Shown one piece after another: positions 1 to 36,533 of a stretch of DNA of 36,533 nucleotides (position 1 is its first letter; every line of letters begins with the position of its first letter). Source of the stretch: Deltaproteobacteria bacterium (GTDB taxonomy: Bacteria; Myxococcota_C; UBA6777). Location of the stretch: NCBI GenBank assembly GCA_002731275.1, contig PCBK01000046.1:1-36533 (forward strand). The letters run 5' to 3'. The notes under the pieces were generated by a model. The model did not search any database. It had not been told where the DNA came from and worked only from the letters and a program-made list of their open reading frames with translations. Position numbers and translations under genes: made by a program.

Positions 1-174
1 GATTCCAAGCCGTTTTCCGATTTCAATGTTTGGAATATCATCAGCGCTCATCAAAATAATCTTCCCCCTGCGAGCGATCTTCTGGGGAATTGAGCCTTTT
101 CGCAACAAAGATTCCATGTACTTTCTTTCTTCATCCGCTAAAATGATGGGCTTGCGGGGACGTCCTATTCTCAT
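1..174 (-). CDS. IS630-family transposase, 5' end only
   Basis: The minus strand opens with ATG at 174 and stays open to the window edge, giving 58 codons. The N-terminus begins MRIGRPRKPIILADEERKY and continues with a segment ending NIEIGKRLG. This matches the IS630 transposase start: an RPxxP opening, a helix rich in Glu/Arg, then the helix-turn-helix that binds the insertion-sequence end. The catalytic DDE domain lies beyond the window. AAGGAG stands about six bases before the ATG. It is partial because of the window edge, so whether the element is intact is unknown. The family call rests on the N-terminal pattern alone. Confidence 0.8.
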   Translation of the reverse strand, partial: MRIGRPRKPIILADEERKYMESLLRKGSIPQKIARRGKIILMSADDIPNIEIGKRLGI

Positions 175-501
175 CGTGTTCTCCTTTGTTTTAGTTTGGA
201 GTTACGATGGGGACATCCCCTTAATTATTCAAGGAATTTCTGTTCCGGTATACTAGATGTCCAACGGTAACCTCGTTGATAGGATGGCAAAAAACAAACA
301 CAGACGGAGTTGGATGGGATGTGAAGTGTTGGATTCATTTGGGAGGAAGCCTCGTGTTTTATGGTACAGTAGAGGTTATCAGAGAGATTGGTGGGTTTGT
401 GTCATTCGGGGGAGGAGCATGCGAAATTTTTTGGTTGAGTTGGGATGTTGCTCCTTCAATTGTCTGTTTGGATTAACTGCAGGGAGTCGGCATTGTGTTG
501 G
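175..501. other. Intergenic: likely outer end of the IS630 element, then empty DNA
   Basis: The first 80 bases upstream of the transposase should contain one terminal inverted repeat of the insertion sequence. The small palindrome GGGGACATCCCC (about 210-221) and the stretch TTCCGGTATACTAG (about 243-256) are candidates, the latter ending near a TA, the usual IS630 target. The opposite end is outside the window, so the border cannot be fixed. From about 257 to 501 I see no convincing gene; short open frames there lack a ribosome binding site and have poor composition. Confidence 0.35.
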
Positions 502-2067
502 TTAAGATCTTCGTTTTCCTGTTTTGCGCATTCTTTCCCATTGTTCCCATTTGAATGCTTCGTCAATCATTCGGCTCTTGTTCTCTGGATCTTTAAACTG
601 TTCATCCATCCCACGTTTGATAAGCTCTTCTAACAGCTTGTTTTTTCGTCTCTCTCTTCTCTCTCTTTCTGATTTTTTTCGTAGTCTGTGTTTTTCCAAC
701 TCATTCATTTCTTCTTCTGCAGTCACAATACGTCCTGTCACTGGCCAGAGCAGGGCTTTTGCTACTGCTATTGGCGATTGTGTCAGGACGTTCATGATAA
801 ATACCGCCTTGCTGAGCTTGTCCTGAATTTGTTTCATTTTTTTTCGTTCTGAAGGGTTCCAAAGTCTTTTTCTTCGGGGAATTCTGGTTGGTTTCGAAAT
901 TGTGATTATTGGGCCGTTGTAGCCGCAGCTCTTTGGTTTTTTTGCTTTTGGATCCAGGTGGACTGTCATTGTACGGCTCCATGCAGGGCTTCTTGTCAGT
1001 TGTCTTTGTGCTTGACTCCGAAAATAAATGGGTCCTTTGAGTTTTGCTAGGCGCTCCAAAAGAGGGGTTTTTGTGTTTGGTCCTGAGATTCTCACTCTGA
1101 TTTTTAGTACGACAGGTCGGTCCTTTGGTCTCAATACGGGTTCGTTGTTGTGGATGTGGTTGATGAGGTACAAAAGCCATTTGGCCACTTTTGTCCTTTC
1201 TTTCTGGAGTTGCCTACCTGCATGGTGTTTTTTTTCTGCAAGTTGAATTCTTCGGTGCCACTCTTTGTACCCTTTGGGAATAGGGAAGTTTCTGTGGAGG
1301 TGTTTGATGAGGTACAAAAGCCATTTGGCCGCTTTTGTCCTTTCCCTTTTTAACTCACTGACTGCAGAGAGTTGATTAATTGCCTTTCCAAACCTCCGAT
1401 GGACTTCTTTGTACCCTTTGGGGGTCGGGAAGTTGCCATGTATGTGCCGGAGCACGTAAATAAGCCATTTGGCAGCCTTTGTTTTCTCCCTTTTCAACTC
1501 ATTTATGGCGCTTAGGTGGTTCACTGCGACTGCAACTCTACGGTGTACTTCTGGGTAGCCTCTTTTGCTGCAATTTTGTATTGCAATTGCACGAGCTTGC
1601 ATTTCTGAGGTTGATTGAGAGTAAGGTGCCTTTAAACACCAATTGAAGTGCCGTTTGAAATTGGTAGACCACCGACCATTTGGTTTGTGGCCACAGTATT
1701 GTTGTTGGTTTTGGTTTTGGGCCTTCACTGCGTGTTTTGCATACAACAAACAATACGTATGATGGATTCGCTTTTTTTGGCATTTGGCCACCATTTTGAG
1801 CCGCTGAATTGTTTCTGCCAACGATGTCTGTCTCGATACACGAGTACACCATGCGAAATGGGCTTGGGTATTGTTGTGCCATACCCAGGTTTTCTTGAAT
1901 CCACATTCGAATTTCTTGTTGAAAACATGTGCTTCAATAGCATTCTTAGCGTAGATTTTGCATTGTTTCGTGAGTGTTGGGCTGTTTGCTTGAGCGTTAC
2001 CCATAAAACAAACTGCACTCGAAATCAACGCGACAAGTAACTTTCCTGATAAAGTCATGATTTTCAC
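502..2067 (-). CDS. Secreted repeat protein with two four-Cys modules and three 48-aa repeats
   Basis: 521 residues. Residues 1-27 form a signal peptide (Lys start, hydrophobic core LLVALISSAVCFM, cleavage after AQA). Two modules follow with identical cysteine spacing: C36-C55-C74-C96 and C106-C125-C144-C166 (19, 19, 22). Each holds CxxYAKxA, a CG-type middle Cys, HFxWC and a closing Cys, so they are tandem copies of one probably disulfide-bonded domain. Residues 173-220, 221-268 and 269-307 are repeats sharing HRR, LKRE-TKAAKWLLY and FP-PKGYK; the third is shorter. The basic C-terminal third (309-521) contains a Lys/Arg/Glu-rich helix near 440-480. It probably acts in the periplasm or outside the cell. 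I do not recognise the family and infer no function. It stands alone, with no neighbour close on the same strand. Confidence 0.75.
   Translation of the reverse strand: MKIMTLSGKLLVALISSAVCFMGNAQANSPTLTKQCKIYAKNAIEAHVFNKKFECGFKKTWVWHNNTQAHFAWCTRVSRQTSLAETIQRLKMVAKCQKKRIHHTYCLLYAKHAVKAQNQNQQQYCGHKPNGRWSTNFKRHFNWCLKAPYSQSTSEMQARAIAIQNCSKRGYPEVHRRVAVAVNHLSAINELKREKTKAAKWLIYVLRHIHGNFPTPKGYKEVHRRFGKAINQLSAVSELKRERTKAAKWLLYLIKHLHRNFPIPKGYKEWHRRIQLAEKKHHAGRQLQKERTKVAKWLLYLINHIHNNEPVLRPKDRPVVLKIRVRISGPNTKTPLLERLAKLKGPIYFRSQAQRQLTRSPAWSRTMTVHLDPKAKKPKSCGYNGPIITISKPTRIPRRKRLWNPSERKKMKQIQDKLSKAVFIMNVLTQSPIAVAKALLWPVTGRIVTAEEEMNELEKHRLRKKSERERRERRKNKLLEELIKRGMDEQFKDPENKSRMIDEAFKWEQWERMRKTGKRRS
1147..1551 (-). 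repeat. Three tandem 144-base coding repeats
   Basis: Codons 173-307 of the secreted protein are three copies of a 48-codon unit. At the DNA level the first two are similar and the core GATGAGGTACAAAAGCCATT appears in two units (near 1165 and 1306, plus strand). High DNA similarity suggests recent duplication or homogenisation and a site for length change by slippage. Confidence 0.75.
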
Positions 2068-2784
2068 CGTTTGGTCTTTTGAAAGACTGTTTGGAAATGA
2101 AATCTCCTAACGAGACGGGACAGCAAATGAATATGAACGCACAGACCTTAAGTTCCTGGATGAACCTGTGCTTGTTTTGTCAGGTAGAGCGAACGAGAAG
2201 CAAACAAATGATTTCTACATGGCTTTTCCTCCAAAAGTTCAAAGAGTCGATTCTGTGAACAAATGAGTAGATTTTTTCATTTGAACTGTTTTCCTCTTTT
2301 CATAAAACGGAACTTTCAAAATACCGTTCAAAACGTAGTTCTGATGTTCTTGTCTTCCCCTTAAGCATTTTCTGTTCCGAAAAGTCGAATGCTTTTAAAA
2401 GGAAATTAAATCCGTTTGTTATATCGATTATGTGCGGAGATAGGGGAATGAATGTTGTATATATCAATATTTTGAGTTTGTTGTGGATGAAAAATTCATC
2501 ATGAGAGACCTCCTATTTGTACAAAAACAATGTTGGTGAGGTTCGAATTTTCTTGAACCTATTTTTTTAGTTGTCAGGGGTTTATCTTGGTCCAAAAGCC
2601 CAAAGCAGAAGAAAAAAGTAGTCCACTACTTTTTTACACCGTACCCCACCTGGCAACGGTTTTCATGAGAGTGTGTTTTGGAAGAGGAAGGTCGATTTTA
2701 TCCAACAGATTTCTCGACATGCATGCATTCATGGAGGGTGTCTTGGTCAACGCGCCCACATGTCTTTGAAGGTTCACATCCCCC
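2068..2784. other. 717-base intergenic region, AT-rich
   Basis: This lies upstream of the minus-strand secreted protein gene and downstream of the minus-strand Toprim gene. No convincing gene is seen. It contains a hairpin GATGAA-AAA-TTCATC (about 2487-2501), a minus-strand AGGAGG six bases before an ATG that opens a frame of only 12 codons, and a plus-strand hairpin with a T-run (listed separately). The promoter of the secreted protein gene should lie in 2068-2300, but I cannot pick a clear -35/-10 pair. Confidence 0.4.
2539..2568 (+). terminator. Rho-independent terminator, plus-strand orientation
   Basis: AGGTTC (2539-2544) pairs with GAACCT (2555-2560) across a 10-base loop and is followed by A and seven T. 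The T-run is on the plus strand, yet I see no plus-strand gene ending just upstream. The stem is only six pairs, so the call is moderate. It may end a small RNA or stop transcription from the left running into the minus-strand Toprim gene. Confidence 0.4.
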
Positions 2785-3675
2785 TCACATATACTCAGAC
2801 AATGCCTTCTCGATCAGCTGTCGTAGGCGTTTACGTGGAAGCGAGTCCGACTCCAGACCAAGCAGCTCTCCACCAATCCCACCAGTCTCTTCCAGCCAAT
2901 TTTGGTTCTTGGTCTTCTGCCGACCAGGCAGCGGATATCGGAAGATCTCTATCTCATCTTGTGTGTAGTGTTCTGGGTGAATCATTGGTTTGTGAACGAC
3001 TTCCTTTAAACCAAAGCTCCCAAATTGACGAACCTGTGCCTGGGCGATTTGATGTCCTGATGGATCCCAATCTGTAATGGACAACGCGACGAACGTCTTC
3101 GAGAGCTCTACCTTTTTGGAAAGCTCATGCACAAGATACTCTGTACTCAAGACAGAGGGCGTTCCTCCCAATGATGCAACAGTCACACCGAGCTCTTGGT
3201 GGAGCTTTTTGAGGAATCGAAAAAAGCCGGCCTTTTCAGCAAAGACGATCAGGTGTGGATGAGTCTCGCCAACGAGTCTGTGAAAGTAGTTCTCGTCATC
3301 CAAATCCAACTCGATGTAGCTGACCAAGCGGTAATCCTCCACCAGCTCAACAAAGGCACCCAACATCGTATCGTATGGATCACGCGCGCCATCAAGTGCG
3401 CCTGGGATTCTCGCGATGACAGGCTTGATGTGTGTATAAAAGAAGCTGCGAAGATTGCCATCAAGTCCTTCCATCTGACCAGATCTCACCTGCCTTACAG
3501 CCTGCCAGATCAGATTCTTGATGACCCTCGCGATGATCACTCGCCCAGAGCTCGCGGCGCCAAACTCTTTTTTCAGCCTCTCCAAGCCAAAACGCCTGAT
3601 ATCCTCGTCGAACTCTGTGATCCCCTCTTTTTCAAGGATCTTCTTCTCTTCTTCTTTTGATGGTCTGCTCGTCAT
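2785..3675 (-). CDS. Toprim-domain protein resembling Spo11/topoisomerase VI A
   Basis: 296 residues from the chosen ATG at 3675 (weak GAG/GAAG upstream); an in-frame ATG at 3705 adds ten residues. The central part reads LIVFAEKAGFFRFL, then a Gly-rich turn ASLGGTPS, a helix, and ALSITDWDPSGHQIAQ. The Glu in AEK and the DWDPSG motif match the Toprim signature of Spo11/TopoVI-A, where Glu and DxDP bind metal. Further N-terminal, NLRSFFYTHIKPVIAR could correspond to the winged-helix segment carrying the catalytic Tyr, but this is inference. TopoVI-A proteins are longer (about 360 residues). It is divergent from the ParA-ParB pair with an inverted repeat between them. Possible roles are DNA cleavage or topology in plasmid maintenance or defence. 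No topoisomerase VI B partner is visible. Confidence 0.6.
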   Translation of the reverse strand: MTSRPSKEEEKKILEKEGITEFDEDIRRFGLERLKKEFGAASSGRVIIARVIKNLIWQAVRQVRSGQMEGLDGNLRSFFYTHIKPVIARIPGALDGARDPYDTMLGAFVELVEDYRLVSYIELDLDDENYFHRLVGETHPHLIVFAEKAGFFRFLKKLHQELGVTVASLGGTPSVLSTEYLVHELSKKVELSKTFVALSITDWDPSGHQIAQAQVRQFGSFGLKEVVHKPMIHPEHYTQDEIEIFRYPLPGRQKTKNQNWLEETGGIGGELLGLESDSLPRKRLRQLIEKALSEYM

Positions 3676-3748
3676 GCTTCTCGTTCTTGTTGGAGGTTTT
3701 GTCATCAAGAATACACATACCACAATCAAAACGGAGATACACGGACAT

Positions 3749-3843
3749 CAAAAAGCGGGACACGTGGGGTGGTTTTTAAGTGCTCGATTTTTAATCGCAA
3801 AAAATGAAAGCGTTCAAATATCCATGCACATGTCCGCTTTTTG
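3749..3843. promoter_or_regulatory. Inverted repeat between the Toprim gene and parA; candidate operator or centromere
   Basis: CAAAAAGCGGGACACGTG (3749-3766) is mirrored by CACATGTCCGCTTTTTG (3827-3843), differing by one inserted G and one transition, across about 60 bases. Between the arms lies a second small palindrome CGATT-TTT-AATCG (about 3785-3797). The arms sit between divergent genes, just ahead of a parA gene, which is a usual place for a partition operator or parS. Function is inferred from position. Confidence 0.45.
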
Positions 3844-3932
3844 CACCTTTGAAGAGGTATCCTTTGTGCTGGCGTTCTCGATCGCGAGCAAGTATATTCT
3901 CGACCAGCATGTTGAAAAAGGAGAGAATCCGC

Positions 3933-4649
3933 ATGAGAATTGCTATCGCATCCCGCAAAGGCGGGGTTGGTAAATCATCCATCACAGCATCCATCGCCAG
4001 CCTCCTGGCTTCTGATGGATATGATGTGCTCGCCATCGATCTTGATCCACAAAGCAATCTTGCCTTCATGTTGGGCGTCGATCCCACTGCACCAGGTACA
4101 GCTGCTTTGCTCGATGGAGAGAACCCCGAGCCGATTGAAGTCAATGAGAGATTGTATGTCCTTCCTGGGGGTGCTGATCTGGCACGACAGGACATCGCGA
4201 GATTGGATCCCGAAGACCTCGCTGATGCCCTGGAGGACTTTGACTACGACTTCATTTTGTTTGATAACCCTCCAGGCAACCAACATCTCGAACGACTGGC
4301 GATTGTTGCAGCGGACAAGGCGCTCGTTGTCACGAACGCTCACCCCATGGCGATCCTGGGAGCAGAGCGGGTTCTCAGTGATCTCGAAGCTCGATATCAA
4401 AAGAAACGTAAAGGGCCAAGTTCCTGGGCGATTGTCATGAACATGATCGACGCTCGAAGAAGCCTGGATAAAAACATCGAGGACATGTTTGAAGACGTTG
4501 AAGACGTTCCCAAGTTCAAGGTCCGACAAGATACAAAGATCTCGATGGCTTCAGCACAAGGATATGAACTTTCAGAGTTTGCTCCTCACTGCAATGCAGC
4601 GAGAGACCTTCGAAAAATAAAGGAGTGGTGTGTTGGTGAAGAAGATTGA
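3933..4649 (+). CDS. parA: ParA-family partition ATPase (first par system)
   Basis: 238 residues, beginning MRIAIASRKGGVGKSS at ATG 3933 with AAGGAG eight bases upstream; the open frame extends further left but that part lacks a ribosome site. The deviant Walker A KGGVGKSS is near residue 9, IDLDPQSN follows as the switch region, and FILFDNPPG is the Walker B. This is the ParA/MinD fold of dimerising ATPases that position plasmid or chromosome cargo on the nucleoid. No N-terminal DNA-binding extension is present, which is typical of short type Ib ParAs, although the partner here is a ParB of the HTH kind. The gene overlaps the next one by 20 bases, so the two are probably translated together. 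Confidence 0.88.
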   Translation: MRIAIASRKGGVGKSSITASIASLLASDGYDVLAIDLDPQSNLAFMLGVDPTAPGTAALLDGENPEPIEVNERLYVLPGGADLARQDIARLDPEDLADALEDFDYDFILFDNPPGNQHLERLAIVAADKALVVTNAHPMAILGAERVLSDLEARYQKKRKGPSSWAIVMNMIDARRSLDKNIEDMFEDVEDVPKFKVRQDTKISMASAQGYELSEFAPHCNAARDLRKIKEWCVGEED

Positions 4650-5535
4650 TTTTAAAGCGATGAGAAAGCGAACGAGCAAAGCAGTCAAAGGTATGAGCGA
4701 AAAAGACAGAGAGCACGAAGAAAAAGAGGACAACATCCAACAGCAATCAGTGACCTTTCCTCTCAACGATCTCAAAGCCAGACCTGGTGGTGATACTCGC
4801 TCGCTTCATCTTGAGCATGTTGTCTCGTTGGCCGAATCCATTTCGGCCTTGGGTCTTCTTGAACCGATCGTCATCGACAAAAGTGGCTATCTCCTCGCAG
4901 GGGGTCATCGCCTCGCCGCTTGTCGTTTACTCGAAGCGACCCCCAAAAAAAGAAAGAAGATTCTGGAAGAACTCAAGGGCGATTCTTCTCGAACTTTACC
5001 TGAAGAGCTCAGCGAGAGAGTTGATGCTCTCCATTGGCCAGGTTCAAAGGAAGAGCTTCGACTCATACCTGTCAGAATCATGGATTTTGATGCCAATGAC
5101 GACGTCGATCTTGCTCTTGCCATTGAAGCCGCAGAAAACACTCAGCGCAAAGACTACACCGCGAAAGAAGTCTTTGCACTCTATGAGAAGCTCATCAGCG
5201 CTGGCTACACAAACAAAAGAGGAAAACCAAAAGAGGGTGAGAGGGCTGCAAAACCAGCGATCGCGTTGGTCATTGGAAAAAGCATCAGGACTGTTGAGAG
5301 GATGCTTCTCAAAGCACAAGAAAAGGAAAGTGAAGTCCGACAAGTCCAAGAAGTACAAAAGACCTTCAAGGGACTCTCAAAAGCTATAGAGAAGTTCTCC
5401 AAAGCTTGCGAAGAATTGGAAGACTCCGAATCAACCAAAAAACTCATCGCGTATCTTTCTGCCCCCAAGCTCCAAAAACTGGTGAAAGCTGTTGTGAAAG
5501 AGAGCCTGAGCGACTCCCCCAACTCTTCAATGTGA
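4630..5535 (+). CDS. parB: ParB/Spo0J-like partition protein (first par system)
   Basis: 301 residues. AAAGGAG at 4619-4625 precedes three successive possible starts, GTG 4630, TTG 4633 and GTG 4636; the first is used here. Residues 41-100 are the ParB N-terminal domain: LKARPGGDTR, SISALGLLEPIVID and the CTP-binding box GGHRLAACR (91-99). An ENTQRKDYTAKE segment follows, then a KorB-like helix-turn-helix around IGKSIRTVERMLLKAQ, and a charged C-terminal part for dimerisation. It should bind a parS site and stimulate ParA. The palindrome at 5537-5564, one base after its stop, and the inverted repeat upstream of parA are candidate parS sites. The N-terminal 40 residues are very basic and variable. 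Confidence 0.85.
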   Translation: MLVKKIDFKAMRKRTSKAVKGMSEKDREHEEKEDNIQQQSVTFPLNDLKARPGGDTRSLHLEHVVSLAESISALGLLEPIVIDKSGYLLAGGHRLAACRLLEATPKKRKKILEELKGDSSRTLPEELSERVDALHWPGSKEELRLIPVRIMDFDANDDVDLALAIEAAENTQRKDYTAKEVFALYEKLISAGYTNKRGKPKEGERAAKPAIALVIGKSIRTVERMLLKAQEKESEVRQVQEVQKTFKGLSKAIEKFSKACEELEDSESTKKLIAYLSAPKLQKLVKAVVKESLSDSPNSSM

Positions 5536-5536
5536 T

Positions 5537-5564
5537 CCAAAATACGACATGTATCGTATTTTGG
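5537..5564. promoter_or_regulatory. Perfect 11-bp inverted repeat after parB: parS candidate or terminator
   Basis: CCAAAATACGA (5537-5547) and TCGTATTTTGG (5554-5564) are perfect mirror images around CATGTA. It starts one base after the parB stop codon. No strong T-run follows, so a rho-independent terminator is less convincing than a protein-binding site such as parS. The arms differ in sequence from the repeat in front of parA. Confidence 0.5.
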
Positions 5565-5798
5565 GTTAAGTTCTTGATACAAAAAAGAGATTAAAAATCA
5601 AGATCATTCATTTTTGCAAAAATCCTCCCTACCCAAAAGACAAATCGCAGCAGCAAAATGGTGGTTTACTTCGAGCACATTTGAGTGAGGAGCTTCGACA
5701 AGTACCTGGCATTTTTGGGTCACACCCTAGGCTTTCTATCCAGACGCTGAATGCTCTTGGAAGAGGAGTGTTGACACTTCGATGGCTGATGTTTCGGC
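5565..5798. other. Intergenic between convergent parB and lipoprotein gene
   Basis: On the plus strand about 5630-5820 gives an uninterrupted stretch with protein-like composition (for example LSEELRQVPGIF and LNALGRGVLTLRWLMF), but it has no proper start or ribosome site. It may be a decayed gene fragment or chance. I do not call a gene here. Confidence 0.25.
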
Positions 5799-6158
5799 TC
5801 ATTGAGGATCGGGAGTACAAGACCATCCATCCCAGCAGTAGCCAGAACCACAATCACAACCATAGCCTCTATTCAAATGGTATCCGTAGGGGACACCTGG
5901 ATATCTACATGGGTCATGATATCCATCAATATAAAATGTCCACGTTCCGTTTTTTGCATGACAGTACATCTTTAGGTATTTTTGGCGACACTCATAGTCA
6001 TTTCCACAGATGCTTTCCAGGTTTTTTTGTAGGGTTTGTGATGAGTTTGTAGCGCTGACCAACTTGTCGAGGTTCTTGTTGACCTCTGTTTCTCCTTCCG
6101 ATTGATATGAACACGAAGTACAAAGCAGAAAGAAGATTGTAAAGACTATCTTTTTCAT
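5799..6158 (-). CDS. Small Cys-rich lipoprotein
   Basis: 119 residues beginning MKKIVFTIFFLLCTSC: a short lipoprotein signal peptide with lipobox LCTSC, so the Cys at position 16 would be lipidated and the protein anchored in a membrane. The mature part has a helical segment (about 20-50), then a Tyr/Gly/Cys-rich tail with eight further Cys, among them CGNDYECRQKYLKMYC and CDCGSGYCWDGWSC. Such a tail suggests disulfides in the periplasm or outside the cell. The family is not recognised. It is a single gene convergent with parB; the next gene to the right on the same strand is an HNH nuclease 265 bases away. Confidence 0.7.
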   Translation of the reverse strand: MKKIVFTIFFLLCTSCSYQSEGETEVNKNLDKLVSATNSSQTLQKNLESICGNDYECRQKYLKMYCHAKNGTWTFYIDGYHDPCRYPGVPYGYHLNRGYGCDCGSGYCWDGWSCTPDPQ

Positions 6159-6423
6159 CGTTCGACTCTTTTTTTATCCAGTGATTTCCATTGCCAATTG
6201 GGAAGTTTGCTCTTTGCCAGTCTTTGCGAGTTACAAATCATACCAGAAGAGAGGACTCAAGCTCCAGACTCTGAGCTTAAGGAGATAGTGCTCCTCTTGT
6301 AGCTCTTTCATCAAACCGCGCCTCCACTGTTTGTGAGAGGCGACGGTGATTGATGACGAGCTTGAGGAGCTTTCCTCCCCTTCTGTTTTTCTTTTTCAGG
6401 CCAACTACCACAGAAACAACGGC
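6159..6423. other. Intergenic with short inverted repeats
   Basis: It contains AAGCTC...GAGCTT (about 6258-6278), GGAG...CTCC (about 6281-6294) and CGCCTC...GAGGCG (about 6319-6343). The last could act as a terminator for the minus-strand HNH gene, but no good T-run follows. No gene is seen. Confidence 0.3.
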
Positions 6424-6735
6424 TCACCAGATACGTTTGCCTTTCCTGCGATTGCAGGGACGACAAGAGCACACACCATTCGACTCGACAGTCCTCCCAC
6501 CAAGACTCCAGGGTAAGAGGTGATCAACCTCCATATCCTGGTATGCAACGGCATGATCGCAATAAAAACACCTCCCCTTGTGCCTGTGGTAGATCCTTTC
6601 GCGAACAACTCGGCGCCTGAAACATCTCCTCCTATTCCTGGAAAGTCCAAGAATGCTCTCCACAAAATCTTGTTCTGATACAACATGTTTAAGCTCCAGG
6701 TGCTCGATCATAGACGAAACAAGCACCAACCCCAT
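6424..6735 (-). CDS. HNH endonuclease
   Basis: 103 residues from ATG 6735, chosen because GGGGAG lies seven bases upstream; an in-frame ATG at 6756 has no such site. The C-terminal half is a zinc-stabilised HNH (beta-beta-alpha-metal) nuclease: CFYC (56-59), VDHLLPWSLGG with the catalytic DH (71-72), Asn 86, and CRPCNRRKG (91-99), where the two CxxC pairs hold structural zinc. The N-terminal half is helical and basic (LSRNRRRCFRRRVVRER), probably DNA-binding. Small free-standing HNH proteins occur in phages, mobile elements and defence loci. The gene lies just after dprA on the same strand but is separated from it by a strong terminator. Confidence 0.82.
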   Translation of the reverse strand: MGLVLVSSMIEHLELKHVVSEQDFVESILGLSRNRRRCFRRRVVRERIYHRHKGRCFYCDHAVAYQDMEVDHLLPWSLGGRTVESNGVCSCRPCNRRKGKRIW

Positions 6736-6817
6736 CGCATACTCCCCACAGAGCATACACCACTCCCTCGACGCACCCCACGCCCTCTTTATTTAGTCAT
6801 CAAAAAACGAGAAAGGA

Positions 6818-6843
6818 GAGAGGCCGGAAGACACCGGCCTCTC
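6818..6843 (-). terminator. Rho-independent terminator after the dprA-like gene
   Basis: GAGAGGCCGG (6818-6827) pairs perfectly with CCGGCCTCTC (6834-6843) around a six-base loop. Read on the minus strand, a T-rich tract ending in six consecutive T follows about ten bases on (6803-6817). It lies 20 bases beyond the dprA-like stop codon. Confidence 0.8.
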
Positions 6844-6863
6844 CAAATCAAATCAAGCCCTGC

Positions 6864-7676
6864 CTACTCTTTGCTTTGCTTACGCTCCAACAAAGAGAGC
6901 TCATCAAAAGGGAGCAGCTCCGCAACGGCTCGCTCTTCAAACTGATATGTGAGCAACTCCTTGAAGATACCCTTTGCATCAAGGCGACGTGCAAGCTCCA
7001 GCCCCTTCAACTCGACAAGAGCCCTGGCTCCCTCGCTCAAATCCCCGACATCATCACGAGACCAGACAGGAACATACAGAGGTCGTCCCAAAAGAAGCGT
7101 ATATCGGGCTGTGTGCATCGAACCGCTTTTGAGAGCACCCTCAACAAAAAACACCGCATCACTCATCCCAGCGATCACGTGGTTTCTGGAAAGAAAGCTC
7201 CACTTTTTGGGCTTACGTCTCCCTGTGTTTTGGCTGATAAGCGCACCGCCTGAATCCAGGATCTGCTCTGCGAGTTGTTTGTGTCTCGATGGATAGACAT
7301 CCTCAATTCCACAAGGGAGAACAGCGATGGTATGTCCTCCAGCCTGGAGAGTGCCTTGATGAGCTTTTGCATCGATCCCCAAGGCAAGACCACTCACAAT
7401 TGAAAAACCTTCCTCTGCAAGACGCCCAACCAAAGCCGACGTCAATGCGAGAGAAGAAGAAGTGGGTTTTCTGGTTCCAATGACAGCGATGCGGTTGGTG
7501 TGATGCTCGAATGTGCCTTTTGTAAAAAGAGTCTGTGGAGCTGTTGCGACGCTCTTTAACTGATGGGGATATCGATGGTCGTCCCACTCGATGGCATCGA
7601 CATTTTGAGTAGATTGTTTGGAAGATAAATGCTGAGGGGCCTTGACGATGGACTTCGACTGTACCAAGTTGGTCAT
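6864..7676 (-). CDS. DprA/Smf-like DNA-processing protein, short form
   Basis: 270 residues from ATG 7676 (AAAGGA about ten bases upstream). It has the DprA Rossmann-like domain: AVIGTRKPTSSS (64-75), VSGLALGIDAKAHQGTL (94-110), AVLPCGIEDVYPSRH (118-132), FLSRNHVIAGMSDAVFFVEG (161-180), and SGSMHTA (184-190). In transformation DprA loads RecA on incoming single-stranded DNA. This copy lacks the N-terminal SAM-like and C-terminal winged-helix domains of full-length proteins (about 360 residues); the C-terminus is instead an acidic helical stretch. Located among mobile and defence genes, it may be an accessory DprA-family member rather than the chromosomal competence gene. It ends at the strong terminator at 6818-6843. 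Confidence 0.82.
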   Translation of the reverse strand: MTNLVQSKSIVKAPQHLSSKQSTQNVDAIEWDDHRYPHQLKSVATAPQTLFTKGTFEHHTNRIAVIGTRKPTSSSLALTSALVGRLAEEGFSIVSGLALGIDAKAHQGTLQAGGHTIAVLPCGIEDVYPSRHKQLAEQILDSGGALISQNTGRRKPKKWSFLSRNHVIAGMSDAVFFVEGALKSGSMHTARYTLLLGRPLYVPVWSRDDVGDLSEGARALVELKGLELARRLDAKGIFKELLTYQFEERAVAELLPFDELSLLERKQSKE

Positions 7677-7722
7677 GACTTTAAAATCCTTTCTTTCGTA
7701 GGTTTGGTGTTTTGAGTCTTCG

Positions 7723-7748
7723 ACCCGGTGCTGCAACACCGGGTTTTC
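7723..7748 (+). terminator. Hairpin with T-rich tail, plus-strand orientation
   Basis: ACCCGGTG (7723-7730) pairs with CACCGGGT (7737-7744) across CTGCAA and is followed by TTTCTTCTCTTTT. The tail is on the plus strand, while the nearest gene (dprA-like) runs on the minus strand with its start at 7676. It either protects dprA from opposing transcription or ends an unseen plus-strand RNA. Confidence 0.55.
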
Positions 7749-7874
7749 TTCTCTTTTACACTATCTTTTCATACCCTCCATTATACCGTCATTTCCGTAA
7801 TTTCGCCACCCTTTTTTTGTCTTTTTTTCTTCAAAAACCGCGATGGTATCGACATAATCTCTCTCCCTATTCGT

Positions 7875-8117
7875 TCAAGCATTTGCAATGAAAAGCTTGA
7901 TCACAGCTCCCACAGTTTCCAGCGCCGTAGGCGCAACATAAACAATGCGTGAGCATTGTGGGTTTGGGGTCTGTGACCCCAAGCGGGTGTGGGCAGCCAG
8001 CCCACATGTGCTTTCGTTATTGACAGAAAGCAATAAACCCATCTCACCGTGCCCCCCACAAATTCAGGGGCACGGAACAAAAATTCTGCCCGGAACGGGC
8101 CCAAGAGCGTAGTGCTC
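7875..8117. ncRNA. Array of eight to nine back-to-back hairpins
   Basis: Consecutive inverted repeats almost fill this gene-free stretch: TCAAGC/GCTTGA (7875-7900), GCGCC-gta-GGCGC (7922-7934), ACAATGC-gtga-GCATTGT (7942-7959), TTGGGGTC-tgt-GACCCCAA (7964-7982), TGTGGGC-agcca-GCCCACA (7988-8006), TGCTTTC/GAAAGCA (8009-8032), CCGTGCCCC/GGGGCACGG (8047-8075), GCCCG-gaa-CGGGC (8088-8100) and GAGC/GCTC (8105-8117). Stems do not overlap and loops are mostly 3-5 bases, one a GNRA-type tetraloop. This density suggests a structured RNA or a single-stranded DNA recombination or replication element. The strand cannot be decided from the hairpins alone. No known class is recognised. Confidence 0.5.
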
Positions 8118-8171
8118 AGAATGACGAAGAAGCGACAACGGAGCGTATGAGGAAGTGATGGCACGAGGTCT

Positions 8172-8180
8172 TGGTATACT
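8172..8180 (+). promoter_or_regulatory. Candidate extended -10 promoter for the 8300-10405 operon
   Basis: TGGTATACT is an extended -10 element (TGnTATACT) about 120 bases before the Zn-finger micro-protein. No clear -35 hexamer is seen, which is common with an extended -10. Confidence 0.35.
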
Positions 8181-8299
8181 CTCGCTCAAGAACGTGTTTC
8201 TTCATGAATTGTTTCACACAAAGTCCCAGGCTTGACGATTTACGTCTTTTCTTGTTCTCTCGAAAAGTACAAAGATCTTTTGGTAAAAAGGAGCAGATG

Positions 8300-8542
8300 A
8301 TGTGGGCACTTGAAAAAAGAAGATTAAAAGAGTTTGTATTTTGCGACTTCTGTCTCAAAGAGAGTGAAGATGTTGCAAAAAATGCTACGATTCCGCCTGG
8401 ATGGAGGATGAAAAGGGTGGATAATTTCGAACGTCACAAGTGCAGGGAGTGTCGAGAGCGACGTTGGGATGAGCTTCGAGGAAAACCACTGAGAGAGGAT
8501 ATGACTGTTGTTCTTGATGAAGTCCCAGACGAAGAAGGTTGA
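8300..8542 (+). CDS. Small zinc-finger protein with two CxxC pairs
   Basis: 80 residues. Two adjacent ATGs (8297, 8300) follow AAGGAG; the second has the better six-base spacing. CDFC (15-18) and CREC (48-51) form a likely four-cysteine zinc site separated by a loop with PPGWRMKR. The C-terminal third is acidic. The family is not recognised; similar small treble-clef or ribbon proteins bind nucleic acid or a partner protein. It is the first of three plus-strand genes with gaps of 57 and 54 bases, so it is probably co-transcribed with the potassium channel and the nitrilase-fold gene. Confidence 0.65.
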   Translation: MWALEKRRLKEFVFCDFCLKESEDVAKNATIPPGWRMKRVDNFERHKCRECRERRWDELRGKPLREDMTVVLDEVPDEEG

Positions 8543-8599
8543 AAGGATGTATCACGGATACCACGTTCTGGATTTGTTGACCCAAGCAAGGCAAGAACA

Positions 8600-9403
8600 T
8601 TGAACACTGAAAACGACACACCAACATTTCGTCAGGAGTTGTATCGTTTACTTGAAGAGCAGGAAGGATTTTGGGGGAAAGTCATCCAATGGCTTGTCAC
8701 CACGATGATTCTCTTGAGTGCGCTGTTCTTTGTGTTGGAGACACTTCCAGAGTTTGCGGGCTACAAGAACTTCTTTCAAATCTCCGAATACCTGTTTATC
8801 ACGATATTCACAGTTGAGTATCTTTTGCGGTTGTTCGCACAGAAGGATAGGTTCAGGTGGGCAACGAGGGATCCCTATGCGCTCATCGATCTCTTTGCGA
8901 TACTCCCTTTCTATCTCGAATTCTTGCTTCCATTCCTCTTCGACACGAGGATCGTCCGAATCTTGAGGCTTCTTCGTGTCGTCTCACGTATTCTCAGAGT
9001 AGGGAGACACAGCAGCGCACTTGATGTTTTGATCGGTGTTGTTCGGAACATCTGGAAGGAAGTCGCCACCTGCTTGATCCTCGCCTCCATTGTCGCGCTC
9101 ATCGCAGCAACAGGCATCTACTATGCTGAGTATGTTCTTCTCCTCGATGGAGGCAAACCCAATCCACATTTTTCGGACATGGGCAAGTGTTTGTGGTGGT
9201 CGATTGTGACACTCACAACGGTTGGATATGGTGATTTGTATCCAGTGACGTTCTTTGGTCGGGTCGTTGCCACCATCGTGATGCTTGGAGGTGTTGCCCT
9301 CATTGCTTTACCTGCAGGGATGGTCGCAGGAGCCTTCACAGATGAACTGAAAAAACTTCAAAAACCAACAGAGCAAGATAGTACAGATTCGTCACGTAGT
9401 TGA
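8600..9403 (+). CDS. Voltage-gated potassium channel, Kv type
   Basis: 267 residues with six membrane segments. S1 is about residues 29-48, S2 about 60-79 and S3 about 94-114. S4 carries Arg at 117, 120, 123, 126, 130 and 133, the regular spacing of a voltage sensor. The pore has WWSIVTLTTVGYGDLYP with the K+ selectivity filter TVGYGD (207-212), and S6 is about 220-245. Length and layout fit bacterial Kv channels (KvAP-like). A short N-terminal cytosolic helix and a short Ser/Asp-rich tail flank the core; no cyclic-nucleotide or RCK domain is present. The start used is TTG 8600, preceded by AAGGCAAG; it is uncertain. It is followed after 54 bases by the nitrilase-fold gene. Confidence 0.9.
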   Translation: MNTENDTPTFRQELYRLLEEQEGFWGKVIQWLVTTMILLSALFFVLETLPEFAGYKNFFQISEYLFITIFTVEYLLRLFAQKDRFRWATRDPYALIDLFAILPFYLEFLLPFLFDTRIVRILRLLRVVSRILRVGRHSSALDVLIGVVRNIWKEVATCLILASIVALIAATGIYYAEYVLLLDGGKPNPHFSDMGKCLWWSIVTLTTVGYGDLYPVTFFGRVVATIVMLGGVALIALPAGMVAGAFTDELKKLQKPTEQDSTDSSRS

Positions 9404-9457
9404 GCTTTCTGGTTCTTCTTGTGACAACCCTGTTGAACTATCCACCAAGGCGAAGAT

Positions 9458-10405
9458 ATGAAGAAGTCAAACCACCCACAGAAACAAATGGACCTGGTTG
9501 GGAACATCAACAATAAAAAGAAAAGGCTTGGCTCCCAAACAAAGCTCCGAGACTTCATCAAAGAGGATGCTCCTAGTGTTGCGGCGCGAGAGGTCTTGCC
9601 AGACGAAGAAGTCCAATTCGTTTTGATGAGCTTTCGGTTGGACCAAGACAACCTTTGTGACGATACTTACAGGGCGGCTTGTGAAATGCTGTGTGGCGAA
9701 ACGCACAAGCATCGTATTCTTTTGCAGCCAGGGGTAGCTGAGAACCAAACATTTACGTGGTTTTGGCCTGTTGGGACAGAAGTCATCACGAAGCAAGCGA
9801 GAGAGTATGGATTCTCCGCACTGTTCGAAACCCAATTGAGCGATGGTATTCGCTACCATGTTTATGATAGGCATGGAGGCATCCAACCAGATAGCTATCC
9901 TCAAGTCTTTGCAGGCTCCCAAGAAGCCAACGCAAAAAAGAACCAACATCTTGTGCAGGACCTCTTTAATGCTTGCCAAAAGGATGGTTCTCGTATCCTG
10001 ACGGTTGGCGGTGTGAAGTTGGGGCTTTTGATTTGTGGAGAGAACAACATTCTTTACAACAAACAGTCTGATGGAAACCGTGTCTCCGTTCGACACCATC
10101 CAGGCTCGGATATCTTCGATGATGTAAGGGTTGTCCTTAACGGATCGCACACGGTCATGGGGAATTGGGGAAAGCTGGAACGCAGGTTCGAGTACCTGAG
10201 TCGGGACAAACGATTCATGTTCTACACAACCAACAACACGAAAAGTTGGTGGACGACCTCTCTGCGTGTCTATTACGATGGACAGAGACTCGCCGATGGA
10301 AAGGGAGTTTGGAAAGATGATTTGTACCCGATCAAGATGGTCGAAGATCCTCAAGATAGGTTCCGCGCCTTGGTTGTGGATGTTCCGTACCGTGACCTCT
10401 CCTGA
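9458..10405 (+). CDS. Nitrilase-superfamily-like protein, copy 1
   Basis: 315 residues. The C-terminal half looks like a carbon-nitrogen hydrolase fold: LTVGGVKLGLLICGENN places Cys 193 and Glu 195 where nitrilases have the nucleophile motif, and VVLNGSHTVMGNWGKLERR, YLSRDKRFMFYTTNN and SLRVYYDGQRL match the conserved strands after it. The usual catalytic Glu and Lys are not evident in the N-terminal half, so an amidase reaction is only inferred. The N-terminus is lysine-rich (NNKKKRLGSQTK). A paralogue lies at 25613-26560; the last 135 residues are almost identical between the two, and the first halves have drifted. The downstream neighbour is convergent. Confidence 0.6.
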   Translation: MKKSNHPQKQMDLVGNINNKKKRLGSQTKLRDFIKEDAPSVAAREVLPDEEVQFVLMSFRLDQDNLCDDTYRAACEMLCGETHKHRILLQPGVAENQTFTWFWPVGTEVITKQAREYGFSALFETQLSDGIRYHVYDRHGGIQPDSYPQVFAGSQEANAKKNQHLVQDLFNACQKDGSRILTVGGVKLGLLICGENNILYNKQSDGNRVSVRHHPGSDIFDDVRVVLNGSHTVMGNWGKLERRFEYLSRDKRFMFYTTNNTKSWWTTSLRVYYDGQRLADGKGVWKDDLYPIKMVEDPQDRFRALVVDVPYRDLS

Positions 10406-10547
10406 TGCTCGCTTCTCGGCAACTTGAATGCCTACAAATTTGCGAACCCGCCAGCAAGTATCATCTTCTTCTAGGTAGATGGTGGAGAGTCGGGATATTT
10501 GGTGTGCTAAGGGGGAGAGCGGTCACGGGAGATCGTCGGGGAGGAGA

Positions 10548-11210
10548 TTAAAGCTTCAAGGGAACTGTTTTGATTGCCCATACAAGGCCTTCACCACTAA
10601 CCTCACCGCTTTGCTCGGCTGTGTACTCGATACCAAGCGCAGCAGTGATCTTCTTGTCCAGTTCGACGTTTACCGAAGCACTGTTCTTGTCCTTGTAGCT
10701 CCAGGAGAGTTTGCCTTTCGCCAAGAACACGTCTGTGACAAACTCGATGCTGTAGCCTTGTTTCTTTCTCTCCTTGATGATGTCTATGTGTGTTGGCATC
10801 AACTCGTTGATCACGTAGAACCAGTCGATATCCCAGATGCTTTTGAGAACAACGTCGGTAAAGGTTAAGGACACAGTATCGACGTTGAACATCGACAACT
10901 TGGCCTGAAGCTTTTTTTCGACCTTGGACTGGAGGTCAATGTTGATCGACTCGGAGCCGCGCAAGCCAAAATCAGAGCCTTTTGACTCTTTCGAAGGCAA
11001 GGCGTTGACGCAAAGCACAACATCGACGCGAGTAATCGCTCCTGTCCAGTCCCTTTTCGTCGCAACAACGCAACCTTCTTTCAGGTTATCGGGGCTTGCT
11101 GCCACTGGAACCATCTCATACGATGGAATGGGGTTTTCGATGACACCGCAACCAAGGAACATAGTGGTTGCGTAGGCGAACAAAGTAACAAGCGTCATGA
11201 ATTGTTTCAT
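10548..11210 (-). CDS. Predicted lipoprotein
   Basis: 220 residues from ATG 11210, chosen because AGAGAGG lies about ten bases upstream and the signal peptide then starts directly (MKQFMTLVTLFAYATTMFLGCG). The lipobox FLGC predicts lipidation. The mature protein is mixed alpha/beta with VDVVLCVNALPSKES, a VEKKLQAKLSMFNVDTV helix-strand and a C-terminal beta-rich part (KGKLSWSYKDKNSASVNVEL). The family is not recognised. A possible operator shared with the neighbouring XRE regulator (GTTTC-N6-GAAAC) lies about 230 bases upstream. Confidence 0.7.
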   Translation of the reverse strand: MKQFMTLVTLFAYATTMFLGCGVIENPIPSYEMVPVAASPDNLKEGCVVATKRDWTGAITRVDVVLCVNALPSKESKGSDFGLRGSESINIDLQSKVEKKLQAKLSMFNVDTVSLTFTDVVLKSIWDIDWFYVINELMPTHIDIIKERKKQGYSIEFVTDVFLAKGKLSWSYKDKNSASVNVELDKKITAALGIEYTAEQSGEVSGEGLVWAIKTVPLKL

Positions 11211-11532
11211 GTCTCTCATCCTCTCTGTGTGAGTTGACATTCGCCTCCAAACAACTCACAATCATCTTGTATACACCGCAAGAATAATTGCGACCAAGAG
11301 CCCATGCCCGACCGCCAAGAAAGGCAAGGGCTCTTGTGTTTGGAAGACACACATACCATCCAAAAAATCTTTGTTGGACGGCTATCCTACACTCACCATG
11401 CTATCGAAAAAACAATTTGGGGCAATCTGACTGCGCCGTTTCGGAAACGAAACACACAAGTTGTTGATTTGTAATTTATTTTGCATTGAGGTCGGGGTGG
11501 GGATATGTGAGAAGAAGAGAGGATATTTGAGT
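11211..11532. other. Intergenic between the lipoprotein and the XRE regulator, with two inverted repeats
   Basis: CAAGAGCCC (11295-11303) pairs with GGGCTCTTG (11328-11336), a nine-pair stem with a 24-base loop; it could be part of the lipoprotein leader. A regulator-like site is listed separately. No gene is seen. Confidence 0.4.
11438..11453. promoter_or_regulatory. GTTTC-N6-GAAAC site upstream of the lipoprotein gene
   Basis: GTTTC (11438-11442), six bases, GAAAC (11449-11453). The same half-sites and spacing occur in front of the XRE regulator gene at 13073-13088, so both may be operators for that regulator. Confidence 0.45.
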
Positions 11533-13041
11533 CTAGGCTGGCTCACCACAGTTCTTCGAGTGTCCTTGGATTGAGAGAGCTTTGGAGGCAGACTTGTAGC
11601 AAGTTGTCGATGTTGGAGGTTGTTGTTTCACGAAGCCGCCATTGAGAAAAAAGAGCACAGCGCACAAAGCCCCCACAGATGCTCCCATCTTCTGCAACAT
11701 GCCCAACAAACGCGAACAAGAGCGAGATACATCAGAAAATTTTCGCCCTGTTTTGCTATCAAGGCTGGTGTTTCTTTCGCGAATTGCCAAAACTCTCTCT
11801 TTGGTGGTTTTGAGTTCCATTTCAAATTCCTCCATTTTATCGGATAATTCCGGGTTTGATTTCACCTGTGTTTGCTTCTTGAGTCCTTGCAGTTCCCTGC
11901 AAAGTTGTTCCAATTCTGCGATGTCGACTCGAATCTCATCGATATCAACCAGAAATTTGTGGTTTTCTTGAGCCATACCTCTTTCCTGATGTGCAAGGAG
12001 TTTGTTGGCCTTGCGCAGTAAAAAGGCTGGCATTTGGTCTGACTTTCCGTATGTGTCGTCTCTCTTTTGGTGCTTGGTATCGGTGCTTTGGTAAGCACGA
12101 ATGACAGCTTTTGTTGAGAGCGCGACAGTTGTCCACAGTGGCTTCGTGGATGATGACTTCTCAATCACTTCATTCAGGTGATGGATAGCGTCGCGTACAT
12201 CAGATGCTGTCAGTCTTTGACGAAAGCGGGGATCTTCCATCATCATTGCTACTGCGATCCCCCACTGGTAAAGAGCAAACAGTCGATTGTTTTCTGACAA
12301 GCCAATGGCTTCATCTGCCAGAATCTCCCGCACGACAAAAAGAGCCCTCTTTGGCTCAAAGAGGTAATTGCGACAGGAAGCGACGTTTGTCATCGCAAGG
12401 TCGTACAAATCAGCGTCGACTTCTTCGAGGTCAGGCCAATTTGTGATGCATATGTATCCTTCGAGAGCTGTCCGGTCATCTCCGTAGCTAGAGAGCAACA
12501 ACGAACCAACAAACAAGAGCTCAGGGAACCATGTGTTCTCCTCAGCTTGGGTGTACATTTCGTACGCTTCCTGTGGGATACAAAAGTCATCTGAATCCAA
12601 GATGTCGATAAAGAGGGCTTGAGCCGCTTCGTCTTTATCTTCGCGAAACATCTCACGAGCGAGCTTGATTTTTTCGGGGATCGTTCGAGGGACATCCTGC
12701 ATCGATACAGAAAAAGCTGTATCCTTTCCCTTCAGGCTGTTGTAGGTTTTCATCAACACAAGGAGCGCCGTTCTGTAGTGGGATGTGATCGTTGGCAGAT
12801 TGTCGAGAATCTTTTGGTAAGAATCTGTTGATACACCAACCTGTCCTGTTTCCACTCTTGCGAGTTGGGAAGCAGAAACACCTATCACTTTCCCGAAACC
12901 CCTCTGGGTCAGGTCGATACTGTTCCTTTCTGTTTTGGCCTTTTGGCCTGTCTCTTTGTAAAATGAAGCCATCGCATCTTCCTCCATGTGGTCCTGGAGC
13001 CATCCATAACTCAGGGTCCGCAGTTGGACATATTCCATCAT
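11533..13041 (-). CDS. XRE-type regulator with helical-repeat middle, coiled coil and C-terminal membrane segment
   Basis: 502 residues. Residues about 33-80 are a lambda-repressor-type helix-turn-helix (LTQRGFGKVIGVSASQLARV-ETGQ). Residues about 110-330 are helical with TPR-like pairs (AREMFREDKDEAAQALFIDIL and others). Residues about 370-430 are a coiled coil (DIDEIRVDIAELEQLCRELQ onward). A single hydrophobic segment, GASVGALCAVLFFLNGGFV, lies near 453-471, followed by a 30-residue tail with two Cys. The layout suggests a DNA-binding sensor anchored to the membrane by its C-terminus. AGGAGG lies 18 bases before the first ATG, too far, so a downstream start (ATG codon 19 or 24) is possible. 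The palindrome at 13072-13089 overlaps its promoter region and suggests autoregulation. Confidence 0.7.
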   Translation of the reverse strand: MMEYVQLRTLSYGWLQDHMEEDAMASFYKETGQKAKTERNSIDLTQRGFGKVIGVSASQLARVETGQVGVSTDSYQKILDNLPTITSHYRTALLVLMKTYNSLKGKDTAFSVSMQDVPRTIPEKIKLAREMFREDKDEAAQALFIDILDSDDFCIPQEAYEMYTQAEENTWFPELLFVGSLLLSSYGDDRTALEGYICITNWPDLEEVDADLYDLAMTNVASCRNYLFEPKRALFVVREILADEAIGLSENNRLFALYQWGIAVAMMMEDPRFRQRLTASDVRDAIHHLNEVIEKSSSTKPLWTTVALSTKAVIRAYQSTDTKHQKRDDTYGKSDQMPAFLLRKANKLLAHQERGMAQENHKFLVDIDEIRVDIAELEQLCRELQGLKKQTQVKSNPELSDKMEEFEMELKTTKERVLAIRERNTSLDSKTGRKFSDVSRSCSRLLGMLQKMGASVGALCAVLFFLNGGFVKQQPPTSTTCYKSASKALSIQGHSKNCGEPA

Positions 13042-13071
13042 ACAGACAAATAGAAAAACCTCCTATTCAGC

Positions 13072-13089
13072 TGTTTCATTCCTGAAACA
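13072..13089. promoter_or_regulatory. Perfect palindromic operator upstream of the XRE gene
   Basis: TGTTTCA-TTCC-TGAAACA. On the minus strand it lies just after an AT-rich GATAAATA that could be the -10, about 30 bases before the XRE start codon, so a bound repressor would block transcription. On the plus strand an ATG with an ideal GGAGG follows but opens a frame of only seven codons (13118-13141). Confidence 0.6.
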
Positions 13090-13213
13090 TATTTATCTAT
13101 GGTACTTTACGGAGGTTTATGCGTTGTCCTGCTTTGGTATGAAGGGAATCTGATGATCTCTGTTGATATCTTCATCGATCATCTTGGTAGGTCTTTTCGC
13201 AAAAGAGAAAAAT

Positions 13214-13345
13214 ATGAGTACTGTTAAAGGGTTCTCGGGAATATGGACTCTCAAACACATTGCAGTTTTTTGTTGTTGGTGTTTCGTAGCTTGTGGCGAA
13301 CGAATTAAACATGAAAAAGTTGGACAAAGCCCCTTCTTGCCTTGA
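13214..13345 (+). CDS. Possible 43-residue lipoprotein-like peptide
   Basis: Starts at ATG 13214 with AAGAG a few bases before. The peptide has a basic start, a hydrophobic core HIAVFCCWCFVACG that resembles a lipobox (FVAC), and a 15-residue tail. It lies between the XRE regulator and the HEAT-like protein. It may be a real lysis- or lipoprotein-like micro-gene or chance; evidence is thin. Confidence 0.3.
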   Translation: MSTVKGFSGIWTLKHIAVFCCWCFVACGERIKHEKVGQSPFLP

Positions 13346-13421
13346 CAATACCAGGAGTGGCATAACGAGAATGTGTATTTTTTTCACCCCAAATACATGA
13401 TAGCAAAAAGGAATTTTTGTA

Positions 13422-14153
13422 GTGGACCAACCTACCCATAAACTTCTTAAAGAGATCCAATGGATCATCGAAATCTACCGTGGACCACGCCCGGCGATAC
13501 CTATGCCTATTATCCAACAACGGGACTTTTTTGCGGCGTTGTGGTCACTATCATGCCTTGGGCAAGCAGGGCGATCTGCCTTACCCACCCTTGTTGAAAA
13601 TTGCATTACAGAAGATGACATCTTTGGTAAGCGCGAGTTCTCAGAAGAAGAACTAGGCTGGATCATTGATGCTTTGGGAGCCATTTCCACAAAAGAAGAT
13701 GAGGAAGTCGTTGATTTCCTTGTGGAGCTCCTCTGTGATGAAAACCAACCCTCCCAAAACCGCGAGGCTGCAGCTCGCCATCTCGGAAAACTCCAGGTAG
13801 ACACTCCAGAAGTCATCGAGTGCTACGCACAATTATTGTGTGATCCTGCCCAGTGGCAAATTTGGATGACCATCGTCGAAGCTGTAGCGCGATTGGATAT
13901 TGGAAGCGATAACATCAGAACAGCCCTGATCGCGGCACTCTCTGCGGAACCCACAGATCTTTACGAGTCCTACAGCGGGGATGAAAGCTTTGCCGAATAC
14001 CCAGAGAACTTTACACAAATCCAAATGCAGATCATTCGTGTGCTTATCAACAAAGCATGGCTTCCAGCAGAACATGATATTATCCGAACACATATGTTGA
14101 AAGCACTTCAGGAAATCACAGACGGCGGATATCACAGGATACATGGTATGTAA
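13422..14153 (+). CDS. HEAT-repeat-like alpha-helical protein
   Basis: 243 residues from GTG 13422, with AAAGGA about ten bases upstream. It is made of paired amphipathic helices. LGWIIDALGAIS, EVVDFLVELLCDENQ, NREAAARHLGKLQ, VIECYAQLLCD, WMTIVEAVARLDI and NIRTALIAALSAEP recur about every 35 residues, as in HEAT/PBS-type repeats. Such proteins are scaffolds that bind other proteins. A degenerate TTGACA (13342) might serve as a -35. It converges with the TPR regulator 19 bases downstream. Its partner is unknown. Confidence 0.6.
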   Translation: MDQPTHKLLKEIQWIIEIYRGPRPAIPMPIIQQRDFFAALWSLSCLGQAGRSALPTLVENCITEDDIFGKREFSEEELGWIIDALGAISTKEDEEVVDFLVELLCDENQPSQNREAAARHLGKLQVDTPEVIECYAQLLCDPAQWQIWMTIVEAVARLDIGSDNIRTALIAALSAEPTDLYESYSGDESFAEYPENFTQIQMQIIRVLINKAWLPAEHDIIRTHMLKALQEITDGGYHRIHGM

Positions 14154-14172
14154 GCCACCTCACCTTTCTCAT

Positions 14173-16032
14173 CTACTTCTTCTTGAACCTGCCCTTTTTC
14201 CAATGGTGGTAGATGTCGGACTCTCCGAGGTGGTGCGCTCGTTTGAGAAGCTCTGCTCCCTCTCGTGTCAGTCCCAACTCGAAGCAGGAGTGTCCCGCTC
14301 TTTCAAGGGTTTTGGCGTCCTCTGTGAATTCTTCGAGCGCAACTTGAAAACACTCCCATGCTCCCACGAAATCACACAAGAGGTAACGTACTGCCCCCAA
14401 CTTGAGGGCGAGCCACGGAGTCATCCCGATGCGTTTCTCAGCGTTCTCAAGGTACTCCCTCGCTTCACGCTTGCGACCGATATTGCACAAGATGATACCA
14501 GGTTCCACCCATGGCTTATCTGGTACAACTCCGGTCCCTTCTGGGAGTTGCGCTGCAATCTCGCACTCATGGATGGCTTGTCGCAAAAGTTCCTCTTGTT
14601 CTTCACCTCTTCTTCTTTTGCATAACTCTCCTAAGTACGAGCCGTATAGGTAACGATGGGTCGCGTTATCAGGAACCAATTCCACCGCACGTCTCATGTG
14701 ATCTGCTGCAGCCTCAAAGTCCCCGTGAGCCTCTCGTTCTCGCGCCTGGTTGTAGCGATTGAGGGCTTTGGTTTCGTTGCTCCCTGAAACGCGGAACCAC
14801 TTCATATCTTTCGACTCTTCGACCATTGCCGGAGTCCAAGGGGCATTGGAGGCATCAATGTTCAGAGCGATATCAGCAACAAAGTCCATCAGTTGTTCTT
14901 TTGGAACGTTGAACTTCTTCTTGATTTGTTCGAGTTCCCTTGGATGCAAAGTCATTCGCTGCGCGACTTCTTGCAACCTCAACAACCAATCCCCGCAAAC
15001 GAAGGTAAGATCCTTGGCCCAGATCGAGTCTGTCTCTCGTTTCCAGACCTCCTCCACAAGCGTTCCCGCTTTGGGGGCCTGACCACCCAAGAAGAAAATT
15101 TCAGGTAGGTCAGCTTCCTCGTACCTCAAGATGAGGAATGAGTCGAGGTCGGACTTCAATTCGTTGTGAAAAGCCTTCGTAAACCGGATATAGGCAGTGG
15201 CGAGGTGCCTTAGATCTTTTTCCCGCATATGCCCTGCCAGCAACCGCATGAGATCGTTGAGGGCGTAGTGTCGCCGTAGTTCTCTCAAAAGTCGGTCAGG
15301 GTCTTCCCCAAGAAGCTCCCCAAACCTCGACGAGATCCACTGCAAGTTATCGTCTGCTGGGCGATGTTGACCGTCCAGCCAACCATCGATGCTATTTTCG
15401 TTCATCTCCAAAAATACGATCAAGTCGTCGCGTGTCTTCCCACTTCGTTTCTGTAACTCTTTGAGCAGCGCACCGCGCCCTTGCTTTGAGGCCCACAGCG
15501 GGGGTTCTTCGTCGGGTGTGTTTCCTTTTATGAGCAGAGCGGCTGCGCACCGAATGGCAAGATCAAGGACACAGAGCCGCAAGTACGGAAGAGGCGCAAT
15601 TTTGTGGATGTTGATGGGGCAAGAAAACGACCTCATCGATGCGGCAATTTGGTCCCACTGCACCGTCAGAAAGTCAAACCACAGGGCAAGACGCTCCGTG
15701 AAACTCCCCAACTCAGTAACCGTAGACTCAACCTCGAACGCTTCAAAAAGTTCCGCGTCCAAGAGAGCTTGGGTGAAGTGCTTGAGGACTTCAATTCGGC
15801 TCTCGTCTTTGATCCTTTCGCCCTTGAAATATCGGACGGCAGTGTTCCCTTTGAGTCCTCCTCCTGCTTGAGAGATATTTCTCAAGTCCAACGTTTTGAC
15901 AATGGCTCCCAACACCTGTCCGCTCAGAGGAGGTCGGAAGGGTTCTGACTCCCATCGAACAGATCCTTCTTGCTTTTTTTTTGGTTTTGTATTTTTCGTT
16001 TTCTTCGGCTTTTTCTGATTCTTCTTTGCCAT
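14173..16032 (-). CDS. Helix-turn-helix and TPR repeat regulator-like protein
   Basis: 619 residues from ATG 16032; GGAG lies about ten bases upstream, and starting here gives the lysine-rich tail MAKKNQKKPKKTKNTKPKKK. Residues about 35-90 include NISQAGGGLKGNTAVRYFKG, a possible helix-turn-helix. Residues about 205-260 include KRSGKTRDDLIVFLEMNENS-IDGWLDG, a second XRE-like helix-turn-helix. The C-terminal 190 residues hold at least three TPR pairs (AREREAHGDFEAAADHMRRA, GRKREAREYLENAEKR, LCDFVGAWECFQVALEEF). The combination suggests a transcriptional regulator or signalling scaffold. A strong hairpin and the micro-protein gene lie immediately upstream on the same strand. Confidence 0.6.
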   Translation of the reverse strand: MAKKNQKKPKKTKNTKPKKKQEGSVRWESEPFRPPLSGQVLGAIVKTLDLRNISQAGGGLKGNTAVRYFKGERIKDESRIEVLKHFTQALLDAELFEAFEVESTVTELGSFTERLALWFDFLTVQWDQIAASMRSFSCPINIHKIAPLPYLRLCVLDLAIRCAAALLIKGNTPDEEPPLWASKQGRGALLKELQKRSGKTRDDLIVFLEMNENSIDGWLDGQHRPADDNLQWISSRFGELLGEDPDRLLRELRRHYALNDLMRLLAGHMREKDLRHLATAYIRFTKAFHNELKSDLDSFLILRYEEADLPEIFFLGGQAPKAGTLVEEVWKRETDSIWAKDLTFVCGDWLLRLQEVAQRMTLHPRELEQIKKKFNVPKEQLMDFVADIALNIDASNAPWTPAMVEESKDMKWFRVSGSNETKALNRYNQAREREAHGDFEAAADHMRRAVELVPDNATHRYLYGSYLGELCKRRRGEEQEELLRQAIHECEIAAQLPEGTGVVPDKPWVEPGIILCNIGRKREAREYLENAEKRIGMTPWLALKLGAVRYLLCDFVGAWECFQVALEEFTEDAKTLERAGHSCFELGLTREGAELLKRAHHLGESDIYHHWKKGRFKKK

Positions 16033-16058
16033 TGTCGTTGTCTCCAATATAAAGGGAT

Positions 16059-16101
16059 AGAGAGGAGTTCTGGGGTAAGGTTTCACCCCAGACTCCTCTC
16101 T
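16059..16101 (-). terminator. Long hairpin between the micro-protein and the TPR gene
   Basis: AGAGAGGAG plus TCTGGGGT (16059-16076) pairs with ACCCCAGA plus CTCCTCTCT (16085-16101): 17 pairs with one bulged base and an eight-base loop. Read on the minus strand it follows the micro-protein stop by 19 bases and precedes the TPR start by 26. The tail ATCCCTTTATATT is only moderately T-rich, so it may be a partial terminator or an attenuator that lowers expression of the downstream gene. Confidence 0.6.
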
Positions 16102-16120
16102 GCATCACCAGATTCCAGGA

Positions 16121-16264
16121 CTATCTACCGGAACCTTTCTGGTTGGGGTTGAGTTGTTTGCCGCGATTCCCTTGGGCCTTGTTGTAGTTCGGGTTGTTCG
16201 GGTTCTTGTCACGGGCGCGTTGATCATTTGGCTTCAGGGCTGGTTTGTTTTTTGACTTCGACAT
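16121..16264 (-). CDS. Asn/Pro-rich 47-residue protein
   Basis: MSKSKNKPALKPNDQRARD starts the protein, followed by KNPNNPNYNKAQGNRGKQL and NPNQKGSGR. AAAGGA lies about ten bases before the ATG. The NPNNP and NPNQ motifs and PNDQR recall a widespread class of tiny, highly polar hypothetical proteins; no function is known to me. It is the upstream member of a possible two-gene unit with the TPR regulator, separated from it by the hairpin at 16059-16101. Confidence 0.6.
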   Translation of the reverse strand: MSKSKNKPALKPNDQRARDKNPNNPNYNKAQGNRGKQLNPNQKGSGR

Positions 16265-16565
16265 GGTTTGCCTATCCTTTTTTTGGGGTTATGGTTTTGA
16301 ACATTGACGTTCTGGATTCCATGATGCTCAAACATCGCTTTAAACTCAGCCCTAGAGAAATTGCCAAAAATAAAAGTTTTGTCATTTCAGCACCTTGCGC
16401 ATAAATAAACAACATATAAAATAAGGGCAAACTTCACGAAGTTGGCTTGGATAAATAATGAATATTGGGTGATCTCCCAAAGGCCAGAACCCTATGACGG
16501 GAATTGCTATCAAGTACTGGTAGACGAGACTCGCTCAGAGAGCATCCATTTGTAAGGAGGTTCAG
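16265..16565. other. Divergent intergenic region with promoter-like AT-rich stretch
   Basis: For the plus-strand gene at 16566 a candidate -35 TTGCGC (about 16395) and -10 TAAAAT (about 16417) are 16 bases apart. The minus-strand micro-protein promoter should lie in 16280-16380. No gene is seen; ATGAATATT at about 16458 stops after four codons. Confidence 0.35.
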
Positions 16566-17366
16566 ATGGAAAAGGAAGTTCTTATTGTTGTCAAGGCGTA
16601 TCCAAACCCAAGTCGCTCCCTTATTGAAGCGTCATGTGTTGTGGGCATTTCTCGTGACGGGCAGTTTATTCGGCTGTACCCGATTCCCTTCCGACAGCTT
16701 GAGTTTCAGGAGCGATTCAGAAAATATCAATGGATAAAGCTCCAGGTGGAAACCCCGCGAACAGACAGGAGACCTGAATCATTTCGGCCACAATTGAACA
16801 CAATGAAAGTACTTGGTAAACCACTATCTACACACCGTAATTGGAAGCCTCGTCGAGATGTTATCATGCCTTTGTGTTCCAACTCACTATGTGACATTCA
16901 GGATGCTCAAAAGACAGATCGCACTTCTATCGGACTATTCCGGCCCGCTGAGATTTTGGACTTTGATTGGGAGCCAGAGAAACCTCCACACTGGACGCCA
17001 GCAGAACTGGACCGTCTTCGCCAAGAAGACATGTTTCTCCCAAGTCCAGAGAATATCCTAGAAAAAATACCCTACACTTTCCGATACCGCTTTCGCTGCG
17101 AAGGATGTCGAAACAAAGAGCCACACTACATGAAGATCGTAGATTGGGAGTTGGGTATGTTGTTTCGACGCATGCAGCAAGAGTGCAGTACAATCGAGGA
17201 AGCTCTTGCCAAGGTCAGGCAGAAGTGGTTTGGCGATTTATGTGGCCCTGACAAAGATACTCACTTCTTTGTCGGGAACATGGGGGCGCACCCAACATCA
17301 TTTTTGATCTTGGGTGTGTTTTGGCCTCCGGTCCAACAAGAGTCACCGCAGATGTCGCTTTTTTGA
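16566..17366 (+). CDS. Conserved-looking protein with CxxC...H motif, unknown function
   Basis: 266 residues with a textbook AAGGAGG before the ATG. The N-terminus EVLIVVKAYPNPSRSLIEAS followed by GISRDGQFIRLYPIPFR and KYQWI is distinctive. RYRFRCEGCRNKEPH (C178, C181, H187) may bind a metal, followed by MKIVDWELGML, a long helix (CSTIEEALAKVRQKWF) and FFVGNMGAHPTSFLILGVFWPP. I recognise the pattern as a recurrent bacterial hypothetical but cannot name a domain with confidence. It is followed after 28 bases by a 46-residue protein and then by the convergent type I restriction operon, so a defence-island role is plausible but unproven. Confidence 0.65.
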   Translation: MEKEVLIVVKAYPNPSRSLIEASCVVGISRDGQFIRLYPIPFRQLEFQERFRKYQWIKLQVETPRTDRRPESFRPQLNTMKVLGKPLSTHRNWKPRRDVIMPLCSNSLCDIQDAQKTDRTSIGLFRPAEILDFDWEPEKPPHWTPAELDRLRQEDMFLPSPENILEKIPYTFRYRFRCEGCRNKEPHYMKIVDWELGMLFRRMQQECSTIEEALAKVRQKWFGDLCGPDKDTHFFVGNMGAHPTSFLILGVFWPPVQQESPQMSLF

Positions 17367-17394
17367 TGGCTCCGCGGATTTTGGGGGAATTATG

Positions 17395-17535
17395 ATGACA
17401 GAAAGAATATCCAAAAGCGACCTCAAGAAGGAGTTGATGTGGACTTCCATTCATTATCTCGAAGAGAGGGTTATCGAAGACTTTCCTGAACTCGCAGAAC
17501 ACATCGAACCCATTTTGCAAGCCTCACAACCTTGA
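17395..17535 (+). CDS. Small acidic helical protein, partner of the preceding gene
   Basis: 46 residues, MTERISKSDLKKELMWTSIH onward, ending HIEPILQASQP. GGGGGA precedes two adjacent ATGs (17392, 17395); the second has six-base spacing. It is predicted to be nearly all helix and acidic at its end. The 28-base gap suggests co-transcription with 16566-17366. Its stop is seven bases from the stop of hsdR on the other strand. Function unknown. Confidence 0.55.
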   Translation: MTERISKSDLKKELMWTSIHYLEERVIEDFPELAEHIEPILQASQP

Positions 17536-17541
17536 AATATT

Positions 17542-20532
17542 TCACCCCTCCACGCGCAAGGTCTCGTACATCTCCTTGGTCAGTAACTTTTCCAACATTT
17601 TCCGGAACTCATCGTCGGTCAGGACATGATCCACAAATTGTCCGTTGGCCTCGTATCTATCGAGCATGTACTTGACGAAAACCTCCTTGAAAACAAGTCC
17701 AAAACCGTCTTCTTTGTTCACTCTTGCCGCTTGTTTCAACTCCTCATTGTCCATTGCCTCCAATTTGATCTGGTCAATAAAGAGTTGATCCGCTTCCGAA
17801 AAATCCGTGCCGAACCTATCATTCAAAACATCGAGCAACTTCGATAACTCGACCTTCTCTTCCTCCCCTTTGCCTGTACCAACCTCTGATGGTCCATAAA
17901 TCGGCGAAACCTCTCCTGCTATCAGCTCAAGTTGTCCTTCCGCGATCTTGTCCAGCCGGTAATACTCTAAAGACACATCATCGCTGATATTCACAGGCGA
18001 CGTACGTTCGCCACGTTTGGGGAGTTTGGAACTCAACATCCGTAAGAAGGCATACAACTTCTCAAGATCGTAATCCGCAAAGGGAATAAGCTGTCCAAGG
18101 AAGGCATATAAACGAACAAAGGCTGTGGAGAGGGAGCGAAACATCTCTTGCTCTTCCTCTTCGCGCCCCTTAAACCGATCCACCGCAGGATCAAGGTAGG
18201 CGTTCAGCTGTTTGTTCTCGGCGGCAGCTTGCTTGGACTTAGGATTGAAGAAGACTTTACCGAAATTATCAACTTCAACCATGTGATAGATCTGGGTCGC
18301 GTTCAAGTTACTTTGAAGTTCATACAACCTCTGTGGATCGACCAATTCAGCAATGGTGGTCTGCTCATAGAAAGGTTGAAAGGACGCAAGGATCTCCTCT
18401 CGCTCATTCCGAAAGTCAAGAATAAACGTGTCCTCTTTCCCTTTGTGGGTCCGATTCAAACGAGAAAGGGTCTGTACAGCCTGGATACCTGAGAGCCTCT
18501 TGTCCACATACATCGTGTGGAGTAGGGGTTGATCGAAACCTGTCTGGTACTTGTTCGCAACAAGAAGGATCTTGAACTCATCAACATCGAACTTACCAGG
18601 AAGCTCTTTTTCCTTGATCCCCTCATTCATCTCAACCTCTGTGTACTTAACCTCCGGGTTTACATCATCCTCAACTGTTCCAGAGAAGGCGACAAGGCAC
18701 TTGATGTTGTCCCCATAACCTTTTTCTTTGATGTAGCGATCAAATTCCAGCTTGTATTTGACCGCGTGAAGACGAGACCCTGTGACCACCATCGCCTTCG
18801 CTCTCCCACCAATCTTGTGCCTTATGAACTGTCGAAAGTGTTCAATCATCACCTCGGTCTTCTGAGCAATGTTGTGGGGGTGCAGAGATGCGAACCTTGC
18901 AAGAGCGCGAGCGGCTTTCTTTTTGTCGAGTTTGGGATCGTCTTCGATTTCTTTTGCAAGCCGGTAATACGTCTTGTAGGTCGTGTAATTCTTGAGAACA
19001 TCGAGGATAAACCCTTCTTCAATGGCCTGGCGCATCGAATAGAGGTGGAAGGGTGCCGGTTTGCCATTTGAGTCCTTATGACCGAACATCTCAAGGGTTT
19101 TGTACTTAGGAGTCGCAGTAAACGCAAAAAAGCTCATATTCGGTTGGGGTCCACGAAACAACGCAGCCCTGAGCGCGAGTTGGTCTGGAGCTGATAGATC
19201 GTCGGCCTCCTCTTCGAGCTTCCCGTCCACAGTACTGTCAGACAAGATCTCTTTGACCTTGAGCGACATCTCCCCACTTTGAGAAGAGTGCGCTTCATCA
19301 ACGATTATGGCGTATCGCCGGTCAGGAAGTTCCCCAACCTTGTTGGTGATGAAAGGAAACTTTTGGAGGGTTGTGATGATGATCGGGACTCCCTTGGCGA
19401 TGGCGTCTGCGAGTTGGTTGGAGTCCTTGTCGATAACCTGCACCACTCCCTGAACGTGGTCGAATTGGTAGATCGTATCTTGAAGTTGTCGATCAAGCAC
19501 TGTCCGGTCTGTGATCACGATGATGCTGTTGTAGACCCTCTGATTCTCAACATCGTGGAGGGACGAAAGTCGATGGGCCAGCCATGCGATGGTATTTGAC
19601 TTACCCGAGCCAGCAGAGTGTTGAACCAAATAGTTGGTCCCCGCACCATTGGCTTTGGCTGCACGAAGGAGCTTCCGTACCGCATCCCACTGGTGGAATC
19701 GCGGGAAGATCATCGTCTCTTTTTTGATCTCCTTTCCCGTAGAAGTTTCAATCTTTTCGACCTGGAGGTGGATGAAGCGACCCACAAGATCAAGAAGATT
19801 GTCTCTTTGCCAGACTCGCTCCCAGAGATACGCGGTACGATGTCCGTTGGGATTGGGTGGATTTCCCTTTGCAGTTCCATGTCCTTGGTTGAATGGGAGG
19901 AAGAAGGTCTTTTTCTTGGCGAGCCGGGTCGTCATAAAGACTTCATCTGGATCGACCGCGAAATGGACGAGTGTCCTCTCCTTGAACCTAAAAATCGGAG
20001 CTTTGGGGTCACGATCTTCACGGTACTGGTGCTTGGCATGATTGACCGTTTGCCCGGTCATGTGGTTCTTCAACTCCGCTGTGACCACGGGGATGCCGTT
20101 GAGGAATAGCACAAGATCGAGACTCTTCTCTGACTCTGGATCGAAGTGAAGTTGTCGGACCACGGTCAGGCGGTTTGCTGAATACTTCTCTTCTTGTTCT
20201 GGGTTCAATCCATGGGCTGGTGCAAAGTACGCGAGCCGAACGAGTTTCGCGCTGAACTTGAACCCATGTCGAATGACGTTCAGGCTTCCCTGGGAACGTA
20301 AGGCACTATCGAGGGCCTTGAGGAAGCTCTCGCGGAGGTTGTCCTTGTAGTACCCTTCGAACTTTGCCCAAAGATCCGGTTGGGTCTCCTCGACGAAGGC
20401 GATGACATCATCGGAAAGGAGGGCGCGTTCACGATCGTAGTTGTCACTGCTCCCTCGTTGATATCCGCCATGTTCGACGAGATGTTCTTCGACTGCATCT
20501 TCAAAGGCTTTCTCGGTGTGTGGTTTGGTCAT
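17542..20532 (-). CDS. hsdR: Type I restriction enzyme R subunit (HsdR)
   Basis: 996 residues, the usual length. The N-terminal PD-(D/E)xK nuclease is visible as D139 in LDLVLF and ELK (153-155). The translocase motor follows: Walker A HSAGSGKSN (305-313), DEAH (412-415), FFAFTATPKY near 475, and the helicase C-terminal motif QAVQTLSRLNRTHKGK. The C-terminal helical domain should bind the methyltransferase core. HsdR pumps unmodified DNA and cuts at a distance. The start ATG shares its first base with the stop of the nuclease gene upstream (TGATG), so translation is coupled. All key residues seen are intact, so an active enzyme is likely. Confidence 0.95.
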   Translation of the reverse strand: MTKPHTEKAFEDAVEEHLVEHGGYQRGSSDNYDRERALLSDDVIAFVEETQPDLWAKFEGYYKDNLRESFLKALDSALRSQGSLNVIRHGFKFSAKLVRLAYFAPAHGLNPEQEEKYSANRLTVVRQLHFDPESEKSLDLVLFLNGIPVVTAELKNHMTGQTVNHAKHQYREDRDPKAPIFRFKERTLVHFAVDPDEVFMTTRLAKKKTFFLPFNQGHGTAKGNPPNPNGHRTAYLWERVWQRDNLLDLVGRFIHLQVEKIETSTGKEIKKETMIFPRFHQWDAVRKLLRAAKANGAGTNYLVQHSAGSGKSNTIAWLAHRLSSLHDVENQRVYNSIIVITDRTVLDRQLQDTIYQFDHVQGVVQVIDKDSNQLADAIAKGVPIIITTLQKFPFITNKVGELPDRRYAIIVDEAHSSQSGEMSLKVKEILSDSTVDGKLEEEADDLSAPDQLALRAALFRGPQPNMSFFAFTATPKYKTLEMFGHKDSNGKPAPFHLYSMRQAIEEGFILDVLKNYTTYKTYYRLAKEIEDDPKLDKKKAARALARFASLHPHNIAQKTEVMIEHFRQFIRHKIGGRAKAMVVTGSRLHAVKYKLEFDRYIKEKGYGDNIKCLVAFSGTVEDDVNPEVKYTEVEMNEGIKEKELPGKFDVDEFKILLVANKYQTGFDQPLLHTMYVDKRLSGIQAVQTLSRLNRTHKGKEDTFILDFRNEREEILASFQPFYEQTTIAELVDPQRLYELQSNLNATQIYHMVEVDNFGKVFFNPKSKQAAAENKQLNAYLDPAVDRFKGREEEEQEMFRSLSTAFVRLYAFLGQLIPFADYDLEKLYAFLRMLSSKLPKRGERTSPVNISDDVSLEYYRLDKIAEGQLELIAGEVSPIYGPSEVGTGKGEEEKVELSKLLDVLNDRFGTDFSEADQLFIDQIKLEAMDNEELKQAARVNKEDGFGLVFKEVFVKYMLDRYEANGQFVDHVLTDDEFRKMLEKLLTKEMYETLRVEG

Positions 20533-21470
20533 CAGCTTGTCTCGTAACTCGCGAGGAGGAGTGGTTTAGCTTTCTCAAGATCGTCTAGGGATGCGATGGT
20601 GATTTCAAGATCACCCGTTCCGTAGTGTCCAATGTTGCGAACATCTCTGGTGAACCCTTCTTCTAAGGTGATGGTGTCGGGGTCCACCTTGACGAACACA
20701 AGCAGCTTCCGGCTTTGGGTGTAGATACAGGCAAAGTTTTTGATCCGCGTGAATGCCCCATAGGATTGCAACATCTTTTGTTGTACGTCGTCTCCAAGCG
20801 AAAGCAGGAAATCGCACACGGAGTTGTAAAGATCCGTCAGCTCCTGATCGGCCTTCTCTAATGCTTTCTGAAAGGTCCGGTCCTTGCTTTGATTTGACTT
20901 CGTTTGGGTTGTGGAAGTGTCCGCCCTAGGAGCGGAGGTTGTTGTTTGTAGGCTTGGGGCAGCGCTTGTGGCGTTGACTAACTCGAAGAGGATAAACTCG
21001 TCTCCGTAGAGGCGATAGCGGATCAATTCGATGTTGCGGTTGATCTGTTGGACTGCATGGACATCGTATTTGGTGAAGTCACCCGCGATGCACAAGAGGC
21101 GAGGGCTGCTCCACTCGATACATTCGGCGACTTCACTTCCCAACTTCTTCATCACGAGGAGTTGGAACTGTGCGCGGTGGTCGAGAAGCCAATCTAGGTA
21201 GAAGAGTCCTTGGTTGATCACATTCTCGTTCATCGTGCGTTTGTACTCGATGATGACGGGACAACCGTTCTCGTCTAGGCCGATGGTGTCCATACGCCCC
21301 CCGTGGCGATGTCCGGTCGAGTATTCGGAGGCAAGGAAGCGTACCCCCAGGAATGCGGTCAGGTTGCCCTCTATAAGACGTTGAAGCGACCGTTCGAGTG
21401 GGGCCGAAGCTCCTGCCAACTCTTCAACCACTTGCCCGTCAGAGATGCGAAAGAGTTTGATGTCACTCAT
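20532..21470 (-). CDS. PD-(D/E)xK nuclease-like protein with a C-terminal DUF5655-type domain, inside the hsd operon
   Basis: 312 residues. The N-terminal domain (about 25-165) has GHRHGGRMDTIGLDENG followed by PVIIEYKR: D61, E75 and K77 form a PD-(D/E)xK-type site, as in NucS/DUF91 nucleases. A Ser/Thr-rich linker (about 168-195, TTTSAPRADTSTTQTKSNQS) leads to a C-terminal domain (about 200-310) with KLLVFVKVDPDTI and FTRDVRNIGHYGTGDLEITI, the DUF5655 pattern often found beside type I systems. It overlaps hsdS by 4 bases and hsdR by 1, so it is an integral operon member. It may modulate or add to restriction; the exact role is unknown. Confidence 0.8.
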   Translation of the reverse strand: MSDIKLFRISDGQVVEELAGASAPLERSLQRLIEGNLTAFLGVRFLASEYSTGHRHGGRMDTIGLDENGCPVIIEYKRTMNENVINQGLFYLDWLLDHRAQFQLLVMKKLGSEVAECIEWSSPRLLCIAGDFTKYDVHAVQQINRNIELIRYRLYGDEFILFELVNATSAAPSLQTTTSAPRADTSTTQTKSNQSKDRTFQKALEKADQELTDLYNSVCDFLLSLGDDVQQKMLQSYGAFTRIKNFACIYTQSRKLLVFVKVDPDTITLEEGFTRDVRNIGHYGTGDLEITIASLDDLEKAKPLLLASYETS

Positions 21471-22822
21471 GCTTCTTCTCCACGCACATCGATCTTACCA
21501 GTGACTGCTGCGGTGATGAGGGCTTGACGACGTTCTTTGAGGAGTTCGACTTGCCTGACCAAAAAGCGGTCAAGTTGCTCGAAAGCAAGAGCCATTTTGC
21601 TTAGGTGAGCTGCTATCTGGATTTGTTCGTTCAAAGGAGGTAGGCAAATTGGTAGTGTCTTCAAGATGTCTTGGCTGAGAGAAGCACGAGTTACCAAATT
21701 TACGTTCCTTGCAAAATACCCCTGAATGTTTTGATTCCGGAATAGAAAAGATGAAAAGCTAGGAGCAAGGTTTCCAGGGAGAGGTCTAAATCGAATCAGA
21801 AACCCCGCAAAAGTTACTTTTGATATTTCTTGGAGGCAAGTTGATGCAATTCCAATGTCATCGATTGTTTCGGATGTGCGGGTAAAGAGAACGTCACCAA
21901 CCCTCAAGCTGTATTTCATTTGGTCATTTACAGAACTGCGGACAAGACCAACTGGGTTGCTCGGCAAAATAGCATTGTTGTACACATCACCGTAGCTGAT
22001 GAATGGATCTCCCGAACCAAAAGAATCGCCGCCGATGTTTAGTCCATTTTGCAGTTGACCGAGATAACCTAGCTTCATAACTCTCCAATGCTCTGGAATC
22101 TCACCAATCCAAGGCACTCCTGAGTCCTTCATGGGGACGTCGGGGTTCAGGCCCTTAGTGACGGCGTGGTTGATGAGTGCGGCTCGTTTCTCCTCCAGCA
22201 AGGTAAGCAACCTTTGCTTCTTCTCGATGATGGAGTCGATGGCGGCGGTCTTACGGTCCAGGTAGGAGGCGATGGCGTGTTGTTCTTCCAACTTGGGAAC
22301 AAGAACAGGAAGTCCCCCGATCTTGTCCTGTGAGATGGTTGTCATGGTTGTTGTTTGGGCTAGGGAAATGAGTCTGTCCCGTATAGTTCGTGAATGAAGA
22401 TAATAGGTTACGAACCTACTATTGACGCGATTTTTATGAGGTCTTCCTCCAACAAGATGACACTCGAAAACCCTTGTCTCTTCACTCTCTTTTGCACAAG
22501 CAGCAATCGCAATACCTTCTAACTTTAGAGACGAACGAACGAAAAAGAGATCTCCACCATGCACCCCAAACATCTCGACTTCTTTGGGCGTTGTCTCTAC
22601 TCTTTCGAGGGTGTCATCGTTGATGTAAAAGTCACCGGAGTAAAGGTCGGAAACGTTTACAAGTTTCGTTCCTCTTCCGAATTGGTCTTTCTTCTTGAAA
22701 AGACCATTGCGTAAGCCACCTTCAAGCAGAAACTTGAGGCGAATTGTCTCCCAACACTCCGGGATCTCTCCAATCCATGGCACTCCAGAGTCCTTCATAT
22801 CCGGGTAGGTCTTCACCTTCAT
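21467..22822 (-). CDS. hsdS: Type I specificity subunit (HsdS)
   Basis: 451 residues with the two-halved HsdS layout. Each target-recognition domain is introduced by the same motif, MKDSGVPWIGEIPE plus CW or HW (residues about 9-24 and 231-246). The first conserved helix is EEQHAIASYLDRKTAAIDSI with LLEEKRAALI; the second is LNEQIQIAAHLSKM with LLKERRQALITAAV. The recognition domains read two half-sites of a bipartite DNA sequence; the sequence cannot be predicted here. It overlaps hsdM and the nuclease gene by four bases each (ATGA). The duplicated DNA encoding the shared motif is a possible site for domain exchange by recombination. Confidence 0.95.
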   Translation of the reverse strand: MKVKTYPDMKDSGVPWIGEIPECWETIRLKFLLEGGLRNGLFKKKDQFGRGTKLVNVSDLYSGDFYINDDTLERVETTPKEVEMFGVHGGDLFFVRSSLKLEGIAIAACAKESEETRVFECHLVGGRPHKNRVNSRFVTYYLHSRTIRDRLISLAQTTTMTTISQDKIGGLPVLVPKLEEQHAIASYLDRKTAAIDSIIEKKQRLLTLLEEKRAALINHAVTKGLNPDVPMKDSGVPWIGEIPEHWRVMKLGYLGQLQNGLNIGGDSFGSGDPFISYGDVYNNAILPSNPVGLVRSSVNDQMKYSLRVGDVLFTRTSETIDDIGIASTCLQEISKVTFAGFLIRFRPLPGNLAPSFSSFLFRNQNIQGYFARNVNLVTRASLSQDILKTLPICLPPLNEQIQIAAHLSKMALAFEQLDRFLVRQVELLKERRQALITAAVTGKIDVRGEEA

Positions 22823-24876
22823 CCCAACACCTCCGCGAGCATACCTTGAAGCTCGGATTCGAGTTGTCGGATTTCCGCATCAATGTCTTCGAGAGGGCGG
22901 GGTGGTGTGTACAGGTAGAAATGACGAGTAAAGGGGATCTCATACCCCACCTTGGTCTTTTCGTAATCCACCCAAGCATCTGGGACATGAGGAAGTACCT
23001 CTCGTTCCATGTAAGCGTCGATGTCTTCCTTGAGTGGGACGTTCTCGTAATCGCGAAGAGTCGTGTCGGGTTCGGGTTGGTTTTTCTTGTCCAGACAGAC
23101 CTCAGCGGTTTCGTCTCGCTCCGAAAGGGCGTTCAGAATCGACTTCTGGAGCGATGCCGGAAACTTGACCCCTGCACCCTTGGCTTTGGCTTTGAGGTCC
23201 TTCAAGAACACCTCACGGTCTTTGTAGACGGTGTCAGGGTCGAGGGATTGGACGACTCCCAAGATCGCCTCCTGTTGGCTTCTTCCCAACGCGATCTCCG
23301 CCTGTATCGCCTTCTCGTCTTTCTTCTTCTTCGACTTCGCGAGGTTTTGGTAGGCTTTTTCCTCCAACAACCGGGCGATGCGTTCCTCAGATGCCTGGAA
23401 GTTGAGTCGGAGAGGACGCTCAACGGTGATACGAGAGAAGCCGAAATCCTCGTTGTCGAAGATCTTGGAGAACTCGCCCTCTTCAAAGTCGCCGTAAAGC
23501 TCGGTGATGTCTTCGATGTGCTTCTCGGAGAGTTCTTTACGTTTATCACCCAAAGACTTTCGCATCTTCTGGAAGAAGTCCACAGCGTTGATCAGTTGAA
23601 CCTTGCCCTTGCGGAGGGGAGTTTTGCGGTTGGTCACGACCCAAATGTAGGTGTTGATGCCTGTGTTGTAAAACATCTGATCGGGCAAAGCGATGATGGC
23701 TTCGAGCCAATCGTTTTCGATGATCCACTTACGGATGTTGCTCTCTCCTGATCCAGCTGCACCAGTGAAGAGAGGCGAACCGTTGAAGACGATGGCAATA
23801 CGGGTTCCGCCTTGGTCAACAGGTTTCATCTTGGAGATCATGTGTTGTAGGAAGAGCAGAGAACCGTCGTTGATACGGGGAAGCCCTGCGCCATAGCGAC
23901 CGTCATAACCTCTTTCCTCGTGTTCCTTCTCAACGGCTTTTTTGATCTTCTTCCAAGAGACACCGAAGGGGGGATTGGAGAGACAATAGTCGAAGGTCTT
24001 ACCTGCATGACCGTCACCTTCGACCCTCTCGTTGTTCACTATTTTTGACGGGACAAGGCTGTTGCCAAACTGGATGTTCTCAGGATCTTGCCCCTTGAGA
24101 AGCAAGTCGGACTCACAGATCGCATAAGACTCAGGGTTCAACTCTTGGCCGAACGAAACGAGGCGAGCTTCTGGGTTCAACTCTTTGGTGAGGTATTCCT
24201 CTGCAACCGAAAGCATCCCTCCTGTCCCACAAGCAGGGTCAAAAATTGTACGGACTGTTCCTTTGGTTCGAAGTCCTGTGGTGTCCTCAGAGAAAAGGAG
24301 GTTGACCATCAGCCGAATGACTTCGCGAGGTGTGAAGTGTTCCCCGGCGGTCTCATTTGACTGCTCCGAGAATTTTCGGATCAACTCTTCAAAGATGTAC
24401 CCCATCTCCAGATTGGACACGCTTGTAGGGCTAAGATCTACTTTCTTTTTATCGCAAAACTCCTGGACAACGATGTAGAGAAGATTGGCTTTGTTCAGGC
24501 GTTCGATTTGAGTCTCAAAACGAAAATATTCGAGGATGTCTTGGACGTTCTGTGAGAAACCCTTGACGTAACTCCCAAGATCCGAGGCAATCTGGTCATG
24601 AGCAAGGGTCTCAAAGGTCAACTTGCTTGTGTTGTAGAAGGACTGTCCCGAAGCCTTGAGAGCCATCTGGTGACGAAGGGCGTCTGGTTTGTCTTTGTAC
24701 TTCTCGACGGAGGCCCAAACATCTTTTCTCGTGCCTTCAAGGACAAGATCGAGGCGACGGAGGACTGTGAAGGGAAGGATGACGCGACCATATTCGGACT
24801 GCTTGTAGTCACCACGAAGAAGATCGGCGACGGACCAGATGAAATTGACCTTTTCGGAGAAATTGTGCATGGGCAT
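22819..24876 (-). CDS. hsdM: Type I DNA methyltransferase subunit (HsdM)
   Basis: 685 residues, start ATG 24876 (a second ATG is two codons on). It has the N-terminal helical domain (LRGDYKQSEYGRVILPFTVL), GEHFTPREVIRLM (178-190), SAM-binding motif FDPACGTGG (212-220) and catalytic NPPFG (301-305), which marks N6-adenine methylation of the N-P-P-F type. The C-terminal 200 residues are helical and bind HsdS. It is longer than short HsdMs (about 500) because of an extended C-terminal region. It is the first gene of the operon hsdM-hsdS-nuclease-hsdR; the promoter should lie in 24877-25120, where no clear hexamers are seen. Confidence 0.95.
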   Translation of the reverse strand: MPMHNFSEKVNFIWSVADLLRGDYKQSEYGRVILPFTVLRRLDLVLEGTRKDVWASVEKYKDKPDALRHQMALKASGQSFYNTSKLTFETLAHDQIASDLGSYVKGFSQNVQDILEYFRFETQIERLNKANLLYIVVQEFCDKKKVDLSPTSVSNLEMGYIFEELIRKFSEQSNETAGEHFTPREVIRLMVNLLFSEDTTGLRTKGTVRTIFDPACGTGGMLSVAEEYLTKELNPEARLVSFGQELNPESYAICESDLLLKGQDPENIQFGNSLVPSKIVNNERVEGDGHAGKTFDYCLSNPPFGVSWKKIKKAVEKEHEERGYDGRYGAGLPRINDGSLLFLQHMISKMKPVDQGGTRIAIVFNGSPLFTGAAGSGESNIRKWIIENDWLEAIIALPDQMFYNTGINTYIWVVTNRKTPLRKGKVQLINAVDFFQKMRKSLGDKRKELSEKHIEDITELYGDFEEGEFSKIFDNEDFGFSRITVERPLRLNFQASEERIARLLEEKAYQNLAKSKKKKDEKAIQAEIALGRSQQEAILGVVQSLDPDTVYKDREVFLKDLKAKAKGAGVKFPASLQKSILNALSERDETAEVCLDKKNQPEPDTTLRDYENVPLKEDIDAYMEREVLPHVPDAWVDYEKTKVGYEIPFTRHFYLYTPPRPLEDIDAEIRQLESELQGMLAEVLG

Positions 24877-25120
24877 CTCGTATCGACAGAGTGAGGACGT
24901 TCAAGTTCTGTTATTGTGTCGTTTTTCTACAGGAATCGGGCGTGTGGGTCAATGGAGAGGTGGTGAGAGTTTCACCCACGACCTTGATCCAGGAAGGGAA
25001 AAGAAAGACGGAGACAAGTGGGGAAGTCTGTCTTTTGGTGTATGTGCCGACTTCGGACTTGAGTTGGGCGTAAGGAAGGGCTATGGTGGATTTGTCAATC
25101 AAAACAACATGGAGCGAAAC

Positions 25121-25390
25121 ATGCAAGTTCATAAATCCATTGGAACGAAACATGGCGGAAAAATCGAGTTCGGACAGGGTTCGTGGGATGATGAAGAAAG
25201 CTCTGTCAGGCTCAGATGGGATCGTGATGACGGGGGCTTTGACCCCATATCATCGTCGGAAGTCCCGCTCTGGGGATTGCGTGAGTTGGTTTGCGAGTGC
25301 GCCAAACGCGACATGCTCCCCGCTTCTGATGCGCTTCGCATGATCGAGTCGCTTGTTGCGATGTTGAGGAGGCAAGATAAATGCAAGTAG
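25121..25390 (+). CDS. Small protein divergent from hsdM, unknown
   Basis: 89 residues from ATG 25121, chosen for GGAG six bases upstream; the open frame runs further left, but that part overlaps hsdM and looks non-coding. It begins MQVHKSIGTKHGGKIEFGQG, then SWDDEESSVRLRWDRDDGG, FDPISSSEVPLWGLRELV and a helical CAKRDMLPASDALRMIESLV. It is acidic with a beta-rich front and helical back. Its position directly upstream of the restriction operon on the opposite strand would suit a regulator or an associated factor, but no DNA-binding motif is seen. Confidence 0.6.
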   Translation: MQVHKSIGTKHGGKIEFGQGSWDDEESSVRLRWDRDDGGFDPISSSEVPLWGLRELVCECAKRDMLPASDALRMIESLVAMLRRQDKCK

Positions 25391-25449
25391 AAAGCATCTT
25401 GCGGAAACGCTCATGGGCCAGGGACTTAACGACGGAGAAGGCTGTTGGG

Positions 25450-25472
25450 GTTGTTTTGATATCTGAAACAAC
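25450..25472. promoter_or_regulatory. Inverted repeat upstream of nitrilase-like copy 2
   Basis: GTTGTTT (25450-25456) and AAACAAC (25466-25472) are perfect mirrors around nine bases, about 140 bases before the gene at 25613. The inner part, TGTTT...TGAAACA, is close to the XRE operator at 13072, with one base more between half-sites. It could be an operator; no T-run follows. Confidence 0.3.
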
Positions 25473-25612
25473 GGGATTATCTCGTTTGCAAGATCCCCTC
25501 TGACACCAAGCGGTTTCAAGCAACCCTTGTCCACTCGGATTTCCATCTTTTGAGAATGATTGGTTCTTCGAAGTGAGACATACGATCCAAATGAATCAAT
25601 GAGGAGAGGCAG

Positions 25613-26560
25613 ATGAAGAAAACGAAACTCCCCAAAGAGCAAACCCTTCCGGGAGAAGGCATCGTCGCCAAAAAAAAGAAAAAGCTCCTCTCACAAACAA
25701 AAGCGCAAGTCGGACTTCCTGGTCCCCCCCGCTCCGTGATGCCAAAGCTCCCATTGGACACACAAGTCCAATTCGTCTTGCTCAGCTTCCAGTGGGGGCA
25801 AGCTCCCCTCCCTCCCGACACCTATGAGGTTGCCTGTGAGACGTTATGTCGTGAACCCCACGAACATCGCATCCTTCTCCATCCTGGTGAGTCTTGGGGA
25901 GATAATTGGGTATGGCCCACTGGTACAGATGTTGTCACCGAACAAGCTCGAAAGCATGGTTTTTCCGTGCTGTTTGAGGCACCCTCTCCAGAAGGGAGTT
26001 TCTATTTCGCGTATGACAAAGAGAAAGGCTTGCTTCAAGAAAGATGTCGCCAAACCTTCGCCAGTTCAGGTGAAGCAGAGGACGCAAAGAACCGAGAACT
26101 CATCCAGGACTTCTTCAATGCTTGCCAGAAGGACGGCTCGCGAACCCTTACCGTTGGTGGTGTGGACCTGGGGCTTTTGATCTGTGGAGAGAACAACATT
26201 CTTTACAACAAACAGTCTGATGGAAACCGTGTCTCCGTTCGGCACCATTCAGGCGAAGATATCTTCGATGATGTCAGGGTTGTCCTCAACGGAGCGCACT
26301 CAGTCATGGGGAATTGGGGAAAGTTGGAACGCAGATTCGAGTACCTTAGTAGGGACAAACGATTCATGTTCTACACAACCAACAACACGAAAAGTTGGTG
26401 GACAACTTCTCTGCGTGTCTATTACGATGGACAGAGACTCGCCGATGGAAAGGGCATTTGGAAAGATGATTTGTTCCCAATCAAGATGGTCAAAGATCCT
26501 CAAGATAGGTTCCGCGCCCTGGTTGTGGATGTCCCGTATCGGGATTTGTGCAGCGAATAG
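25613..26560 (+). CDS. Nitrilase-superfamily-like protein, copy 2
   Basis: 315 residues, the same length as copy 1 at 9458. GAGGAGAGG lies just before the ATG. LTVGGVDLGLLICGENN carries the putative nucleophile Cys at about residue 193, then VVLNGAHSVMGNWGKLERR and YLSRDKRFMFYTTNN. From about 26130 to the end the DNA is roughly nine-tenths identical to copy 1, whereas the first 500 bases are clearly diverged, although motifs such as WPTGTDVVTEQARKHGF are still recognisable. The N-terminus is again lysine-rich (IVAKKKKKLLSQTK). It is followed after 37 bases by the gene at 26598 and so is probably co-transcribed with it. Substrate unknown; no catalytic Glu or Lys can be pointed to with confidence. 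Confidence 0.6.
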   Translation: MKKTKLPKEQTLPGEGIVAKKKKKLLSQTKAQVGLPGPPRSVMPKLPLDTQVQFVLLSFQWGQAPLPPDTYEVACETLCREPHEHRILLHPGESWGDNWVWPTGTDVVTEQARKHGFSVLFEAPSPEGSFYFAYDKEKGLLQERCRQTFASSGEAEDAKNRELIQDFFNACQKDGSRTLTVGGVDLGLLICGENNILYNKQSDGNRVSVRHHSGEDIFDDVRVVLNGAHSVMGNWGKLERRFEYLSRDKRFMFYTTNNTKSWWTTSLRVYYDGQRLADGKGIWKDDLFPIKMVKDPQDRFRALVVDVPYRDLCSE

Positions 26561-26597
26561 GGGTTCTGGACAGAACTTTATGAGGAGACCAAAGACA

Positions 26598-27215
26598 ATG
26601 GCAGTTTACTTCGTGAGAACCAACGGTAACACAGCGCACAACGAACCGGGAACTCCAGGGTTTGTTGCAGGAGAACTTCCTGTGTTTGAAACGGATGGAA
26701 ATCACTTCAACTACAGGACGAAATGTCTAAGGGAAGGTTTTGTGCGTATAGGGTGGCCGAATACTGGAGATCTCAGAAATCCTGGGGCTGGCGCTCTTGC
26801 CCAAGAGGAGTTTTCTTATGAACCGGGGTTTGAGAACTACCACCAAGACTTTTCCGGGATAAGAACGGGAGATCATATTCTCATCCCCGCAGGTGAAGAA
26901 AAGGGTCGGGTGCATCTGGGGAGTGTCGTTCTACGAGACCCACAGGACAGGCGACAAATCCTGACAACTCAACCCTGTTTATCTGCCTACTATTACTTTC
27001 ATGACATCCCAAGAGGCGAATGGTACGAATGCGCACATCGAATCGATGTTCTTTGGGCGCGAGAACCTGATGGCTCCCCCCTTGTGCGTGAGATAGAGGG
27101 AGTGATAGGGCGTTGGAGATATCCCATTAGCAGGATTGATCAGGCGCAGAACAGCGTTCTAGAGATTGCAAGAAGTGTTGGTCTACCCGCAACTTGTCAT
27201 GATTGTTCGCAATGA
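26598..27215 (+). CDS. Unknown protein with PUA/EVE-like pattern
   Basis: 205 residues from ATG 26598, preceded by GAGGAG. The pattern FVRIGWPNTGDLRNPG, then GIRTGDHILIPAGEEKG, VHLGSVV, YYYFHDIPRGEW and HRIDVLWARE resembles PUA-like/EVE domains, which bind modified bases and often serve as readers in modification-dependent restriction. This is weak pattern similarity, not a firm assignment. The C-terminus holds ARSVGLPATCHDC. It sits between nitrilase-like copy 2 and a PD-(D/E)xK endonuclease on the same strand, which favours a joint defence function by inference. Confidence 0.5.
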   Translation: MAVYFVRTNGNTAHNEPGTPGFVAGELPVFETDGNHFNYRTKCLREGFVRIGWPNTGDLRNPGAGALAQEEFSYEPGFENYHQDFSGIRTGDHILIPAGEEKGRVHLGSVVLRDPQDRRQILTTQPCLSAYYYFHDIPRGEWYECAHRIDVLWAREPDGSPLVREIEGVIGRWRYPISRIDQAQNSVLEIARSVGLPATCHDCSQ

Positions 27216-27584
27216 AGGGTGTCTTCCTCTTCTGAACCTTCACTGAGGCAGTTCCCGACCCCCCATCAAACAAGATAGATGGGATCGTAGTTCGCGAATC
27301 GACGAAGCCATCGCCGAGGACTACACGATAAGCGCATCTATCGAATGGTTGGGACAAGATGGCACCGTGACCCTCATCAAACACCGTAGATCGAACTCTC
27401 TGAGCTTCTGAATCAACAAAATGTTGTGCGTCCAACTCATACGAAACACCAACCTCAACCAGTCCGGAAAAGATAGCGAGAGTGCTGTGTGACAAGTTGT
27501 ACGCGTTTTCACTTCGGGGTGGAATGTCATTCTGTGTCTTACGTCTTCCTTAGGATAATCTCTTTGAGGAGGTTTTGCAGTCAT
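27127..27584 (-). pseudogene. Possible frameshifted gene, unknown
   Basis: The minus strand has an open frame ending at 27127 with a protein-like sequence (SHSTLAIFSGLVEVGVSYEL, VRSTVFDEGHGAILSQPFD, YRVVLGDGFVDSRTTIPSIL) but no ATG; its only early start is TTG 27495. A neighbouring frame supplies ATG 27584 and MTAKPPQRDYPKEDVRHR before losing coding character near 27540-27500. Together they look like one gene with a frameshift. The last 89 bases overlap the end of the plus-strand gene at 26598, and no ribosome site is visible, so the call is weak. Confidence 0.3.
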
Positions 27585-27644
27585 TGATCAACACAGATAC
27601 TCCCAACGTACCAAGTCTTCGTTTAGAAAATAGCTGGAGGAACA

Positions 27645-29045
27645 GTGACAGAAAAATCAAAACCACAACGTAAATGCTTACTTAAAAGACCTAGATCCGT
27701 CTTTCTCGGCGATTGGAATCAAGAAGAACTAGGAGAGCTGGGTGGGTTGGTAGGAGAGGTGTATCACTTTTATTCGTTTGAGGAAGCACACAAAGATGTG
27801 GTTCTAGAAGAAGTTGACTTGGTGATAGCTCGCAACGCGGGTCTTGTCAGACGAGAAGAAAGCAACAATGAAATGGCCCCTCGACGGAGTCGAACCAAAG
27901 CATACGTACACTATGTAAACAAACTGCGGAAACAATGGCTTCGGTGGACTTGCGATATTTTTCTCGTTCACTTTGGTGGTTCGATAGTTTTACCTAAGAC
28001 CCCCCGGATTAGTGGTGGAACCTTGAGCCAAGAAAAATGCAGACACAGAGAATTACTTGTCACTGGCCAACCTGGCGAACTGCAAGATCTCGCTCGGACA
28101 GCGATCAAGGCTTGTAAAGACGGTAGAGAATTCGTTTTCTGGACGGATGACATACAACCTACCGGTCCTCATTCCGCCAGTATCCCCAAGCCCATCGATA
28201 TTGAAGAGTGGTTTGTTCAGACAGACGAAGGTGGGGCTCCTGCATTTCACTGGTTTGATGAGCAAGAAAAACGTAGGGGTATGCTCGTTCTTCAGGAGCC
28301 TTTGTGCCGTTCTGTCACCGAGCTAAAGTGGCTTGCGGCCGTGCTACGCCTTTGGCATGAGAAGGCACCAGACAGCTTTCCTGATGTCATAACTTGGGAA
28401 GATGATTTGCAATGGCAAACAACAGATGAAAGGCGAATCGCAAAGGAGCTAAATGAGTTACACCTAAATCGTGAGGCTGCGCTTGCAGAGTTTGCCCAAC
28501 AGGAAGCTGATTTGAGAACGTCCTTTGAAAGAGCCAAAACCAGAGCGGATCAAGCCGAGCGTCGTCTTCTCACAACCCAGGGTGATGAGCTTGTAGAAGC
28601 TGTCGAAGCGGCACTCGGAGATTTGGGCTTTGTCTCAAAACCTCCTGATGACGAAGCAACAAAACACAAAAAAGAAGACTTACTTGTCACACGAGATGAA
28701 TGGCCAGAGTGGGAAGCCAGTGTTGAGGTCAAGGGAAAGGCTCGCTCTGGTGCAAAAGGCAACGAAGCTACAAAGTTGGGGGTGCGTAGAGACGCTCGCG
28801 GCACTCAACAGGCTATTCTTTTTGTCAATGGCGAGTTCAGCAAAGCCCCAAGCCATAGAGGATCTCTTTTCTCAAACAATCAAGAGGTTATCTCGATGGT
28901 GAAGGATGTTGGTGTTCTTGTCGTTGATACACGCGACCTGTATCAAGCTCTGTTCGATGAGCAATTGAGACAAGAACTCGTGTCTGCAATGAAAAACAAG
29001 GCTGGCGCATATCCGAACCACATTGAGGAACCTGAGGCAGACTGA
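27645..29045 (+). CDS. Coiled-coil PD-(D/E)xK restriction-endonuclease-like protein
   Basis: 466 residues from GTG 27645, with GGAGG four bases upstream. Residues about 1-250 are an unrecognised mixed domain (VFLGDWNQEELGELGGLVGE, DIFLVHFGGSIVLP, REFVFWTDDIQP). Residues about 260-310 form a coiled coil. The C-terminal domain (about 313-440) looks like a Mrr-type nuclease: ELVEAVEAALGDLGF, then EDLLV with D345, ASVEVKGK with E361 and K363, a loop, AILFVNGEF and VGVLVVDTRDLYQAL. The D...ExK arrangement is the catalytic signature. The lone nuclease next to a nitrilase-like and a PUA-like gene suggests a defence unit. It converges with the broken gene at 29064-29660, 18 bases away. Confidence 0.65.
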   Translation: MTEKSKPQRKCLLKRPRSVFLGDWNQEELGELGGLVGEVYHFYSFEEAHKDVVLEEVDLVIARNAGLVRREESNNEMAPRRSRTKAYVHYVNKLRKQWLRWTCDIFLVHFGGSIVLPKTPRISGGTLSQEKCRHRELLVTGQPGELQDLARTAIKACKDGREFVFWTDDIQPTGPHSASIPKPIDIEEWFVQTDEGGAPAFHWFDEQEKRRGMLVLQEPLCRSVTELKWLAAVLRLWHEKAPDSFPDVITWEDDLQWQTTDERRIAKELNELHLNREAALAEFAQQEADLRTSFERAKTRADQAERRLLTTQGDELVEAVEAALGDLGFVSKPPDDEATKHKKEDLLVTRDEWPEWEASVEVKGKARSGAKGNEATKLGVRRDARGTQQAILFVNGEFSKAPSHRGSLFSNNQEVISMVKDVGVLVVDTRDLYQALFDEQLRQELVSAMKNKAGAYPNHIEEPEAD

Positions 29046-29063
29046 GTCTGAATAGATGAGCAT

Positions 29064-29660
29064 TCAGCGGCTGAGAACACTTTGCTCACACTTTTCTAAA
29101 CAGATCCTAAACGTTTGACACCAAGGTTGGGGCAACATCTTGTCACAATGTGTACGTACAAATCGATTATTTTCAGGATCGAAGCGTGCCGCCAAGAGCC
29201 AGACCACTTCCTCCGAGGTAGCTGTATCACCGTCTGTCGATAGTCATATTTTGATATTTTCTCTTGTCTTTTGTAGCAATGCCGAAACCTTACGGAGTTT
29301 TTTCGCGAGGATACGTCTTCCTCTTGCATGATCCCCATCAGCCTCAAACTCCAAGGTCTCAACCAAACTCGTCAAAAATGCCCCTCTCTGTCGAGGTTCC
29401 CAAGCCCTCCACCAATCCACAAGAACCTCAGGTGAGTAACCATCCACCGTCGGTAGGTGTTCTTCCAGGTCTTCGGGCGGAGCATGTCGAATACACAAAT
29501 CCCAGATCTCGCCGAAAATGTCAGCAATCTCATTCCAAAGAATGTCAGCTTTGTCGGATTCATCGAGAAGATGAAAAAAATTCAGATGAAAATTGTAGCG
29601 AACTCGCTTGAAGGACTTTCCAAGCTGGAAGGGAGTTGTGAAACAAAGGGCCGAAAACAT
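29064..29660 (-). pseudogene. Gene interrupted by an in-frame TGA, unknown family
   Basis: From ATG 29660 the frame encodes 138 residues (MFSALCFTTPFQLGKSF, LLDESDKADILWNEIADIFG, PEVLVDWWRAWEPRQRGAFL) to a TGA at 29244-29246. The same frame continues open for 59 codons with equally protein-like sequence (EEVVWLLAARFDPENNRF, HCDKMLPQPWCQTF) to a stop at 29064, 18 bases short of the neighbouring convergent gene. Either a nonsense mutation split the gene or the TGA is read through. No selenocysteine hairpin is convincing after the TGA. The ATG has no ribosome site; coupling to the gene 39 bases upstream is possible. Confidence 0.45.
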
Positions 29661-29699
29661 AGGTCTGGAGGGATTGGTTTGGTTGGCGAAGGCAACACC

Positions 29700-29909
29700 T
29701 CACTCTTCTGTGTTGGGGGCTGTACCACCGTAACGTTGGGTCAACTCGCCATCTTTGGTGTAGATACCCGCATCGATAAAAGTCTGAAACTGCTCTTTTC
29801 CAGTCATGGCGTCGAATTGGGACATTGCCCGTTGGTGGACTTTGTACTCCTCAGTCTCTTCCCAAGGAATTAACTCCAACCCATTCTTTGTGCGACGAAA
29901 ACGATTCAT
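29700..29909 (-). CDS. Small acidic protein, unknown
   Basis: 69 residues, beginning MNRFRRTKNGLELIPWEETE, then EYKVHQRAMSQFDAMTGKEQ and FQTFIDAGIYTKDGELTQRYGG. GGAGGAG precedes the ATG at ideal distance. The ATG overlaps by one base (TGATG) the stop of a frame upstream with coding character, so translational coupling is likely. A helix followed by a short beta-type tail is predicted. The family is not recognised. Confidence 0.65.
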   Translation of the reverse strand: MNRFRRTKNGLELIPWEETEEYKVHQRAMSQFDAMTGKEQFQTFIDAGIYTKDGELTQRYGGTAPNTEE

Positions 29910-30192
29910 CAATCTCCTCCAACATTACTATCTTCATGCGCCATGTGAGGCAAGAAGTAACCCATGATGCAAGCCGGATCGCGAACAGCGATCTGTATGT
30001 GGGTTTTGGAATGGATGGCAGCACCCGGATAAACGGACTCACCTTCCACAAAGACTCCACGCACCGTCTGGTAAACTCCCTCTCAAGGACTGGTACTGAT
30101 TCGCAAAGGTTCGCCTTCCCAGATGACTTTTTCAACCAACTCACGATCGCAACAATGGTATCCGATGATTGATCATCAAAATAAAAACTCAT
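29909..30192 (-). pseudogene. Probably broken small gene coupled to the next one
   Basis: Two frames share coding character. The one beginning ATG 30192 (AGGG nearby) gives MSFYFDDQSSDTIVAIVSW and stays open to 29851, past the start of the next gene. The frame that ends TGATG exactly at the next start codon gives convincing sequence (VRGVFVEGESVYPGAAIHSK, then THIQIAVRDPACIMGYFLPH) but carries a TGA at 30083-30085, with RELVEKVIWEGEPLRI before it. A frameshift plus a nonsense codon in one gene explains both. Alternatively a 51-residue protein starts at GTG 30064. Family unknown. Confidence 0.35.
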
Positions 30193-30372
30193 CGCCCTAC
30201 GCTGCCGTTTGTATCTGTTGCCACTATCTCTGTACACTTCCAGATTTTCAAGCCACCAGAATGCCAAACAAGGACAGGCCCACAAGATCTTGTCAAAAAA
30301 GAGGCCATGTGGCGAAGCTTTGTTTTACGGATGTCGAGCAAGCAAACAAATCTCCCACCCACAAGGCACAGC

Positions 30373-31158
30373 ATGACGACAAAAAACCCCATCACACTCA
30401 TTGGCATTGACTGCGCAACCCAACCACAAAAGACAGGACTTGCACTTGGGCAATACAAAGAAGGCGAGCTTACCGTCTCACAAGCCTACACAGGTAAAAA
30501 AGGGATGGAGCTCGCAAAACACGTCTCAAAGTGGATTCCTGATAATGCACCTGTCCTCATCGCACTTGACGCGCCTTTGGGCTGGCCTGTTCCTCTCACA
30601 ACAGTTCTACAACATCATCAAGCTGGCTTGGCCCTCGGAGAAAGACACTCCAAAGGCGATGAGCTCTTCCAACGCACAACGGATCGTGTCATCTGGCAGT
30701 ACACCAAAAAGCGTCCTCTCGACGTTGGAGCCGATCGCATTGCGCGAACAGCACACTCGGCTCTTGCATTCTTGGATGGGCTTCGTGAAGTAACACAATT
30801 GACAATCCCTCTGGCATGGATACCAGGAACCCTCTCGGAAACATCGGCTATCGAAGTGTATCCCGCAGCGACACTTATCTCCCGAGGCCATTCGGCATCC
30901 GGATACAAAGCCAAGGATGCGACCCAAAGACGTCAGGAACTCATCCAAGCTCTTTCAACTGAAATTCTCATACCTGAAGAGCTTCACGCAGCTTTAGTGG
31001 AGGTAGACCACCCTCTTGACGCTGTGATTTGTCTTTTGGCTGCTGCGGACTTCTTGGATGGAGAAGTCATCGCTCCTACAGAGGAACAACTTGAACGAGC
31101 ATTATACGAAGGGTGGATCTGGGCACGAAGGAACCCGACTATTCACACAAAGTCATGA
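30373..31158 (+). CDS. DUF429-like protein (RNase H fold)
   Basis: 261 residues from ATG 30373. The start ITLIGIDCATQPQKTGLALG is a first RNase H-like strand with Asp, followed by VLIALDAPLGWP with a second Asp, DRIARTAHSALAFLDGLR, SAIEVYPAATLISRG (the EVYPAA motif of DUF429), and HPLDAVICLLAAADFLDGE. DUF429 proteins are predicted nucleases or nucleotide-handling enzymes of the RNase H/actin-like fold; their role is unknown. It is divergent from the small minus-strand genes and followed by the lysine-rich protein after 79 bases. Confidence 0.7.
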   Translation: MTTKNPITLIGIDCATQPQKTGLALGQYKEGELTVSQAYTGKKGMELAKHVSKWIPDNAPVLIALDAPLGWPVPLTTVLQHHQAGLALGERHSKGDELFQRTTDRVIWQYTKKRPLDVGADRIARTAHSALAFLDGLREVTQLTIPLAWIPGTLSETSAIEVYPAATLISRGHSASGYKAKDATQRRQELIQALSTEILIPEELHAALVEVDHPLDAVICLLAAADFLDGEVIAPTEEQLERALYEGWIWARRNPTIHTKS

Positions 31159-31237
31159 AAGCATTGGGCTGAACCCACTCAAACAAAGACCACCTGGCAT
31201 CAGGTATGCTACACTCTTTGGAAAACGGAGGAATGGT

Positions 31238-31768
31238 TTGAAAAAAAAGAAGAAAAACAAGAAAACGAAGAAAGGCAAAAAAAAGAAAGAGGGACAAAAA
31301 CAGAGCAGACCTGCTCCAGCTCCCTCGAAAAAACCAAAGTCACCGCTCAGAAAAAGACCCAACAAAGGAACTGGAAGTCTTGAAGATTGGGCCGAGTATC
31401 ACGGCTCCATTTTGGAGGATGCTCTTGACAATCCACCAAATATCCTTTTTGACGAACTATCGCAAGCTGAGCTCTCACTAAGCTATCTCAGAGACACGAT
31501 GGAGAATCTGGAACATCGATCCCCCGCCCCAAACATCTACATCACCCAAAATCCCAGAAAAGTCAGAGCCTATCTCTTTCAATTTTTTCTCGAATATATC
31601 GAAAAATTTGAACGGCTTGAAGCGTATCCAGATGGGTACAAAATCTTCATCATAGGAGGCTATGACATCAGGGTCATCGATCTTGGTTCCCCGTATGCCG
31701 ACAAAGAAGGGCTCAGAAGATTGATCCTGCAACATAATGCTCGACAACTCTCCAGGGGACAAAAATGA
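31238..31768 (+). CDS. Protein with lysine-rich N-terminus, unknown
   Basis: 176 residues from TTG 31238, chosen because GGAGG lies six bases upstream; the frame is open further left but overlaps the DUF429 gene. About 45 residues of Lys/Pro/Arg come first (KKKKKNKKTKKGKKKKEGQ, SRPAPAPSKKPKSPLRKR), a likely disordered nucleic-acid-binding tail. A folded acidic domain follows (SLEDWAEYHGSILEDALDNP, AELSLSYLRDTMENLE, KIFIIGGYDIRVIDLG). A possible -10 TATGCT lies at 31205-31210. The family is not recognised. Confidence 0.55.
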   Translation: MKKKKKNKKTKKGKKKKEGQKQSRPAPAPSKKPKSPLRKRPNKGTGSLEDWAEYHGSILEDALDNPPNILFDELSQAELSLSYLRDTMENLEHRSPAPNIYITQNPRKVRAYLFQFFLEYIEKFERLEAYPDGYKIFIIGGYDIRVIDLGSPYADKEGLRRLILQHNARQLSRGQK

Positions 31769-31941
31769 TGTGGAAATCTGCATAGTCTGCACTCTCAGCT
31801 CATCTGTCTCCCTTCGCAAATGACCCAATGCACTCTCATCAACCCAATCCCTCAAAAACATTCACAATCTTGTAGTAGGGGATGATTTTATCCCAAGTAC
31901 TTTGGAAGTAAAAAGGGGAACAGTCTCAAATTTAAAATGAC

Positions 31942-31990
31942 TTGGGGTGGACGGCCACCCCAAACCCCCCAGTGGGATGCTTTGCATCCC
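31942..31990. repeat. Two adjacent perfect hairpins
   Basis: TTGGGGTGG-acgg-CCACCCCAA (31942-31963) and GGGATGC-ttt-GCATCCC (31974-31990). The first shares the TTGGGGT/ACCCCAA stem with one hairpin of the array at 7964-7982, and the style (short loops, back to back) is the same. A related but shorter element is plausible. Confidence 0.5.
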
Positions 31991-32038
31991 TTGTAGAAGA
32001 GATTCTTTTGAGGAGGTAGTTCTTGAGATGGGAACTTT

Positions 32039-32215
32039 TTAAAGGTTGTTCTCCCAATCATACATTCCAATCCGTTCGCCGATATGATACTTAAACTCAA
32101 GGTGAAGTAGGTAGTTAAGAGCACCCTGTGAAGTTTCTTCGATGCTCTTCCAGGCTCCACCACTGGGACGATGGCTCAGGTTGATTTCCCCACCAACAGA
32201 CTTGCATTGCTTTTG
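32039..32215 (-). pseudogene. C-terminal remnant of a lost gene
   Basis: An open minus-strand frame with no start codon encodes VGGEINLSHRPSGGAWKSIE, then ETSQGALNYLLHLEFKYH and IGERIGMYDWENNL before TAA. The composition is clearly protein-like. Its upstream end abuts the par2 palindrome at 32213, so insertion or assembly of the par cassette may have cut it. Family unknown. Confidence 0.4.
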
Positions 32216-32279
32216 TTATTTATGAAATAACAATTTGTATTTGTTAAAAATCATATGATATAAAGCATTTTGTATTTGT
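32213..32279 (+). promoter_or_regulatory. par2 control region: palindrome, direct repeats and promoter
   Basis: TTGTTATTT-atg-AAATAACAA (32213-32233) is a perfect palindrome. The 11-base direct repeat TTTGTATTTGT follows at 32234-32244 and 32269-32279, with palindrome ATCATATGAT (32250-32259) between. TTGTAT (32235-32240) and TATAAA (32259-32264) are an acceptable -35/-10 pair 18 bases apart, so regulators bound to the repeats would control parA. Copies of the palindrome core recur downstream of the cassette. Confidence 0.6.
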
Positions 32280-32309
32280 GAATTGGATGCTCACACAAAA
32301 GGAGTGTTT

Positions 32310-32963
32310 ATGTCCAAAATCGTATCTGTCATTCAACAAAAGGGTGGTGTCGGCAAAACGACTTTGACCGTTCATCTGGCACATGAACTCAAGCGGATGA
32401 AAAAAAAGTTGAAGGTCGTCATCGCTGACGCGGATCCCCAACAAAGCTCATACAAATGGATCGAACGTGGTCGTAAAAACGATATTGATGGTGTTGGTAT
32501 CAAAGCTGTCGGAGCTGACGGAGAAGGGAAAAAGCTCAAGAAAGAACTCAATGCAATTGACGCAGACATCATCCTCATTGATCTCCCTCCAGCAATCGAA
32601 TCACTTTCCCTACGAGCTGCTTTGTATGCCGATGTAATGCTCGTCCCAATTGGAGCAAGCGCGCTGGATATCGAAGCAGCCAGAGGCGCTATTGATGTCT
32701 GCGAAGAAGCTATGGAGCTTGATGACACCAAAAGCATGTTGTTGATCCCTTCGAAGGTGAGAGCTGGAACGACTGCTGGAAAAGAGTTGAGAAGCCTTTT
32801 GAAAAAATGGGGTACAGTCTCAAAAGCGACAATAGGTTTACGTGTTCATTACTCTGATGCAGCGACTGCTGGAGAAGGTGTCGGAACCTATGCAAAAAAC
32901 AGTCAAGCGCACAAAGAAATGAAATCACTTGCCAAAGAAGTCTTGGGCTTGTTGAAAATCTAG
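32310..32963 (+). CDS. parA: ParA-family partition ATPase (second par system)
   Basis: 217 residues from ATG 32310, with AAAAGGAG five bases upstream. MSKIVSVIQQKGGVGKTT has the Walker A near residue 10, VVIADADPQQSSYKW follows, and DIILIDLPPAIESLS is the Walker B. This small ParA without a DNA-binding extension is the type Ib kind (ParF/Delta-like), which pairs with ribbon-helix-helix proteins. That fits the next gene, eight bases away. It is not closely similar to the ParA at 3933 outside the motifs, so the two systems are of separate origin. Confidence 0.92.
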   Translation: MSKIVSVIQQKGGVGKTTLTVHLAHELKRMKKKLKVVIADADPQQSSYKWIERGRKNDIDGVGIKAVGADGEGKKLKKELNAIDADIILIDLPPAIESLSLRAALYADVMLVPIGASALDIEAARGAIDVCEEAMELDDTKSMLLIPSKVRAGTTAGKELRSLLKKWGTVSKATIGLRVHYSDAATAGEGVGTYAKNSQAHKEMKSLAKEVLGLLKI

Positions 32964-32971
32964 GAGGAAAT

Positions 32972-33283
32972 ATGGCCAGGAAACGTCCCTCACTTTCTCA
33001 ACTCATTGAAGAAGACAAGCAAGAGGAAGCAATTACCGAGAAAAAGCCGCCCAAGGAAACAACAAAGGAAGACAAGAAGAACAAAGAACCCCTTACAAAA
33101 GAGACCAAAGCAAAAGAAACCGAAACGCCACTGTCCGACTACGTCCCAATCTCTGTGACAATCTCCCCTGAGATGTTCGCTCAAATCCAATCCATCTCTT
33201 TACAACGACGCTTGAACAAAGAACCATACTCAATCAGCCGGATTGTCCGAGATGCACTACAACATTGGCTTGATGAAAAGTAG
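32972..33283 (+). CDS. Ribbon-helix-helix partition/regulator protein (second par system)
   Basis: 103 residues with AGGAGG before the ATG. The N-terminal 50 residues are highly charged (EKKPPKETTKEDKKNKEPL) and probably disordered; in ParG-type partners such tails stimulate the ParA ATPase. The C-terminal 50 residues are a ribbon-helix-helix domain: strand VPISVTIS, helix PEMFAQIQSISLQRRL, turn, helix SISRIVRDALQHWL. It should bind the palindromes and repeats on either side of the cassette as centromere and operator. Confidence 0.8.
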   Translation: MARKRPSLSQLIEEDKQEEAITEKKPPKETTKEDKKNKEPLTKETKAKETETPLSDYVPISVTISPEMFAQIQSISLQRRLNKEPYSISRIVRDALQHWLDEK

Positions 33284-33300
33284 ATTGTGAAATGATATAT

Positions 33301-33315
33301 GTTATTTCATAAATA
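33301..33315. repeat. Second copy of the par2 palindrome core
   Basis: GTTATTTCATAAATA repeats, in reverse complement, 15 bases of the palindrome at 32213-32233. A third, imperfect copy (ATTCATGAAATAAACAA) starts near 33551. The copies bracket the parA and ribbon-helix-helix genes and are candidate centromere sites. Confidence 0.5.
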
Positions 33316-34363
33316 TGTTTTTTACTCATACGGCCCCCTCTTGATGGATTCCAAAGCCACGCTGCTTATTCAGTCAGAAAAGCATCTTTTCAATCGTAGA
33401 ATCATCAATCTTTCCATATGAGTAAATCATATTTACCCAACCCAAAACACAATTTGGGTAAAGAGACCCCACAATCCATCAAGAACAGGATATCGAAACA
33501 CAAACACCAAATACAAAAAGCCTTTAATCTCCCTCAAAACCATTGAAATAATTCATGAAATAAACAAATTCATCCTTGATAGGTTGACATAAGTTTTAAT
33601 CTGAGGAAACACCCCAAACATCCCAAGAGATATCACCACAAGAAACCCCTCCAAAGAATCTATCCTTTGCATAACAAGGCAAAGATGCTATCATCCACCT
33701 TCCCTCGTGCATACACAATCTGATTTACGGAATAAACACAAGGGAGTGTGTCACCCGATCGGAGCTGATCGCGTGACATACCGAACACAAAAGCAAAGTT
33801 GAAAAGGATCGAAACGCGGATGATTTGAAAGAGCTTAAAACGAAATAGAATCCCCTAAAATGAATAAAGGAAGCACACTGTCGCCAAACTAGCTGCTTCC
33901 TTTCCCATCCCAAAACTTCGTTGTTTTTCACAAAACGATGAAGCAGGGCGATTTTGTTTCGGTGGAGAAAGTCCAAAAGGACTTGAATCCTCAGTTCTTC
34001 CAGTCTTCCCCGCTGAAACGACACAGGGAAAGGACACTTCCTTTTATAGCCATTTTTGGCCGGAAGTCAAGCAAAGAGCATGACCATTCAATCACAGACC
34101 ACATCAGTCAACAGTATGAAAGTAAAGCGACTTCGCGTATTTTCATCTCGACTGATTGCTGTCATTTGTGAACGAAAATGTCACTGTTTTTTCAGTCCTT
34201 TCCTTCCATTTACTGAACATCCACACATGAGAAGTACAGAGCAGAGGAACTTTGGCGCCCTTCCACTCATCACACTTCACACAGCAGATACCCTTCTCAT
34301 GACAGTTATTCAGCCGATGTTACGTTCATTTCAGACGGGGACTCCGCAAGGAGACAGGCCCCA
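33316..34363. other. About 1.05 kb gene-free AT-rich region with many inverted repeats; possible replication origin
   Basis: No convincing gene on either strand. Inverted repeats: TTTACCCAA/TTGGGTAAA (33432-33462); TGTCAC-c-CGATC/GATCG-c-GTGACA (about 33749-33778); AAAGGAAGCA/TGCTTCCTTT (about 33866-33903); AAGTCC-aaaa-GGACTT (33969-33984). The stretch 33480-33720 is poor in G on the plus strand (long CA/CAA runs). Its place between a partition cassette and a primase-helicase gene suits an origin with initiation hairpins, or the leader of the replication gene. No iterons or DnaA boxes were recognised by eye. Confidence 0.4.
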
Positions 34364-36533
34364 ATGTACACACAAGAAGTTCACTCAGGTCACGGCATTT
34401 GCCCAGTAACAGGAAAAAAACAAAACTGGTCCTACAAAGGCCCCTCACACAACCCGACCTTCGTGATTGTCTACGGGAACGTCGAGTCTTACGCCTCCGA
34501 GTGGACGTTCGTTGGTGAGAGTTCGAATGGCGCGCAGATGTTCACAAGACGTGAACAAGGCGGACCAGAGGACAAAAAACACGTTGACTTCCTGGAAAAG
34601 CACGAGTCCGAAAAGGCTCCTGAATGCCGACCTCTCGCGAAGATCAAGACACGAGATCTCGTCTACCAGACACTCTTCGAGCTGTGTACATTAACCTCCG
34701 AACACAAAGCCCACTTACGGGGACGCCGACTTTCCCACAAAAAGATCAAGCATCTCCTCTCCTGCGGTTCGATGCCACCACCTGCAAAACGCCCAAAAAT
34801 TGCCCAAAAAGTCATGGAACGCTGTGGTCTGGATCTCGAAGATATCCTCCAGGTGCCCGGCTTCTTCATCAACAAAAGAGGTTACCTGTCCTTTAAAGGG
34901 GCTGAAGGGATCATGCTCCCAACACGCGATGTAAACGGAATGATCCAGGCCATACAGGTCAGGAGTATGAAGGGCGCACAGGGCAAGTATCTGTGGATGA
35001 GCTCGGCCAGAGAAGGCGGTCCAGGCAGTGGCGCGCCTGCCTCCTTCTTTGGTGATCCCAAATGTGATCATGTCTGGATCACTGAGGGTAGCTTTAAGGC
35101 GGTCTCTCTCCTCCTTCATGGCTACGCAAAGGCTGTCATTTCAATCGCTGGTGTCGGCAATATCTCGTCCGCCATCGAACAGCTCAAAGCTCTGCCCAAT
35201 GTCAAAGGCGCGATGATCGCCTACGACAGTGATTGCTTGAGTAATTCAAATGTCATGTCCTCCCTCGCAAAGCTCCTTGATGCCGTAGAGGATGAAGGTC
35301 TTCAGGTGGCGACACTTTGCTGGGACAAGGCATGGGGAAAGGGGATCGATGACGCTCTCAAGAGGGGGATCACTGTCGAACATTTTGTTGAGATGCCGAG
35401 GGATGGGATCAAGAGATGGGCACGTAAGACGCGGAACTTCATGAAGATCAAGAAGTCCAGGCAGCCGACGTGGCAACCACTGTCTGGCCGAAAACAAACC
35501 TTGAAAGAGTTGCGCGATGAGACCTTCCGTATGATCGGAGAGGCCGTAAGAAGAGGTCCCGGATCGTTTAACCTGATCGAGAACACGACAGGCTCAGGAA
35601 AGACCTATTCAACGGCCTTTCAGGCGAGAAGAGGGACGCTCTTTGTCTGCAACGGTTACAAACCTCTTTACGAGTTGCAAGAGGAGTTGATCGAAAGGCA
35701 CGGTGAAGAGAATGTGGGCGTTCTGCTGGGTCGGACGTCTCCCTACACAGAAAACTCGAAAGAATACAAACACAAAGAGCGTTATCAAATCGCCGGTTGT
35801 CCGTACTTTAGTGAGATGAGACAGCGGTCTGCAAAGGGTCATTCTCCCTGTGAAGGCTGCCCCCTCAAACCTCAACACGCGAAGAAACAGGAAGGCGAAG
35901 AGGAGCAACGGAAGTGCCCGTATTGGCGACATCGTTTGCAATCTCGCGAAGAGAGCAGACCCTTTTTGCTGTGTGTAAAGCAGACCTTTGTGAGCAACCC
36001 AGATATCATCGACATGCTCCCAGAGCACCCAAATCTCGACTTGATGGGCAGACAATACCCTCACCTGAATATCGATGACACCCCAGAGTTCCCAGAGCTG
36101 TTGGCCAACGTGAAGGAGATCACAGCCGAAGATATCGAGGAGTGGAGGATGCATCCAGGGATCATGAAGGATGATCCTGAGCACCAGCTCGCCAAAAAAT
36201 GGGCGGACAAGTTGGCGCTCTTTTTCTGCCGTGGGGAGCTGAACAAAGCATACGGTCTCAACGGGAAGAACGAGACAAAGGCGCTCACATCATTGCGCGA
36301 GCTCTCCAAACACGTCGTCTCTCAGGAGGAGATCATCTGCGAGCAGCCCTACTACGCGACCCTACCGATGAAGTTGATGAGGTGTATCGCGGCGTCACTG
36401 GTGAAAGGGGGGAGCCTGTACTTTTCCAAGAGGAAGGACAATAAGAAGGTGATGTCCTTTTTGTCTCCACCTGACGAGCTGCTCGCACGTATCCCCAACA
36501 CAACCCTGAATTTTCTCGATGCGACGGCAGACA
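34364..36533 (+). CDS. Primase-helicase fusion: Toprim primase plus SF2-type helicase with Fe-S-like cysteines (partial)
   Basis: Open from ATG 34364 (AAGGAG about ten bases upstream) to the window edge, 723 codons. Residues about 115-215 (RRLSHKKIKHLL, VPGFFINKRGYLSF, IMLPTRDVNGMIQAIQVR) fit the DUF3854/phage-primase N-terminal region. The Toprim part follows: VWITEGSFKAVSLLLHGY with E241, and AMIAYDSD with D288 and D290. A helicase begins at IENTTGSGKTYST (Walker A 409-414). C479, C496, C499 and C518 are spaced like the iron-sulfur cluster of XPD/DinG helicases, and LNIDDTPEF (568-576) stands where the DEAH box should be, here IDDT. It would prime and unwind DNA for plasmid or element replication. 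The C-terminal helicase motifs are beyond the window. Confidence 0.75.
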   Translation, partial: MYTQEVHSGHGICPVTGKKQNWSYKGPSHNPTFVIVYGNVESYASEWTFVGESSNGAQMFTRREQGGPEDKKHVDFLEKHESEKAPECRPLAKIKTRDLVYQTLFELCTLTSEHKAHLRGRRLSHKKIKHLLSCGSMPPPAKRPKIAQKVMERCGLDLEDILQVPGFFINKRGYLSFKGAEGIMLPTRDVNGMIQAIQVRSMKGAQGKYLWMSSAREGGPGSGAPASFFGDPKCDHVWITEGSFKAVSLLLHGYAKAVISIAGVGNISSAIEQLKALPNVKGAMIAYDSDCLSNSNVMSSLAKLLDAVEDEGLQVATLCWDKAWGKGIDDALKRGITVEHFVEMPRDGIKRWARKTRNFMKIKKSRQPTWQPLSGRKQTLKELRDETFRMIGEAVRRGPGSFNLIENTTGSGKTYSTAFQARRGTLFVCNGYKPLYELQEELIERHGEENVGVLLGRTSPYTENSKEYKHKERYQIAGCPYFSEMRQRSAKGHSPCEGCPLKPQHAKKQEGEEEQRKCPYWRHRLQSREESRPFLLCVKQTFVSNPDIIDMLPEHPNLDLMGRQYPHLNIDDTPEFPELLANVKEITAEDIEEWRMHPGIMKDDPEHQLAKKWADKLALFFCRGELNKAYGLNGKNETKALTSLRELSKHVVSQEEIICEQPYYATLPMKLMRCIAASLVKGGSLYFSKRKDNKKVMSFLSPPDELLARIPNTTLNFLDATAD

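Follow-up and report, generated by a model that had tools for sequence, protein, structure and literature searches.

A dispersed multi-hairpin repeat, probably mobile as folded single-stranded DNA, in the genome of a Deltaproteobacteria bacterium

Introduction

What could a chain of nine consecutive hairpins be doing in a gene-free segment of a bacterial chromosome? The question is raised by positions 7875–8117 of the window, that is, the whole stretch of 36,533 nucleotides of contig PCBK01000046.1 analysed here. We asked whether this array is real, whether it recurs in the same genome (hereafter the own genome) and in others, and which of the roles that can be imagined for it is best supported.

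Results

All nine inverted repeats are present in the sequence (Table 1). Non-overlapping stems of at least 5 bp contribute 54 pairs between 7875 and 8117, as compared to 12.6 ± 6.3 in dinucleotide shuffles (0 of 300 reach 54), and no other 243-nt stretch of the window ranks higher for stem pairs. The nine-hairpin array claimed in a preliminary description of this DNA is thus borne out. RNA folding of the array gave z scores of -6.3 on the + strand and -4.3 on the - strand. Rfam returned no match in the window at the gathering threshold and nothing that could be accepted at a permissive one, the best sub-threshold candidate being Acido-Lenti-1 (17.6 of 37 bits). What did not hold is the homogeneity implied by a single tandem array: the hairpins are there, but they form a mosaic in which the repeated family is limited to 7917–8006. 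A 1.5-Mb sample of the own genome contained no second copy of 7865–7920 or of 8005–8130. Since neither 7875–7900 nor 8009–8117 recurs in these 1.5 Mb, the family accounts for only four of the nine hairpins; the five located outside 7917–8006 are local sequence adjoining a repeat copy. The shorter element of the same style that had been pointed out at 31942–31990 also stands above chance, with 16 pairs as compared to 4.4 in shuffles (0 of 300 reach 16). Its - strand gives a weak match to the HP3 portion of tail model R2, described below (13 bits, E 0.044), and a DNA search of the own genome found no other copies of 31940–31990. It is a possible distant relative.

Table 1. Positions of the core repeat unit, its hairpins and the neighbouring elements in the window.
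Feature	Position	Strand	Evidence
Core repeat unit HP1–HP4, dispersed family	7917–8006	+	46 places by DNA, at least 127 by model R1; R1 99 bits here
HP1, GCGCC-GTA-GGCGC	7922–7934	+	10 distinct arm pairs among copies, mostly compensated
HP2, ACAATGC-GTGA-GCATTGT	7942–7959	+	all 7 pairs changed on both sides across copies
HP3, GTTTGGGG...CCCCAAGC, T-G wobble	7962–7984	+	6 of 8 pairs changed on both sides
HP4, GTGGGC-AGCCA-GCCCAC, outward-facing end of the unit	7989–8005	+	5 of 6 pairs changed on both sides
Hairpin beside the unit, 6-bp stem, not family	7875–7900		no second copy in the 1.5-Mb sample
Adjacent hairpin, not family	8009–8032		stem calls; 1.5-Mb copy search
Adjacent hairpin, perfect 9-bp stem CCGTGCCCC/GGGGCACGG, not family	8047–8075		stem calls; copy search
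Adjacent hairpin GCCCG-GAA-CGGGC, not family; terminator-like on the - strand	8088–8100		
Adjacent hairpin GAGC-GTAGT-GCTC, not family	8105–8117		stem calls; copy search
Shorter element of the same style: hairpin, ACTGGGGGGTT linker, hairpin	31940–31990	-	above shuffles; weak R2 match

The own genome (10.75 Mb in 200 contigs, 95% complete) matches the query 7800–8200 at 46 places by DNA, and the matches outside the window are confined to the part around 7907–8007. The copy count that the preliminary description had suggested as a check is high: a covariance model, R1, built from 18 copies, identified at least 127 (150 of 4400 candidates scored), and the 11 copies present in 0.69 Mb, made up of 38 contig stretches selected without regard to copies, extrapolate to about 170 per genome. 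Most copies are solo. Several inverted pairs share a middle, producing composites of about 440–500 nt that carry inverted cores at their two ends. The window copy is bounded left and right by unique sequence; many others have additional short modules (CCAAGCGGAGCGCGGCAG; GGGCGAGTGGCAACTCGCCC) after the core. By DNA, no match to the repeat was found in 40 other genomes; the exact own-type pattern gave none in GTDB genomes, among which the own genome is possibly left out, and we found no description of these repeats in the literature. No target duplication was recognised by eye around the own-genome copies, whose unit ends are uncertain. An empty-site search, in which rows with flanks near the locus start were left out, gave only array-to-array or other-repeat matches; a lead at L154 turned out to be a different repeat. 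A long inverted duplication near a contig end (L116, 14300–18980) holds three core copies and extends into a flanking gene; it was rejected as a transposon because the homology continues past the arrays. Elsewhere, a pentapeptide-repeat-like gene lies between two outward-facing cores, as if it were the cargo of a composite (L111, 11706–12766). The own-genome sample L082–L161 also contains a possible CRISPR repeat with ACAAGGATTGAAAC, in about 50 copies, and an abundant long intergenic module with CCTTTCGAGAGGAGGGA.

The repeat unit is 90 nt long and consists of HP1, a short A-rich linker (AACATAA), HP2, a G-rich linker, HP3, another G-rich linker and HP4. Compensatory changes among copies, proposed earlier as a check on the array, are very strongly in evidence. 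In an alignment of 75 distinct copies, which was fitted to the structure and hence leans towards it, pairing is kept in 98% of cells, double changes occur at 19 of the 22 pairs, and 145 cells carry a double change as compared to 38 when shuffled (0 of 500 reach 145). Sliding the stem partners abolishes the signal, and an independent parse of the raw copies gave the same picture, including the 10 arm pairs of HP1, a hairpin that the covariance model leaves unpaired. The structure is therefore real. However, template switching between the two arms can also introduce matching changes into paralogous palindromes, so that covariation by itself does not prove selection on the fold.

On the core's own strand, almost every loop of HP1 and HP2 is a GNA triloop or a GNNA tetraloop. 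With either strand allowed, this rule holds for 44 of 52 distinct perfect array hairpins versus 71 of 531 hairpins in coding DNA. GNA and GNNA loops are stable DNA mini-hairpin classes, whereas RNA favours GNRA, and several of the loops (GATA, GTCA, GACA) are GNNA yet not GNRA. The loops thus give a hint of single-stranded DNA. The T-G wobble of HP3 is kept in 68 of the 75 copies; because it corresponds to an A-C mismatch on the opposite strand, one strand is singled out.

Placement statistics were obtained from the 1.5-Mb sample, which was partly chosen for holding copies and is 84% coding according to genes called with a dicodon model. Overlap with a gene call exceeds 20 bases in 3 of 73 copies; the three are on a single contig, where the same dubious ORF is probably involved. 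The 54 occupied regions comprise 31 tandem, 19 convergent and 4 divergent gaps, convergent gaps being enriched (P 3e-4) and divergent ones depleted (P 2e-5). Orientation relative to the genes is even in tandem regions (18 vs 20), and copies at most 700 bp apart show the '-+' arrangement in 12 of 14 cases. The same placement and inverted pairing have been published for REPs (PMC3733652).

Divergent genes flank only a few copies, among them that of the window, which lies between dprA and a K+ channel operon. The gene labels first given to this operon survive in part: Pfam supports the K+ channel, and the Zn-finger and nitrilase labels have no Pfam match. We found no link between the array and the function of the flanking genes. 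Ahead of the K+ channel lies an 80-aa ORF (8300–8542, +) with several cysteines that give it the look of a Zn-ribbon, again with no Pfam match. On the other side, just upstream of the divergent dprA start, an intrinsic-terminator-like hairpin GACCCGGTGCTGCAACACCGGGTT is followed by TTCTTCTCTT (7722–7745, +), with no + strand gene before it. Further away, a type I restriction-modification operon (17542–24876, -) encodes an HsdR-like helicase, a DUF5655 protein, HsdS and HsdM.

This distribution, with convergent gaps enriched and divergent promoters depleted, could be that of a cis-acting RNA at mRNA 3' ends (a stabiliser, an RNase barrier or a weak bidirectional terminator) that benefits the host and spreads only secondarily. 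Such an element would also agree with the conserved T-G wobble, with loops that are stable on one strand and with the RNA fold z of -6.3. We nevertheless consider it unlikely: orientation in tandem regions is even despite the strand asymmetry of the fold, the element is missing from another genus of the family (see below), the window copy itself sits between divergent genes, and the core contains one weak terminator-like match only. Somewhat more doubtful still is a chromosomal protein-binding array with a role in DNA organisation or supercoiling, like the one suggested for gyrase or IHF at BIMEs. The clustering of modules and inverted pairs would suit it, as would a position between genes that converge, at which positive supercoils come together; but the stem sequences vary freely while pairing is kept, unlike in a duplex-binding site, and there is no known binding protein here. 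The strong fold, located upstream of a + strand operon and preceded by two weak promoter-like sites, might finally suggest a riboswitch-like leader or a small RNA, structured and local, that controls the K+ channel operon. This is very improbable given that Rfam gives no match, that the copies have many unrelated genes as neighbours, in either orientation, and that the flanks of the window copy are unique.

Outside the own genome, R1 found weak yet systematic matches in two genomes of a sister genus and none in a further genus of the family, for which two genomes were scanned. The core unit and the sister-genus element have in common the tail HP3-linker-HP4; the remainder is not shared. Tail loci come from the Myxococcota MAGs MAG.451 and KLAP109, which appear to be the two sister genomes. 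In part of the sister-genus copies, the tail is flanked on either side, at a constant distance, by a 13-nt end, TAGGACTTACGCA. It was counted 81 and 72 times in the two sister genomes and was absent from the other three, the reversed control giving 0 in both carriers. Paired TAGGACTTACGCA ends delimit elements of 116 bp and of 167–174 bp, and target duplications of 5–6 bp accompany 14 of 28 candidate pairs, as well as 4 of the 8 short elements with a recognisable tail. The tail carrier of the sister genus is a MITE of about 171 bp with 13-bp terminal repeats and 5–6-bp target duplications. These two hallmarks in a tail-bearing element show past transposition of a tail carrier; since TAGGACTTACGCA is absent from the own genome, this evidence concerns only a relative with which the tail is shared. 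The 116-bp MITE found in G002 and G004 (for example L192, 7379–7494, and L322, 1121–1236) likewise has TAGGACTTACGCA ends and 5–6-bp target duplications, with no recognisable hairpin tail.

The exact 29-nt tail pattern also occurs in the Clostridia MAGs RGIG3115 and RGIG6199, in Bacillota S20M_St_24 and in Acutalibacter sp. 1XD8-33, where the tail model R2 identified 31, 49, 6 and 39 copies, respectively, as compared to at least 150 in each sister genome. R2 matched 1 of 36 unrelated genomes and, at a strict cut-off with stricter filters, 3 of 291 genomes from the class to which the Acutalibacter record belongs. Looser relatives follow the general pattern hairpin, GGGGT, hairpin, (Y)GGGGT, hairpin. 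The tail pattern was absent from IMG/VR, and the tail query gave no match in plasmids and phages. Because the tail is short and G-rich, its spread may reflect descent, transfer or convergence. We put forward only tentatively the idea that the tail belongs to an unnamed class of single-strand DNA elements, 'hairpin-GGGGT-hairpin', with a patchy distribution over the Myxococcota-like lineage studied here, some Clostridia and one or more other lineages; the enzyme moving them would be one that nobody has so far connected with repeats of this type.

Four Y1_Tnp matches were found in the own genome. At the loci that were read, an IS605-type TnpA has a TnpB-like gene next to it, which gives no indication of a RAYT. 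A RAYT was rejected as mobiliser on this ground, only IS605-type Y1 transposases having been found in a genome that is 95% complete and may thus have a missed gene. One array lies beside an IS605 copy on contig C11; the association looks coincidental, other copies of that IS being without an array.

Discussion

The hairpins at 7917–8006 are probably one copy of a non-autonomous, REP/BIME/MITE-like interspersed repeat that is moved in trans as a folded single strand. This reading is favoured by the dispersed, orientation-neutral copies, which occur in inverted pairs, and by the presence of the tail in a sister-genus MITE. The core family is best read as selfish-looking, rather than as an RNA gene. 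Among the three roles initially proposed for the array, that of a folded single-strand substrate thus gains support from the dispersed intergenic repeat and the sister-genus MITE, in preference to an RNA gene or a regulator of the operon nearby.

A possible mechanism for such a repeat can be outlined. The hairpins would be the form in which the single strand is recognised by a trans-acting enzyme, or in which it survives. Copies may spread when a transposase or endonuclease supplied in trans acts on the folded strand, the lagging-strand template being one example of where this could happen. The unit often occurs in inverted pairs with HP4 outward, and some of these pairs form the composites with a shared middle. 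The bias towards gene 3' ends could then be the outcome of selection against insertion into promoters.

The present case shows that a REP-like repeat may consist of several hairpins in a row, with strong compensatory evolution but no RAYT, and in a sister genus such a multi-hairpin chain is tied to a MITE with target duplications. The tail in unrelated Clostridia offers a concrete handle, in the form of a model and a set of genomes, towards finding the mobilising enzyme. A caution also follows, since covariation among paralogous copies alone is no proof of an RNA gene. The repeat is moderately interesting for its multi-hairpin form and for a tail common to several phyla, and ordinary as regards its neighbouring genes.

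Among known systems, the palindromic REP, BIME and REPIN repeats, with their GTAG and CGTC superfamilies (PMC3733652, PMC3116915), resemble the core family in being high-copy, intergenic, palindromic and often arranged in close inverted pairs; both favour convergent and tandem gaps and avoid divergent ones. However, a REP unit is a single hairpin of 20–40 bp with an unpaired GTAG or CGTC tag at one end, whereas the core unit has four hairpins in about 90 nt and no such conserved motif, either in the 18-copy consensus or in the aligned copies. REPs moreover flank a RAYT (TnpA_REP) gene, none of which was found in the own genome. The core family is therefore no classical REP. Like MITEs, it is short, non-coding and present in high copy. 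Inverted ends occur in its composites, most copies being solo; for the own-genome copies, whose ends are uncertain, no target duplication or empty site was found, and no parent transposon was seen in passing, while the sister-genus element has both terminal repeats and target duplications. The IS605 copies of the own genome carry TnpA and TnpB, in contrast to the core family. Nevertheless, IS200/IS605 ends and TnpA_REP systems use a hairpin on one strand as recognition substrate (PMC6006769), and the core hairpins may, by analogy only, be likened to such substrates.
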